From Acidobacteriaceae bacterium (lineage in GTDB: Bacteria > Acidobacteriota > Terriglobia > Terriglobales > Acidobacteriaceae): a stretch of DNA of 58,794 bases. A model generated the notes under the pieces. It was not told the origin of the DNA, made no database searches, and saw nothing but the letters and a program-made list of their open reading frames with translations. The stretch spans positions 1 to 58,794 of the forward strand of contig JASHQQ010000132.1 of assembly GCA_030039035.1 (NCBI GenBank). Reading direction: 5' to 3'. Shown one piece after another: positions 1 to 58,794 of the stretch (its first letter is position 1; each line of letters starts with the position of its first letter). The translations under genes were made by a program, and so were the position numbers.

Positions 1-531
1 CGGATGCGCGGTCCAAGCCGGTCCCGTTACAAGATTACCGTCGACCACGCAGCCGAAGAAGTCGGTTTCGACGAACGCGCCGCCGGCCCGCTTCACCTCC
101 GGCGCGCAAGCCGGATAGGCGTTGACACTGCGCCCCTGCAGCACATCCGCCGCAGCCAGCAGTTGCGCTCCATGGCACAGCGCGGCGATCGGCTTGCCCG
201 TCCGGTCGAAGTGCCGCACTATCTCCAGTACCTTCGGATCGAGGCGCAGGTACTCGGGCGCGCGCCCGCCGGGAATCACGAGTCCGTCGTAGCCTGCGGC
301 GTCGATCTCGTCGAAAGTCGCGTTCAGCGTGAAGTTGTGGCCGCGCTTCTCGGTGTAGGTCTGGTCGCCCTCGAAGTCGTGAATCGCCGTGCGCACCTGG
401 TCGCCTTTTTTCTTGCCGGGACAGACCGCGTCCACGGTGTGCCCCACCATTTGCAGCGCCTGGAACGGAACCATGATCTCGTAGTCCTCGACAAAGTCGC
501 CGGCGAGCAACAACAGCCTGGCTGGTTTCAT
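1..531 (-). CDS. DJ-1/PfpI family protein (3' end outside window)
   Basis: This frame is open for all 177 codons from the ATG at 531 down to base 1, so the C-terminus lies beyond the window. It reads as a DJ-1/PfpI (class I glutamine amidotransferase-like) protein. The nucleophile-elbow cysteine is Cys119-His120 in [10 protein letters not shown], an acidic residue sits in [11 protein letters not shown] (about residues 85-95), and the usual GPAW.AHP ending is just reached, so perhaps 10-20 residues are missing. Family members act as glyoxalase/deglycase-type or chaperone-like stress proteins or as proteases; the exact activity cannot be told. It is divergent from the uracil-DNA glycosylase, with only 62 bp between the two starts. 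Confidence 0.85.
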
Positions 532-593
532 GGCATTTTCCCCCGCATCCAAGTTTCACCCATCGGCCGCCCGCCGTGCCATAGAATTCCGTC

Positions 594-1295
594 ATGCTCA
601 GCGGGGCTGCGTCGCTCAAGGACCTGAACGCTCGCATCATTCAATGCGAGCGCTGTCCGAGGCTGCGCGCGTACTGCGCGCGGATTGCCCAGGTGCGCCG
701 CAGATTGTACAAGGACCAGGAGTATTGGGGCAGGCCCGTGCCGTCGTTCGGAGACCCGCAGGCGCGCGTGCTGGCGCTGGGGCTGGCTCCCGGCGCGCAC
801 GGCTCCAATCGCACCGGCCGCCCCTTCACCGGCGACGGATCGGGCGCCTTTCTCTTTCCGGTGCTTTACGAAGCGGGATTTGCCTCGCAGCCGGACGCGG
901 TTGCGCGCGACGACGGCATGACGCTTACCGGACTGTGGATCACCTCCGTCGTGCGCTGCGCCCCGCCGGCGAACAAACCCGCGCCGGAAGAGTTGCGCAA
1001 CTGCGCGCCCTGGCTCGACGAGGAAATGGAGCTGCTGCGAAAGTTGCGCGTGGTGGTTTGCCTGGGGAGAATTGCCTTCGACGGCCTGCTCGCTCACCTT
1101 CGCCGCCGCGGCCTGATGATGAATCGCGCCGGACTTGTCTTCGGCCACGGGGCGGAATACACGCTGCCCGGCGGACTTCGTGCAATCGCCAGCTATCATC
1201 CTTCGCTGCAGAACACGAACACGGGAAAACTGACGCGTGCGATGTTTCTCAAGATCTTCCGGCGCGCCAGGCAGCTTGCCGAATCTCCACCCTGA
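594..1295 (+). CDS. Family 5 (UdgB-like) uracil-DNA glycosylase
   Basis: This 233-residue protein probably removes uracil or deaminated bases from DNA in base-excision repair. Four cysteines in the Fe-S arrangement of family 4/5 enzymes are visible: Cys18, Cys21, Cys122 and Cys137. Motif A reads GLAPGAHGSNRTGRPFTGD (residues 63-81), and the C-terminal motif HPSLQNTNTGKLT is present. The Ala-rich form of motif A (GLAPGAHG) fits family 5 better than family 4, which has GExPG. The length is normal for the family. It stands alone on the plus strand between the DJ-1-like gene and kduI. Confidence 0.9.
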   Translation: MLSGAASLKDLNARIIQCERCPRLRAYCARIAQVRRRLYKDQEYWGRPVPSFGDPQARVLALGLAPGAHGSNRTGRPFTGDGSGAFLFPVLYEAGFASQPDAVARDDGMTLTGLWITSVVRCAPPANKPAPEELRNCAPWLDEEMELLRKLRVVVCLGRIAFDGLLAHLRRRGLMMNRAGLVFGHGAEYTLPGGLRAIASYHPSLQNTNTGKLTRAMFLKIFRRARQLAESPP

Positions 1296-1446
1296 ACGAC
1301 ATGGTTGCCCCATCCTTGCGGCGTCCTTGTTTTTGCCGCAAGAGCGGGCGGAACGAGCTCACCTTGCCGAAGACCTCTTATCAACTCCTGGGGACAAGAC
1401 ACGCTTCGATCGAATAGACTCAGAGCTTCGCCCGAGAGCGCTGATT

Positions 1447-2277
1447 ATGCGATTGATCCAGGTTGCCGATGCCGTCCGCTATCCGCGCATGACGACCGAG
1501 GAGCTGCGCGCCGCATACCTTGTCGAAACGCTCTTCGAGCCTGGCTGCATCTCGACGGTCTACGTCGATCTCGATCGCACCGTGATCGGGTCGGCGGTGC
1601 CTCTCGAGAAGCCGCTCGCCCTCGAAACGGATCCCGACTTGCGGGCCGGCTATTTTACCGGGCGCCGCGAACTGGGAGTGCTGAATATCGGCGGCCCTGG
1701 AGCCGTCGAGGTCAACGGACGTGCCTACGAGCTGGAGAATCTGGACGCGCTCTATATCGGGCGCGGGAACGAGAAGGTTGCCTTTTTGAGCCGAAGCGCA
1801 AGTGCTCCGGCGGAGTTTTATCTCCTCAGTTATCCGGCCCACGCGGTTTTTCCGGTTGCCAGAATCGATTCGCGACAGGCCGAACCGGTGATTCTGGGTT
1901 CTGCGGAGACGGCCAACCATCGCAAAGTTACGAAACTCATTCACCTCGAAGGCGCGCGGAGCTGCCAACTCGTCATGGGATTCACCCAGCTTTCGTCGGG
2001 GAGCGTCTGGAACACCATGCCTCCTCACACGCACATGCGCCGGTCGGAAGTCTATCTTTACTTCAACCTTGCGCTGGAAGATCGGGTCATTCACATGATG
2101 GGCCCGGCGCACCAGACGCGACATATCGTTGTCGCAAACAAACAGGTGGTGATTTCGCCCGGTTGGTCGATTCACGCCGGCGTGGGAACATCGAATTATT
2201 CCTTTTGCTGGGGCATGGGCGGCGAAAACCAGGTCTACAGCGACATGGATGCCATCGCCATTGCCGATCTGCTTTGA
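1447..2277 (+). CDS. kduI: 5-keto-4-deoxyuronate isomerase (KduI)
   Basis: The product (276 aa) is a 4-deoxy-L-threo-5-hexosulose-uronate ketol-isomerase, a cytoplasmic enzyme of pectin/uronate breakdown that converts the unsaturated galacturonate product to 3-deoxy-D-glycero-2,5-hexodiulosonate. The whole length matches KduI, including the metal-site region PPHTHMRRSEVYLY (two His and a Glu) and a later His in SPGWSIHAGVG. The open frame continues 70 codons upstream into the glycosylase gene, but the family N-terminus (MRLIQVADAVRYPRMTTEELR) begins at the ATG at 1447. No other pectin genes are in the window. The cupin gene follows after 17 bp and is probably co-transcribed. Confidence 0.93.
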   Translation: MRLIQVADAVRYPRMTTEELRAAYLVETLFEPGCISTVYVDLDRTVIGSAVPLEKPLALETDPDLRAGYFTGRRELGVLNIGGPGAVEVNGRAYELENLDALYIGRGNEKVAFLSRSASAPAEFYLLSYPAHAVFPVARIDSRQAEPVILGSAETANHRKVTKLIHLEGARSCQLVMGFTQLSSGSVWNTMPPHTHMRRSEVYLYFNLALEDRVIHMMGPAHQTRHIVVANKQVVISPGWSIHAGVGTSNYSFCWGMGGENQVYSDMDAIAIADLL

Positions 2278-2294
2278 ACATACCGGAGCTTTCC

Positions 2295-2777
2295 ATGAGA
2301 AACTTCGTGCGGATTGCCATTTCGCTGGCATTTCTCGTATCGGCGACAGGAGTTATTGCACAGGTCATGACCTCCGATCATTGGTCGCGCGACGAGTTGC
2401 TCGGCCGGACGCAGCATTTGCGGGAGTTGGCCGCGCAGGACGACGGCTCGGCCAGCGAGACACTGGAGAAATATCCTCACCATTACACGATGCTCGCATT
2501 CCGCAACCGGAACGGCGGCGGCGAGCTGCACGAGAATTTCGCCGATTTCTTCACGATTCTCGACGGCCGAGCGACACTGGTCACCGGCGGCGAGCTGGTG
2601 GACGCGAAGACGACCGCTCCCGGCGAGCTTCGCGGCGCCTCGGTGAAGGGCGGCACGCGACAGGAGCTCAAGGCGGGCGACGAGGTGCATATTCCGGCCG
2701 GTATGCCTCATCAGATGTTGCTCCAGCCGGGCGAAACCGTCACCTACTTCGTCGTCAAGATCGAGGAGAAGCAATAA
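2295..2777 (+). CDS. Exported small cupin-domain protein
   Basis: This 160-residue protein has an N-terminal signal peptide (about residues 1-22, ending near VIAQ) followed by one cupin fold. The two cupin motifs are visible: ELHENFADFFTILDGRATL (about residues 76-94) and GDEVHIPAGMPHQMLL near residue 130. The first motif has few histidines, so a complete metal site is not certain. An SD-like GGAG lies 7 bases before the ATG at 2295. It follows kduI closely and could act on sugar-derived ligands outside the cytoplasm, but the substrate is unknown. Confidence 0.75.
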   Translation: MRNFVRIAISLAFLVSATGVIAQVMTSDHWSRDELLGRTQHLRELAAQDDGSASETLEKYPHHYTMLAFRNRNGGGELHENFADFFTILDGRATLVTGGELVDAKTTAPGELRGASVKGGTRQELKAGDEVHIPAGMPHQMLLQPGETVTYFVVKIEEKQ

Positions 2778-2849
2778 CCGGCGGGCGCCGATGATTCCCG
2801 GTCACGTCAACGCGGCCTCGCAGGGATGAAACGCAGTTCCTTCGACCCG

Positions 2850-2914
2850 GTTTGGCGCCCAGCCAACCCAGCGGGCAAAGATCGCCCGCCGGGGACCCCG
2901 GATGCGCGCCAAAC
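2850..2914. repeat. Nested inverted-repeat element, copy 1
   Basis: The outer arms GTTTGGCGC (2850-2858) and GCGCCAAAC (2906-2914) are perfect 9-bp inverted repeats. Inside is a second stem, GCGGGC (2871-2876)/GCCCGC (2884-2889), with the loop AAAGATC, followed by the palindromic GGGGACCCC (2891-2899). The element sits between the convergent cupin and ABC permease genes. A second copy with different stem bases but the same loop and flanks is at 12550-12610. It could act as a bidirectional terminator or be an interspersed repeat. Confidence 0.65.
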
Positions 2915-2965
2915 TTCGCTCAGGACGACGATCGCTTGTGTTCGCCGGTCACAACGGCTATCCGA

Positions 2966-3829
2966 TCAGTCGGTGGTGTACCGGATTTCAAGCCGCCGGA
3001 TCCGGTAACAGGAGTATGCCAGCACGACGGCGATCAGCAACAGCAGGCCCAGCACCGCAGCCCAGGCGGGAGCCGGTTCTGTTTCAACTGTGAGCAGCGC
3101 GAAGATGCCGTCGCCGGGCACGCTGACCGGCATCAGGTGGCGCAGATACGAGGCGACGCTGATCCTTTGCAGAATCGATGGCAGGACCGGGTTGATGGCC
3201 TCCCAGCCGAGCACGAGCATCGCCGCCGGCATGGGATTGCGGAAGATCATGCTCAGGAGCAGGAAGACCGCGCCGTAGCCGAGGCAGGCGAGAACCGCGA
3301 TCGCCAGATACGCTTCGAGTTGCGACAGGCCGGGACCGTTGAAGACGAAATCGTGTCCGACGGTTCCATACGGCATGTACACCAGCGCAAAGTCGGCGAT
3401 CATCGCGCTGCCGAAGAGCAGAATGGCGCTGAAGGAACCGGCGGCGAACTTGGCCAGCAGCAGAATCTCGCGCCGGACGGGCGAGAGCAGGTAGTAATGC
3501 AGGCTGCGCTCGACCATCTCGCCGCGGATGAGCCGAGAAAAAATCCCCAGGCATCCGAAGAAGATTCCCAGCCGGATGTAATAGAACTGCACGATGCCGG
3601 CGAGCACCATCGTGTCTTCGCTCATCGCGAGCTTGCCGTCTCGATCGAACACGGCGTGAATCAGGAGAATGATCGTGGGAACGAAAGCGAGAAAGTAGAT
3701 CCAGGTCGCGCGCCACGAAAACAGGTTCCTTCGCACTTCAATCCGCGTGAGGCGCCGCGCCTGCAGCCACCACAGCCCCCAGGGCTGCTGCTTCAGGCGG
3801 TTCGTCAGCGTGTTCGCGCTCGCGGCCAT
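2966..3829 (-). CDS. ABC-2 type transporter permease
   Basis: This is a 287-residue membrane protein with about six hydrophobic segments, starting near residue 45 (WIYFLAFVPTIILLIHAVF) and ending with a last span near residue 265. It has the usual ABC-2 permease layout. Its ATG at 3829 shares one base with the stop codon of the upstream ATPase gene (TAATG), so the two are translationally coupled and should form one transporter. It is the last gene of the six-gene sigma-factor operon. The substrate is unknown; export or membrane maintenance is typical of such pairs. Confidence 0.85.
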   Translation of the reverse strand: MAASANTLTNRLKQQPWGLWWLQARRLTRIEVRRNLFSWRATWIYFLAFVPTIILLIHAVFDRDGKLAMSEDTMVLAGIVQFYYIRLGIFFGCLGIFSRLIRGEMVERSLHYYLLSPVRREILLLAKFAAGSFSAILLFGSAMIADFALVYMPYGTVGHDFVFNGPGLSQLEAYLAIAVLACLGYGAVFLLLSMIFRNPMPAAMLVLGWEAINPVLPSILQRISVASYLRHLMPVSVPGDGIFALLTVETEPAPAWAAVLGLLLLIAVVLAYSCYRIRRLEIRYTTD

Positions 3830-4779
3830 TACGAAGCACCTCCGTCGGATCCGATCAGGTAGTTGTAGATCGCGTTGGCGTCATCGTCGGCCGGTGCGAC
3901 GGCCTCGATCTTGACCAGCCCTTCGACCGCGACGTCATTCAGCAGCCGGTAAAACTCGTCGACATCCGCGGTGCGCAGAAAGACGCCCTTGCCGTCGCCA
4001 TGCAGCCGCGCTTCCACGCAGTGATTCACCGAAAACATTCTCGAGGCCAGCAGTTCCGGCTTGTCGCAGCGCACCAGCACCTGCATCGGCTTGTCACGCA
4101 CTTCCTGCCGGACCTGGTGAATGTTGCCTTCGGCGATGAGGTAGCCGCCGGTGATCAGGATGACGCGGTCCGAAATCCGATCGACCTCGTCGAGAATGTG
4201 GCTGGAAATAATGAGGTGCATACCCTGACGGCCGAGCTCCTCAAAGAGCGCCAGCGACTCCGCGCGTGCCATGGGGTCCAGCCCGTTCAGCGGTTCGTCG
4301 AGCACCAGCACGCGCGGATGATGCGCGATGGCCTGCGCCAGGCGGATCTTCTGCCGCATGCCCTTGCTGTAAGCAGCGATCTTACGGCCGGCCGCGTCGC
4401 TCAGCCGCACGCGCTCCATCGCCTCGCCAGCCAGGCGGAAGGCATCGTATTCGCTGACGCCGTGCAGCATCAGGCTGTCGAAGAGAAACTGGTATCCAGT
4501 CAGTCCGCGGGGAAAGGAATCGAATTGCGTGCAGTAGCCCACCATTCGAAAGAACGTATCGGGCTCGCCCGGAGCGATTCCCTGTATCGAGATTTGGCCG
4601 CTGGATGGCTGAACGAGACCGGTCATCAGGTTCATGAGCGTGGTCTTGCCGGAACCGTTGGGACCTACAAGCGTTGTGATGCCGGGCGGAATGGAAAACG
4701 AGATGCGATTGACGCCGAGAACTTCGCCATAGAACTTGGAGACGTTTTCGAAAACGATCCGGTCGTTCATGGCGTTCAT
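3829..4779 (-). CDS. ABC transporter ATP-binding protein (second pair)
   Basis: This 316-residue ATPase has Walker A GPNGSGKT (about residue 38), a signature-like YSKGMRQ, Walker B VLVLDEPLNGLD and the H-loop ISSHIL. The C-terminal 90 residues are the accessory region found in drug- or gliding-type ABC-2 exporters. The frame is open 145 codons further upstream, inside the previous permease gene. The start was placed at the ATG at 4779 because it overlaps the permease stop by 4 bases (ATGA) and gives the family N-terminus. It partners the permease at 2966-3829. Confidence 0.92.
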   Translation of the reverse strand: MNAMNDRIVFENVSKFYGEVLGVNRISFSIPPGITTLVGPNGSGKTTLMNLMTGLVQPSSGQISIQGIAPGEPDTFFRMVGYCTQFDSFPRGLTGYQFLFDSLMLHGVSEYDAFRLAGEAMERVRLSDAAGRKIAAYSKGMRQKIRLAQAIAHHPRVLVLDEPLNGLDPMARAESLALFEELGRQGMHLIISSHILDEVDRISDRVILITGGYLIAEGNIHQVRQEVRDKPMQVLVRCDKPELLASRMFSVNHCVEARLHGDGKGVFLRTADVDEFYRLLNDVAVEGLVKIEAVAPADDDANAIYNYLIGSDGGAS

Positions 4780-5657
4780 CCTCTCACTACTTCGCGGGCG
4801 CGAATCCGGGCATGCAGCATCGCCGCGCAGACAAGGCAGGCCGCGATCAGCATCGCGAGAATCGCCGCGCTTGGCAGCGACCAGTCGCGGCCGGTCCGAA
4901 CCACTTCCGGCACGCCCAGCAGCCGCTGCCATAGCTGCGTCATCATAACCGGCAGGTTCAGCAGCATTCCCCATCTGGTGCGCAATACGGCGGAGAATAT
5001 GCCTCCCACGCCGGCCGGCACAAGCACCGCGGCAAAGATCACGCCGGTCGCCAGGGTGCGCCATTTCACCCAAGACGAAAAGGCCAGGCCCACCATGGAA
5101 AGCAGCGTAATCCAGACCGTCGTGCCGGCAACGATCCCGAAGGCGATGGGAAGGTTTGCCATTGTCCAGCCCGGCGGGGCGCAGTCGCACTGATAGACAA
5201 AGAGCACCAGGCACGGAAGCACCGTAACGGACGCGAGCGACGCGAAAAGCGCGAGGAATTTGCCCAGGACGTATCCGAAACGCGACACGGGGTGACTGAG
5301 CAGGATGGGGAGGGCGTTATCGGCAAGATCGTAGGTTATGAGGCGCGGCGCGACCCACGACATGAGCGGAAGCGCGAACCAGCATTGCGCCTCGAGTGCT
5401 CGCAAAAAATACTCCGCATCGACATCGAGAAAACGAAGATTGTTCCTGGAGACGAGCAGGCGCGTGGCCGGATTGTTGGCAAGATAGATCTGGATCAGGA
5501 AGATGATGAACGGAATCATCGCGGCCAGACCGAGTCCGATGGTGATTTTCGAGGACCAGGCTTCGGCCAGGCCGTAGCGGACGAGAACGCCGACGCGCGC
5601 CCACATGGGCGTCACACGGCCCGAATACGCCCGGTAATCGTGCCTATAGACCGACAT
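4776..5657 (-). CDS. ABC-2 type transporter permease (first pair)
   Basis: This is a 293-residue integral membrane protein with about six transmembrane stretches. Examples are residues 39-59 ([21 protein letters not shown]) and a C-terminal span with [17 protein letters not shown]. The long hydrophilic segment after the first span (residues 60-95) is typical of ABC-2 permeases. It overlaps the upstream ATPase gene by 14 bases and the downstream ATPase by 4, so it is tightly embedded in the operon. It most likely works with the ATPase at 5644-6582. The transported substrate cannot be read from sequence. Confidence 0.82.
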
Positions 5658-6582
5658 TGGCCACCTGCCGTTCGTTGTCCATGGCGCGCAGAAAGATGTC
5701 TTCCAGAGAATCGCGCCGCTGGCTCATGCGGCGAATCTGCACACCCTGCTCGCCGGCGATCACAAACAGGTCGCGCGCCTCAAGGCGATCGGGCATCACC
5801 AGCTTGATGCGGCCGCCGGGAAAGCTTGCGCATTCGCAGCCGAGAGCCCGGACGTTGACCGCGAACTGCTCGGTGGCGCCAGCGGTTTCGAGCTCGATGA
5901 AATTGCGATGCGAGCGGCGCTCTTCCTCGATGTTGCACAGAGCGGCAATGCGGCCGTCCCTGAGGATCAGCACTTCATCGCAGGTCTCGTCGATATCGCG
6001 CAGCAGATGCGAAGAGATGAGCAGCCGGATGCTGCCCGCCTTGCGAATCTCCTTGATGGTTTGAATCATGCGCTGGCGCGCCACCGGGTCGAGACCGTTG
6101 GTCGGCTCGTCGAGGATGAGAAGCTTTGGACCGTGCGCCAGCGCCTGGGCCAGCTTGATGAGTTGCTTCATTCCCAGCGAGTAGGTGCTCACCTTGCGGT
6201 AACGAACCTCGCCCAGGCCGACGTAGAAAAGCGCCTCGTGGGCGCGCTCGAGCGCTTCGGCCGGAGGCAGTCCGGCCAGCTCGGCCATGTAGCGGACAAA
6301 GCGCACGCCGCTCTGGTTGCCGATGAACGAGTCGTTCTCCGGCATGTAGCCGATGCCCTGGCGGATCCGCGCACGATCATGGCGCGAATCCAGCCCGAAG
6401 ACGCGCGCGCCGCCGCTCGACGGCAAATGGAAACCGAGCAGCGTGTTGATGAGCGTCGATTTTCCCGCGCCGTTGGGGCCGAGCAGGCCAATGGCATTCC
6501 CTCGCAACTCCCCCGTCAGTCCATTCAGGACGGTGCGCCCGCCGAGGCGCACTTCCAGCCGGTCGAGATCGATGATGCCCAT
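5644..6582 (-). CDS. ABC transporter ATP-binding protein (first pair)
   Basis: The product is a 312-residue ATPase with Walker [12 protein letters not shown] (about residues 33-43), a signature-like YSLGMKQ, Walker [14 protein letters not shown] and the switch His in ISSHLL. The tail from residue 225 is the regulatory C-terminal domain of ABC-2 exporters, ending [13 protein letters not shown]. The ATG at 6582 lies one base after the stop of the FecR-like gene. This suggests that the sigma/anti-sigma pair controls the exporter genes or senses their activity. Confidence 0.92.
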
Positions 6583-6583
6583 G

Positions 6584-9205
6584 TCACTCTCTTACGTGTT
6601 CCATGGTGGACTTGTTCCGCGAATCGAGCAATGCGCCGAGGGTGAGGAAATCGAATCCGAAGAGCCGGCTGTCGCTGCCCGCTTCGATGCGGTTCTCCTC
6701 GCCCCAGGCGCAGACAGCGGTAGGCCGCGAGTCGGCGGCCAGCTTGCGCAGCAGATCGGCCGAATCGCCGCTCAGAGTTCCGAGCAGCGGATTCAACACC
6801 GGGCTCAGGTTCTGATAGGCGACCGCGGAGCAATTCTCATTCCCGTCCTTGGGCAGCAGATCCTTGAAAGCCGCCGAGCGGGCGAGCGTGTTGCCGCTCG
6901 AGTGCTCGCGCAGCGCATCCAGAAGCAGCGCGCGATTCGGCGCGACGATCAGGAATCCGTCGGCATAGGTGTATTGCGCAACGACGTTGCCGGAGGTGGT
7001 ATAGCGAATCGCGTAGAACTTTCGCCCGCCGCTCTGGCTCGCATCAATCGCAACCGGACGCGCATTCTGGCCCTGCTCCTGCTCGTTGGCCAGTTGAACC
7101 ACGTGCTCAATCGCCGCCTGGAGCTGATTCGAGTCATGAACTTCGACGACGAGCTTCCACGAAGGCGTGGGAAGAACCGGCCCATCGAGAGCCACCAGCA
7201 AATCCCCGCCCAGGTTGGGAACCAGCTCATTGCGAACCGTGTCTTCGATCCGGGATTCCGTCTCGCTCAGGTCCGCTTCGCGGCCGCCGCGATTGTCTCT
7301 CGTGATTGCCTCGATATCGTTGGCAATGGCCGTCGGATCCTTGGAAAGCGCAGCGACCGCCAGCGCGGCATTCGGCGAGACGAAGTCGAGCGATCCGATC
7401 GGCGCGGGAGGAGCAAGCCATGAAGCGACGCGCTGCCGCTCGCCTGAGAATTGCAGGTTCAGGTGGTTCTCCGGCGCTCCATTCACTTCGCGATGCTCGG
7501 CGATGAGGTACTGCACGCCTCCAAGTCCGCTATTGTCAATCATGTTCTTTCTGGGGCGACCGGAGCGATTTGCGCCGAGATCTTTATTCATCATCTGGTG
7601 CAGGTCGGCGGCGAGAATAATGCCAGCGCCGCGGTCGTAGGCGGCTGCGATTTCGCGGCCAAAGTCGCTATTGGCAAATCCGCTGGCGCCGGCGTTCAGT
7701 TGCGCCTCCAGTTCTTTGAGCGTTGCGACGCTGTTGGAGAAAACGGCCTCATGCGGCCGAACCAGCGCGTAGCCGCCCTGCCCGGCGTTTCCAGTATCCG
7801 CAGTAGCGCTCAGGGAGCGCTCATCGAGCACGGTCAGCTTACCGGTTGCGCCGGAAGAGAACCGGTCCTTGAGCAACTCGTCCAGCCCGCCGCGCTGGAC
7901 ATCGGCAAGCACGGCGAATCCCGGCTGATCGCCCTGCCGGAAACCGACAATGACCACTTCGTCGCCCAGATACTGGCTCACCTCGTGCAGTTTGTCGACC
8001 AGCGCGTCCAGCTCCTCGGTGTTGTTCTGGTGGCCGCGGGCCCACCACTGCTGCAATTCAGGGCTCTGGCTCAACTGATCGTGAAAAATTGAGTTGGCCT
8101 GGCTCAGAAAATCGCCGAGGTTGGGGATGCTCACGTAGAGCAGCGAATCGGCGGGCACGCGTGCGAGCAAGTCGCTGCCATAACGCGGTTCGGGGAACGG
8201 AAGCTGGCCGATGCGATGCTGCAGCGTGGCAAGCTGCGCTACCAGGCGCAGGTATTTCTCGCGATCCTGGCTCCAGGAAACCTGCTCTTCGAGCGGCTCC
8301 GGGCTCAGCTTGTCGCTGGTGGCCAGTTGATCGCCGGCATGAAGCAGCGTTTCCATGCCGGAATGCATCACGTGTACGTTGCCTTCGAGCACGGCCACGC
8401 GCGAGCCTTTGATTCCCGCATCGACCGAAAAGACCGTTCCGGTCACGCCCACGCGGCAATCGGGGGTCCTGACATACAAATGCCCCAGCGCGCGCCTGGC
8501 GGCCTGCACAATGGCGGCGCCGCCGTCGAGCCGCAAGGTCATGTCGCGGCCTCGCTCGCCCACCGCGACCACGCTGCGCTCGTTCACTTCGACCGTCGAA
8601 CCGTCGGCCAGCTTGAGAACGGCGCGCGATCCGCCCGCGGTGCGCAGGCTTTCGCCTTCGCGCAATTCGGCGCCGGGCTTGATTTCCCTGTCGTTCGCAT
8701 TCGAGATCAGGTAAGCTGAGCCGTGGATCGACTCAACTTCCGCGCGCACTCCCGGCGGAATCTCCCAGTACAGCCTGTAGACGATTGTCCCCCAAAGCAG
8801 CAACGCAAAGGAAACGGCGAACGCCCATCCGAGCCGCCCCGGCCGCCACGCTTCCTGCGGGGCCCGTTCCGTCTTCGTCCTCGGAACCGACCAGTCCACG
8901 GCTGCGGTACGCTGGCCGGTCTTGAAGCTGCGCAGGCAGCGTCCGCAGTCGCGCAGATGGGCTTCAACCAGCAGCGCGCGCGCCGCAGGGAGGCTTCCCG
9001 CGCGCCAGGCGCCCAGCAGCCGCTGTACATCGTCGCAGCTCCCGATCGCCTCTTGCTGGAAATTGCGCCCGGCTTCGGTGCCCACCGCAATGCCCAACCG
9101 GCCGGCGATGCGGCCCGCGGAGGCCGAGATTGCTTCCGATCCGGGCTCCGCGCTCTTGAGCGCCTCAATCGCGTCCGTCAGCAGTTGTTCGTCATGGTGC
9201 TTCAT
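6584..9205 (-). CDS. Membrane anti-sigma-like zinc-finger/FecR-domain protein
   Basis: This protein of 873 residues has three parts. The cytoplasmic N-terminus carries an anti-sigma zinc-finger motif H-x3-C-x2-C (His83, Cys87, Cys90). One transmembrane helix follows at about residues 125-143. After it comes a FecR-type sensor domain (about 150-270, with [24 protein letters not shown] and GTVFSVDAG), then a long extracytoplasmic region of about 600 residues that I do not recognise. The start at 9205 overlaps the sigma-factor stop by 4 bases (ATGA); the frame stays open 64 codons further up. By family knowledge it should hold the ECF factor inactive and respond to an envelope signal. The large unassigned C-terminal region is unusual for an anti-sigma factor. 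Confidence 0.8.
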
Positions 9206-9744
9206 CGGTTCCCCCGTTCGATCCCTGTAAGCCGCTTTTTCAGCTTCGATCGCGCCTGGTACAACGTGACCGCAACCACGGCCTGCGACGTGCCCATTAA
9301 CGCCGCGATCTCGCGATTCCCCAGCTCTTCGAGGTAGCGCAGCGAAAACATCTCCGCGGCGCGGGGCGGCAGTTCGCCGATCGCCTGTCGCAGCCACCGG
9401 CCGAGCTGATGCCGGGAGGCAACCTCCTCCGGAGAGCTTTCCTTCCCTGTCGACGCCACTTCCGCGGCGGCGTCCAGCGGTTCTGTCGCGGCGGATTTTC
9501 GCCGGCGCAGCAGATCCAGGGCGCCGTTGATCGCGGAACGGTAAAGATAGCTGCCGGCGTTTTTCATCGCGACTTCGCCGCCGTTGGCCAGGCGCAGGAA
9601 GACCGCCTGCGCCACGTCTTCCGCGTCCGCCATGCTGCCCGTGATCCGGTAGGCGGCAAGCAGAACGCGCCGGTGATGCTCACCGAACAGTCGGGAGAGC
9701 TCGCCGGATTCTGCGATCGGCAATGTTGCGCTGGCCGCGGCCAT
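9202..9744 (-). CDS. ECF-type RNA polymerase sigma factor
   Basis: This is a sigma-70-family factor of 180 residues with region 2 (RLFGEHHRRVLLAAYRITGSMADAEDVAQAVFLRL) and region 4 (IGELPPRAAEMFSLRYLEELGNREIAALMGTS, a helix-turn-helix). An upstream ATG at 9768 is possible. The ATG at 9744 was preferred because AAAGGTGA lies a few bases before it. It heads a minus-strand operon that continues, with overlapping or near-touching genes, through the FecR-like protein and two ABC transporter pairs. A possible self-recognised promoter (GGAAC, 16 bp, CGTA) lies upstream at 9817-9841. Confidence 0.9.
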   Translation of the reverse strand: MAAASATLPIAESGELSRLFGEHHRRVLLAAYRITGSMADAEDVAQAVFLRLANGGEVAMKNAGSYLYRSAINGALDLLRRRKSAATEPLDAAAEVASTGKESSPEEVASRHQLGRWLRQAIGELPPRAAEMFSLRYLEELGNREIAALMGTSQAVVAVTLYQARSKLKKRLTGIERGNR

Positions 9745-9816
9745 TGGCTCACCTTTACCGCTTTTCATAGGGATGACGCTCGAAACGGGAGATTCTGAAT
9801 CCTTTTGACGGGAATC

Positions 9817-9841
9817 TACGACGATGAGACATTCTAGTTCC
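9817..9841 (-). promoter_or_regulatory. Possible ECF-type promoter of the sigma-factor operon
   Basis: Reading the minus strand, GGAAC (9841-9837) and CGTA (9820-9817) are separated by 16 bp. This resembles ECF promoters, where an AAC-containing -35 and a CGT(A/C) -10 element are typical. It sits about 75 bases before the chosen start of the sigma-factor gene and would give autoregulation. The call rests on the motif alone. Confidence 0.35.
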
Positions 9842-9854
9842 GCAACAAAGAGGA

Positions 9855-9875
9855 GGAAGCCGTCTCACGGCTTCC
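9855..9875. other. Strong hairpin between divergent sigma-factor and ADOP genes
   Basis: GGAAGCCGT (9855-9863) and ACGGCTTCC (9867-9875) form a perfect 9-bp stem with a 3-base CTC loop. It lies in the 290-bp divergent region about 180 bases before the permease gene. No T-run follows. It may be a leader hairpin, a protein-binding palindrome or part of an interspersed repeat. Confidence 0.5.
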
Positions 9876-10058
9876 AGGTTGGCATCGGCCGTCCGATTCC
9901 GCACACTCCATTCCATATGCGGACAATGCGTCGTCCCGGAGGAGGAGCAAATGTCCTAAAATCATAGCGATCCAGCTTTGACGGTTGGCCTCCAATCTGC
10001 TGCTCCAGATTGACGAAAGATCTTTGCGCCGTTCATTACCGGGCCAGGGAGAACCAGT

Positions 10059-12527
10059 ATGTTCGCGGATCTTAGATTTGCGGCGCGCCGCTTGCGCCGG
10101 TCGCCGGGATTTGCTTTGACAGCGATCGCCACGCTGGCGCTGGGCATTGGCGCCAACACGGCCATCTTCAGCGTAATGAACGCCGTGCTGCTGCGCGTGC
10201 TGCCGGTGCGCGAGCCGCAACAACTCTTTTACCTGACGCACCGGAACGAGCCGCCCAACGTGAACACGACGGGTGACTCCCGGTACACATACGGGATCAA
10301 TGTCTACGAGCGCATGCGCCAGGACCGGAACGTCTTTTCCGAAGTGATCGCGTACGTGCCTCTTTCGCTAAGGAAAACCGCCATCCGCTTCGGCGACGAA
10401 CCGGAGGACGTGGAAGCCGACGAGGTGAGCGGGAACTTCTTTTCCGCTTTGGGCGTGCGTATGGCCGCGGGGCACGCCTTTGTGACCGGCGATGAAGACC
10501 GGCACTCGCCGGTCGCGGTTCTGAGCTACGGGTACTGGACGCGCCGCTTCCGGCGCGATCCGAAAGTGATTGGGCAGGCCGTATACGTGAACGGCGCGCC
10601 GATGACGGTGATCGGCGTGGCGGCGCCGCATTTCTACGGCGTGGAATCGGGCGGCGATGCAACCGATCTGTGGGTGCCTTTGCAGAACCGGCCCGATTTG
10701 AATGCGTGGGGAATTCCGGCATCCGCGCACACGCTCTACGGCATGCCGAACTGGTGGAACCTGATGCTGATCGCGCGGCTGCGGCCAGGAGTGACCGGGA
10801 AGCAGGCGCTGACGCGGATGAATCCCGTCTTTGCTCATGCCGCCTGGGAGACGGTTGGACAGGAAGTAAAGCGCACGGGAGAGCCGCTAGAGCTGGAGAT
10901 GGTTCCGGCGCGCGGGCTGGGCACTTCCTCTGATGATTACCGCCAGCCGCTGCAGGTTCTCATGGGCATGGTGGCGCTGGTGCTCGTGATCGCGTGCGTG
11001 AACCTGCTCATGCTGATGGCGGCGCGGAACGCCGCGCGGGAACGCGAGTTTTCCATGCGGCTGGCGCTCGGCGCGAGCCGGTGGCCGCTCTTCCGGCAAC
11101 TGTTGGCCGAAAGCCTGCTGCTTGCAGGCCTGGGCGCCGCGCTGGGCTGGGCGTTCGCGGTCGCGGCAACCGGCCTGCTCGCCAGGTGGTCGGAGATCGA
11201 AACGAGCCTGGCTCCGGATTGGCCGGTTCTGCTGTTCACTCTTGCTCTGGCGGCCGGCGCAGCCGTGCTCTTCGGGCTGGCGCCGCTTGGGGCTGCGTCG
11301 AGCGCACCGGTCACGCTGGCTCTTCGGTCCGGAGCAACGCAAACTGCCGAAAGCCGAAGCCGCGTGCTGATCGGAAAGCTGCTCATCGCCGCGCAGATGG
11401 CGCTGTGCGTCGCGTTGCTCTTCGCCGCGGGGCTGCTCATTCGCACGCTGTGGAATTACCGCAACGTCAACCTGGGCATGGACGCCGATCGCGTGCTTGC
11501 GTTCGGCGCGCATCCCGTAGGCGCGCGTGACAATGCTCAAATGCTGGCCTTTTATACGCAGTTGACCGATCGCCTGCGCGCGCTGCCGGGGGTGCGCTCG
11601 GCGACCGAAGCCGACCTGCGCCCCGGCTCCGGCTGGACCGATGGTGGCCTGATGGTGATGGATGGCCGGCACTATTCCTGGGACAACGGCCGCGGCCTGC
11701 TCTACACCAATACCGTCGGGCCGGAGTTCTTCGGCACACTGGGAATCCCGGTGCTGGCCGGTCGCGGCCTCTCGGCCCGCGACACCGCCGGCGCACAACG
11801 GGTCGCCGTGGTGAATCAGACGTTCGCGGAGAGGTACTTCGACGGCTCATCGCCGATCGGGCACACGCTGGGCGAAGGAAAAGATCGCGCCACGATCGTC
11901 GGCGTGGTGCGGGACAACAAGTATCAGTCGGCCGGCGAAGAGCCGCGTTCGATGGCTTGGTATTGCTATCTCCAGGACCCTGTCATCGAGCGCATGGACG
12001 TGGAAGTTCGTGCTGCCAGCGACCCGATGGTGCTCTTGCCCGAGATCCGGCGCATCGTACGCGAAATGGATCCGAACGCGCCGGTCGAAAACCCGATAGT
12101 GCTCAAGGCCCAATTCGAAGAGAGCTACCTCACGCCGACTCTTTTCGCGCGTCTGGGAGCCTTCTTTGGCGCTTTGGCGGCGCTATTGGTTGCCGTCGGC
12201 CTCTATGGCACGCTGGCTTATCGCGTCAATCGCCGTGTCGCGGAGATCGGCCTGCGCATGGCGCTGGGCGCCGCGCGCGGCCAGGTGCTGTGGATGATCC
12301 TGCGCGACAGCCTCGTCCTGGTTGCTGCCGGACTGGCCATTGGGTTGCCGCTGGCGTGGATGGGATCGCGCCTGATGGCGGCCATGCTGTACCAGCTCTC
12401 GCCGCACGACCCGGTGAGTCTTGCGGGCGCGGCGCTTGGCGTCGTCATGGTCTCGATCGCCGCAGCCCTCGTGCCCGCGCGAAGGGCGGCGGGCGTGGAG
12501 CCTATGCAGGCGCTCCGAACAGAGTAG
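10059..12527 (+). CDS. ADOP-type duplicated ABC permease (MacB/FtsX-like)
   Basis: The 822-residue protein begins with the short cap MFADLRFAARRLRRSPGFA typical of the ADOP permeases abundant in Acidobacteriota. A transmembrane helix follows (about 20-42, with ALGIGANTAIFSVMNAVLLR), then a MacB-like periplasmic core. Next come an FtsX block of three helices (about 300-420), a second periplasmic core, and a second FtsX block (about 690-815). No ATPase gene is adjacent, which is usual for this group. An SD-like AGGGAGA precedes the ATG. Function is inferred as export or envelope mechanotransmission; the substrate is unknown. Confidence 0.9.
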   Translation: MFADLRFAARRLRRSPGFALTAIATLALGIGANTAIFSVMNAVLLRVLPVREPQQLFYLTHRNEPPNVNTTGDSRYTYGINVYERMRQDRNVFSEVIAYVPLSLRKTAIRFGDEPEDVEADEVSGNFFSALGVRMAAGHAFVTGDEDRHSPVAVLSYGYWTRRFRRDPKVIGQAVYVNGAPMTVIGVAAPHFYGVESGGDATDLWVPLQNRPDLNAWGIPASAHTLYGMPNWWNLMLIARLRPGVTGKQALTRMNPVFAHAAWETVGQEVKRTGEPLELEMVPARGLGTSSDDYRQPLQVLMGMVALVLVIACVNLLMLMAARNAAREREFSMRLALGASRWPLFRQLLAESLLLAGLGAALGWAFAVAATGLLARWSEIETSLAPDWPVLLFTLALAAGAAVLFGLAPLGAASSAPVTLALRSGATQTAESRSRVLIGKLLIAAQMALCVALLFAAGLLIRTLWNYRNVNLGMDADRVLAFGAHPVGARDNAQMLAFYTQLTDRLRALPGVRSATEADLRPGSGWTDGGLMVMDGRHYSWDNGRGLLYTNTVGPEFFGTLGIPVLAGRGLSARDTAGAQRVAVVNQTFAERYFDGSSPIGHTLGEGKDRATIVGVVRDNKYQSAGEEPRSMAWYCYLQDPVIERMDVEVRAASDPMVLLPEIRRIVREMDPNAPVENPIVLKAQFEESYLTPTLFARLGAFFGALAALLVAVGLYGTLAYRVNRRVAEIGLRMALGAARGQVLWMILRDSLVLVAAGLAIGLPLAWMGSRLMAAMLYQLSPHDPVSLAGAALGVVMVSIAAALVPARRAAGVEPMQALRTE

Positions 12528-12549
12528 CGGGGGACAACGTCCCTCCAGC

Positions 12550-12610
12550 CCTTGCGCCAGCCACCCCACGGACAAAGACCCGTCCGTGGGGACCCCGGTG
12601 CGCCGCAAGG
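12550..12610. repeat. Nested inverted-repeat element, copy 2
   Basis: The outer arms are CCTTGCG (12550-12556) and CGCAAGG (12604-12610). The inner stem CCCCACGGAC (12564-12573)/GTCCGTGGGG (12582-12591) is a perfect 10 bp. Loop (CAAAGA) and flanks (GCCAGCCA on the left, GGGGACCCCGG on the right) match the copy at 2850-2914, but the stem bases differ while pairing is kept. It lies 22 bp after the stop of the ADOP permease gene. Confidence 0.65.
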
Positions 12611-12678
12611 TCGGGGCAGACAGGTTCTTCATCTCTATCCGCGCGGGGCCTCCGAAGCCGCATCGATAATAGGGGTCA

Positions 12679-13032
12679 ATGACCCTCGACTGGACCACCG
12701 GCGCGCTTGCCGAAGGCCTGCGCTGCTACGGCAACGGCGAATTCTTTCTCGCGCACGAACACTGGGAGGGCGCCTGGCTCCAATGCCCGGAGCCGGAAAA
12801 GACCTTCCTGCAGGCGCTGATCCAGATCGCAGCGGCCTTTCACCATCTGCAAAGGAGTAATCCGGCAGGAACCCACTCCCTTTTGCGCAGATCATTGCGG
12901 CGGCTCGAAGATTATCCGAGCGGGTTTGGCGGCGTCGCCGTAGGGCCCCTTCGCGAAAGCATCCGCATGTGGCTCGAGGCTCTCGAGGAAGGAGACGGAT
13001 CGCCGCGGCTTCCCTTCCCGGCAATTCGATGA
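12679..13032 (+). CDS. DUF309 domain protein
   Basis: This small soluble protein of 117 residues has the DUF309 pattern: LRCYGNGEFFLAHEHWEGAW (about 14-33), then EKTFLQALIQIAAAFHHLQR (about 40-59), then GTHSLLRRSLRRLEDY. The family is an all-helical putative metal or ligand binder of unknown role. It is the middle gene of a short plus-strand run, with the kinase-like gene starting 60 bp downstream. No strong ribosome-binding site is seen before the ATG. Confidence 0.85.
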   Translation: MTLDWTTGALAEGLRCYGNGEFFLAHEHWEGAWLQCPEPEKTFLQALIQIAAAFHHLQRSNPAGTHSLLRRSLRRLEDYPSGFGGVAVGPLRESIRMWLEALEEGDGSPRLPFPAIR

Positions 13033-13092
13033 ACGCAGGAATCCAGGAAGCAAATCAGGGAATTGGCCCTATTCGCATAAAATGGTGACGCG

Positions 13093-14544
13093 ATGGATAC
13101 GGTAACCATCACCGGCGATTGGGTCGGGCGCGTCATCGACGGAAGATTCACGCTCCTCGAGTGGCTGGGCGGCTCAGAGCGGGGCGGCGTGTTCCGCACG
13201 GAGCTCGAGGGGCCACGCGCCGAGAAAGCGGCGATCAAGCTCATTCCGGCGGACGCCGCCGGCGCCGCAGCCCGGTACTCCGGCTGGGCTTCGTCGATGA
13301 AACTCTCGCATCCGCATCTCACGAGCGTCTTCCGCTTCGGACGGTGCCACATCGACGGCACAGCGCTGATCTACGCGGTGACGGAGTTCGCCGACGAGAT
13401 TCTCTCGCAGGTCCTTCCCGAGCGGGCCATTACAACCGAAGAAGCCGGGGAAATGCTCGAACCGGTGGCCGACACACTGTCGTACCTTCACGGCCGAGGC
13501 TTCGTGCACGGGCATCTCAAGCCGATGAACATCATGGTCGTCGACAATCGGTTGAAGATTTCGGGCGACAGCCTCTACCTCGCGGGCAGTTATCGAAAAC
13601 CGGCGTCCGCGCTCGGCGCCTACGATGCGCCGGAACTGGCCACGCGCCCCATTTCTCCGGCCGCGGACCTTTGGTCTCTTGGCGTTACCCTGATCGAAGC
13701 GCTTACCCGGCGCGCCCCGGCGAGCGGCCAGGCGGCGCTGTTCGAGTCGGGCGTCATTGCCTCCATCCCCCAACCCTTTGCCGACATTGCGCGGCACTGT
13801 TTGCCGGAGAATCCCGCGCATCGCTGGTCTGCCGACGAGGTCAAGCATCGCCTCGAATCGGATGACGCAGCCCCCGCCGCGGTTGAAAAAACCACAAGTA
13901 AGCCGGCTTCGGGAATGCGCGCTGCGGCGATCGCCGGCGCGGCCCTGCTGATGGTGATTGTGCTCGCGTTCCTGCTCATTTCGCATAGCAAGCCGCGGCC
14001 CGCTTCGCCTGCCCCGGTCGCGAAAAGCTCGCCCGCAGCCCCTGCCGTCGCGCCGCCTCCCGCGCAGAACGCAGCGCCTTCGGCTCCGCAAAACGCGACG
14101 CCTCCAGCTCCACAATCCGCGGCACCTCGGAATCCGTCCCCGCAAGCCGTTGCGCCGTCTACGCCGCAGGCTGCCGCACCGACGGCTCCGAAGACCGCAA
14201 TTGCTCCTCAAGCGGAGATGCCGGCAACCCAGGGCCCGATGACGAAAGGTTTGGTCGCTCAGCGCGTTTTGCCTGACGTGTCGCCGAAGGCGAGCGCAAC
14301 CATCCATGGCAAGGTCACAGTCTCGATACGAGCCTCAGTCGACACGCGCGGCGAAGTTTCCGATGCGACATTCACGTCGGAAGGACCGAGCAAGTATTTT
14401 GCCCGGCTGGCGCTCGAGGCTGCCCGGCAATGGAGGTTTCAGCCCGCGCAAAGCGGCGGCCAGCCTGTTCCGAGCGTATGGATCCTGCGCTTCGAGTTCA
14501 CGCCGAGCGGAGCCGAAGCGATTCCGCTGGAGCAGTCGCCGTAG
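13093..14544 (+). CDS. Pseudokinase-TonB fusion protein
   Basis: This protein (483 aa) joins a protein-kinase fold (about 15-260), one transmembrane helix (about 276-297), a Pro/Ala/Gln-rich linker (about 300-375) and a TonB C-terminal domain (about 390-475, with ARQWRFQPA). Kinase features that remain are a glycine-rich loop GGSERGGVF, Lys49 in AAIKL, an APE-like YDAPELA and DLWSLGVT. The catalytic loop HRDLKPEN has become HGHLKPMN (139-146), and DFG has become GDS at 158-160. Both catalytic aspartates are therefore missing and activity is unlikely. The convergent neighbour is a TonB-dependent receptor. The topology suggests a cytoplasmic pseudokinase controlling or replacing an energy-transducing periplasmic arm. 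Confidence 0.85.
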   Translation: MDTVTITGDWVGRVIDGRFTLLEWLGGSERGGVFRTELEGPRAEKAAIKLIPADAAGAAARYSGWASSMKLSHPHLTSVFRFGRCHIDGTALIYAVTEFADEILSQVLPERAITTEEAGEMLEPVADTLSYLHGRGFVHGHLKPMNIMVVDNRLKISGDSLYLAGSYRKPASALGAYDAPELATRPISPAADLWSLGVTLIEALTRRAPASGQAALFESGVIASIPQPFADIARHCLPENPAHRWSADEVKHRLESDDAAPAAVEKTTSKPASGMRAAAIAGAALLMVIVLAFLLISHSKPRPASPAPVAKSSPAAPAVAPPPAQNAAPSAPQNATPPAPQSAAPRNPSPQAVAPSTPQAAAPTAPKTAIAPQAEMPATQGPMTKGLVAQRVLPDVSPKASATIHGKVTVSIRASVDTRGEVSDATFTSEGPSKYFARLALEAARQWRFQPAQSGGQPVPSVWILRFEFTPSGAEAIPLEQSP

Positions 14545-14559
14545 TCGGCCCTGGTTCCC

Positions 14560-14623
14560 AGGTCTCAAAAGCGAATCTTGGGGCACCCGGGGACGACGCG
14601 GAATCGAGCGGTCACAGAGACCT
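14560..14623. repeat. Inverted repeat between convergent genes, possible degenerate repeat copy
   Basis: AGGTCTC (14560-14566) and GAGACCT (14617-14623) are perfect 7-bp inverted arms in the short gap between the kinase-TonB gene and the receptor gene. The enclosed GGGGCACCCGGGG recalls the GGGGACCCCGG core of the two better copies elsewhere. It may serve both genes as a terminator. The right arm touches the last codons of the receptor gene. Confidence 0.4.
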
Positions 14624-17600
14624 AGAAGATCACGCGGAACGCAGCCTGCAACTGCCGGGCCGGCCCCGTGAAGTTGGGCGTGCCGAAGGTCGGATTGGCG
14701 GGACTGGTAATGCCATCGCCGAACTGGCGTGGCACCGGCCCCAGGAAATCGGCAGCCCCGTAAACCTGGTCGATGCTCTGCACATTGCGATGATTGACGA
14801 GATTGAAGCTCTCCATGCTGGCTTCGGTCGACAGGTGTTCGGTGAAATGAAATACCCGCTGCAGGCGCAGGTCGCTGTCGTAGTATGAAGCGCCGCGATA
14901 GGAGTTGCGTCCGACGGTTCCCGTGCGGTCGGAAAACGGGAAGCCGTCGCCGAGCACGTTAAAGCCGGCCAGGATGGAAAAGTAACGCGGGCTTTGCAGC
15001 GTGTCCAACGTCGAAAGCTTGAAGTTGCGCAGCAGCCGCGGCCATTCCGAGGGGCTCTCGGCGAGCAGTGAAATGGTGGCGCGATGGCGGATGTCGTTGT
15101 CGCCCACGGAACGATCGGCCGCTGGGTCGAGATAGTCCTGCGGAGTATCGGTCAACTGCACTTCGGTGCCGATGTCGATCGACTTGGAATAGGTATAGTT
15201 GGCGAGAACGCTGTAGTGCCGCGCGAAGCTTCTGCGTACGCTGAGAATGCCCCCGTTGTAATCCGAGAATCCGCTGGGTGTGGCAATCAGCGCGAAGCCG
15301 AAGCGCGGATCCGCCGGTTTGAAGGCCTGGCGGCCGTCGGGAATGGTTCCGTCGGGTACGCCGTTGATGCTGTAGTAGACGGGAATGTCGATGGCGTGAA
15401 CGTACTGATAGCCGGTGGTCAGCACCCATCCGCCGCCAAGCTGGCTCTCCACCTCGAGGCTGCCCGTCTCCGAATAGGCATTGGGGAATTTGCGCTGGAT
15501 GTAGCCGAGCGGAAACTCCTGCAGCAGCGCGGGCGCAGGATATGTGCCGGTCGTCGCGTAGCTACGGAACGTCTGGGAAGCGAGTACCGGGTTTGAAACG
15601 CCGACGATGCCCGAAGGCCCCAGGCCGACGACTCCGTTGGCGATGTTGAGGTCCGGCACGTAGGGATTGTTCATGCCCGTGAACGCCGAGGCGCCCTGCC
15701 AGCCGACCATCAGGTCGCTGTAATCCCATGGCCCGCGGAACAAGCCGAAGCCCGCGCGGATGACATGCCTGCCGCCGGGCAGCGCGTAGGCCAGGCCCAG
15801 ACGGGGCTGGAGGTTGTTGTAGTTGGTGGGATTCATGGGCCCGATCACGCGCACGTCGGCTGCCGACGGAAAGACATCGAAGTCGTACCGGAGCCCGGCG
15901 GTGAGAGAGAGCTTCTGCGTCGCACGCCATTGATCCTGCAGATAGAGATTTCCCAGCCTGTGCCAGAAATTCAAAGAAGTCGCATTCACGAAATCCTGCG
16001 CGGCCGCTCCGCCATAGAGCGAGCCGCCGAAGGGCACGGGCCGCGAGGGAATCTGTTTGCCAAAATACGAGCGGGGCTCAAGGAACAGAAACTGCACGGG
16101 TGTCCCGGGACCGAACGGAGGACCCGCAAATTCCCCGGCGCCAAAGAAGCTCTGCGGCGTGAAGATCGCTCCTCCCGGGCTGAAGAAGGTGGTGTCGGCC
16201 GAAATCCACACCGGCTCGAATCCTCCTCCGAATTGAATCGAATGCACGCCGCGCACCCAGGTGAAGTTCTGCTGCGCCTCGAAGTGCGGCTCGCGATAGT
16301 AGGAGACGCTGCCGGTGAATCCGCCGCTCACCAGCGTGTCGGATACGTCGAGCGTGGGCTCGAAGCCGGCGCCTTTGGGCGTCATGTGAAAGTCGCGATC
16401 GCCGAAATCGAGAATGCTCTCCGACGTCCAGCGCGGATTGAAGATATGCAGGTGGTTGGCGAAAACCGACTGGTCGCGCACCGGATTGTCGCGATACGTC
16501 GAGGGCAGCCCCTGCCCGGGCGCCGCAGTGGGAATGTCTCCCTTGCGGTCGTCGGCGAAAAGATAGCCGACGTTGAGGATATTGCGGTCGCTGAAGACCT
16601 GCGTGATCTTTCCGATCGCCTTGTCGTAGTTATCGGTCTCGAGGACGGAGTCAAGTTGCTCCGGCTGCAGCCCGAAGAGCTCTTTCACCTGGTTGATGCT
16701 GGGAGTGCCGGGGCCCATGCAGTCGGGCGCATCGATGCAGCCGAGGATGAAACTCGAATAAATGGGAGATTCGCCGCGGCGCTGGCCCTCATAGCCTGTG
16801 AAATAGAAAGTCTTGTCGTGACGAACGGGCCCGCCGGCATTGGCGCCGAACTGATTGGCGCGCAGCGTGTGCAGGCCGGGAGCGGAAAGAGGGTTTTCGG
16901 CATCGAGCGCGTCGTTGCGAAAATATTCGTACACCGAGCCATGCGGATCGTTGGTTCCGGACCTGGTGATCGTATTGACCACCGACCCCAGATTCCGCCC
17001 GTTGTCCGCAGTGTAGGGCCCGTCGGCGACACGGAACTCCTGCACCCAGTCGAGGGCGGGACTGACATGCTGCACGCCGGAAAGACTCACTGAATAATCC
17101 GTGCCGTCAAGCCCGAAGAACGAGCTGTGCGATTCGCGCAGCCCGCCGAAGCTGAGTTGAAGCACCGTCTCCTGAAAGGGAGACTGCGCCGCCGTGGCCG
17201 TGCTGCGCCCGACGTTTGCCGTGGGCGTCAGCAGCACGAAATCGATGAAGTCGCGTCCGGCGATGGGCAGGTCTTCGATCTGGTTCGGCGCAATCACCTG
17301 GCTGGATTGCGTCTTCTCCGTATCGATTCCTTCCGCGACGCCCGAGACCGTCACGCTCTGGGTAACGCCGGCCACGCCAAGCTGCGCAACGATGGAAGCG
17401 GTCTGGCCCACGGTGAGCGTCAGCGCGCGATCCCAGTCGCGAAAGCCCCCGGCGCTCACGGTGAGCCTGTATTCGCCTGGCGCAAGAGCAGCAAACACGG
17501 CAACTCCGGCGCGATCGGTTTCCTGCCTTCGCACCACACCGGTCCCGGAGTTATTCGCGAGGATACTCGCCCCAGGAACCACCCTGCCGGATGGATCGCT

Positions 17601-17693
17601 GACTGTGACGCTCAGCGTCGTCAATTGTTGGGAGTGGAGAAGACCGGCGCCGAGAAACAACGCGGCAAGGCAGCGGAGAATGTCTTTGGTCAT
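14622..17693 (-). CDS. Oar-like TonB-dependent outer-membrane receptor
   Basis: This is a 1023-residue outer-membrane protein. A signal peptide (about 1-22) is followed by a carboxypeptidase-regulatory-like beta-sandwich (about 25-110: SVTVSDPSGRVVPGASI ... APGEYRLTVSAGGF). A plug region comes next (about 120-240, with IEDLPIAGRDFIDF), then a large beta-barrel ending in the aromatic ...AAFRVIF typical of exported barrels. This is the Oar/CarboxypepD_reg TonB receptor type, very common in Acidobacteriota and usually linked to uptake of plant-derived glycans or other large ligands. It faces the TonB-fusion gene, a plausible energising partner. No iron-siderophore signature is seen. Confidence 0.92.
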   Translation of the reverse strand: MTKDILRCLAALFLGAGLLHSQQLTTLSVTVSDPSGRVVPGASILANNSGTGVVRRQETDRAGVAVFAALAPGEYRLTVSAGGFRDWDRALTLTVGQTASIVAQLGVAGVTQSVTVSGVAEGIDTEKTQSSQVIAPNQIEDLPIAGRDFIDFVLLTPTANVGRSTATAAQSPFQETVLQLSFGGLRESHSSFFGLDGTDYSVSLSGVQHVSPALDWVQEFRVADGPYTADNGRNLGSVVNTITRSGTNDPHGSVYEYFRNDALDAENPLSAPGLHTLRANQFGANAGGPVRHDKTFYFTGYEGQRRGESPIYSSFILGCIDAPDCMGPGTPSINQVKELFGLQPEQLDSVLETDNYDKAIGKITQVFSDRNILNVGYLFADDRKGDIPTAAPGQGLPSTYRDNPVRDQSVFANHLHIFNPRWTSESILDFGDRDFHMTPKGAGFEPTLDVSDTLVSGGFTGSVSYYREPHFEAQQNFTWVRGVHSIQFGGGFEPVWISADTTFFSPGGAIFTPQSFFGAGEFAGPPFGPGTPVQFLFLEPRSYFGKQIPSRPVPFGGSLYGGAAAQDFVNATSLNFWHRLGNLYLQDQWRATQKLSLTAGLRYDFDVFPSAADVRVIGPMNPTNYNNLQPRLGLAYALPGGRHVIRAGFGLFRGPWDYSDLMVGWQGASAFTGMNNPYVPDLNIANGVVGLGPSGIVGVSNPVLASQTFRSYATTGTYPAPALLQEFPLGYIQRKFPNAYSETGSLEVESQLGGGWVLTTGYQYVHAIDIPVYYSINGVPDGTIPDGRQAFKPADPRFGFALIATPSGFSDYNGGILSVRRSFARHYSVLANYTYSKSIDIGTEVQLTDTPQDYLDPAADRSVGDNDIRHRATISLLAESPSEWPRLLRNFKLSTLDTLQSPRYFSILAGFNVLGDGFPFSDRTGTVGRNSYRGASYYDSDLRLQRVFHFTEHLSTEASMESFNLVNHRNVQSIDQVYGAADFLGPVPRQFGDGITSPANPTFGTPNFTGPARQLQAAFRVIF

Positions 17694-17800
17694 AACCTGG
17701 CTCTCGCAAAAGAATGTCGAACTTAGTCTGAAGTTAGACCTGGAGGTTGGCCGTCGCTAACTCACTCGTTTTGTCTTGCTGTTCGCCCGGCACGATTGAA

Positions 17801-18451
17801 TTACGCGCCGGAGGCCGATTCGCGAATGCCTGCCAGCCGGTTCTTCGGTTCGTATCCGCTCAGGGCAAGCCTCTTGCCGTGCAGCCGGTGCGTTTCGTCC
17901 GAGACCGGATGAACACCGGAAGTCGTGATCCAACGGTTGTAGAAGTTGAACAGGGCGACGACAAGAATCGCGAAGTAGATCGCCTCGTCATTCCAGCCAA
18001 AAATGCGCAGTTGGTTTACGTCGCCCTCGTCCATCGCCGTCAACTGCAACGTCATCTTGCGCGCGAAGCGGAGGAGAGCTTTCCGGGGCGCGTCGAGCGG
18101 CGAACTCTCCACGTCTTCGAGAACCTGACGAACCATTTCGTGGCTGCCCAGCAACTCGCCAGCCACGGCGGCATGAGACCGCCAGCAGAATTCGCACTCG
18201 TTGGTGTACGAGGTGTACGCCGCGATCAATTCGCGAAGACCGGCATCGATCGGCGCCGGGGCGCGCATCACGCCTTCGGTAAAACTGGCCAGATGAGAAG
18301 TAACATCGGGGCGATAGGCGAACAGATTCCATATCTGCCAGTGTTCGCGCCCCGCTGCCTTGGCAACGGAGATCAGGTCGGCATAGGGACTCGGCTGTGG
18401 ATTGGCTTCCACCTCCGGCAGATAAGTGGGTTCTTGCTCGACAGCTTTCAA
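17801..18451 (-). CDS. AhpD-like/carboxymuconolactone decarboxylase family protein (TTG start)
   Basis: The product (216 aa) belongs to the peroxidase-related AhpD-like group. The active-site-type motif is CEFCWRSH (E-x2-C-x3-H arrangement), and the N-terminus EVEANPQPSPYADLI is typical. The open frame runs 49 codons further up, but TTG at 18451 is preceded by GGGAGG with a 6-base spacing, which decides the start. A hydrophobic ALFNFYNRW segment near the C-terminus fits the fold. Family members reduce hydroperoxides or serve as alkylhydroperoxidase partners. It is divergent from a second AhpD-like gene at 18742, so the two probably share control. Confidence 0.8.
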   Translation of the reverse strand: MKAVEQEPTYLPEVEANPQPSPYADLISVAKAAGREHWQIWNLFAYRPDVTSHLASFTEGVMRAPAPIDAGLRELIAAYTSYTNECEFCWRSHAAVAGELLGSHEMVRQVLEDVESSPLDAPRKALLRFARKMTLQLTAMDEGDVNQLRIFGWNDEAIYFAILVVALFNFYNRWITTSGVHPVSDETHRLHGKRLALSGYEPKNRLAGIRESASGA

Positions 18452-18741
18452 AGGATGCCTCCCGGTGCCGGAATGCGTGCGGGTGCGGACACGGTTTCCC
18501 CGAACGCCGTGAAGCATTTTCAGTTGCGGGTCTTCAATTCTCGGGGGAAGCCGAACCTTCGCTGCTCCATGAGAATGCCGGAAGAGAAGAGGCGGCAACC
18601 AACTTTAGGTGGCGATCCGGCTCCGCCTTTCGGATGAGGCGATGCGCCGGTCGCGCCGCGTACGATGGGCGCGCGCAGGTCCGGCCTCAGTTTGTCCCCG
18701 ATCGCGAAACCTGTTCGGCACTCCATGGGAGGATCCGGAGA

Positions 18742-19353
18742 ATGGCCCACATTCAACTGCCGGTTGCACCGGAACTCGGCCGGGAGTTTCCCGGCATCCT
18801 CGGCCTTATGACCTTCCGGCCGGAGACGGCGGCGCCGCTCAATGAGCTCGTCAATATTCTGTTGCGCGGCGAGAGCACTCTCTCGCGGGGCGAGCGCGAA
18901 TTGATCGCCACGCATGTGTCGTGGCGCAACGATTGCTTCTTCTGCCAGACCATTCATGGCGCAGTGGCGGCGGCGCAGCTCGGCAACGACGAGGCCCTCG
19001 TACAGAAGGTGAAAACCAACTGGCAGGACGCCGGAATCTCGCCGAAGATGAAGGCGCTGCTCCAAATCGCCGGAAAGGTCCAGCAAGGCGGCAAGCACGT
19101 GACCGCGGAGGACATTGCGGCCGCGCGCCAGGAAGGCGCGACCGATCGCGAGATCCACGATACCGTGCTGATCGCTGCCGTCTTTTGCATGTGCAACCGG
19201 TATGTGGACGGGCTGGGAACGTGGGCGCCCCAGGACCCGGAGATCTATCGGCAGAGAGCCGCCGGCATCGTCGAACATGGCTATTCCGCGGTGACGCAAG
19301 CGGCGATTTCGTCGCTGCAACCGGACGCGGCCGAATCGCACGCCTACTCCTGA
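18742..19353 (+). CDS. AhpD-like/carboxymuconolactone decarboxylase family protein
   Basis: This 203-residue protein carries the motif CFFCQTIHG (about 67-75), the redox C-x2-C-x3-H of AhpD-type alkylhydroperoxidase cores, followed by helices typical of the carboxymuconolactone decarboxylase family. The start at 18742 was chosen for the GGAG just upstream; the frame is open for another 115 codons without family similarity. It is divergent from the related gene ending at 18451. Its 3' end overlaps the convergent MFS gene by 10 bases. A role in peroxide defence is the family expectation. Confidence 0.8.
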   Translation: MAHIQLPVAPELGREFPGILGLMTFRPETAAPLNELVNILLRGESTLSRGERELIATHVSWRNDCFFCQTIHGAVAAAQLGNDEALVQKVKTNWQDAGISPKMKALLQIAGKVQQGGKHVTAEDIAAARQEGATDREIHDTVLIAAVFCMCNRYVDGLGTWAPQDPEIYRQRAAGIVEHGYSAVTQAAISSLQPDAAESHAYS

Positions 19354-20528
19354 GGCAGCAGACGCGGCCTTCCGGCCGCAGCCAGAACCGGCAGAGCCAG
19401 CAGTTGCAGCGACACCGAGAAGACGATCAGGGCAGGAATCGAAAAGTCATACAATGCGCCCATGATCGCGCTGCCCGCGAACCAGGCGATCCCGAAACCC
19501 GCGTCGAAGACACCGAAAGCCGTGCTCCGCCTACCGGCCGGGATCGTCTGCGAAAGAACCGCCTTGAGGCAGGAATCCTGGGCACCCATGCCCATGCCCC
19601 AGAGAATCATTCCTGCAAAGGACAGCGCCGCCGAGTGAAGAAAGACCAGCGGCGCGAAGAATGCCGGAATGCCGAACGCGACGAGGAGAATGGGAAGACC
19701 GACTTTGTCCAGAAGTTTTCCAAGAATCAGCGAAGCGAGCGCGCCAGTCGCCATGGCCACGGAGTAGCAGACGGGCACGAGATCCTGGCGGAGGACTCCG
19801 CTCGTCTGGAAGTGGAAAGCGATGAGGGAAAAGTCGGCAAAACCGGCGGCGATGAGTGCCGCGGCGGCCAGATACAGCCAGTATGCCTTGGAAAATCCCT
19901 TGGCCGGGGATGGAGCCGGCAGCCTCTCGACGGGATCGAAACGCCGCTGGAAAACGCAAGCAACAGCAAGAACGATGAGACACATCAGCGCCGGAATCAG
20001 CAGCATCGCAAAGGCGTGACGGTAGCCTCCTCGACGGAATAGCACGAAGGCGACGATCAACGGCCCAAGCGTGGCGCCCGTTTGATCCAGCGCCTCGTTG
20101 AGCCCGAAGACCCAGCCGTGCCCGATCTTGCTGCCGGCGCGCGACAGCATCGATTCGACCGCCGGCCGGCGAATGGCGCGCCCCGTTCTCTCCGCGACGA
20201 TCAACGCCGCGGCGATGGGCCAGCTCCCGGCCAGCGCCAGCGCGGGAACGGCCAGCATATTGATCGCGTATCCGAGAAAAGCGGCGGTCCAGTATCGTTG
20301 CGTTTTGTCGGCGAGATAGCCCGAAAGCGACCGGAGCGTGTAGCCGGCCATCTCGCCGAAGCCGGCGACGAAACCGACAATCGCCGCACTGGCGCCAAGA
20401 GAGCCGAGAAACGGGCCCACGATGCTTCGGGCGCCTTCATAGGTCGTATCCGCGAAGAAATTCACAAAGCCGGCGATCAGCACGAACTGGAAGGCGAGTT
20501 TCGCTGCGTTCTGTCGCGCGATGGTCAT
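19344..20528 (-). CDS. MFS transporter
   Basis: The 394-residue product is predicted to have about twelve transmembrane helices. The MFS inter-helix motif between helices 2 and 3 reads GYLADKTQRYW, and a second-half loop has LGKLLDKVG. The start at 20528 (MTIARQN) is supported by GGGAGG seven bases before it, whereas the open frame runs 43 codons further up into arginine-rich sequence. Its substrate is unknown; general drug or metabolite efflux is likely. The 3' end overlaps the AhpD-like gene tail-to-tail. Confidence 0.85.
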   Translation of the reverse strand: MTIARQNAAKLAFQFVLIAGFVNFFADTTYEGARSIVGPFLGSLGASAAIVGFVAGFGEMAGYTLRSLSGYLADKTQRYWTAAFLGYAINMLAVPALALAGSWPIAAALIVAERTGRAIRRPAVESMLSRAGSKIGHGWVFGLNEALDQTGATLGPLIVAFVLFRRGGYRHAFAMLLIPALMCLIVLAVACVFQRRFDPVERLPAPSPAKGFSKAYWLYLAAAALIAAGFADFSLIAFHFQTSGVLRQDLVPVCYSVAMATGALASLILGKLLDKVGLPILLVAFGIPAFFAPLVFLHSAALSFAGMILWGMGMGAQDSCLKAVLSQTIPAGRRSTAFGVFDAGFGIAWFAGSAIMGALYDFSIPALIVFSVSLQLLALPVLAAAGRPRLLPQE

Positions 20529-20811
20529 GCTCGTGCCTCCCTCCATCGGATCGATGCGGCGCCGCCGGGCCGAGCGCATCGATCCGGATTCCGCGCGAGC
20601 GCCAAGAGTTCGCCGCAAGAACGATAACTCAGCGGAGGCTCGAAAATCGAGAAGCATGACCCGATAAACAAGGATCAGCCAACTTTCGTCTCATTGCCGT
20701 CGCTTTCCATTGGCATTGCCGCGACCAGCAGTTACCTTCTGCTAGGCTGAAAGGAGCGTACTGCTGCGTGTTCGCGCGGCACGTCTCAAAGGGCAGGAGT
20801 CCATATCACGG

Positions 20812-22104
20812 ATGGGCGAATTCCTTCAGCTCCTGCGCTGCAACCGCAACTACCGGTTCACGTGGATCGGCCAGATTGTCAGCGAGATCGGCGACAACTT
20901 CAACAACATCGCAGTCTTTGCCCTGGCCATGGATCTGACCCACTCCGGCATGGTGGTCACGGGCGTACTGCTGGCGCGAGCCGTTCCCGCCGTGACCATC
21001 GGGCCCATGGCCGGCGTGCTGCTCGACCGCTTCGATCGCAAACGCATCATGATTGCCAGCGATCTCACCCGCGCGGTGATCGCGCTCGGTTTCATTCTGG
21101 CGCTCACATCGCATCGCGTCTGGGTGCTGTATCTGTTCAGCGCGCTGCTGATGGCCGCATCGCCGTTCTTCACCGCGGGCCGCTCCGCCATTCTGCCCAC
21201 CATCGCCAGCCCCGGAGAGATTCACACCGCCAATTCGCTGACGCAGACCACGCAATGGATGAACGTGACAGTCGGCGCATTTCTGGGCGCCACGGTGGTG
21301 GCGATGGGCTACAAATGGGCGTTCGTCTTCAACGCTTTCTCCTTCGTCTTCTCCGCGTGGTGCATCCGGCATCTGCGCGCTCCGGGACCCGAAGGATTTC
21401 ACGGGCGCCACGTTGAAGCCGAGGATGTCGGCATCCGTCCCTGGCACGAATACCGCGAGGGACTGCGCTACATGCGATCGGTGCCGCTGGTGCTGGCCAT
21501 CGCGCTGCTCTCGGTGGGCTGGGCCCTGGGCGGCGGAGCGGCGCAGATTCTCTTCACGCTCTTCGGGGAGGTCGTCTTCAACCGCGGCGCATCCGGCATC
21601 GGAATGATCTGGGGCAGCGCGGGGCTGGGACTGCTGGTGGGAGGGGTCTTTGCCAACTGGCTGGGAAGGCGCATTTCGTTCCGCGCCTACAAGCTCATCG
21701 TCTTCGTGGATTTCGTCATCCACGGCGCCTCATATACTCTCTTCAGTCTCGCGCCGCGTTTCGGCATGGCGCTGCTGTTCATCTTTCTCTCGCGCAGCGT
21801 CATGGCTGTCAACTCGGTGATGAACTACTCCTGGCTGCTTCGCACCATCGCCAACCGTTATCGTGGGCGCGTTTTCGCCACCATCGACACTTTCACGTGG
21901 ACCATGATGATGATCTCCATGATGGTCGCGGGGATTGCGTCGATCGATTACAATCCGCGCCTTATCGGCACGGTCGCGGGACTGCTCAGCTCTGTCACGG
22001 TTATCGGCTGGGGCTGGGCCAACTGGACGGGACGCCTGCCTATGCCCGGAATCGCCGGAACGGAGTCCGACGAACCGGAAACCCATCCGGGCAACATGGT
22101 CTAG
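20812..22104 (+). CDS. MFS transporter (EntS/MFS_3-like)
   Basis: The protein has 430 residues with the N-terminus FLQLLRCNRNYRFTWIGQIVSEIGDNFNNIAVFALAM-type of MFS_3 exporters (EntS/macrolide efflux group), the conserved GVLLDRFDRKRIMIASD loop between helices 2 and 3, and about twelve helices. The 283-bp region to the divergent MFS gene has a weak TTGGCA (20710)/TACCTT (20733) promoter-like pair with 17-bp spacing. The substrate is unknown. It converges with the phosphatase gene downstream. Confidence 0.85.
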   Translation: MGEFLQLLRCNRNYRFTWIGQIVSEIGDNFNNIAVFALAMDLTHSGMVVTGVLLARAVPAVTIGPMAGVLLDRFDRKRIMIASDLTRAVIALGFILALTSHRVWVLYLFSALLMAASPFFTAGRSAILPTIASPGEIHTANSLTQTTQWMNVTVGAFLGATVVAMGYKWAFVFNAFSFVFSAWCIRHLRAPGPEGFHGRHVEAEDVGIRPWHEYREGLRYMRSVPLVLAIALLSVGWALGGGAAQILFTLFGEVVFNRGASGIGMIWGSAGLGLLVGGVFANWLGRRISFRAYKLIVFVDFVIHGASYTLFSLAPRFGMALLFIFLSRSVMAVNSVMNYSWLLRTIANRYRGRVFATIDTFTWTMMMISMMVAGIASIDYNPRLIGTVAGLLSSVTVIGWGWANWTGRLPMPGIAGTESDEPETHPGNMV

Positions 22105-22225
22105 AAGCGATTCTTGAAATTCCATGACGCATTTTGAGTTCGTCGACGAGTGGCTTTTTCTCAAGGAAGAATCCTCTTTGCGATCCCGATCCGCCCGACA
22201 CCATTTCGAGAACGCTCCAGGTAAA

Positions 22226-22288
22226 TGACCGCATCAATTCGCACCATCGTCATGGTTTCCCAGGTCCCAGTACCGATTTATGCGGTCA
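22226..22288. terminator. Inverted repeat spanning the phosphatase stop codon
   Basis: TGACCGCAT (22226-22234) and ATGCGGTCA (22280-22288) are perfect 9-bp arms. The right arm covers the last codons of the minus-strand phosphatase gene. It lies in the gap between convergent genes, so it could end either transcript, but the 45-base spacer is long and there is no T-tract. Confidence 0.3.
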
Positions 22289-23351
22289 CAGGCCTGGATC
22301 CGCGACTGGAGAATCCTTTTCGGGCGAGGGCCAACCGCTTTTCGAAGGAATGAAGCACCGTCGCATCCCTGCCGATATGCCGGACCAGCACGGAATCCTG
22401 GCGTATCTCCAGGTCCGTGAAACCCAGCGCCCGCGCGCCAAATGGCCCTCGGCGCCCGGGCGGTGTTCTCCAGCCGACCAGTTCCGCTCCTCCGCCCCCG
22501 GAAACGACGAACGACGTGGGACGGTTCTCGAACTCGAGGTGTTGCAGATCGTGATCGTGACCCGAGATGTAAAAAGCAATCCGGTGTTCGGTCAGGAGCC
22601 TGCCCCATCTGGAAATGAGAATCGGGTTATCGCCGTGCATGCCATTTGTATAAAGAGGATGGTGGGCAACAAAAGCGAGAAGCTGGCCTGGCCGGTCCTT
22701 CCCAAGCTCACCCTGCAGCCATTCATCCTGGGCATTCGCCTCTGCCCGGCTCATTTCGAAGCTCCAGGGCCGGATGAAGTCCATGGACTTGGTTCCGGGA
22801 AGATTCGAATCCAGGCAGAAGAATGTCATCACAGGATCGTTTGAAGGGAATGAAACGGTGTACCACCGGGCAGGCATGCGCCATCGGCTGCTCCCGGCCT
22901 TTGCATAGGCAAGCTCGGCCTCTACCTTGTTTCCGAAGAATCTCTCGTAGTCATGGTTTCCGAGGACGGCGTATGCCGGGCCCGGAAAAACCGATGCGGG
23001 ATACATCTCCTCAAACTGCCGGTTCCACCGGTGCGATTGGACTCCGCCTCGCATCGGGCCGTAGAAGTTATCTCCGAGCATCATGAGTGCGTCGATCTTC
23101 AGGCGATGAAGTCCCACCCAGCGGCGCATCGCTTCAGCTACGGCCGTTTGCTGTCCGGGAAGAGTGTTGGTTCCCCAATCGCCAAGCATCAGGATGTGCC
23201 TGGCTTCCGGATCCGGACTGCAATCGACCGTCGAAGCAAATATGGACGAAATGCCGCCGTTCAGAACGGCCGCCGCGGAGAAAGCAACCGTCTGTTTGAG
23301 GAACGAACGCCGTGTTATTTTATGCGTCCGGCTTTGTCGGGGTGTATCCAT
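22278..23351 (-). CDS. Tat-exported metallophosphoesterase (acid-phosphatase type)
   Basis: This 357-residue enzyme starts with a twin-arginine signal, TRRSFLKQ at about 13-20, followed by a hydrophobic stretch to about residue 41. Calcineurin-like phosphoesterase motifs follow in order: GDWG, GDNFYG, GNHDYE, VAHHPLY and GHDHD. This set matches tartrate-resistant (type 5) acid phosphatases with a binuclear metal site. It should act outside the cytoplasm on phosphomonoesters or phosphoproteins. It is the last gene of a five-gene minus-strand operon and lies 24 bp after a secreted kinase-like gene, a context that suggests opposing activities. Confidence 0.88.
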   Translation of the reverse strand: MDTPRQSRTHKITRRSFLKQTVAFSAAAVLNGGISSIFASTVDCSPDPEARHILMLGDWGTNTLPGQQTAVAEAMRRWVGLHRLKIDALMMLGDNFYGPMRGGVQSHRWNRQFEEMYPASVFPGPAYAVLGNHDYERFFGNKVEAELAYAKAGSSRWRMPARWYTVSFPSNDPVMTFFCLDSNLPGTKSMDFIRPWSFEMSRAEANAQDEWLQGELGKDRPGQLLAFVAHHPLYTNGMHGDNPILISRWGRLLTEHRIAFYISGHDHDLQHLEFENRPTSFVVSGGGGAELVGWRTPPGRRGPFGARALGFTDLEIRQDSVLVRHIGRDATVLHSFEKRLALARKGFSSRGSRPVTA

Positions 23352-23375
23352 CCGGATTCTGATTCGTTGCGTCCG

Positions 23376-25013
23376 TCAACCCGCCATCCGGGACGAGGTT
23401 CTCTCAAGACCGACCAGGACCCAGCTATCGGCCCTGCGGACAAAGTACACAGTCACACTCCGGTGAGGCGTATCGGGAGCTGTGACGGTGCATCCGACAT
23501 ACGCTCCCTCCGTGGCGGCAAGAATCCCGGCAGGAACCCTGGCGTCGTCTGTGCCGTCGTCGGCGAAAGACCGATTGGTCGCATTGTCGAATCGGAACCA
23601 GTCGAAGCGATAGGCGCGCCGGGCTGAGACTCCCGACCGGGCGCCGATATCCGTGAATTCCAGCCGATCGCCGTCGATCGCAAAACCCTCCAGGGGAAGC
23701 ACCTTGCCGTACCATGCGCGGCCGATCGCGTCCCGCCTCTCCTCAAGAACTTTCGCGATGTATTCGGTCACCGCGGGATTGCTGAACTGCCCCTCTTCGA
23801 CGATCGCATGAATCTGGGCGTCGGAAAACTCCATCACTCGTTTTGCCGCCCAATAGCCATCCCCGTCCTGGAGCGCCTGAAATGCCGGATTGGGATAGTT
23901 CGGCCGCCACGTGAGAGGGTCGAATCCCACCGCGGTGAAGTTTCCGACGGCTGGAAGCTCCTTGGGGTAGCGAACCGTCTCCCACTTCACCGGTTTCAGG
24001 CCAAAAGTCAGGGCCCGATCTTTTTGTTCACGGCTGTCGGGGAGAATGTCCTCCTGACCGTGGCGAGGATCCTTGGCGATATCGCTGTCGCTCCCGAAAG
24101 AATCCCCGAAGTCGAGAAGAAAATGTTCAAATCGGGCGTCGGAGTCCGTGCCCACAACCGTGTCGAGGCTATTCTCGCCCTTGGCATCGGTATGGTTGAG
24201 CCACGCGAAGATGACTCCAAGGCCCCGCAGGTCGCGACGCTGCTGGTGTGGAACCAGATCGTTGGGATCGTCGCCACGAACGCCTGAATAACGGAAGGGA
24301 CCAACGATCTTTCCCGGAATGCTCAAGCTGCCCATGAATCTCAGCCGGCCATCCCTGGTATGTGGAACCGCATCGAGGATCCTGTCCAACTGATCCTTGG
24401 TCATCCGATGCTCTTTGCCTGAGAGCCCCGTGATGGTCGCCTTCCCGGAGAGCTGGATATCTTCTCTCCTGGCGTAAAAGATGTAGTTCTCCGGAACGTT
24501 ATACCCGATTGCGTAGAGAAAGAGTGGAGCGACGACGTCCGCGGCAGAGGCCATCTCGGGATTCGAGGGCGGGTCGACCTTGACGAAAAACAGGATGTTT
24601 CTGGCATCGCGCATCCTGAAGCCCGGCGTCACGCCTTCCGTCTTTGCGGCGACAACGGTGAATGGCGGCTGCGGCCCTCCGTGCGTCCTCGCCCCGCGCT
24701 TCAGTTCCGCGATGGTCATCTCCGGAACCGGTTTCCTGTTGGTGAACCAGCTCGAGTCCGGCACTTCGCCAAGGCTGTTGATTGCCAGACTCGGCGTGGC
24801 GGGAGGCGTTTTGTATTTGACGGAATGAGCGATGAAGTCGTAGAGCGGATTGATCGACTGCTCTCCTGCATGCGGCACCGGCTCGACTTCGGGGACCCTC
24901 CAGAGAGGATCGTCGGGCGCAAATCGCTGCGCCAACGCTGCCGACGGACCCAGCAGGAGAACTCCTAGAAGATACGGGACAGTTTGCTGAAGCTTCCGTT
25001 GAAGACGAACCAT
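23376..25013 (-). CDS. Exported protein with protein-kinase-like catalytic motifs
   Basis: The product (545 aa) has a Sec signal peptide (about 1-29, cleavage near ALAQ). I know no named family for it. Several motifs are arranged as in the kinase-like fold shared by HipA, CotH and Fam20C. These are Lys145 in FFVKVDP, Glu153 followed by a helix and IGYNVPEN (about 151-176), a catalytic-loop-like N-H-T-D276-A-K278-G-E-N281, and a metal-site-like LLD301FGDSFG. A phosphotransferase activity is inferred, not shown. The start codon overlaps the upstream barrel gene by 49 bases, so translation is probably coupled. A phosphatase gene follows directly. The alternative is a pseudo-enzyme or a binding protein. 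Confidence 0.6.
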   Translation of the reverse strand: MVRLQRKLQQTVPYLLGVLLLGPSAALAQRFAPDDPLWRVPEVEPVPHAGEQSINPLYDFIAHSVKYKTPPATPSLAINSLGEVPDSSWFTNRKPVPEMTIAELKRGARTHGGPQPPFTVVAAKTEGVTPGFRMRDARNILFFVKVDPPSNPEMASAADVVAPLFLYAIGYNVPENYIFYARREDIQLSGKATITGLSGKEHRMTKDQLDRILDAVPHTRDGRLRFMGSLSIPGKIVGPFRYSGVRGDDPNDLVPHQQRRDLRGLGVIFAWLNHTDAKGENSLDTVVGTDSDARFEHFLLDFGDSFGSDSDIAKDPRHGQEDILPDSREQKDRALTFGLKPVKWETVRYPKELPAVGNFTAVGFDPLTWRPNYPNPAFQALQDGDGYWAAKRVMEFSDAQIHAIVEEGQFSNPAVTEYIAKVLEERRDAIGRAWYGKVLPLEGFAIDGDRLEFTDIGARSGVSARRAYRFDWFRFDNATNRSFADDGTDDARVPAGILAATEGAYVGCTVTAPDTPHRSVTVYFVRRADSWVLVGLERTSSRMAG

Positions 25014-26230
25014 ACTCTGACCCCCTCCGGTGAGAATCCGACATCACAGCGCATCACTGTAGCCTGCTTGTTCTTGAAACGAATTCCGAATCCGCCATCG
25101 GCGCGCAGATCGCGCAGCCCGATCAGGCCAGCTCGCTGATATACATTGCCGCCGTCGCCAAACAACGCCAGTTCCAGGGCCTGCGAAACCGGCCAGCGAT
25201 ACTCGCCGCTCAGCACGGAGCTGCCGTTGTCGTAGAAGCGATAGCGCTCATAGCCGCGAAGGTCGTCCGGCCCTCCGAGCGTTGGCTGCAGATAAAACGG
25301 GACCTGCTGATCCGCACCGTGAAACGTGGTTTCGTTGCGGGCACGAAATGCAAGAGTGCGCATCCCGTTCCAGAACGGCACATAATAGGTCGCCTGCGTT
25401 TGCAGCAGATGGAACGACGCATTGTTGCCGCTCCGGTCCCAGAACTGCGAATCGTCGGCCTCGAGCTCGAGGCCCGAGGGACTGTCGTAACTGGGCCTGG
25501 TCAGATCGAGGTCGACGATCGAAGTACCGACAACGAAGTTGGACTGCTTGGCGAGCCCGGGTGTATTTGCAGGCGTATAGATGTTGCCGGTCGAAGGCCA
25601 GTCGCCCAGGTCGCCCGGACCCACATGGACAAGCAGGCCGCCAACGGAATAACCGGTTGTGAGCTTCTGCCCGAAGAAGTGGGTCAGGCCGTCGGCATGG
25701 GTCGTCGTGAATTCGCGCCGAAAATCGCTGCGGCCGTCCTTGCTGGAATCCGGCCCCTCGCCGTAGTAAGGCATTGACGCCGCGTTCTGGTAGCCGCCAT
25801 CCACTTTTGTCTCGAAGTGGCCGTTGAAGAGATCGGCGAAATTGAAGGAGGTCGACGCTCCGTACCACTTCTTCGTCGACCCGACCGCATTGGCGTCAAT
25901 CGTGAGGTGCTCGTCGAGCAGGCCGCGGCGAACATACTGGGGACCCAGCGAGAAGCCCGCGCCGGTCGGCAATCCGCCCATCAGGACGCCGAAGGGGTTG
26001 GGATTGAAGATCGGGTCAAGGTAGTGATGTTCGACATGATCGAATTCCTGCTCTCCGTGCGGCGGGGCGACCGCCGTGAGATGCTTTGCCTTGACGTGCT
26101 CCGCGGATTCGATCGCTTCGGCCCGGGAAAGCGCGCCCGGCTGACCGGGCGTGAATTGGGCTTTGGCTGGCCGGCTGAAGCAAGCCAACGCAGCCGCCGT
26201 GACTGCGAGCATTCGCACTGGAGAGTTCAT
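24965..26230 (-). CDS. Outer-membrane beta-barrel protein (surface-antigen D15-like)
   Basis: The protein has 421 residues, with a signal peptide (about 1-24, ending PAKAQ), a short linker rich in His, and a barrel with alternating hydrophobic strands. The C-terminal half has GPDDLRGYERYRFYDN and ends SFSKLSRIF, both typical of Omp85/D15-type surface antigens. No POTRA repeats are visible, so it is closer to short single-barrel members than to BamA. The start at 26230 follows GGAG at 9 bases; the frame stays open 68 codons higher. It sits between the nucleotide-carrier-like genes and the kinase-like gene, whose start it overlaps. Confidence 0.75.
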   Translation of the reverse strand: MNSPVRMLAVTAAALACFSRPAKAQFTPGQPGALSRAEAIESAEHVKAKHLTAVAPPHGEQEFDHVEHHYLDPIFNPNPFGVLMGGLPTGAGFSLGPQYVRRGLLDEHLTIDANAVGSTKKWYGASTSFNFADLFNGHFETKVDGGYQNAASMPYYGEGPDSSKDGRSDFRREFTTTHADGLTHFFGQKLTTGYSVGGLLVHVGPGDLGDWPSTGNIYTPANTPGLAKQSNFVVGTSIVDLDLTRPSYDSPSGLELEADDSQFWDRSGNNASFHLLQTQATYYVPFWNGMRTLAFRARNETTFHGADQQVPFYLQPTLGGPDDLRGYERYRFYDNGSSVLSGEYRWPVSQALELALFGDGGNVYQRAGLIGLRDLRADGGFGIRFKNKQATVMRCDVGFSPEGVRVWFVFNGSFSKLSRIF

Positions 26231-26298
26231 GTTCTTTTGCTCCAATCCACTTTTGCGTGAGCCCGAAACTGCTTCCCTTCGGGAGCGGCACGCACGAT

Positions 26299-27597
26299 TC
26301 AAGCCAGCACTGCTCCTTCGCGCGCCGTCCGGTGCAGGGGCACCGTTCCCGCACGTTTCTTCACCGAGCCGAAGGCCCTGGCCAACTGGTCCACGCGGTG
26401 CAGAAGCAGCCGCGAAAGACCCCACAATGCGCATCCGAGCAGGCTGAAGATCAGCAACGACCAGCGATAGCCGAGCTGGGAACCGCCCATCAGAAGCAGG
26501 GCCAGCAGACCCGCGGCGATCAGGTCTCCGATTCGCTCACCCACGACGTCGATCAGCGGCCGGGCTTCGACGCGCAAATTGTCGGGCATGACAGCATAGA
26601 CCATCTCCACGCCGCATCGGAAGACCGAATTCCTCAACGAATACTCACCCGCCCGGAGAACGGCGAGGATCGGGAAAACGGGCAGGATCATTCCCAACGA
26701 GGCGGCGATCGTCATCGTCATCGGGTGAAGCGTTAGGCCGGCCCTGGCAAGCTTCGACGTTCCGTTATTCTGGAGCGCGAGCTGGCCAAGGAGCGATCCG
26801 AGGCTGAGCAGGCCCTGAAAAAGCCCTAGAAAATGAAGTCGCGCGGCCTGTTCGGTGAAATGCTCCGCGGCGCCCACCCGGAAGACCAGATCGAGGAGCG
26901 TCGAGGCCGAGGCGCCGATGACGGTCACCGCGGCGAACGTGCGGATGACCGGGCTGGTCCAGTGCCTGAGAGCCTTCTCGACCTCTGCGCGAATCGGCGG
27001 CGGCGCCTCCGTGCTGCAGTAGCTGTTTCGATAGAGCAGCAGCGTGAGCACCACGGCGATATTGATCGACGCGAGGATAAGATTGGCGACCCGGAAGTTC
27101 GCGGCCGAGGGCAGATGAACCAGCCCGAAGCCGGCAAACAATCCCGCCGAGGTTCCACAGATCAGGATCGAGGGAACCTTGCCTGTATCTCTCCCGCCGC
27201 ACTTGCTCATCCAGTCGCCGATCAGGACCCAGATGAGAGAAAGCCCCAGGGCAGTCGATGCGGACACTTCGATGTAGTAGCCGCTGTACATCCAGGGTTG
27301 GGACTTGTATCCGAAGGCAAAGATCGTCTCGCAGATCGCGTTGATGGCATAAAACGCGCGGATCACGCGGATGCGCTGCTCGGTCCGGAAGAAGAACGAG
27401 AGCAGGAGGCTGATGGTGATGGCCAGGAGCGTTCCGATCAGCGTGAGGCCCGGCAATGCAGTGACCGCCAGATGCGATCCGAGCAGGGAGTCGCGGAACG
27501 CCCGGCTGAAGACATAGTGCAACATCAGCAGCGCGTAGGCGAGGATCAGAAGCGGCAGGGCGCCTGTGGCCGGCGCGATGGATATTCTGTTTGCCAT
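26299..27597 (-). CDS. Npt/TLC-type nucleotide-carrier-like membrane protein B
   Basis: This polytopic membrane protein has 432 residues and about eleven to twelve helices. It shares a layout with its upstream neighbour, including the segment GEYSLRNSVFRCGVEMVYAVMPDNLR...IDVVGERIGD. That segment corresponds to the conserved late region of ADP/ATP-type (TLC, Npt1/Npt2) carriers. Similarity to the classical carriers is weaker than in the upstream gene, so a general MFS assignment is possible. The start is ATG 27597, the only good in-frame choice after the upstream gene; GGAGGG is 14 bases away. It follows the first carrier by 49 bp. Confidence 0.6.
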   Translation of the reverse strand: MANRISIAPATGALPLLILAYALLMLHYVFSRAFRDSLLGSHLAVTALPGLTLIGTLLAITISLLLSFFFRTEQRIRVIRAFYAINAICETIFAFGYKSQPWMYSGYYIEVSASTALGLSLIWVLIGDWMSKCGGRDTGKVPSILICGTSAGLFAGFGLVHLPSAANFRVANLILASINIAVVLTLLLYRNSYCSTEAPPPIRAEVEKALRHWTSPVIRTFAAVTVIGASASTLLDLVFRVGAAEHFTEQAARLHFLGLFQGLLSLGSLLGQLALQNNGTSKLARAGLTLHPMTMTIAASLGMILPVFPILAVLRAGEYSLRNSVFRCGVEMVYAVMPDNLRVEARPLIDVVGERIGDLIAAGLLALLLMGGSQLGYRWSLLIFSLLGCALWGLSRLLLHRVDQLARAFGSVKKRAGTVPLHRTAREGAVLA

Positions 27598-27646
27598 TTC
27601 GACTGCTGCATCCCTCCGGAAAATGTCCTCGGCGTAAACCCGCCCT

Positions 27647-29035
27647 CTAACACAGCTCGGGTGAAAGGCGACGGTGCTCCTGGAACAGACGAAATGCCAC
27701 GTAGAGCCAGGCCAGGGTGATTCCCAGCGTGACAGTCGCGAACGAACGCACTGAAAACTGGAGTTCTGCGCCAAGGAAGATCACGCCTGCCTGCAGCACA
27801 TCTCCGAACCGCCAGCAGAAAGTCTCGATCGCGGCCTTTGCCTTGTACTTCGCCTCGCGGGAGGTGGGAAGGAAAAGGGCGTTGCGCACGGTGTTCTGCA
27901 GCGAGTAGTTGGTTGAGTTTTCCACGATCTTGAAGACACGGACCACACCGAGCAGGGGGGAAATCAAAATCGAGGTGAAAGTCGCCAGGGAGATCCCGGG
28001 AAGTATGAAGAGCGACGCCCGGATTCCGATCTTCTTGAAAATGCGCGAGACCAGGAACGCCTGGATGGCAAAGCTGACAATGTTCGTCCACTCGTAATAG
28101 GAGGCGTAAAACTCGCCGATATTAGCCTCGCGGGCCTTCATCAGGGAACTCGCTGTGCCAACAACCTCATTGGTGTGATCCACCACAAGCTTTCCCACGA
28201 TAAAGTCGCCCGACAGGCTGACGACGTTGAGCAGGATGGTAAGAATCGCGATCAGCATCAGATAACGATCACGAAGAATGAGCTGGAAGCCGCCATCCTT
28301 GCTGAGCGGAGCAAGATCCTTCTTCTGTTCTTCGGCGCCCGCCTTTTTCGTGATGACCCAGCCGGCAGCCCGAGTGAGAAACGCGCAAAGGCAGAGCATC
28401 AGGGCCGAGAGCCAGAGAATGTTGTAGGGACCCAGCGGAACGATCAGTTTGCCCGCACCCCACGCGCCGGCGACCGCTCCCAGAGAGGCGCCGATACCAA
28501 GTACCGGAAAGAGCCTCTTGCCCTGCGCTTCAGTAAACAGATCGGTCGCAAATGCCCAAAGCTGGGAGACGGCAAAAACGTTGAAGATTCCCACCCAGAC
28601 GAAGTAGGGAACCCCGATCCTGGCTCCGCTCCGGCCAATGAAATAGAACACGATCAGGTTCAGGGCGAAGAAGAGGGTTGTCCAGCGAAGAAGCCTGTTG
28701 CGATTCAGATGCGTTGCGATCCAGCCGTAGACAGGAACGACGCCGAGCAGGATGATGGCCTGGGCGGCCGAAGAATAGGCCTTGACTTCCGCTCCACCTT
28801 CAGCCAGGATCAACGACTCGCGGACCGTCTTCAGCAGGTAATACGCGCCGAGCAACAGGAAGAGGTTGGCGGTGAGAAGAAGGATGCCGGCGCCCTCGCC
28901 CGCCTGAACGTCGCTGACCACGGCGAGAGCGCGTTCAAGCGGATTCTTGAGTGCCGCCGCCGGGGCAGGTGCGGACGAGCCAGCCTTTTCGGGTCCGGAT
29001 TCCAAGCTGGTTGTCGTCAACGCCGCACTCTCCAA
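27647..29035 (-). CDS. Npt/TLC-type nucleotide-carrier-like membrane protein A
   Basis: The product (462 aa) has about twelve helices. The segments LFLLLGAYYLLKTVRESLILAEGGAEVKAYS (about 53-83) and NYSLQNTVRNALFLPTSREAKYKAKAAIETFCWRFGD (about 373-409) are those of Npt1/Npt2 family nucleotide transporters related to plastid and intracellular-parasite ADP/ATP carriers. It probably moves nucleotides or related phosphates across the inner membrane. The first codon is TTG at 29035; a second TTG five codons on is an alternative start with GGAG nine bases before it. It heads the five-gene minus-strand operon ending at 22278. Confidence 0.7.
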   Translation of the reverse strand: MESAALTTTSLESGPEKAGSSAPAPAAALKNPLERALAVVSDVQAGEGAGILLLTANLFLLLGAYYLLKTVRESLILAEGGAEVKAYSSAAQAIILLGVVPVYGWIATHLNRNRLLRWTTLFFALNLIVFYFIGRSGARIGVPYFVWVGIFNVFAVSQLWAFATDLFTEAQGKRLFPVLGIGASLGAVAGAWGAGKLIVPLGPYNILWLSALMLCLCAFLTRAAGWVITKKAGAEEQKKDLAPLSKDGGFQLILRDRYLMLIAILTILLNVVSLSGDFIVGKLVVDHTNEVVGTASSLMKAREANIGEFYASYYEWTNIVSFAIQAFLVSRIFKKIGIRASLFILPGISLATFTSILISPLLGVVRVFKIVENSTNYSLQNTVRNALFLPTSREAKYKAKAAIETFCWRFGDVLQAGVIFLGAELQFSVRSFATVTLGITLAWLYVAFRLFQEHRRLSPELC

Positions 29036-29686
29036 TTTCCGCTCGCGTGCCTAAACGCCTAAGATGCTTTGGAAAATCGACGGTTGCAGAAATCCAGTCG
29101 GACTTCCGCGCAGAATTCGGTCGCTCTCCGGTCCATCCAGGCATTCGCCACTTGTGGGACCGCTCTTCGCCCTCATTGGGATCGATATCATCGAGCGCGT
29201 GCCGGTCGGGAAGATATGGACGCGACCCGATGAAAAAGCCGGTTTTCCGGCCGCATGAATCCGTACTGACGATCGTGGCTTGCCAGGCATCCTGGCTTGC
29301 AGCGTGTTCAGGCTGTCAGAGCCGCGCAACGTCCCTGTCGAACAAACCGGCGCAACGCGTCGCAATGCGACGCTTCAGCCATGGCTTGTTCACGAGAGAA
29401 CGGCGCGACCTGGAACGCGTACGACTTTGTCGAACCCTTCCAGGACTGCATCAATGCCGCGGAATTCCCGCTGAAGTTTCAGTCCGACGCGACCCGAACG
29501 ACGGAACACTTGCGCGCCCCGCTCATTCTCGAACCCGGAACCGCGATGAGTAGCGCTATCCGGAGCATCACCTTCACGCACAGGAGCCGGAACCGCGCTC
29601 ATCCGGTCCAGTTTCAGGAGTATGCCTCGTGCCCGGGCTTTCGACTCATAGGATGCGCCGCGGCGATCCGGGTTTCGGCTTTTTGG
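29036..29686. other. Gene-poor stretch of about 650 bp
   Basis: No reading frame here has a recognisable family, a good ribosome-binding site and plausible composition together. One plus-strand frame starting near 29230 contains a lipobox-like SWLAACSGC after a short hydrophobic stretch, but its remainder is arginine-rich and looks non-coding. The region holds the promoter of the minus-strand carrier operon at its left end and receives the 3' end of the zwf gene at its right end. It may contain a decayed gene. Confidence 0.4.
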
Positions 29687-31117
29687 TTACGCTGCGCACG
29701 GCTCGGCGATTGCACTCTTCTCCGGCGCCATTGAACCCGGATTGTGCCAGCCCTCCGGCGGAGCAACTGTTGCATTCACTTCCGCTGGTCCCCAGGTCCC
29801 CTTCGCATACTCGTAAACCGGCGGCGGGGCCTGCAGAACCGGGTCAACGATGCGCCATGCTTCTTCCACGTAGTCTTCGCGGGCAAAATGGCTCGCGTCG
29901 CCATTCATGGCATCGCCCAGCACCCGTTCGTACGCCGCCATCTCGCCGGGGCAGGGCAGCTTGCCGGCAACGATCTCCAGCGGCTTGCCCTCCATCGCCT
30001 CCGATTCTCCCATCAGGATTGCGCCCACGGCGATCGCCATGTCCGGGCTGATTCTGAACCGCATGTAGTTTCTGCCCGGCGCATTCCCCGGCAAGAATGT
30101 AGGCGGCTCGCGGAACGTCGCCAGCACCTCGGTGCAGGTCACCGGCAAACATTTCCCGGCGCGGACGTAGAACGGAACGCCCTTCCATCGCCACGAATCG
30201 ATTTCCAGCCGCAAGGCGGCGTAGGTTTCCGTCTTCGAATCGGGGGCGACGCCTTTTTCGTCACGATAACCGCGGAACTGACCGCGCGCAAGATCCCCGG
30301 CGGCGATGGTTTGCATTGCCCGAAGGACCTTCACCTTCTCGTCGCGAAGGGATTCGCCATCGATGCTGACCGGCGGCTCCATGGCCAGATTCGAAATGAT
30401 CTGAAAGATGTGGTTCTGGATCACGTCGCGGATGGCGCCCGTTTGATCGTAGAACGCTCCCCGGCCTTCGACGCCGAATTCCTCCGCCATGGTGACCTGC
30501 ACGCTCTCGATATAATTCCGGTTCCAGAACGGCTCCATGAAGGCGTTGGCAAACCGGAAGACCACGACATTGTTCACCGGCTGCTTGCCGAGGTAATGAT
30601 CGATGCGAAAGATCGACGGCTCGGAAAAAACCCGGTGCAGAATCCCATTCAATTCCCGCGCCGAGGCCAAATCGTGACCGAAGGGCTTTTCCACGATCAC
30701 GCGCGCGCCGCCCTCGCACCCCGGCGCCGCCGCGCAGCCCGATGAAGCCAGTTGCTCGACTACGGTCTCGAACATCGCCGGAGGAATGGCAAGATAATGC
30801 GCAGGGCGCTGCACCGTGCCCAACTCGCGGCGAATGGCCTGGAACGTCGCGGGATCCCGATAGTCTCCGTCGACGTAGCGCATCAGCTTCGCCAGCCGCG
30901 CGAAGGCATCCGCGTCCAGCCCGCCGTAGTTCTTCACGCTGTCGCGCGCCCGTTCCAGCAGATTGTCCAGATTCCAGCCCGACTTGGCCACGCCGATCAC
31001 CGGCACATTCAGGTGCCCGCGCTTCACCATCGCCTGCAATGCCGGAAAGATCTTCTTGTAAGCCAGATCGCCGGTGGCCCCGAAAAACACCAGGGCATCC
31101 GATTGAACCTCGCTCAT
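29687..31117 (-). CDS. zwf: Glucose-6-phosphate 1-dehydrogenase
   Basis: This 476-residue enzyme oxidises glucose 6-phosphate to 6-phosphogluconolactone with NAD(P)+, the first step of the oxidative pentose phosphate pathway. The N-terminal dinucleotide-binding site [17 protein letters not shown] (about 11-27), the [11 protein letters not shown] segment and the catalytic [13 protein letters not shown] motif are all present. The start at 31117 is preceded by GGAGGGG; the frame is open 48 codons further up without similarity. No pgl or gnd lies next to it. The region upstream is short, and a divergent cytochrome gene begins at 31388. Confidence 0.96.
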
Positions 31118-31387
31118 CACCCCTCCTCGTCGAACGAACATTAAACCCGGGAAGCTCCAGATGGCAAAAAACCAGCTCTTATGCTCTGATTCCGCAGGCC
31201 TCGCCCTGGTTTCGCCTGGACCTGCTGAAAGCCCGGGCAGAATCGATCGAGGGTGCCACAACCCGCACCAATCCCGGCATGGGACCGAACAAAACCGCCC
31301 TCGATGGCACCTGCGAATCTGAGACCGCCGCGGATCTGCCAGGAATCGGCCGGTCCGATCGCGACATCTGATGAGCGAGAGGGAACA

Positions 31388-32749
31388 TTGAAATCCTCAT
31401 GGAAGTTCTTCGTCGCAATTGCTGTCGTCTTCGTCGTACTCCAGTGCGTACGTCCGGGTATCCCGTCCAAACCTGCTACGGCGGAGATCGAAGTTCCGGC
31501 GCAGATTCATCGGATTCTCGAAAGCGATTGTTATGCCTGCCATTCCGATCAGCCGCGGCTTGCCTGGTTCGATGAGATTCAACCCGGCTATTGGCTGGTT
31601 CGCAAAGACATCCTGACGGCGCGTGGGCACCTCGATTTCTCGACGCTCGGGAGCAAGCCCGCTGCGGCGCAAAAGGCGACACTCTATGAGGCGGTGAACA
31701 TGATCCAGCTTGGCGCCATGCCGCTGTCCCGCTTTGTCGCGCTGCATCCCCAGGCGGCGGTTTCTCCCGGGGATCTGGCTGCGCTGAAGACGTATCTCTC
31801 CCCTTGGGCTCCCTTGCCTGCGCCCTCCGTGGCCGCGGGTGGCTCCGGGTTCCCCGCCCTTTCCGCCGAGGCGCCGCCAATTCGTCTTGAGGGCGTGAGC
31901 GCAGAATGGAACGGTGTCGCCTTCGATCCGTCGTTCGAGAGCTGGAAGCCTCTGAGCTTCACGGATCGCGGCGACAACAACACCTTCCGCTTCATCCTCG
32001 GAAACGACATCGCGGTCCAGGCCGCAGAGTCCGGCCGCATCTCTCCGTGGCCCGATGGAACACGTTTCGCCAAGATCGCCTGGCAGCAGCAACCTGGCAG
32101 CGACGGCCTGGTTTATCCCGGCAACTTCGTTCAGGTGGAGCTGATGACCAAGGATTCGAAGAAATACGCCACGACCGATGGCTGGGGATGGGGCCGCTGG
32201 CGCGGAGTTGACCTGAAGCCCTATGGCTCCGATGCCCGCTTCGCCAATGAATGCACAGGATGCCATGAGCCCGTGAAGGGAAACGACTACGTCTACACGC
32301 CGCCGATTACGAGCGCTCCCTCGACCTTGAAGGAGGCCGTGAACAATCGCGCGGCGGCGCTCTCTGCCACGCTGCCGTATCAGCCTCTGCGCTGGACGCC
32401 GATCACCATGTTCGTCGACGCGCGGACTCGCACCATGTCGACGCTTTACGGCAACGAGAATGCGGTGAAGTCCCTGCATGCGCGGAGCGCATCTCCGGCC
32501 GCCCCTGTTTATGACCCGGGAGCCGTCCTCGCGCTGGCGACCTGGGCTCAGCGCGACGACCCGCATTGGTTCGGAGGAAGAATCCCTGACATCCCGGTTT
32601 CGGTGGAATTCGTCACCGTGCGAGCACAGAACGCATTGGCGTATCGGCGCTTCGATGGCCCCAATCTCGCGGAGGCGCATCCCTCGTCCGCCTCGATCGG
32701 ACAGCGGACATCGTTCCTGGTCGGGCTGAAGCCGGCGTCCCTTCCCTGA
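31388..32749 (+). CDS. Diheme cytochrome P460-like protein (TTG start)
   Basis: The product (453 aa) has an N-terminal hydrophobic signal or anchor (about 5-22, [15 protein letters not shown]), then a heme-binding domain with CYACH, then a cytochrome P460-type domain. The latter includes [25 protein letters not shown] and GWGWGRWRG, with a second heme site CTGCH. It is probably a periplasmic redox protein; P460 enzymes oxidise hydroxylamine or nitric oxide, and P460-like proteins have unknown substrates. The TTG at 31388 was chosen because GAGAGGGA lies just before it and the signal segment starts there. The frame is open upstream to 31253 without sense. Confidence 0.85.
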
Positions 32750-32767
32750 GGGAGTCTTGCTTCCGGC

Positions 32768-32806
32768 GCGATCGGGCGCAAGATCGCTTGCGGCGATACC
32801 GCCGCA
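32768..32806. terminator. Tandem hairpins between convergent genes
   Basis: Two adjacent hairpins are visible: GCGATC (32768-32773)/GATCGC (32782-32787), then TGCGGCG (32789-32795)/CGCCGCA (32800-32806) with the loop ATAC. They lie between the convergent cytochrome and sigma-54 regulator genes and probably serve as a bidirectional terminator. No T-run is present, so rho-independent action is uncertain. Confidence 0.45.
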
Positions 32807-32834
32807 GCCGATGACCAGGGGCTTGCAGTGTTCC

Positions 32835-34931
32835 TTATTGCAATGCCGGCGCGCGGTCGTCAAGGGCGGTGCGGGAGAGACGGATTCCCAGCCTGCGCAT
32901 CTTGTGCTGTAGCGTCGAGCGCTTGACTCCGAGGCGCGCGGCCGCCCCGTTTGCCCCGGAAACCACGCCATGGGCCTCTTCAAGGGCGCGCAGGATCTGA
33001 TGCCGCTCCGTCCACTCCACCATGTCCTGGAGGTTTTCGCCCGGCGCCGGCCTGGCGCCGATGGAACCCGGGCCGGGAGCGGGACTCGCTTCCGGCGTGA
33101 GTTCCGCCAGCGACACATTCAGGACCGTACCCCGGGAAATGAGCACCGCCCGCTCGATTACATTCTGCAGCTCGCGGATGTTCCCGGGCCAGTGATAGTC
33201 CATCAGCGCCTGCATGCTTTCCGTGGGGATGGTGTCGATCACGCGCTGGTTACGGCGGCTGAACTCCTTCACGAAGTGCCGCACCAGCAACGGAATGTCC
33301 TCCTTGCGCTCGCGCAACGCCGGAACCCGGATGGGGAACACGTTCAGCCGGTAGTACAAGTCGGAGCGGAATCTCTGTTCCTCCACCATCGCTTTCAGAT
33401 CGCGATTGGTGGCCGCAATCAGCCGGGCATCCGTGCGAAGCGTTCGCGTGCTCCCCAGCCGCTCGAACTCGCGCTCCTGCAAGACGCGCAGCAGTTTGGG
33501 CTGGAGCTCCAGCGGGATCTCCCCGATTTCGTCCAGAAAGATGGTGCCGCGATCGGCCAGCTCGAAGCGGCCCACGCGCTGGGCAATCGCGCCTGTGAAG
33601 GCGCCCTTCTCGTGTCCGAACAGCTCGCTCTCCAGCAGGCCCGTGGGAATGGCCGCGCAGTTCAGCTTCACAAATGCGTTGGCGCGGCGTGCGCTCAGGT
33701 TGTGCAGCGCCCGGGCGATCAACTCCTTGCCCGTGCCCGTCTCGCCATGGATGAGCACCGTCGATTCGGCCGGCGCCACCGTCTCGATCTCTTTCAGGAC
33801 GCGGCGCAGGGTCTCGCTCTGCCCGACGATGTCCTCGAAATGCAGCTCGCTGCGGATCTCGGACTCGAGATAGACGTTTTCCCGCGCCAGCTTGTCATTC
33901 AGCTCGGAAACCTGACCATATGCGAGTGCATTTTCAACCGCCAGTGCGATCTGATTGGCGACCTGACCCAGGAAAGCAAGGTCGTCTTCCGTGAGGCCAT
34001 TGTCTCTCGGGCTGCCAACACCCAGAACGCCGAGCACGCGCCCCCGATTGATGAGAGGCAAACCGGAAAACGAATTGAGTCCTTTCGCGGCAAGAAGCGG
34101 GTCCGCCGCAATCTCGTCCCTGGTGAAGCCAAGAGCCTTTCCACTCTGATACACCTGCTTCACAGACTCCGCTATGATCCCCGGCCCCATCACTTCCCGA
34201 TGGCGCGGGGAGTCCACGGCGAAGCGGACCAATTCGCCGCTTTGCGGGTCGGGGAGAGCCACTCCGACAACCTCGAACTGCATGGCCTGCCGGATGCCTG
34301 CCGAAACCTCGTAGAGCAAGTCGGGCAATTCCAGTTTGGTCACGATGCGGTTGGTCAAGCCAAGGAGCAATCGCAATCGGGCCTGCGCGCGAACATCGTC
34401 CATCGCGACAGCCATCTGGTCAGCAACTACGGACAAGAACTGCCGATCCTCTTCGCAATATGCGTCCTCGAGGTGGCTGGCGAAAACCAGGCTTCCCAGC
34501 TTCCGGTGCGCCGTGCTCAGCGGAAAGGCGTACAGCGAACGAAGCCCCAGCTTCGAGAGTCGCTCGACGACAACGGGAAAGCGCGCTTCGCGAGCGATTG
34601 ACGGAATGATCACCGGTTCCTGATTCTGGTACACCCACCATGCGACCGTCTCTTCTTTCGCAACCCCTTTAATGGGGAGTGCCTGATGTTTGCTGTCATA
34701 AGGCTCGCGAAAGTGCCAGTGGATCCAATTCGCCGCGGGATCGAACATGCTTACGGCGTCGAATGCAACCACCCGATGCAGCTCGTCTGCGCAGGTCTGG
34801 AACAGATCGTTCTCCTCCGAGTGAGACCGGATGAGTTTCGCCAAGCGGACGAGCGCCTCATAGCGGGAGACGGTCGCATCGCAAGGGGTCAGGTTTGGTT
34901 GTTGCGCGCTCTCCATCGACAGGGCCGGCAT
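32835..34931 (-). CDS. GAF-GAF sigma-54-dependent transcriptional activator
   Basis: The 698-residue regulator has two GAF sensor domains (about 25-180 and 190-345), a coiled linker, an AAA+ domain and a Fis-type helix-turn-helix at the C-terminus (about 650-690, RLGVKRSTLQHKMRRLGI). The AAA+ domain has Walker A GETGTGKE, the sigma-54-contacting GAFTGA loop and Walker B FLDEIGE. It activates transcription by RNA polymerase with sigma-54. It is divergent from the STAS/RND efflux operon, with a palindromic array in the intergenic region, and so is the likely regulator of that operon. The GAF ligand is unknown. A second in-frame ATG at 34916 is possible. Confidence 0.95.
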   Translation of the reverse strand: MPALSMESAQQPNLTPCDATVSRYEALVRLAKLIRSHSEENDLFQTCADELHRVVAFDAVSMFDPAANWIHWHFREPYDSKHQALPIKGVAKEETVAWWVYQNQEPVIIPSIAREARFPVVVERLSKLGLRSLYAFPLSTAHRKLGSLVFASHLEDAYCEEDRQFLSVVADQMAVAMDDVRAQARLRLLLGLTNRIVTKLELPDLLYEVSAGIRQAMQFEVVGVALPDPQSGELVRFAVDSPRHREVMGPGIIAESVKQVYQSGKALGFTRDEIAADPLLAAKGLNSFSGLPLINRGRVLGVLGVGSPRDNGLTEDDLAFLGQVANQIALAVENALAYGQVSELNDKLARENVYLESEIRSELHFEDIVGQSETLRRVLKEIETVAPAESTVLIHGETGTGKELIARALHNLSARRANAFVKLNCAAIPTGLLESELFGHEKGAFTGAIAQRVGRFELADRGTIFLDEIGEIPLELQPKLLRVLQEREFERLGSTRTLRTDARLIAATNRDLKAMVEEQRFRSDLYYRLNVFPIRVPALRERKEDIPLLVRHFVKEFSRRNQRVIDTIPTESMQALMDYHWPGNIRELQNVIERAVLISRGTVLNVSLAELTPEASPAPGPGSIGARPAPGENLQDMVEWTERHQILRALEEAHGVVSGANGAAARLGVKRSTLQHKMRRLGIRLSRTALDDRAPALQ

Positions 34932-34952
34932 ACATTGGCCGACCTCTTATAG

Positions 34953-35041
34953 ATTACGGGCCGCTTTCATGTGATTCGCGCAGTTTTGCCCGTAATCGGT
35001 CAATTGCCCGTTTCCGGGCGGCATTTTGCCCGTTTCCGGGC
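34953..35041. promoter_or_regulatory. Operator-like palindromic array upstream of the STAS/RND operon
   Basis: Two perfect copies of GCCCG-TTTC-CGGGC lie at 35006-35019 and 35028-35041, 22 bp apart, which is about two helical turns. An imperfect copy GCCCGTAATCGG starts at 34988, and its reverse half ATTACGGGC is at 34953-34961. Each of the three direct copies follows a T-run (TTTT or ATT). They sit between a sigma-54 activator gene and the operon it faces, as expected for binding sites of the activator. A sigma-54-type GG/GC pair with 10-bp spacing is visible at 35016-35029, but its consensus fit is weak. Confidence 0.55.
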
Positions 35042-35138
35042 AGGCAATGGATTGGCCTCGTTTCTAATCCCTTATCTTCCCGTAGCTTGGCCGCCGGCAG
35101 AATTTGGCGCGTATCGTGCTTTTCTCCATCCCGTCATT

Positions 35139-35489
35139 ATGCTGCGCGTCACGATTCACCAAAGCGGCGAGGAATGCAGGCTGGAGCTTGCGGGCAGGCT
35201 CGAGGGTCCGTGGGTTGCCGAAACAGAAAACGCCTGGCGCTCGTCGCTGCGCCCGGACCGGAAGATGGAAGTCGATCTGAGGCAGCTCACCGGGGTCGAT
35301 GCTGCCGGGCACGATCTTCTCGCGGCCATCCAGCACGCCGGAGCCTGTTTCATCGCCGAAGGCGTGTGGATGACCGCGATCATCGGCGAACTCGGTTCCC
35401 GGCATCCGTGCCAAACCGCCGAGCCGCTGCAGCCGGCGAAGAAACCTCGCAGCAGACCAACATCCGCACAAGAGGAGAACAGCAAATGA
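35139..35489 (+). CDS. Small STAS-like domain protein
   Basis: The product (116 aa) has a STAS/anti-sigma-antagonist-like core: LRVTIHQSGEECRLELAGRL (strands), then MEVDLRQLTGVDAAGHDLLAAI (about 48-69). The usual phospho-acceptor Ser/Thr after the DLR segment is replaced by Asp-Ala-Ala (VDAAG), so the switch site may be lost. The start at 35139 was chosen over the longer frame from 34971, which would run through the operator array. Its stop overlaps the HlyD-like gene start by 4 bases (ATGA), so it is the first gene of the RND operon. Confidence 0.7.
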   Translation: MLRVTIHQSGEECRLELAGRLEGPWVAETENAWRSSLRPDRKMEVDLRQLTGVDAAGHDLLAAIQHAGACFIAEGVWMTAIIGELGSRHPCQTAEPLQPAKKPRSRPTSAQEENSK

Positions 35490-36718
35490 GCATCAATTCC
35501 CTTCCGAGATCGAAGCACGTTGCATGGGCATCGGGGGCCGTGCTGGCGGTTATCCTGGTCGTCGCTGTTTCCCGCTCCGGGGCAAAGCCTTCCGCGCAGG
35601 CGCCACCGGCAGCGGTGGTAGAGGTCGCGTCTGTACAGCAGCAAGATGTCCCCGTTTACGGGGAGTGGGTCGGGACCCTCACCGGGCAGGTGAACGCCGA
35701 CGTGAAGGCACAAGTTACAGGCTATCTGGTCACGCGGGCTTACAAGGAGGGGTCGTTCGTCCGCAAGGGACAGGTCCTCTTCGAGATCGATCATCGCCCC
35801 TTTCAGGCGGCCCTCGACCAGGCAAATGGCCAGTTGGCTCAGGCGCAGGCCCAACTGATTCAGGATCAGGCGCAGCTTGCGACCGCTCAAGCCAACCAGC
35901 TCAAGAGCCAGCTCGATGTGGAGAAATACGAGCCTCTGGCAAAGGTCGATGCCATCAGCAAACAGGACTTCGATGACGCAACCCAGACCAACCTTGCAAA
36001 CAAAGCCCAGGTCCAGGCCGCGGAGGCAGCCATTGCCGCGGCGAAAGCTCAAATCGAAGCCAGCGGCGCGGCGGTTGAGACTGCCGCAATCAACCTCGGC
36101 TTCACACGCATTATTTCTCCGATCGATGGCATCGCCGGCATAGCGCAGGCGCAGGTGGGTGACCTGGTCGGCGCCAGCACCGGCCCGTTAACCACGGTCT
36201 CCACGCTGGACCCGATCCGGGATTACTTCACCGTCAGCGAACAGCAATATCTCGCGTTGCAACAGCGGTTCTCGGGCTCGGAAAAGGATCAGTGGAGGCT
36301 GCAGCTCATCCTCGCCGATGGGACTACGTATCCACGGGAAGGCCAATTCTATTTCGCCGATCGCCAGGTGAACCCTGACACCGGCGCCATCCAGCTCGCC
36401 GCCCTGTTTCCAAACCCCGGCAATGTTTTGCGGCCGGGCCAATACGGCAAGGTTCGCGCGATCATCCGCGTGCAGCAGAATGCCATGTTGATTCCGCAGG
36501 CCGCCGTGAGCGAACAGCAAGGCAGCTATCTCGTTGCTGTTGTGGACAAGAGCAACCGCGTCAGCATGCGCCCCGTACAGGTCGGTCAACGCACCGGCAC
36601 CCTGTGGGTCATCGATGGCGGATTGAAACCGGGTGACCGCGTAATCGTCGAAGGCCAGCAGAATTTGCGGCCGGGAATGACTGTGCAAACCAGGCCATTC
36701 AAGAGCGATGTCGAGTAA
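35486..36718 (+). CDS. RND efflux periplasmic adaptor (HlyD/MFP family)
   Basis: This 410-residue adaptor has an N-terminal anchor or signal (about 12-30), a lipoyl-like half ([36 protein letters not shown], about 67-102), a Gln/Ala-rich coiled-coil hairpin (about 105-200), and a beta-barrel and membrane-proximal domain. It bridges the inner-membrane pump and the outer-membrane channel. AGAGGAG lies just before the ATG at 35486. The frame is open far upstream, but that part belongs to the STAS gene and regulatory region. The pump gene follows after 41 bp. Confidence 0.94.
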
Positions 36719-36759
36719 GGCCGAGTCTGAGTGTCAAAAGCGCAAAGGAATCACAAGCC

Positions 36760-39700
36760 ATGTCAAAGTTTTTCATCAATCGGCCCATTGTGGCGATGGT
36801 CATCGCGATCCTTATGGTCATCGTCGGCGGAGTGACCATCGCGACCCTGCCGATCGCGCAGTTTCCGAACATCGCCCCGCCCGAGATTACGTTGCAAGCC
36901 ACCTACCCCGGCGCGGACGCCAGGACGCTGGAGGACGCGGTCGCCACGCCCATCGAGCAGCAGGTCAACGGCGTCGACAACATGACGTACATGTACTCGG
37001 TAAATGCCACCGCCAATCAGCAAACAACCCTGTTCGCCGATTTTGACGTCAACACCGATCCCAACACGGATCTGCTGCTGACCCAGTCGCGGGAGCAACT
37101 GGCGACCGGGCAGCTTCCGCCCGAGGTGAACAGCTACGGGGTCACGCTGAAGAAGGCGAGCCACGCGCCGCTTATGCTGGTTGCCCTCTATTCGCCGCAC
37201 GGGACCCATGACGCAAACTATCTGGCGAACTACGCCTACATCAACCTCAATGATCCGGTTGCGCGCTCGTACGGTGTTGGCCAGACCACGATCTTCGGTG
37301 CGGGACAGTACGCGATGAGATTGTGGATCAAGCCCGATCAGTTGGCCAAGCTGGGCATCACTGTCACCGACATCGCCCATGCGATCCAGGCGCAAAACAC
37401 AGTCAACCCCGCAGGTCAGGTCGGAGGTGAACCTGCTCCAAAAGACCAGCAATTCACCTATGCTGTGCTGGCCCAGGGGCGCCTTAAGACGCCGGAAGAG
37501 TTCGGCAACGTCATCGTGCGCGAGGCACCGAATGGCGGCATCGTTCGGGTAAAAGACGTGGCCCGCGTCGAGCTGGGTACGCAGGACTACAGCATGGTCA
37601 GCCGCCTGAACGGCGAACCCGCCGCCGTCATTGCCGTCTACCAGTTACCCGGGACCAATGCCGTGCAGACGGTGCAGGGTGTTCGCAAGCTCATGGCGCA
37701 GATGAAGCAGCGATTTCCCGGGGACATCGATTATGCCGTATCGCTCGACCAGACAGCCCCGGTCACGGAAGGCATAAAAGAGATCATCGTAACGCTGCTG
37801 ATCGCGATCGCCCTGGTGATCCTCGTCGTCTATCTGTTTCTGCAGGACTGGCGCGCCACGCTGATTCCGTTGCTGGCAGTGCCTGTCTCCCTGGTGGGAA
37901 CATTTATCCTTTTCCCGCTTTTCGGCTTCTCCATCAACACGCTCTCGTTGTTCGGCCTGGTGCTCGCTATCGGCCTGGTGGTCGACGACGCCATTGTGGT
38001 TGTCGAAGGCGTCCAGCGCCACATCGAGGAGGGCCTGAATCCGAAGGACGCGGCTCGAAAAGCCATGGAAGAACTTTCCGGTCCGGTCATCGGCATTGCC
38101 CTGGTGCTCTCTTCGGTGTTTGTGCCGACGGCTTTCATCCCGGGAATCACGGGTAAGCTCTACCAGCAATTCGCCGTGACCATCGCTATCTCCGTTGTGC
38201 TCTCGGCATTCAACGCGCTCACTCTCAGCCCGGCGCTGGCCGGTCTTCTGTTGCGGAAAAAGAGAGAAAGCCATGGGCTGCTGCAGCGCTTCTTTAACCG
38301 GTTCAATCTCCTGTTCGAACGAGTTACGGGAGGCTACGTCCACTGGTCCGGCGTGCTGCTTCGTAAAAGCGCAATGGTGCTGGTGCTGCTGGCGATTTGC
38401 GGCGTGGCCGGAGTCTTCTTCGGCAGCCGGGTGCCCTCCAGTTTTTTGCCGGATGAAGACCAGGGGTACCTCTATATCAACATGCAGCTTCCCAATGCGG
38501 CGTCGCAGGAACGCACCAGCGCGGCGGCGAGACAGGTGGAGCAGATTCTCGCCGGCACTCCCGGAGTCCGGTACACCACGAGCGTGGTCGGTTACAGCCT
38601 GCTCAGTTCCGTCCGGACCAGTTACAGCGCTTTCTTTTTCGTAACCCTGAGGCCCTGGGATGAGCGCAAGGGCAGCGCCGAACAATATCAGGCCATCAAG
38701 GCGCGACTGAACCAGGAACTCAGGCGCCTGCCCGCCGGAACAGTCTTCAGTTTCTCGCCGCCCGCTATTCCCGGCGTTGGCACTGCCGGAGGAGTCACGT
38801 TTGCCCTGGAGGACCGCGCCGGCAGAGACGTTCCGTTCCTTGCGGACAATCTCGCCAGATTCATGGCAGCCGCCCGCAAACGCCCTGAGATCGGCACGAT
38901 CTTCACCACGTTCCTGCCCAGCGTGCCGCAAATGTTCATCCAGGTGGACAAAGACAAGGTGCTGAAACAAGGTGTGGCCTTGCCGGATGTCTACAACACG
39001 ATCCAGGCGGACATGGGCGGCTTGTTTGTCAACTATTACAACGAGTTCGGCCGAACCTGGCAGGTGTACATAGAATCCGAGGCTCCCTACCGGTCGGATA
39101 CCGATTCGCTTGGCCAGGTCTACGTGCGCAACAACCAGGGCGAGATGGTGCCGCTGTCGTCTCTGGCATCGTTCGAGACCCGATCCGGCCCGGAGTTCAC
39201 CATGCGCTACAACGAATACCGTTCGGCGCAGATCAATGCCAGCGCCGCGCCCGGATACAGCTCCGACCAGGCCAGAGCGGCTCTGGAAGATGTCTTCAGG
39301 CAAACCATGCCCCGCGAGATGGGCTTCGACTACATGGGCATGTCCTACCAGGAAAAGAAAGCGGAGGAGGGAGTTCCGTCTTCGGTTATCTTCGGATTCT
39401 CGCTTCTGTTCGTCTTCCTGATCCTTGCGGCGCTCTACGAAAGCTGGAGCCTGCCCTTCAGCGTGCTGCTCAGCACTCCCGTCGCGGTTCTCGGAGCATT
39501 TGGCGTGCTGTGGCTGCGCCGCGTCGTGATGGGCTTCTTCCTTCCGGCTTACATGGTCCAGATGGAGAACGACGTCTACGCCCAGATCGGCCTGGTGATG
39601 CTGATTGGACTGGCCGCCAAGAACGCGATTCTTATCGTCGAATTTGCCAAGGAGCAGTACGAACAGGGCAAGCCGCTGATGGATGCGGCACTGGAGGGCG

Positions 39701-39972
39701 CGCGCCTTCGCCTGCGGCCCATCATGATGACCTCGTTCGCGTTCATTCTCGGGTGCGTCCCGCTCTGGACCGCCTCCGGAGCCGGCTCGGTCGCGCGACA
39801 GATCATGGGTACCACCGTGATCGGAGGCATGACGGCGGCAAGCGTGCTCGGCATCTTCGCGGTCCCGGCAATTTTCTATATGGTCGAGCGCTGGTCCACA
39901 TTCGGGCGCGAGCGATTGATCGCCCCTTCATCCCAGGTTGGGGCAATGACGGAGAGGAAACAAGATGCGTAA
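36760..39972 (+). CDS. RND multidrug efflux pump (HAE1/AcrB type)
   Basis: The protein has 1070 residues with the AcrB/MexB layout: an N-terminal helix [19 protein letters not shown], two large periplasmic loops and twelve helices. Proton-relay aspartates are visible in helix 4 ([14 protein letters not shown]). The segment [21 protein letters not shown] and the late region [21 protein letters not shown] are typical of the hydrophobe/amphiphile exporter class. It exports drugs, dyes or lipophilic compounds using the proton gradient. Its 3' end overlaps the outer-membrane factor gene by 8 bases. The specific substrate is not deducible. Confidence 0.96.
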
Positions 39973-41404
39973 GAGTCCACGAATCCAGCTTGTCGCAAAA
40001 GCTGCGCCGGCTTTGCTGGCACTGCTCGCAGTTTCGGGGTGCGCCGTCGGACCCAACTATCATCGGCCCACGGTGCAGACACCGACTGCCTTTCGCGCCC
40101 CCGATGTGACGCAGGAGACCGGGGCAGAGACAGCCTCTTTCGCCGATCTGCCCTGGTGGCAGGTGTTCCACGATCCCCAGCTCCAGGACCTGATCCGCAC
40201 GGCGCTGAAGCAGAACTACGATCTGCAGATTGCCGTGGAGCGGGTGAACGCCGCGAGGGCGCAGGTGGGCATTGCGCGCTCGAACGAGTTTCCGCAGGTC
40301 TCGCTCGACCCGAACTTCAGCGGCGGAAAGACCGACCAGAACATCAAGTCCAATGTCTTCCAGCTTGCCGGCGACGTTGTGTTCCAGGTGGATTTGTTTG
40401 GGCGTTACCGGCGCGAGACTGAAGCGGCACGGGCCCAACTGCTGGGAACGCAGGACGCACAGCAGACCGTGATTCTCACGCTGGTAAGCGATGTGGCGAG
40501 CGACTACTTCCTGCTGCGCGACCTGGATCTGCAGCTCGAGATCACGAAAGAAACCGTGCGCACCCAGGAAGATTCGGTCAGGCTGACCGAGGCGCGCCTC
40601 CAGCACGGCGTTGCCACGACGCTCGACGTGCTGCAGGCCAGGCAAGTGCTCGATACCGCGAACGCGCAGATTCCGGATCTCGAGCGCCAGATCGGACAGA
40701 CCGAAGACGCCATCAACATCTTGCTGGGCAAGTACCCCGACGACGTTCCGCGCGGGATGCCGTTGGGCATTGAGACTGCGGATGGCTGGACATGGAGCGA
40801 GACGCTCCCGCCGCAGTTGCCCGCAGGACTGCCTTCGGAGCTGCTCGAACGCAGGCCCGACATTCGTCAGGCGGAGCAAGACCTGGTTGCAGCCAATGCC
40901 AATATCGGCGTGGCCAAGGCCATGTTCTTTCCGCAGATCTCTCTTCTCGGCGGCGGGGGCGCGGCATTTGGACACAGCCAGTTCGCCGGCTCGAATATAC
41001 CGGCCCCTCCGGGAGTCGGAACCTATACGGCCGGGCTTTCCCAGCCCATCTTCGAGGGTGGCGCCCTGCGGAATAACCTGCGTTACGCCAAATCGCAGGA
41101 CCGGCAGGCTCTGATCGGTTATCAGCAGACCATCCAGCACGCGTTTGGGGATGTTTCCGACGCGCTGATCGGATACGACAAGTACCATGCCGTTCGGGAG
41201 CGCCAGGAGCAAACCGTAAAGGACCTCCGGGACTCCGTCAACGTGTCGCTGATGCGGTATCGGGGCGGCACTTCGAATTACCTCGAGGTCCTCGACAGCC
41301 AGCGATCCCTTTTCGCTGCCGAGCTGACCTTGGCGCAGGCGCGAAACAACGAGTATCAGGGCCTTGTCCAGCTCTACAAGGCGCTCGGCGGCGGCTGGAA
41401 ATAG
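39965..41404 (+). CDS. RND efflux outer-membrane lipoprotein (OprM/NodT family)
   Basis: The product (479 aa) has a lipoprotein signal with lipobox LLAVSGC (Cys26) and the start of the mature chain [10 protein letters not shown] typical of OprM/NodT. Two repeated helical hairpin regions follow, each with the pattern [11 protein letters not shown]. It forms the trimeric outer-membrane exit duct for the RND pump encoded upstream. Gene overlap with the pump indicates joint expression. Length is usual. Confidence 0.95.
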
Positions 41405-41428
41405 CCCGAATGCCGGGATGGAGAGCCG

Positions 41429-41509
41429 ATGTGGTTGGTTCGGATGGCCGTGGAGTTGTTCCTGATCAGTCTCATGCTCTGGCTCGCGACTCCTTCGCTG
41501 TCCTTGTAA
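41429..41509 (+). CDS. Hydrophobic micro-ORF after the RND operon (26 aa)
   Basis: The predicted 26-residue peptide starts MWLVRMAVE, has one continuous hydrophobic segment (LFLISLMLWLATPSL) and ends at TAA. GGAG stands 5 bases before the ATG. Small one-helix proteins such as AcrZ bind RND pumps in other bacteria, so a pump accessory is one reading. The other is a truncated start of a second RND pump, since MW.VR.A is how many such pumps begin. Expression is unproven. Confidence 0.35.
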   Translation: MWLVRMAVELFLISLMLWLATPSLSL

Positions 41510-41672
41510 CGCACTTCCCTCCGGGCATTCTTGCCTCGAAAAGCTCCTGTCGCCCCCGATCATTCGGGAATTTCCGATTTATCGAGGTCTCCTTTCCACG
41601 CAAAGCCATTGTCTTCAAGGAGATGCGATTGGCATCCGGGTTGCACTCCTGATTCTGTGGAAGCGCTTGAGC

Positions 41673-41978
41673 ATGACTTTGAGAATTCAGAGATCGGCTG
41701 AGCGAGGGCAGGTGGTCTTCACCCTTACGGGCAGAATCCAGGCGGACCAGGTAAGCTCGCTCATTGGCTTGCTGAAGGATGAATCGTCGGCGCAGGGCCT
41801 GCTGCTTGATCTGGATCAGGTGAAGCTCGTCGACCGCGATGCCGTACTTTTCCTCGCGTTGAGCGAGGCGAGGGGCATCAAGCCGAGAAACTGCCCAAGC
41901 TTTATCCGGGAGTGGATCAACCGCGAACGAAACCCGCACCGGAACGGCGGCGAAGACCCGACGGGGCCGCCGGGATAA
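41673..41978 (+). CDS. Second small STAS-like domain protein
   Basis: The product (101 aa) has MTLRIQRSAERGQVVFTLTGRI (strands) and GLLLDLDQVKLVDRDAVLFLA (about 45-65), the STAS layout of the small protein at 35139. The position of the normal phospho-serine is again not Ser/Thr (VDRDAV). The start is given at the ATG 41673; a TTG two codons earlier is possible. It lies downstream of the RND operon and just before an RND remnant, which suggests duplication of a STAS-plus-pump unit. Confidence 0.65.
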   Translation: MTLRIQRSAERGQVVFTLTGRIQADQVSSLIGLLKDESSAQGLLLDLDQVKLVDRDAVLFLALSEARGIKPRNCPSFIREWINRERNPHRNGGEDPTGPPG

Positions 41979-41989
41979 GGGGGAGGGCC

Positions 41990-42094
41990 ATGCCAGTTGT
42001 TCGTCTGGCATTGCGGCGGTCTTATGCTTTCGCGATGAGGGTGAGACCGATTCCTGTTTCCGGCGTGATTTCCCTTCCGGATGAGACTCGCTGA
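41990..42094 (+). pseudogene. Probable remnant of an RND pump N-terminus
   Basis: A 34-codon frame starts MPVVRLALRRSYAFAM after a strong GGGGGAGGG ribosome-binding site. The opening (VVRLALRR.Y.F) is the typical first helix entry of RND permeases, but the frame soon leaves the hydrophobic helix and stops. The following sequence up to the convergent P450 gene has no further RND similarity. The remnant follows a STAS gene, the same arrangement that heads the intact operon at 35139. Confidence 0.45.
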
Positions 42095-42131
42095 AACAGC
42101 GATCCGTGTCTGCATCCGACCGGATTGCATC

Positions 42132-43505
42132 TCATGCGACGCACGGTGCGGGCTTGACGGCATCGGTAAAGGTCATGCGGATGCCGTGTTCGGGCCGCAG
42201 GATGACCATCGGGCGAGCTTCGATGTTCTGGCCGGGAGCCAACTGGAAGTCGTACCGTCTGAGCAGATCGCTCAAAATCATCAGGATCTGCAGCATCGCA
42301 TAGCTGCTGCCGATGCAGACTCGCGGGCCGCCGCCAAAGGGAAGAAAAGTAAAAGGCGTGCGCAGCCTCTCATTTGCCCTTGTGAAGCGCTCGGGATCGA
42401 AATTTTCGGGATTTTGCCAATAGCGGGGTGCATGATGGGCGCCGAATACGTAGACGATGACCATCGACCCGCGCGGTATGACGACATCGCCGGCGCGATC
42501 GTCCTCGACTGCCATTCGATCGATCATCCAGAAGGGCGGGTAGAGTCGGAGCGCCTCATGAATGACCTGAGCCGTAAACTCGAACCTGGGAACGTCGGCC
42601 TGGCATAAAGGCGATTCGCCCAGCACGGAATCGAACTCCTGCCGGACCCTCTCAAGACAGTCCGGCCGCGAGCTGAGGAGATAAAGCATCCACGAGAGCG
42701 CGTTCGACGAGGTTTCGTGGCCGGCGACCAGCAACTGCATGCTTTCGCTCAGAACGAGCTCGTCGCTCATGCCTTCGCCATCGCTGTAGCGCGCATCCAT
42801 CAAGGTCTGCAGCAGATCGTTGCCCGGCGGCTCATGACGTCGCTTCCTGATATAGGCAAGCAGCACCGAGTCCGCGCGCGTGCGCATCTCTTCGTGGCGG
42901 CGCAATTGGCCCGAAACGGCAAACCAGGGATTCATATAAGGCTGAAGGGTTTGCCGCACGATGAACTCCTGCACGGTGCCGATGGCGTGGCTGACGAGGT
43001 CGATATCATCGTCCTTCAGCCGGGCGCCGAACAGCGACCGGGCGACCATGGCAAAGGTAATCTTCATCAGGTGGGGGTAAATGTCGACCGGGCCGGAACG
43101 GATCCGCCGGTCGAAATCCCGCAGCGAATCGGCAAGGGAGTCCTGCATGATCGAGGAGAGCGCATCGAGCTGTTTGCGATCGAAGCCCTTCTGGATGAGA
43201 CGCCGCTGCGTGCGCCACGCTTCTCCATGGGTGGTGAGAAGACCTTTCCCCAGGAAATGACCCATGCGCCTGACCTGGATTTCGGATTTCTGGTAGTTGT
43301 CCGCATTGGTCTTCAGCACATGCTGAATGACGGCGGGATCGATGGTGACGATCGCCTCCTTGAGCCCCCCCACGTAAAACCGGAATGTGTCGCCGAAGAC
43401 CCGACAATACTCCGACAACACCCGCACCGGATTGCGCGCCATGGCGCGCGAATCCGCAAAGCTGCGGAACCGGGAAACCTCCGGCAATGGTTTTGGCAAT
43501 GTCAT
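42132..43505 (-). CDS. Cytochrome P450
   Basis: This 457-residue enzyme has the oxygen-binding I-helix AGHETSS, the K-helix ExxR (EALR), and the heme-ligand loop FGGGPRVCIG with the axial Cys. The PERF-like segment is FDPERF. No membrane anchor is evident at the start MTLPKPLPEVSRF (43505); the frame is open 85 codons higher. Bacterial class, probably needing a separate ferredoxin, none of which is nearby. It follows the desaturase gene by 77 bp on the same strand, so lipid oxidation or hydroxylation is a reasonable guess. The substrate is unknown. Confidence 0.94.
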   Translation of the reverse strand: MTLPKPLPEVSRFRSFADSRAMARNPVRVLSEYCRVFGDTFRFYVGGLKEAIVTIDPAVIQHVLKTNADNYQKSEIQVRRMGHFLGKGLLTTHGEAWRTQRRLIQKGFDRKQLDALSSIMQDSLADSLRDFDRRIRSGPVDIYPHLMKITFAMVARSLFGARLKDDDIDLVSHAIGTVQEFIVRQTLQPYMNPWFAVSGQLRRHEEMRTRADSVLLAYIRKRRHEPPGNDLLQTLMDARYSDGEGMSDELVLSESMQLLVAGHETSSNALSWMLYLLSSRPDCLERVRQEFDSVLGESPLCQADVPRFEFTAQVIHEALRLYPPFWMIDRMAVEDDRAGDVVIPRGSMVIVYVFGAHHAPRYWQNPENFDPERFTRANERLRTPFTFLPFGGGPRVCIGSSYAMLQILMILSDLLRRYDFQLAPGQNIEARPMVILRPEHGIRMTFTDAVKPAPCVA

Positions 43506-43582
43506 GCGCGGCGGTCCGAATGCTGGATTGGAAGCCCGGAGTGTCTGGCGCGGTTCGTGCGAAGCGTGAGGTTGGTCATAGC

Positions 43583-44740
43583 TCAAAGTCGAACCGCGTG
43601 GAACTCGTCTTCCTTTCCCAGTTGCTTCAAAAGTATCAGATGATGCCGGATTGCCCGGGTCATGGTTGCGTGCTGCCGATATGGCACCCCGAACTCTTCG
43701 GCCGTGCGCTTCACAATCCGCGTCAGCGAGGGATAGTGGGTGTGACAGACGTGCGGGCACAAATGATGGGCAATGTGATGGTTGAGCCCGCCCACAAGCC
43801 AGCCCACGAGCGGGTTCTCCGTCGCATAATCGGCGGTCGTCGCGAAGATGTGATAGACGCCGTTGTCGAACTCGCCGCGGCCGGATGGAAAGTAGGTGCT
43901 GTCGACGGTGTGCGACGTCTGGAATACCAGCGACACCGACAAGCCCACGACCAGATGGACCAGAAGAAACGCACTTCCGACCAGCAGTGGCGATTTTCCG
44001 AGCAATATCACCGGCAAGACCAGCATGTAGGCGAGGTAAAAGCCCTTGCCGGCAAGAAGGATGACATATTCGCGCGGCGGGTGCACGGCGCGCCTCAGAT
44101 AATCATGGGTCGGGAAGAGGAAGGCCTCGACGTCCCTGACGAATACGTAGTCGAGGGAAAACAGCGCGTAAAAGAAGAGCGCGTACAGGTGCTGGAACCG
44201 GTGCAGGGGCGCCCTGGCTTCGTGGGGCGTAAACCGGAAGATGCCGCGCCCGGTCAATGCGTCGTCTTCGGGGTGCAGATTGATGCAGGAGTGATGGCCC
44301 CGGTGGTGGAGGATGCGCCACATGTACGAATTGATTCCGCAGAGATCGAAAACATGGTTCAGAGTCTTGTTGACAAACGGCACAGACGAGATAGCGTTGT
44401 GGTTGCTGTCGTGGGCGACGTTCAGCAGAAGAAATGTCTGGGCGAGGCCACCCAAAAGGTAGAGGGCCACAAACTTCCATGAATCGGGCCTGAACTCGTA
44501 AAGGGCAATCCAGCATCCGGCGAGGACAGCCAGTCCCACCGCGATTTTGATCCACATTTCACGGTTTGCTTTTGGAGAGAGATCCGACGCGGAAAAAAAT
44601 TCATCCAGGCGGCGGCGCAAGACCTTGGGGAAGGAGGAAGCGGTTGCGAGGTCTGGAGGTTGTCGTTGCGAGGATTCAGCGGGAACGAGGTCCACTGCTT
44701 CCGGTTCAGAGCCGATCACCGATTCAGTCTCGAACGTCAC
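43583..44740 (-). CDS. Membrane fatty-acid desaturase (GTG start)
   Basis: The product (385 aa) belongs to the membrane-bound fatty-acid desaturase family. The three histidine boxes are HDSNH (about 111-115), HHRGHH (about 147-152) and NHHIAHH (about 321-327), which bind the diiron centre. About four helices surround them. An extended soluble N-terminus of 60 residues precedes the first helix. The GTG at 44740 has GGAGG about 6 bases upstream. It lies upstream of the P450 on the minus strand and divergent from the acyl-AMP ligase-ACP-reductase gene, so it may introduce a double or triple bond into an acyl chain used there. Confidence 0.92.
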   Translation of the reverse strand: MTFETESVIGSEPEAVDLVPAESSQRQPPDLATASSFPKVLRRRLDEFFSASDLSPKANREMWIKIAVGLAVLAGCWIALYEFRPDSWKFVALYLLGGLAQTFLLLNVAHDSNHNAISSVPFVNKTLNHVFDLCGINSYMWRILHHRGHHSCINLHPEDDALTGRGIFRFTPHEARAPLHRFQHLYALFFYALFSLDYVFVRDVEAFLFPTHDYLRRAVHPPREYVILLAGKGFYLAYMLVLPVILLGKSPLLVGSAFLLVHLVVGLSVSLVFQTSHTVDSTYFPSGRGEFDNGVYHIFATTADYATENPLVGWLVGGLNHHIAHHLCPHVCHTHYPSLTRIVKRTAEEFGVPYRQHATMTRAIRHHLILLKQLGKEDEFHAVRL

Positions 44741-45243
44741 CGGCCCCTCCGCCCCAGCCTTAAGGAAGTTCGATCCTTTCAGCTCTGTCTGGCGAACGAC
44801 GGATCATGGTATCGCATTGCCACAGGCGCGTAGTGCGATTGTAGTGGGAGTCTCCGATGACGATCAAGCAAATTCGGAACAGGCAGTACCGGCGTATGCC
44901 ACTTCTCTCCCGACGGGATGTTGCAATGCGGAAATGCTCTGTTAACATAGGGCCACCGATGAATCGTCAACAACGGAGCCTCCTCCATCCTGGGGCAAGT
45001 GAAGCTTGGCAGAGCGCCACAAGTCTCGCGCGTCCCCCGCGCTGCCCAGAGAGGCGATCTCCACTCCCCGGAAGATCCAGCGACGCTGTGTTTGCGCGGA
45101 ATGGAATACCCGTTTCACAGCCGGCCCATTCCCGGGTCTGTACGCCGAAATCCCACTGTTTGCCGCCTCGGCACGCGCCGGGAGGGCAGCAGGATTCTCA
45201 GTTTTCTTACATTCTTTCCGGTAGACCCGTGGAGGATCGCTGA
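44741..45243. other. Divergent intergenic region of about 500 bp
   Basis: No supported gene was found between the desaturase and the acyl-AMP ligase fusion gene. Reading frames here are arginine-rich and lack family similarity. The stretch should hold the promoters of both divergent genes; one candidate for the plus-strand gene is at 44921-44948. The long leader (about 290 bases from that promoter) could carry regulatory structure, but I see no recognised riboswitch. Confidence 0.5.
44921..44948 (+). promoter_or_regulatory. Possible sigma-70-type promoter for the acyl-AMP ligase fusion gene
   Basis: TTGCAA (44921-44926) and TAACAT (44943-44948) are 16 bp apart and lie in an AT-richer patch of an otherwise GC-rich region. 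Each hexamer matches the consensus at four of six bases. Confidence 0.3.
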
Positions 45244-48200
45244 TTGACTATGGTGTCGATTTCGGACCAACTGTACAGGCTGGCCGCCGAGCGCTCGCAC
45301 AAACTTCTCTATTCGTTTCTTGACGTAAACGGCGATCCGGTCGAGAGCTATACCTACGCTTCGTTTCTCCATCGGACGAATGCAATCGCCAGCCACTTGC
45401 GCCACGAGTGCCGTTTCACTGCGGGGAGCCGGCTTCTGCTGGCCTACCCGCCTGGGCTCGAAATGATTTGCGCGTTCTTTGGGTGTGTGCGCGCCGGGCT
45501 GATCCCGGTGCCGGTCTATCCGCCGAGTTCTCGCGGCTTCCAGAGCGCCCTCTACAAATTGATGCACATCGCCAAGGACTGTCAGGCGTCCGGAATCCTC
45601 ACCAGCGGGGACTATCACGCATCCCTCAGGACGAACCTCGCCAGAAGCGGCGTCATGGCCTCGGGCGTCGATATCGATTACATCTCCGGGCTGCGGTGGA
45701 TTCCTACCGAAGACCTCGCTGACGGAGGATCGGACGAACGGTCTTTCGACCCTTCGAAGATCCTCTTTCTCCAGTACACGTCGGGCTCGACGATGGAGCC
45801 CAAGGGCGTGATGGTAACGCACGAAAACATCCTTGAAACCTGTCCGCTGGTCATCGATCATTCCGCGCCGGTGGTCGTATCCTGGCTGCCTCAGTATCAC
45901 GATATGGGACTGATCGGGTGTTACCTCTATCCGGCGCTGAGAGGCGGCACGACGCACGGCTTCGCGCCGATGGACTTCATCCAGCGGCCGATCCTGTGGT
46001 TCGATACCATCACGGCGTTCCGCGCCACCGCAACCGCGGCCCCAAACTTCGCATATGACTATTGTCTGCGCGCCGGAAGACTCTCCAAAGAGGCCCTGGA
46101 AGAGTGCGATCTCGGTTCCCTGCGGGTATTGATGTGCGCCGCCGAGCCCGTAAAGCCAATCACTTTCACGCGTTTCCTTGAGACGTTTCAGCCTTACGGA
46201 CTCAAATCGGAGAGCTTTTACGTCGCCTACGGGCTGGCGGAAAATACCCTCGCGGTTTCGCTGGGCGGGCGTGACATCGTTTCCGTCAACAAGCGGGCCA
46301 TGGCGCTGGGCAAGGCCCGCATGACCACCGAGGTCTATGAAATCGACGGGGCCACGCAGATTGTCAGTTGCGGAACTCCGCTCCCGGGGATGGACGTGAA
46401 GATCGTGGAGCCGGAAGCTCACTTCGCGCTCAAGCCGGGACGGGTGGGCGAAATCTGGGTCGCGGGGAGCGGCAAGTGCCAGGGCTATTGGAACAATCCG
46501 GAGTTGACCCTGAAGCAGTTCCGCGCGCGCCTTGTCGACGACAGTCCCTACGACGACGGCTACCTTCGGACCGGCGACATGGGGTTCTTCCACAACGGCG
46601 AACTCTACGTCTGCGGACGCATCAAGGACATGATTATCCTCCGCGGCCAGAACTACTATCCGCAGGATATCGAAAACGTTGTGGAGAAATCCTCCTGCCT
46701 GATCCGGCAGAACTGCGTAGCCGCGTTCCAGATCCAGGAGGACAGCGAGCCAGGGTTGGCGATCGTCGCCGAAGTGAAAAACCCGAAGGCGATTCCCGAA
46801 GCGCGCAAGATCGCCGCCGCGGTCAGGAACTATCTCAACCTTGAAACCGCAATGATTTCGTTTATCGCGCCCCGCGCCATACCGAGAACCAGCTCGGGCA
46901 AGATCATGCGCCACAAGACCAAGCGCATGTGGCAGGAAGGCCAGTTTACGGTTCTCTCGGAGTTTTCGCGCGAGAAGGATGCCGGGAGCGAGACATCGGT
47001 TTCCGATATGCAGTCGGCATTCGGCGAATTGAAAGCCCGGTACAACCTGAGCGGCACGGAATCGTACAACCTGGTGGAAGCCGGCCTGGATTCGCTGGAT
47101 CTTGTCGTCTTCATGCACGAGCTCAAGGAGCTTTTGAAGGATCATGGCGCCGAGATGCTGGCCCGGCAGGTCGACATCGGCGTCATTCAGCGCGTGAGCG
47201 TAGCCGAACTGTTCGGACTGGCGGAACGCCTGGAACGCGCTCCCGAGGAGGCCCTGCTTCACCTGCGGCTGGCCCTCGCGGCTTTCCGCGAGGAGCAACG
47301 CTCAGCCGAGAAGCAGATGATGAGCAGCGACCGGAAGCTCGTTTTCGAGCCTCCGCTGCCTGCGCCATTCGCCGAGGTGCCGGCTTTGAACCATGTGTTG
47401 CTCACCGGCGGCACCGGCTTCATCGGCCCGTTCCTGATGAAGAGCCTGCTCGAACAGACGCGGACCAAGATCTATGTTCTGGTCCGGTCGCCCGACGAAA
47501 AGCAGGGCATGCAAAGGCTGAGAGCCGCGATGAATTCGATGGGCCCTTGCGGCGCCGGAGTGATGGAGATGTTCGAGGCGCGCGTGATCCCGGTCTGCGG
47601 CGATCTCGCGCAGCCCATGCTGGGCCTTGCCCAGGGCGCGTGGGATTTCCTCGCCAATGAAGCCGACGCGGTCTTTCATAACGGCGCAACCGTCAACTAT
47701 CTGTTCAACTACGAGCGGATGCGCGACGCGAATGTGCTGGGAACCAACGAGGTGGTTCGACTTGCATTCGAGGGGAGGCCCAAGGAGCTCAACTACGTTT
47801 CCACCACGTTCGTCTTTGGCTGGGCCGTCAAATCGGTGCTGTATGAGACCGATCTGAACGAGAACATGGAGTTGCTCGATTTCGGATACAGCCAGTCGAA
47901 ATGGGTTGCCGAACAGGTGGTTGCGGACGCGCGCAGCCGCGGGCTCTCCACGCGGATTTTCCGGCCCGCGCCGGTCAGTCCATCGGTCAACGGAGGGGGC
48001 AACAACTTCGACATCGCCGTTCGCCTGATTGCATTCATGGTGAACCATGGCATTGGCGTCGATACTCTCAACCAGGTGAGTTTCGTTCCCGCCGACATCG
48101 TGGCTAACAATCTCGTTGCCATCTCCACCACGCCCGGCACGGCGAATCAGACCTACCACGTAGTGCGCGACGATTACGCGAACATGATGGATATCACGAA

Positions 48201-48564
48201 CCTGATCACCAAGGCGACGGGTCGGCAATTCGAAATATTCAGTCTTCCCAACTTCGTTCCCGAGCTGATCCGGAGATGCCGCAAGGAAGATCTTCTCTTC
48301 CCCCTGCTGGATTTTCTCGTCGGCTCCGTGGACAACATTTCGGCGATGGAGTTCAAACGCTATGAAAGCGCTACCTATCAATCGGCCCGCGATGCCTCGA
48401 AATGGGGTAAACCGGATCCGTCGCTCGAAGACACGGTCAACGGCATCCTGAAATTCATGCACAGGAAAGGAATCATTTCGGTCGCAGCTCGTGAGGTCAA
48501 TGCGGCCTCGCAGAATGGGAGCCACCTGGCCTTCGCCGACGCTCTCTCCGCTACCGCTTCCTGA
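45244..48564 (+). CDS. Fatty acyl-AMP ligase-ACP-thioester reductase fusion
   Basis: This three-domain protein (1106 aa) begins with a fatty acyl-AMP ligase (about 1-575). It shows YTSGSTMEPKGVMVTHENI (about 178-196), YGLAEN, GRIKDMIILRGQNYYPQDIE and the catalytic Lys region RTSSGKIMRHK. Next is an acyl carrier domain with the phosphopantetheine Ser in EAGLDSLDL (about 615-623). Last is a thioester-reductase SDR domain with LTGGTGFIGPF (about 719-729) and the catalytic Tyr-x3-Lys in YSQSKW. It should activate a free fatty acid, load it on the carrier and release it as aldehyde or alcohol. The TTG at 45244 has GGAGG eight bases upstream; an ATG two codons on is the alternative. It is divergent from a desaturase and P450. 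Confidence 0.92.
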   Translation: MTMVSISDQLYRLAAERSHKLLYSFLDVNGDPVESYTYASFLHRTNAIASHLRHECRFTAGSRLLLAYPPGLEMICAFFGCVRAGLIPVPVYPPSSRGFQSALYKLMHIAKDCQASGILTSGDYHASLRTNLARSGVMASGVDIDYISGLRWIPTEDLADGGSDERSFDPSKILFLQYTSGSTMEPKGVMVTHENILETCPLVIDHSAPVVVSWLPQYHDMGLIGCYLYPALRGGTTHGFAPMDFIQRPILWFDTITAFRATATAAPNFAYDYCLRAGRLSKEALEECDLGSLRVLMCAAEPVKPITFTRFLETFQPYGLKSESFYVAYGLAENTLAVSLGGRDIVSVNKRAMALGKARMTTEVYEIDGATQIVSCGTPLPGMDVKIVEPEAHFALKPGRVGEIWVAGSGKCQGYWNNPELTLKQFRARLVDDSPYDDGYLRTGDMGFFHNGELYVCGRIKDMIILRGQNYYPQDIENVVEKSSCLIRQNCVAAFQIQEDSEPGLAIVAEVKNPKAIPEARKIAAAVRNYLNLETAMISFIAPRAIPRTSSGKIMRHKTKRMWQEGQFTVLSEFSREKDAGSETSVSDMQSAFGELKARYNLSGTESYNLVEAGLDSLDLVVFMHELKELLKDHGAEMLARQVDIGVIQRVSVAELFGLAERLERAPEEALLHLRLALAAFREEQRSAEKQMMSSDRKLVFEPPLPAPFAEVPALNHVLLTGGTGFIGPFLMKSLLEQTRTKIYVLVRSPDEKQGMQRLRAAMNSMGPCGAGVMEMFEARVIPVCGDLAQPMLGLAQGAWDFLANEADAVFHNGATVNYLFNYERMRDANVLGTNEVVRLAFEGRPKELNYVSTTFVFGWAVKSVLYETDLNENMELLDFGYSQSKWVAEQVVADARSRGLSTRIFRPAPVSPSVNGGGNNFDIAVRLIAFMVNHGIGVDTLNQVSFVPADIVANNLVAISTTPGTANQTYHVVRDDYANMMDITNLITKATGRQFEIFSLPNFVPELIRRCRKEDLLFPLLDFLVGSVDNISAMEFKRYESATYQSARDASKWGKPDPSLEDTVNGILKFMHRKGIISVAAREVNAASQNGSHLAFADALSATAS

Positions 48565-49315
48565 AAAGGAGCTTTTCGGTGAGCTGCTGTCCGGTTTCCA
48601 GCGCGCCCGTCGTGGTGACCGTCATCTGTTTCCCATCGGCTGACACGATCCACCGGTCCTTTTGAGTGACCTGATCGTCGCGCCGGTAGATCGAATCCAC
48701 GGTGTGAGAATCGACGAGTTGAAGGGTCACGGTATCGTTGCGCGAGTTGCGTAAATCGTATTGCTTGCCGTCAAAGCGGGCGATGTAGCTGAAGTCGCCC
48801 ATAAATCGCACTTCGCCGTTCCCTTCCGTCTCGATTTTGAGCGACAGCCCTTGACGCAGGCGAGTCTTGCCGAGGTCTTCTGTCCACTCGCCCGCGAACA
48901 GGTCGCCCTTGACCGCCTTGCCTCCGCTTCGCATCCACACGGTGATCTGATCGGACTGGCCCCTGGCGGAATTCGTTATCGTAAGTTCCTTCCCATCGCC
49001 CGAGAGCTTCTCGCGGATCGTCGACACCAGAGCTCCATCCTTCTTTTCCTTGACCTCGGCCTGTTTCTTGTCGATCCGGCGTAACTCGATCTGATTGAAT
49101 GCCGGATTGCCCGTCGCCGGCGAATCGTGACCGCTCCAATTCGCCGTGACATCGAGGTGGGATTCGCCGGACATGACGACGTGCACGCCGCCATGCAGAG
49201 GCGTGATCGAAAGCCGGTTGGGAGGATTCAGGCTGGACTGCGCGGAGACGAGCGTCCAGGACCCGATGCGCGGGTCTGCTGAACCTGACGGGAGGGCGGC
49301 AAGCAATCCGAGCAA
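48551..49315 (-). CDS. Exported protein of unknown function, two lipocalin-like halves
   Basis: The product is at least 254 residues. The N-terminal part is hydrophobic and resembles a signal peptide (LLGLLAALPSGSA). The mature part has two similar beta-rich halves, DPRIGSWTLVSAQSSLNPPN (from about 14) and FAGEWTEDLGKTRLRQG (from about 143). No enzyme motif is visible. The start is uncertain: the TTG at 49315 lacks an SD, whereas AGGAGG at 49335-49340 precedes an in-frame ATT at 49330 that would give a complete signal peptide. It is convergent with the acyl-AMP ligase fusion gene, overlapping by 14 bases. Confidence 0.65.
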   Translation of the reverse strand: MLGLLAALPSGSADPRIGSWTLVSAQSSLNPPNRLSITPLHGGVHVVMSGESHLDVTANWSGHDSPATGNPAFNQIELRRIDKKQAEVKEKKDGALVSTIREKLSGDGKELTITNSARGQSDQITVWMRSGGKAVKGDLFAGEWTEDLGKTRLRQGLSLKIETEGNGEVRFMGDFSYIARFDGKQYDLRNSRNDTVTLQLVDSHTVDSIYRRDDQVTQKDRWIVSADGKQMTVTTTGALETGQQLTEKLLFRKR

Positions 49316-49496
49316 CGCGAAAGTACGAATCGATCCTCCTAATCTGGAAGGGGCCTGTTCGGCAGAACAGGATCACGGGATGAACAGGGCATGGGTAATT
49401 GTATACTCGTCACCGTACCATTCGCGACTCCGTTAGCCGGCTCCGGACCGTGCCTCTTCCGCCTTCGCAGTGCTTTCCATCCGCCGGAAGGGTGAA

Positions 49497-51758
49497 GTGG
49501 CGACGAATTGGAATGACATGATGAATGCCGCGCGAGTGCGCCGATTTTGGGTACCCGGAGTCGTTCTTGCAGCCGCCATTGTGCTTTTCCTGTTCTCCTT
49601 TCACGCCGAACGCCATCTTGAAACCGCGACCCGCGTCGAAGGCAGCCAGGCCGAACTTGTCCGGCAGGAACTGGCGAGCCGTTTCAGGTCGCCGTTCGTC
49701 GACCAGGTGGTTCTGGTAGTCCAGGGACTCCCGCCCGCGGATTCCGAGGAAGGCGGGCAGGCGCTGACAACCATCGTTGCGGCCCTGAAAGATCAGCCAG
49801 GAGTTTCGGGGGTGGTGTCTTATCTGGAGTTGCAGGATCCGATTTTTCTGGCCCGGGGAGGCGGAACATTTGTCCTGGTGGGACTCGAATCGGTCGAGGG
49901 CACCGTGGAGCCGCTCGTTCCTGAGCTTCACCAGCTTGAACGCTCGCTTGAGAATCGATTACGGGGCCAGTATCCGGCCGTAAAGCTCGAACTCACGGGC
50001 GAGATTCCGCTGAATTTCGATATCCGAAAAGCGAGCGCCGACGACGTGCGCCATGGCGAAAGCCTGGTGATTCCGGCTACCCTCGCACTTCTGCTGGTTG
50101 CGTTCGGAAGCCTCGTTGCCGCCCTGATTCCATTGGCGGTGGGCCAGTTGGCCATTGCCACCACTCTGGCCATTACCGGATTCCTGGCCCAGCGCTGGCA
50201 CCTCTCCATTCTGGTTCAGAATTTGTCCACCATGCTCGGCCTGGGCCTGGGAATCGACTACGCGCTGCTCATGGTGAGCCGCTTCCGGGAAGCGATTTCC
50301 TCGGGCCTCGACACGCATTCCTCCGCGGTCATCGCCGCGCGCCGGGCAGGCCGCACGCTTTTGATCTCGGCGGCGACCGTTGCCATCGGATTTCTTGCCC
50401 TGCTGACTGTTCCCATCAGCGAAATCCGTTCCATCGGGGTCGCCGGATTCCTGGTAGCGGCAATGAGCGTGTTGCTGACAAATACGCTCGTGCCGGCCGC
50501 ACTGGAGCTGCTCGGTCGTCGCATCGATGCCGGCCGAATACCCTTCGTGCCCAGGCTGGACTCGGGTCGCGCCGCGCGGGGGGAAGATCATTGGAGGCGA
50601 TGGGGAATGTTGATTGTTGCGCATCCATGGCTTGCCCTCGGAATGGCGGGCGCATGCCTGCTCTTGCTCGCATGGCAGGTCACGCGAATCGATACCAGCC
50701 TGCCCCGGGGAGACTGGCTGCCGGATGCAGCGGAATCGGTCCATGCCCTGCGCGCCCTCGAACGCATGGGCCGGGGCGGTGTGGTTGAATCGCTGCGCGT
50801 CGTTGTCGAACTCCCGTCGGATTCGATCGCGCAAACCGATGCGGGGTGGAATGTGCTCGACCATCTCACCAGGAGACTCGCGAGCGACCCGCGCTGCTAT
50901 CGCGCAATCTCCGTCGCCTCGATCGCCGGAAGCAACCGGTCTTCCCTTCTTGACCTTTCCCGCGATACGCGTCGAACGTTCCTGAGCAGCGACGGACGCG
51001 CGGCGCTCATCGAGGTGGTACCCGCGGCTTCGGTCTCGTTGCGCGGACAGGTTAACTGGGTGCGGGAGCTCAGAAGGATGGGCGCGCCGGCTCTCACCGG
51101 GATGGCCGGCGCCACGCTTCTGGTTGGCGGCATCCCGGCTCTCAACGCCGACTACGAGACCATTGTCTGGGAGCATATTCCGCGGGTCGCCGGGCTGGTG
51201 GTCTTGGGGACGCTCATTTCGCTCCTCTGCGGGTTCCGGTCGATCTTTGCCGCCGTGAAGGCGATCGCACTGAACCTGCTCTCGGTTACGGCCTCCATCG
51301 GAGCACTGGTTCTGGTCTTTCAGGACGGTCACCTGAGCCGCTGGCTGGGAGTTCCCGGTGGAACCGGCAGCGTGTTTCCGCTGGTTCCCATCGTCGCTTT
51401 CGCCATCGTCTTCGGGCTCAGCATGGACTACGAGGTCTTTCTGGTCGCGCGGGTACTCGAGGCCCGACGCAGCGGATTGAGCGAATTGGACGCGATCCCC
51501 GAGGGCCTGGCGCGAACCGCTGGCCTGATCACAAGCGCCGCCGCCATCATGATCGTGGTCTTTGCGGCATTCACCTTCGGAGACTTCCTGGTGGTCAAGA
51601 TGATCGGATTTACCCTGGCGATCGCCGTGCTGATTGACGCGACGCTGGTTCGTATTGTGATCGGTCCTGCGCTCCTTCGTATTGCCGGCGACTGGAACTG
51701 GTGGCCTGGCGGGCTCTCGACAGCGCGAGGGGCTCCCTCCATGGCGACTCACGAATGA
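49497..51758 (+). CDS. MMPL-family transporter (GTG start)
   Basis: This protein of 753 residues has the RND-superfamily MMPL layout: one helix (about 20-36), a soluble loop, five helices, then the same pattern again. The helix-4-type motifs GLGIDYALLMVSRFREA (about 253-269) and GLSMDYEVFLVARVLEA carry the Asp-Tyr pairs of MmpL lipid exporters. The start is placed at the GTG 49497 with GGAAGGGTGA before it; the frame opens at a GTG nine codons earlier. In mycobacteria such pumps export lipids made with FAAL-type enzymes, and here a FAAL fusion gene ends 0.9 kb upstream, with a small exported protein gene between. No adaptor or channel gene is adjacent. Confidence 0.88.
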   Translation: MATNWNDMMNAARVRRFWVPGVVLAAAIVLFLFSFHAERHLETATRVEGSQAELVRQELASRFRSPFVDQVVLVVQGLPPADSEEGGQALTTIVAALKDQPGVSGVVSYLELQDPIFLARGGGTFVLVGLESVEGTVEPLVPELHQLERSLENRLRGQYPAVKLELTGEIPLNFDIRKASADDVRHGESLVIPATLALLLVAFGSLVAALIPLAVGQLAIATTLAITGFLAQRWHLSILVQNLSTMLGLGLGIDYALLMVSRFREAISSGLDTHSSAVIAARRAGRTLLISAATVAIGFLALLTVPISEIRSIGVAGFLVAAMSVLLTNTLVPAALELLGRRIDAGRIPFVPRLDSGRAARGEDHWRRWGMLIVAHPWLALGMAGACLLLLAWQVTRIDTSLPRGDWLPDAAESVHALRALERMGRGGVVESLRVVVELPSDSIAQTDAGWNVLDHLTRRLASDPRCYRAISVASIAGSNRSSLLDLSRDTRRTFLSSDGRAALIEVVPAASVSLRGQVNWVRELRRMGAPALTGMAGATLLVGGIPALNADYETIVWEHIPRVAGLVVLGTLISLLCGFRSIFAAVKAIALNLLSVTASIGALVLVFQDGHLSRWLGVPGGTGSVFPLVPIVAFAIVFGLSMDYEVFLVARVLEARRSGLSELDAIPEGLARTAGLITSAAAIMIVVFAAFTFGDFLVVKMIGFTLAIAVLIDATLVRIVIGPALLRIAGDWNWWPGGLSTARGAPSMATHE

Positions 51759-51851
51759 TCGACTTGGACTCAGGTTGCCGGTTGTCTCTGTCGACCAATC
51801 CTCCAGGTTGGAGGCGTGCCCTGCAACAATGTGGCGAGGCACAGCGATTAT

Positions 51852-51957
51852 GCCGTTTCAGGAAATTCTGTAGGCGGAGCCTCCATCGCCAGTCGACGCG
51901 CCCAGCACGAAGCGGCTCGAGCATCGCAGGAGAGGACACTCAATTTCCTGAAACGGC
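51852..51957. repeat. 16-bp perfect inverted repeat at the tyrosinase 3' end
   Basis: GCCGTTTCAGGAAATT (51852-51867) and its exact reverse complement (51942-51957) enclose 74 bp. The right arm includes the last codons and stop of the tyrosinase gene. The element lies between the convergent MMPL and tyrosinase genes. It may be a terminator with a large loop or a MITE-like insertion of 106 bp; no target-site duplication is evident at the ends. Confidence 0.6.
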
Positions 51958-53370
51958 CTGACTCGACTGCGATCGTTTCTCCGTTCCTTCCGCCATTCCA
52001 ATTGCGCCGATGTGCAATGTCGCCTTCGTGTGGGGCATCTCCGGCTTCCCGTCTACCAGGATTCCGGCGGGGACAATCGTGAGATCTACGGCCCGTTTCG
52101 CACGCAGGGCCGCGTTGACCGCATGGTTGACCTGGAAGCGAAAGCTTGCGGATGTGGAGCCGTGATGGACCTCGTCCTTCACACCGGGACCGAAGAGCGA
52201 AAATGAGCCCACGAAATAGATTCCCTCCGGCTCCGGCACCTGCCCTTGCGGCAATCCCACGTAGACCTGATAGGACACACCCGGCTGCGTGCTCGCTGTG
52301 ATTTCGCCAAGCTCCAAAAGCAGTTTGTGTTCAGAGGAGGCAGCGATGTCCTGGATACGCTGGAGTTCGTCTCCAAATTCGAGCGTAAGCGTGAACGGCT
52401 CGTTTACAACTTCGACCGGCGGTCCCGGAAGCTGGATGATCTGCAGGATCTCAAGCACCCAGGGTGGAAGTCGCAGAATCTCGAAGCAGTAGTCGTTCAC
52501 CTGCGTGGGCTCGCCCTCGTACTCATAGTTCAATTGCTGCGCCGCCCTGAGCACATCGCAATCGGAGAGCGTGACAGGAGAGCCGGTCTCGTCGAAGAAT
52601 GTGAAAGTCTTGCCTGTCCATGTCGTATCCGTGGTCGGGTCTTCCCGTCCTCCGCCCTGAGCCAGCCAGATATCCCAGAGTCGGTCGACATTGCTGTGAT
52701 GGAAATAGAAAATCGGATCCATGGCGGCGGTGGCAATCACGGCCATCCAGCCGCCGACCTGGACGTGCACGTTGCCGTGCGGAGTCTGGATATCCTCTAC
52801 CGCAGAGGCGAAGTCGAGATCGCCCATCGCAGCGCTGCAATCGACCGCCCAGCCCGGCAGGGATCCGGTTGGGGGCGTCGCGTTCATGCTCGCATTCCGG
52901 TGCGAAGTGTAGAGCACACTTGTGGTGTCGCGAAACATGGGCGGGATAGTCGCTTCCGTCGCAAGCTGCCAATTCCAGTAGGGAAGGGCCCAGCTTGAGT
53001 CTCCCGACATGGCGCGCACGATCCTCTCAAAGTAGTAGAGGTACATACGGTGCCACGACCAGAAGAACTCCGTGCCGTGCTGGCACTGGTTCCAGTAAAC
53101 CGGGCAGGGACACGGCAAGGTTGTGAAGTGAATGGCCGCCTGATAGGCCCAGCTCAGCGGATTTGTGGCGGGGAGCGCCTGCATGGCCGTGACGGCTGTT
53201 GCGTAGGAGACGATCTCCGGGCTGGTGGCGGTCAGGCCGCCAACGTCCTTTCGCGTGTAGGTGGTGGCGGAGACCTTCCTGGGACTCAGAAGAGATCGGC
53301 CAGCGACGGCCGCCGAAGCGGCCGCACCGGTTGAAAGAAGAAACTGGCGGCGGTTCCAGAAGCGGGCCAT
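51940..53370 (-). CDS. Tat-exported tyrosinase/polyphenol oxidase
   Basis: The product (476 aa) starts with a twin-arginine signal (NRRQFLLSTGAAA, about 6-18). The type-3 copper centre follows. The CuA site has AAIH, then a Cys-rich CPCPVYWNQCQHG, then FFWSWHRMYLYYFERI. The CuB site has HGNVHVQVGG and FYFHHSNVDRLWDIW. A C-terminal domain (about 340-470) resembles the beta-rich PPO1_KFDV part of plant-type polyphenol oxidases. It should oxidise phenols to quinones in the periplasm or outside. ATG 53370 has GGAGG seven bases before it, and a sigma-70-like promoter lies at 53500-53529. The frame above it is unsupported. Confidence 0.92.
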   Translation of the reverse strand: MARFWNRRQFLLSTGAAASAAVAGRSLLSPRKVSATTYTRKDVGGLTATSPEIVSYATAVTAMQALPATNPLSWAYQAAIHFTTLPCPCPVYWNQCQHGTEFFWSWHRMYLYYFERIVRAMSGDSSWALPYWNWQLATEATIPPMFRDTTSVLYTSHRNASMNATPPTGSLPGWAVDCSAAMGDLDFASAVEDIQTPHGNVHVQVGGWMAVIATAAMDPIFYFHHSNVDRLWDIWLAQGGGREDPTTDTTWTGKTFTFFDETGSPVTLSDCDVLRAAQQLNYEYEGEPTQVNDYCFEILRLPPWVLEILQIIQLPGPPVEVVNEPFTLTLEFGDELQRIQDIAASSEHKLLLELGEITASTQPGVSYQVYVGLPQGQVPEPEGIYFVGSFSLFGPGVKDEVHHGSTSASFRFQVNHAVNAALRAKRAVDLTIVPAGILVDGKPEMPHTKATLHIGAIGMAEGTEKRSQSSQAVSGN

Positions 53371-53499
53371 GGAATATCCTCCGAGAAGCGAGCAACGCTC
53401 GATTTGGCGTCGATAGAGAATGCGGAAGGCAGAGCAGAGAGAGCGATGAGCCGACGCGCGGGAATTGAAATGCCGCAAAGACCAGGAGAATATTCGAGC

Positions 53500-53529
53500 G
53501 GTATAGCATTCCGCTGCGTGCCGAGTCAA
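53500..53529 (-). promoter_or_regulatory. Sigma-70-type promoter candidate for tyrosinase
   Basis: On the minus strand TTGACT (53529-53524) and TATACC (53505-53500) are separated by 18 bp. The -35 matches the consensus at five of six bases. It is about 130 bases upstream of the start codon in a GC-rich setting, which makes the match notable. Confidence 0.4.
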
Positions 53530-53667
53530 GTCGGCCATCCGGAAGCACGGGCCCGGAGCCGGAACGAACTGGGCGGTCAAGGCGCTTCAGGCCAAATCGA
53601 CGAGTGATTCATCGGGGACCGGACCGCAATGGCGGACCGGGCGCTTCAAGGCATTTCGAGAACCGCT

Positions 53668-56600
53668 CTACTCAGTCACGATCACGCTCACTTCCGGGGA
53701 ACTGATTTCGCGGTAATCGCCGTTACCTTCATAGACAGCGGTAATCTCGTGCTTACCCACGGAGAGCTTGTCCGTCGTGAACTCCGCTTTGCCCAGCCTG
53801 TTGAGCATCATGGCGCCCAGTTTGGTCTTGCCGGAATAGAAGCTCACTTCGCCGGTGGGTGTGGCCCCGGCGCCGCTCAGGGTCGCGGTGAAAGTGACCG
53901 GCTTTCCAAGTTCCAACTTGCTCGCGGATGACTTCACCTCAATCGCAGGTGTAGCCTGGTTGACCTTGATCCTCACCGAGACATCGGGAGCGGGTTCATA
54001 GTCCTCATTCCCCGGCTGGCGGGCAGTCACAATCGCGGTTCCCGCGCCGGCAAGTGTCAGCGTGTCGCCGTCGATTCTCGCCGGACCCGCCACCGTGAAC
54101 GCCACCGGCAGTCCTGAGGTGGCACGGCCGGACAGATTCAACGGCTTTGCGCCGTAAGTCACCGAAGTTGGCAGGTCGAGGCCGAAGATGGTCTGGCTTG
54201 CCTTAGCGACCATGATGACAAGAGGGCCAGCCTCAGCGCTCGCGTAGACGTTATTGCCTGGATACGTTGCGGTCACCGAATCGGCTCCGGGAGGGAGCGA
54301 GGTTGTCTTCAACATCGCCGCACCGCCGGCGTTCAACGGAGATGTGCCCAGGTTCGTTGCGCCGTACTTGAACGTTACGGTTCCCGTGGGAACGGCGCCG
54401 TTGCCGGTCACGGTGGCGGATAAGGTGACCGGGGCGCCGAACGTCACGAGCTTTGCCGAAGAGGCCAACTTGATGGTCGCGGCTGCCGGCAAAACAGTGA
54501 GCGAAAACTGCTGGCGGCCGGTCGCACCCCACATGTCGGTGACCACAACGTCTATGGGTACCGTTCCGAAAGACGAGGCTTTGCCGCTCAGGATGCCGGA
54601 ACCGGGATCGATGGAGAAACCGGAAACCGCCGGGCTCAATGAATAACTGACCGGCGCGGTGCCTCCGCTGGCAGCAATCGCGGTGCTGTACAGCATACTC
54701 GCGGTCGCGGCCGGCAATGACGTTGTCGCGATTGTGGGAGCCGGATTGCAAGAAACGGTGAGCGGCCCCACTTTCACGAAGCTGCCGGCGCTGTCGGTCA
54801 CGCTGAGCATGACGTTCGCCGAGCCGGCCGTGCACTGTCCGGTGATCGCATTGGAGCTGTTCAGTGTGAGGCCGGTGGGCAAACCGGTCGCCTGGAAGAT
54901 GTACGAAGGGGTGCCGCCGGTGGCCGCAAGCTGCACATCGTAGTTCGCGCCCGCGGTCGCGCCGGGAAGCGTCGCGGGCGAAAGCGCCATCTGCGCGTTG
55001 ATCACTTCGGCAAAAGAGCCCGAACTGCCGGCAAAATCCGTTCCACCGTTTGCCGGCCCGGTGCCCTCATAGGTCGCGGTCACCGTGTTCGACCCGGCGG
55101 GCAGGGCCGAGGTCGTGCAAGTCGTCTGGCCGGCGGACAACTCGCTCGGCGAGCACCCCGTGTTGGAACTCCAGTTGACAGTGCCCGACACGCGGGCGCT
55201 CCCCAGCGAGGGAGCCACTGTCGCGGTGAAGGTGACGCTCGTGTTCAGGTCGGCCGGACTCTTGGCGGACACGCTGGTCGTGGTCTCGATCTCACTCCAG
55301 TTCTGAATGAGGTTGTAGACGTTGACGCTGCCCAGGCCGGTGGCATAGTCCCAACCTGTGCCGGCGGTATATGCCGGCTCGAAAGACGAAGTTGAAGTGG
55401 AAAGCGCGCCAACGTACGTCTTGTTGTCGGTTCCGTAGCAGTCCGTTTCCATACACGGGACAATGTTGTCGCCCAGGGTGATGTCGTAGAAGACGCAACT
55501 GTTCTGGTTTACATTCACCGTGGACGAGTTGCACGCTGCGCTGCCGGAAGCTCCGAATTCCAATGCTCCAAGCGCGTAATACCGAGGACCAGGATTCCCC
55601 TGGTCGGCGCCGGCAGCCTGATTCACCAGCGCCTGGATGCCGGCCATCATGGGCGCGGCGAAGGAGGTGCCGCCGGCAAGCAAGTCAAAAACATCGGTTT
55701 CGTCGGAGTAGTCGCAGGCAGCGCCGCCCTGGTTGGTATCGCTCATGCAGTACACGAGCGCATGCCCCCAGATATCGCCCGTCGAGGAAAAGAGCGAGAC
55801 GTCGGGCAGATAGCGAGGTCCGCCGGAACTTGTCGGCAGGCCGTAGACCCCGGTCTGCCAGATGGGCTGGCTTTCCAGTGTGCTCGCCCCGCCGCTGCCT
55901 GCAAGGATCTCCTGCAATTCGGAATAACCGATCGAGCTCGAGGCGTTGCATGCGCCGGTCGTTCCGTAGGCCTGAGCGTAGCCGAACAGGCTGTCGACCA
56001 GACCGCCGGCGCAGGAGTCGTTCCAGGGAATCTCGGGAATGTAGGAGATCGCTGAACCCAGCGCGGAGGTGTTGGTCGAGCTCCAGTAGTTGGTTTGCGG
56101 CGGTCCGCCGATTTGGCTCTCGTACGCGTCGGCGAAGTCGGTGCCTCCGACGGCTACGTTATACGAAGTGTCGGCGAACCCGTTGGGCGAAATGCCACCC
56201 TCGGCGTAGGGCGCGCTACTGGCGTCGCACATCGCGGCGCCCGAATCTCCGGACGAGACAAACACGCCGATCCCCATGCCCGCGGCCTGCTGGAACGTGG
56301 ATTCATAGAGCGCATGTCCAGCCGATCCAACGGTATTGTCGCAAACGCCATAGCTCATGCTGATCATGTCGGGCGGGGTGGCTCCGTTGACCAGGTTCTC
56401 GGCCGCGGTCAGGAAACCATAAACACCACCGGCGTCCGCGCAGGTGGCGATCACGATATCGGCGTTGGGAGCGGCGGCGCCGGACCACTCCGCATCCAGC
56501 GCGACCTCGCCTTCGGCCCCGTTTTCTCCGGGGTCATTGCAGGTCATGTTTTCTGAAGGCTTCGCCGCCTGAGGTTGTTCCTGAGTGACGGTGCCCTTGT

Positions 56601-57531
56601 AGCCGGAGAGCCCGAATGCGCTGCGAAAGGTGGTTACATCGCTGAGGTTAGCCAGATCCGAGTCTTCGACCACCGCGATGGTTTGACCCGCGCCCGTGAT
56701 TCCACTGGAGAAGACCGGGTTGAGGTTGTAGATCGTAGCCATGTCGGGAGGAGCGAAAAAGTAGTTGGGACTCCCGTCGGAGGTGAAAGTGAACATTCCT
56801 CGCGAAGCCATGTCCTTGCGCTTCACAAACATGGGACGCGCCTTGAAGTCGTGAAGCGCGACCACGCCCTTGACAGCCAGGGCGAGCGCGGCGGGAATCT
56901 CCGGATCGCTCATGTTGGCGTAGTGGCGTTCGCCCTTCACATCGAGCCGGTGAATCCCGGTGTGGAATGCCTGACGGATTTCGCCCGCGGTGCCCGAAAA
57001 TTCGATGGCCATGCCGCTCGGCAGGATGCCGCCGACCTCAAATCCGTACGACTTGAGCCATTCCGTAAGTTTTACGATGTCAGCGGGAGCGAGGCCGAAC
57101 CGCTCGCCGAATTCCCTTGCCGTGAGCCACTTGTGATAGACGGGCGAGCCTTTGCGGTTCATCTCGTCAATCAGGCTTTCGAGCTCTTTCTCGAGCTCGG
57201 GCGGGCGCTCAAGCACCAGTTGCAGGTATTTGAGCGGCATGTCATCGGGCGCTGGGCCGCGGTCGTTCTTTTGGTTGGCGGCGGGAAGGGTGTTGCCGCG
57301 CAAAACCACCAGCTTGCTGTTGTCGATGGGCGCGGTGATCAGTGGCCGAGCTTCAAAGCCGCCTGCGTACATCTGCTGCGCCAGGCTGGCTGGCGGCGCC
57401 AGCATCGCGCTGACGGCGATCGACAGGATTGGGACGGCAGGAACCAACTCCGACGCGAAGCGACGACGCAAAACAGTGCCGTTCTCCCTACCCGCCGAAA
57501 GAAGCTGCCTAAGGCAAGATGCTTCAATCAT
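53668..57531 (-). CDS. S53 (sedolisin/kumamolisin-type) peptidase with Ig-like tail
   Basis: The product (1287 aa) has a signal peptide with a long n-region (cleavage near residue 52, SLAQQ) and a pro-kumamolisin activation domain (about 95-235). The S53 catalytic domain (about 265-740) has the Glu/Asp pair in AEGEVALDAEWSGAAAP, an SSGDSGA oxyanion-type segment and the nucleophile Ser in GGTSFAAPMMAG. Several beta-sandwich repeats follow (about 745-1287), such as FGAPVTLSATVTGNGAVPTGTVTF and LGKPVTFTATLSGAGATPTGEVSF of the Ig_3 kind. It is a secreted, acid-active endopeptidase by family. ATG 57531 is preceded by AAGGTGA. Such proteases are numerous in Acidobacteriota. Confidence 0.94.
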   Translation of the reverse strand: MIEASCLRQLLSAGRENGTVLRRRFASELVPAVPILSIAVSAMLAPPASLAQQMYAGGFEARPLITAPIDNSKLVVLRGNTLPAANQKNDRGPAPDDMPLKYLQLVLERPPELEKELESLIDEMNRKGSPVYHKWLTAREFGERFGLAPADIVKLTEWLKSYGFEVGGILPSGMAIEFSGTAGEIRQAFHTGIHRLDVKGERHYANMSDPEIPAALALAVKGVVALHDFKARPMFVKRKDMASRGMFTFTSDGSPNYFFAPPDMATIYNLNPVFSSGITGAGQTIAVVEDSDLANLSDVTTFRSAFGLSGYKGTVTQEQPQAAKPSENMTCNDPGENGAEGEVALDAEWSGAAAPNADIVIATCADAGGVYGFLTAAENLVNGATPPDMISMSYGVCDNTVGSAGHALYESTFQQAAGMGIGVFVSSGDSGAAMCDASSAPYAEGGISPNGFADTSYNVAVGGTDFADAYESQIGGPPQTNYWSSTNTSALGSAISYIPEIPWNDSCAGGLVDSLFGYAQAYGTTGACNASSSIGYSELQEILAGSGGASTLESQPIWQTGVYGLPTSSGGPRYLPDVSLFSSTGDIWGHALVYCMSDTNQGGAACDYSDETDVFDLLAGGTSFAAPMMAGIQALVNQAAGADQGNPGPRYYALGALEFGASGSAACNSSTVNVNQNSCVFYDITLGDNIVPCMETDCYGTDNKTYVGALSTSTSSFEPAYTAGTGWDYATGLGSVNVYNLIQNWSEIETTTSVSAKSPADLNTSVTFTATVAPSLGSARVSGTVNWSSNTGCSPSELSAGQTTCTTSALPAGSNTVTATYEGTGPANGGTDFAGSSGSFAEVINAQMALSPATLPGATAGANYDVQLAATGGTPSYIFQATGLPTGLTLNSSNAITGQCTAGSANVMLSVTDSAGSFVKVGPLTVSCNPAPTIATTSLPAATASMLYSTAIAASGGTAPVSYSLSPAVSGFSIDPGSGILSGKASSFGTVPIDVVVTDMWGATGRQQFSLTVLPAAATIKLASSAKLVTFGAPVTLSATVTGNGAVPTGTVTFKYGATNLGTSPLNAGGAAMLKTTSLPPGADSVTATYPGNNVYASAEAGPLVIMVAKASQTIFGLDLPTSVTYGAKPLNLSGRATSGLPVAFTVAGPARIDGDTLTLAGAGTAIVTARQPGNEDYEPAPDVSVRIKVNQATPAIEVKSSASKLELGKPVTFTATLSGAGATPTGEVSFYSGKTKLGAMMLNRLGKAEFTTDKLSVGKHEITAVYEGNGDYREISSPEVSVIVTE

Positions 57532-57864
57532 GCGCTATCACCTTCTGCGCATAATGCGTAAAGTCCCTCCCAAAAGGCTCATGCCGACGCAAATTTTATG
57601 GGTGACTGTGGCCAAGCACGACGAGCGACCCTTGGTTGAATTTGGAAGTCCCTACGCTAACACGGTTTCCCGCAACAAGCCAACGGAAAGATTGCGGAGA
57701 GGGAGAACAGGCCGCCATTCATGCGATAGCGGGCGGCCGCTCCACGTGCTGGTGGATTCCGCGCAACGCCGAGGCGACAGGTCGATACTGCCACGCTTCA
57801 GCGCAATCGTCACGGCGTGGGTGCGGTCAAGTCCCCAAAGTTCGGGATTGGCGATCACACCCTC
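57532..57864. other. Intergenic stretch of about 330 bp
   Basis: No gene was found here. The right end receives the minus-strand fibre-like gene, and the left end holds the leader of the S53 peptidase with its AAGGTGA ribosome-binding site. An AT-rich patch at about 57540-57600 is the likely promoter area, but no clear hexamer pair is seen. Confidence 0.4.
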
Positions 57865-58794
57865 TCAGTGCTTCCAGAGATCGATGCGGATGGATCCCGT
57901 TCCCGCCGTCTTCTGCGCGGTCATCGGATTTACGTTGCAGACCTGAATCGTCACCGTATTGGCGCTGCTCGCCCAGGCCATATAAACCAGGTTTCCGCCT
58001 CCGCTCATTCTTGTTCCGGGCAATCCGAGTGCGACCGTATCTCCGTCCGCGGCGCCCATCAGGGTCGCATTGGCGGTCTCGCAGGTTGCGGCCTTCAGCG
58101 CCGGGAAGGCCGGATTCACCAGCACCGACAGGTGCCCGGTAATTGCCGTTCCCCCGCTACCGATGGTGAGGCTGCCGCCCGTTATCGCGAGGCTTCCGGT
58201 CACCGTCTGGTTGCCGGTGAGCTTGTTCCCGATGTCCAGCCGCGCATAATCGGCTGCATCGATCCCGCCCAGTTCCGCCGCGTTGGCGGCAGAGGTTGCG
58301 CTGTCCGCTTTGGTCGCCGTCGCCGCAGTCACGGCGTTGGTGGCATTGACAACAGCGCCAGTTACCTGCGATCCGGCAATTGTGGCGCCTGCGGATAGCG
58401 TTGAAGCCTGAACGTTGGTGAGCCCCGAGCCGTTCCCTTTGAAAGCCGCCGCCGTCACGTTTCCGCTCGCCGTCAGGTTTCCCGCCACATTCACCACGCC
58501 ATTCGGGGAACCCGCGCCCGGTGTGAGCGTGATGTTGCCGCCCGCCAGACCACCGTATCCGTTTCCAGCCGTCAGGCTCATGTTGCCGCCGTAGGAAAGC
58601 GCTGCATTGCTCGACGAGCCGTTGTGCGCCCCCTCAACCGAGAGCACCGCGCCATCATTGCCCAGCAGCGCGCCGCCCTGCAGAGAGACAACCGAGAATC
58701 CGTTTGCGGTTTGCGACCAGTTGCTGTTCGGCCCTGACTTGATTGTCACGTTGCCGCCGAATCCGTTGTATCCGCCGCCTGCGGTTATGTTCAC
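57865..58794 (-). CDS. Repetitive surface or fibre-like protein (5' end outside window)
   Basis: The frame stays open to the window edge, so only the C-terminal part (309 residues) is seen. It is rich in Gly, Ala, Asn, Ser and Thr, with loose repeats such as GGNMSLTAGNGYGGLAGGNITL and a segment VTAAAFKGNGSGLTNVQASTL found in tail-fibre or trimeric-adhesin-like proteins of Acidobacteriota. A more globular end follows (about 215-309) with two cysteines (CETANATLM and QVCNVNP) and no anchor motif. It is likely secreted or cell-surface; a phage origin is not supported by the neighbours. Confidence 0.7.
   Translation of the reverse strand: MNITAGGGYNGFGGNVTIKSGPNSNWSQTANGFSVVSLQGGALLGNDGAVLSVEGAHNGSSSNAALSYGGNMSLTAGNGYGGLAGGNITLTPGAGSPNGVVNVAGNLTASGNVTAAAFKGNGSGLTNVQASTLSAGATIAGSQVTGAVVNATNAVTAATATKADSATSAANAAELGGIDAADYARLDIGNKLTGNQTVTGSLAITGGSLTIGSGGTAITGHLSVLVNPAFPALKAATCETANATLMGAADGDTVALGLPGTRMSGGGNLVYMAWASSANTVTIQVCNVNPMTAQKTAGTGSIRIDLWKH

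Follow-up and report, generated by a model that had tools for sequence, protein, structure and literature searches.

A module of five tightly packed genes from a soil acidobacterium is, on balance, best read as an extracytoplasmic phosphorylation system, in which two inner-membrane carriers would feed nucleotide to an exported kinase-like protein. The observed basis for this reading is the gene content and order, the export signals, an Omp85 barrel and a kinase fold with a near-complete active site, together with a specific association, across genomes, between carriers and exported kinases. The phosphotransfer itself, its target and the joint function of the five proteins are what we infer from these observations. 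The module occupies positions 22278–29035 of the window (the whole 58,794-nt stretch analyzed, contig JASHQQ010000132.1) and consists of five minus-strand open reading frames in the order TLC1, TLC2, OMP, KIN and PHO. With plausible starts for TLC2 (ATG 27597) and OMP (ATG 26230), the spacings are +49 bp (TLC1/TLC2), +68 bp (TLC2/OMP), −49 bp (OMP/KIN) and +24 bp (KIN/PHO), exactly as given in a first-pass annotation made from the DNA alone. The gene identities proposed there (two carriers, a barrel, a protein with kinase motifs and a Tat-exported phosphatase) are borne out by profiles, export signals and structural models.

The same five-gene order, which the first-pass annotation suggested looking for, was found in Edaphobacter modestus DSM 18101 (L032) and in one further genome (L083), with 61–76% identity to the window for those proteins that were compared; the arrangement is thus non-random. 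The Edaphobacter strain is in culture and carries the complete set. LCP-89 and a bacterium not assigned to any phylum (L060, L062) share the gene set, which recurs in many relatives of the host. Within the genus of the window the module is patchy, and most congeners are without it, although its flat GC content (0.59–0.63) gives no compositional sign of recent transfer. No relatives were found in IMG/VR and, thus, there is no sign of a phage gene. Promoter and terminator scans gave matches at chance level.

KIN (23376..25013, minus strand) is a 545-residue protein with a signal sequence for Sec export, a predicted kinase-like fold at residues ∼111–440, and N- and C-terminal extensions. Searches against Pfam, NCBIfam and PDB sequences returned no useful match, so the fold was settled by structure prediction. 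The AlphaFold model (pLDDT 91.2) shows a two-lobed kinase fold, in agreement with the motifs first noticed in the sequence, and matches all three of the structures singled out for comparison at that stage: Fam20C (Z 14.0 over 261 residues, 4.0 Å), CotH (Z 12.2) and HipA (Z about 11). It also matches CtkA (Z 14.9 over 235 residues, 4.3 Å), type II PI4K (Z 12.7) and HipT (Z 11.4). A hydrophobic N-terminal segment is present in 88 of 93 KIN reading frames, and a lipobox in 8. Thus, judged by its model and signal sequence, KIN is almost certainly an exported protein of kinase fold.

The active site is well conserved among 85 KIN homologues. Lys145 (24579..24581), the β3-type lysine, is retained in 78; Asp276 (24186..24188), the catalytic-loop aspartate within LNHTDAKGEN, a HipA-like NxDxHxxN motif, in 83; Asn281 (24171..24173), the catalytic-loop asparagine, in 84; and Asp301 (24111..24113), in the DFG-like motif LLDFGDSFG, in all 85 (all four codons on the minus strand). 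The full set is found in 76 of the 85, and KIN is probably an active phosphotransferase. Since Lys145 is missing from seven homologues, some members may be pseudokinases. HipA/HipT and CtkA have the nearest folds, with the same spacing of the NxDxxxxN motif and the following aspartate; however, HipA and HipT are cytosolic toxins, whereas KIN is a larger, exported protein with no antitoxin. The HipA profiles (PF07804, PF20613) do not match KIN of the window, and 4 of 42 relatives match HipA_2 weakly; the Fam20C profile (PF06702) matches neither KIN nor any of these 42. A HipA-type toxin-antitoxin role was rejected on the grounds of export, the lack of an antitoxin-like partner and the lack of a profile match.

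OMP (24965..26230, minus strand) is an Omp85-superfamily outer-membrane barrel with a signal peptide, scoring 35.7 bits against Pfam Omp85 (PF01103; cut-off 24). Its predicted model (pLDDT 86) has 16 strands and superposes on the barrels of TamA, BamA and Sam50 (Z 26). The LRGY/F motif is conserved, with Arg328 and Gly329 invariant, so that both the strand number and the RGF/Y loop motif of the superfamily are present. Unlike TamA and BamA, OMP is genetically tied to KIN and has no POTRA domains; the ∼80 residues preceding the barrel are modeled, at low confidence, as two helices. A type V secretion pair (TpsB and passenger) was rejected for OMP and KIN, as the barrel is without POTRA domains.

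TLC1 (27647..29035, minus strand) is a 462-residue inner-membrane protein of the NTT/TLC (ATP/ADP carrier) family, with 60.8 bits against Pfam TLC (PF03219; cut-off 21). The family profile built here matches the solved ADP,ATP carriers of Chlamydia and plants (9j3n, E 3e-51; 9j3j, E 3e-47). TLC2 (26299..27597, minus strand) is a divergent, carrier-like protein, 17% identical to TLC1, that occupies the same position in L032 and L083. It has no match in Pfam or NCBIfam, and its placement in the family comes solely from the TLC1 profile (337 bits). Thus, of the two Npt/TLC-type carriers originally proposed, the first stands by Pfam and the second by the family profile only. Compared with the carriers of Chlamydia, Rickettsia and plastids, those of the module differ in their free-living host, their operon with an exported kinase, the proposed outward supply and the apparent absence of some canonical charges. 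Residues K155, E245, E385 and K527 are presumably the critical charges of plant AtNTT1; in a remote profile alignment, K155, E245 and K527 are apparently missing, and aspartate takes the place of E385, so that an acidic residue seems to be retained at this position only. The transported substrate may therefore differ.

PHO (22278..23351, minus strand) carries a Tat signal (TRRSFLK) and belongs to the purple acid phosphatases of tartrate-resistant (ACP5/TRAP) type, within a broad phosphoesterase group. It scores 63.6 bits against Pfam Metallophos (cut-off 21.5), matches TRAP structures (7ov8, E 1.5e-27; 1ute, E 1e-26) and contains the metal-ligand motifs GDWG/GDN/GNHD/GHDH in its translation. 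In contrast to these enzymes, PHO is a Tat-exported, bacterial protein encoded in a kinase operon.

Co-occurrence of the carriers with the exported protein, on which the original proposal hinged, is strong. Among 396 Acidobacteriota genomes, KIN is present in 61 and TLC in 56 of those, while 5 genomes have KIN alone and 69 have TLC alone (odds ratio 43, P 4e-27); at the genus level, TLC accompanies KIN in 36 of 40 (P 8e-14), with the reservation that relatedness among genomes inflates these P values. No TLC was detected in the five remaining KIN genomes, although the Pfam TLC profile also fails to match TLC2. Cytosolic HipA, used as a control, shows no association with TLC (odds ratio 1.2, P 0.51). 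At the level of loci, TLC lies within 4 kb of KIN in 22 of 44, the other half being without it, and the phosphatase is nearby in no more than 12 of these 44. The barrel is a neighbor of KIN in 63 of 65 loci, essentially all of those long enough to reveal it, and is also present in the remaining two; this pair is kept across 25 Acidobacteriota families, Calditrichota and LCP-89. As a correction to the proposed five-gene unit, its invariant core is barrel and KIN; carriers are common, and the phosphatase is found less often than any other member. We are confident that the carriers and KIN are functionally coupled.

An unexpected pairing with carriers was observed for K2, a different exported Fam20/HipA-like family, which adjoins carriers and another phosphatase in PHO2-K2-TLC clusters. 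All 77 genomes with K2 contain a carrier (genus-level P 2e-26), and this arrangement is a separate, independent repeat of the KIN-carrier pattern. K2 members reach the Fam20C profile below its cut-off only and show similarities to Fam20B, PI4K and KDO-kinase. Among K2 copies, active enzymes and pseudokinases are paired in the manner of Fam20C and Fam20A. Either KIN or K2 is present in 99 of 125 carrier-bearing Acidobacteriota genomes. In the few TLC loci inspected from the other 26 (for example, L127 and L128), no obvious exported kinase was seen, so the model does not fit every carrier.

We propose that the TLC carriers would move nucleotide across the inner membrane into the periplasm, most likely ATP out and ADP in. 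KIN, exported by Sec, would work closely with the POTRA-less barrel and, drawing on this nucleotide, phosphorylate a substrate in the envelope or on the cell surface; PHO would take the phosphate off or clear by-products. Outward supply of nucleotide by the carriers is probable. Presentation of KIN at the surface by the barrel, or its assembly there, is a guess with slightly less than even chances, and a role for PHO in opposing KIN is more tentative still. As a counter-point, general porins could leak a molecule of the size of ATP.

A first alternative keeps carriers and KIN coupled and alters the chemistry: another phosphorylated metabolite, such as NAD or a sugar phosphate, would be moved, and KIN would use a different donor or catalyze another reaction of the fold (AMPylation, glutamylation, or phosphorylation of sugars or lipids), with a glycan or lipid of the envelope as its target. 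The apparently incomplete retention of the NTT charges and the lipid- and sugar-kinase matches of KIN and K2 agree with it, as does the transport of NAD by Protochlamydia NTT4 (PMC5381601). However, the nearest carriers of solved structure exchange ATP and ADP, and KIN retains the K/D/N/D kinase set, and we regard this alternative as rather unlikely. Nucleotide scavenging is improbable. PHO and the barrel would handle extracellular nucleotides for import by the carriers, as parasite NTTs import them (PMC5381601), and KIN would be a periplasmic nucleotide-binding or phosphate-sensing pseudoenzyme; the broad phosphoesterase grouping of PHO would suit this, but the catalytic residues of KIN are retained, PHO recurs least often of the five, the partner of the barrel is KIN and not the carriers, and K2 repeats the carrier link. 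Co-inheritance without function, by shared ancestry or hitch-hiking, could draw on the inflated P values and the patchiness within the genus, but is already largely refuted and very improbable, since the association persists among genera for both kinases, spans phyla and differing gene orders, and is absent from the HipA control.

Phosphorylation by carrier-fed kinases, the reading that we prefer, has a close parallel in the animal Fam20 kinases of the secretory pathway, which share the kinase-like fold and act outside the cytosol, so that nucleotide must be imported into their compartment. Unlike Fam20, KIN is bacterial, has no Pfam Fam20C match and shares an operon with NTT carriers and an Omp85 barrel. 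CotH works inside the sporulating mother cell, independently of any carrier and without a barrel as partner; KIN has no CotH Pfam match. This Bacillus spore-coat atypical kinase, similar to KIN in fold, acts on envelope (coat) proteins (PMC12189002). We found no description of a system like the present one in the open-licence papers searched. To our knowledge, no ATP supply of the periplasm or cell surface has been described and, thus, protein phosphorylation there would be unexpected.

NTTs are widespread in free-living bacteria, where their purpose is not known (PMC5381601). We give about even chances to the broader proposal that, in free-living Acidobacteriota, Calditrichota and relatives, the main role of dedicated NTT carriers is to export ATP to at least two exported kinase families with paired phosphatases that are exported as well, in analogy to Fam20. 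If carriers do feed exported kinases, the purpose of NTTs in free-living bacteria and the source of ATP in the envelope would be explained together, and a layer of envelope and surface regulation would open to testing.

All five minus-strand genes of the module (window 22278–29035) described in the first-pass annotation were found with the spacings it gave (+49, +68, −49 and +24 bp), given plausible start codons. TLC1 (27647–29035) belongs to the NTT/TLC family of ATP/ADP carriers by Pfam, and TLC2 (26299–27597), which lacks a Pfam match, by iterated profile. They are followed by a barrel gene with an Omp85 match (24965–26230), the exported protein KIN (23376–25013) and, as the last gene, PHO (22278–23351), a phosphoesterase of calcineurin type that carries a Tat signal and whose nearest solved relatives in sequence comparison are tartrate-resistant purple acid phosphatases. 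Sought in other genomes, the five-gene order is complete in Edaphobacter modestus DSM 18101 (locus L032) and in locus L083. Nearly all congeners searched lack the module, yet GC is flat across it; this patchiness may reflect either patchy retention or an old transfer.

The sequence of KIN (545 aa) has no match in Pfam, NCBIfam or PDB sequences. An AlphaFold model built from a 42-sequence alignment (pLDDT 91.2, pTM 0.91) bears out the proposed kinase-like fold: residues ~111–440 superpose onto H. pylori CtkA with a Z of 14.9 (4.3 Å for 235 residues) and onto Fam20C with a Z of 14.0 (4.0 Å for 261 residues), and the model also matches PI4K type II (Z 12.7), CotH (12.2), a bacterial Ser/Thr kinase complex (11.7), HipT (11.4) and HipA (about 9–11). 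The expected kinase residues are K145, D276 and N281 (in LNHTDAKGEN) and D301 (in LLDFG), conserved in 78, 83, 84 and 85 of 85 distinct relatives, respectively, with all four retained in 76. The window protein has a Sec-type signal sequence; a hydrophobic N-terminal segment is found in 88/93 KIN-related ORFs and a lipoprotein box in 8. KIN thus combines an export signal, a kinase fold and a complete active site, and we infer that it has kinase activity. KIN is duplicated in tandem at L019:8869–12184, and together with the barrel at L100:1623–6707. Many Acidobacteriota also encode distantly related ORFs of ~350 aa (e.g. L029:9050–10135, without a Pfam or NCBIfam match) that match only KIN residues ~80–165.

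The expected co-occurrence of carriers and exported protein holds in related genomes. Across 396 Acidobacteriota genomes drawn from the whole phylum, with KIN scored if full-length, KIN occurs in 61, TLC in 125 and both in 56 (odds ratio 43; P = 4e-27, inflated, like the other co-occurrence P values, because the genomes share kinship and are less independent than assumed). Genus-level tests (TLC in 36/40 KIN genera, P = 8e-14), the second kinase family described below, and a control all argue against mere relatedness; the control, the cytosolic HipA_C kinase family (86 genomes, a similar prevalence), showed no association with TLC among the Acidobacteriota genomes (odds ratio 1.2, P = 0.51). 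Because carriers as divergent as TLC2 escape the Pfam TLC profile, these counts probably underestimate the co-occurrence. In 22/44 loci with full flanks, TLC is found no more than 4 kb from KIN, against an estimated chance expectation of roughly 1%, given a few carrier genes per ~5 Mb genome. All six KIN genomes reached via loci from beyond the lineage of the window have TLC: two from Calditrichota, one from LCP-89, one with a Bacteroidota label, another from Acidobacteriota and one unassigned. Only 12/44 loci have the phosphatase near KIN, possibly as an optional partner.

Acidobacteriota carriers in genomes lacking KIN adjoin K2, an exported kinase-like family of about 280 residues with weak profile matches to Fam20C, PI3/PI4-kinase and HipA_2; its nearest solved relatives are Fam20A, B and C. 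The clusters (L065:2010–8828; also L066, L067, L068, L074 and L075) are laid out as PHO2-K2-TLC-K2-K2, where PHO2 is an exported calcineurin-type phosphatase, often with HEAT-fused TLC proteins alongside. K2 was first met at carrier loci; when the full set of 396 genomes was searched independently, it was present in 77, all with TLC (77/77, P = 4e-49), and its 49 genera all fall inside the 81 TLC genera (P = 2e-26). K2-TLC is a second pairing, independent of KIN-TLC. Taking KIN and K2 together, TLC is present in 99/104 genomes that encode either of them, and at least one of the two in 99/125 TLC genomes. Several clusters contain one K2 copy, located beside the phosphatase gene, that has lost the catalytic Asp (L065:6971–7819, L066:11966–12781, L074:3826–4623, L075:464–1270 and L067:6098–6952; e.g. 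DQCLDQDD for NEDRHMNN), whereas neighbouring copies retain this residue. From these motifs, a pseudokinase/kinase pair is possible, echoing Fam20A/Fam20C.

The most constant partnership of the module is that of barrel and KIN, which directly adjoin in 63/65 loci having at least 1.4 kb upstream; in both exceptions (L048 and L056) the barrel is also present, masked by overextended or fused ORFs. This constancy suggests a role for the barrel in placing KIN at the outer membrane or assembling it there. Modelled at pLDDT 86, the barrel has the 16 strands of an Omp85 protein and shares its fold with TamA, BamA and Sam50 (Z about 26) but lacks POTRA domains. At L056:5677–9885, a TLC carrier runs directly into an Omp85 barrel in a single 1402-aa open frame, either a genuine inner/outer-membrane fusion or a stop codon lost in assembly. 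In a Calditrichota genome (L143:1153–3651 and L138:1–3906), two TLC carrier genes flank a longer Omp85-like gene whose product looks POTRA-like at its N-terminus; this gene is not near KIN.

A profile built from the TLC alignment hits the solved ADP,ATP carriers of Chlamydia and Arabidopsis (E 3e-51 and 3e-47). Basic residues K27, R30, K131, R132, K354, K358 and R367 are widely conserved, as is an acidic residue at position 362. Residues that we take to be critical in AtNTT1 appear mostly absent on profile alignment to the solved carriers, so another substrate may be transported. Since 26 carrier genomes have neither KIN nor K2, other carrier roles may exist.

NTT, NTT-HEAT and NTT-HEAT-cNBD proteins occur in many free-living bacteria, with their function left open (Major et al. 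2017, PMC5381601). A Fam20 review (PMC7948968) makes no mention of a bacterial system of this kind, and we found no description of exported kinases linked to NTT carriers in the open-licence literature. In the simplest account, the carriers would exchange ATP out for ADP in, both putative substrates; the exported kinase would phosphorylate an envelope or surface substrate; and the exported phosphatase would reverse this or do clean-up. In mitochondria, the inside-negative membrane potential favours ATP exit in exchange for ADP and, by analogy, a potential of this kind would likewise favour outward supply in these bacteria.
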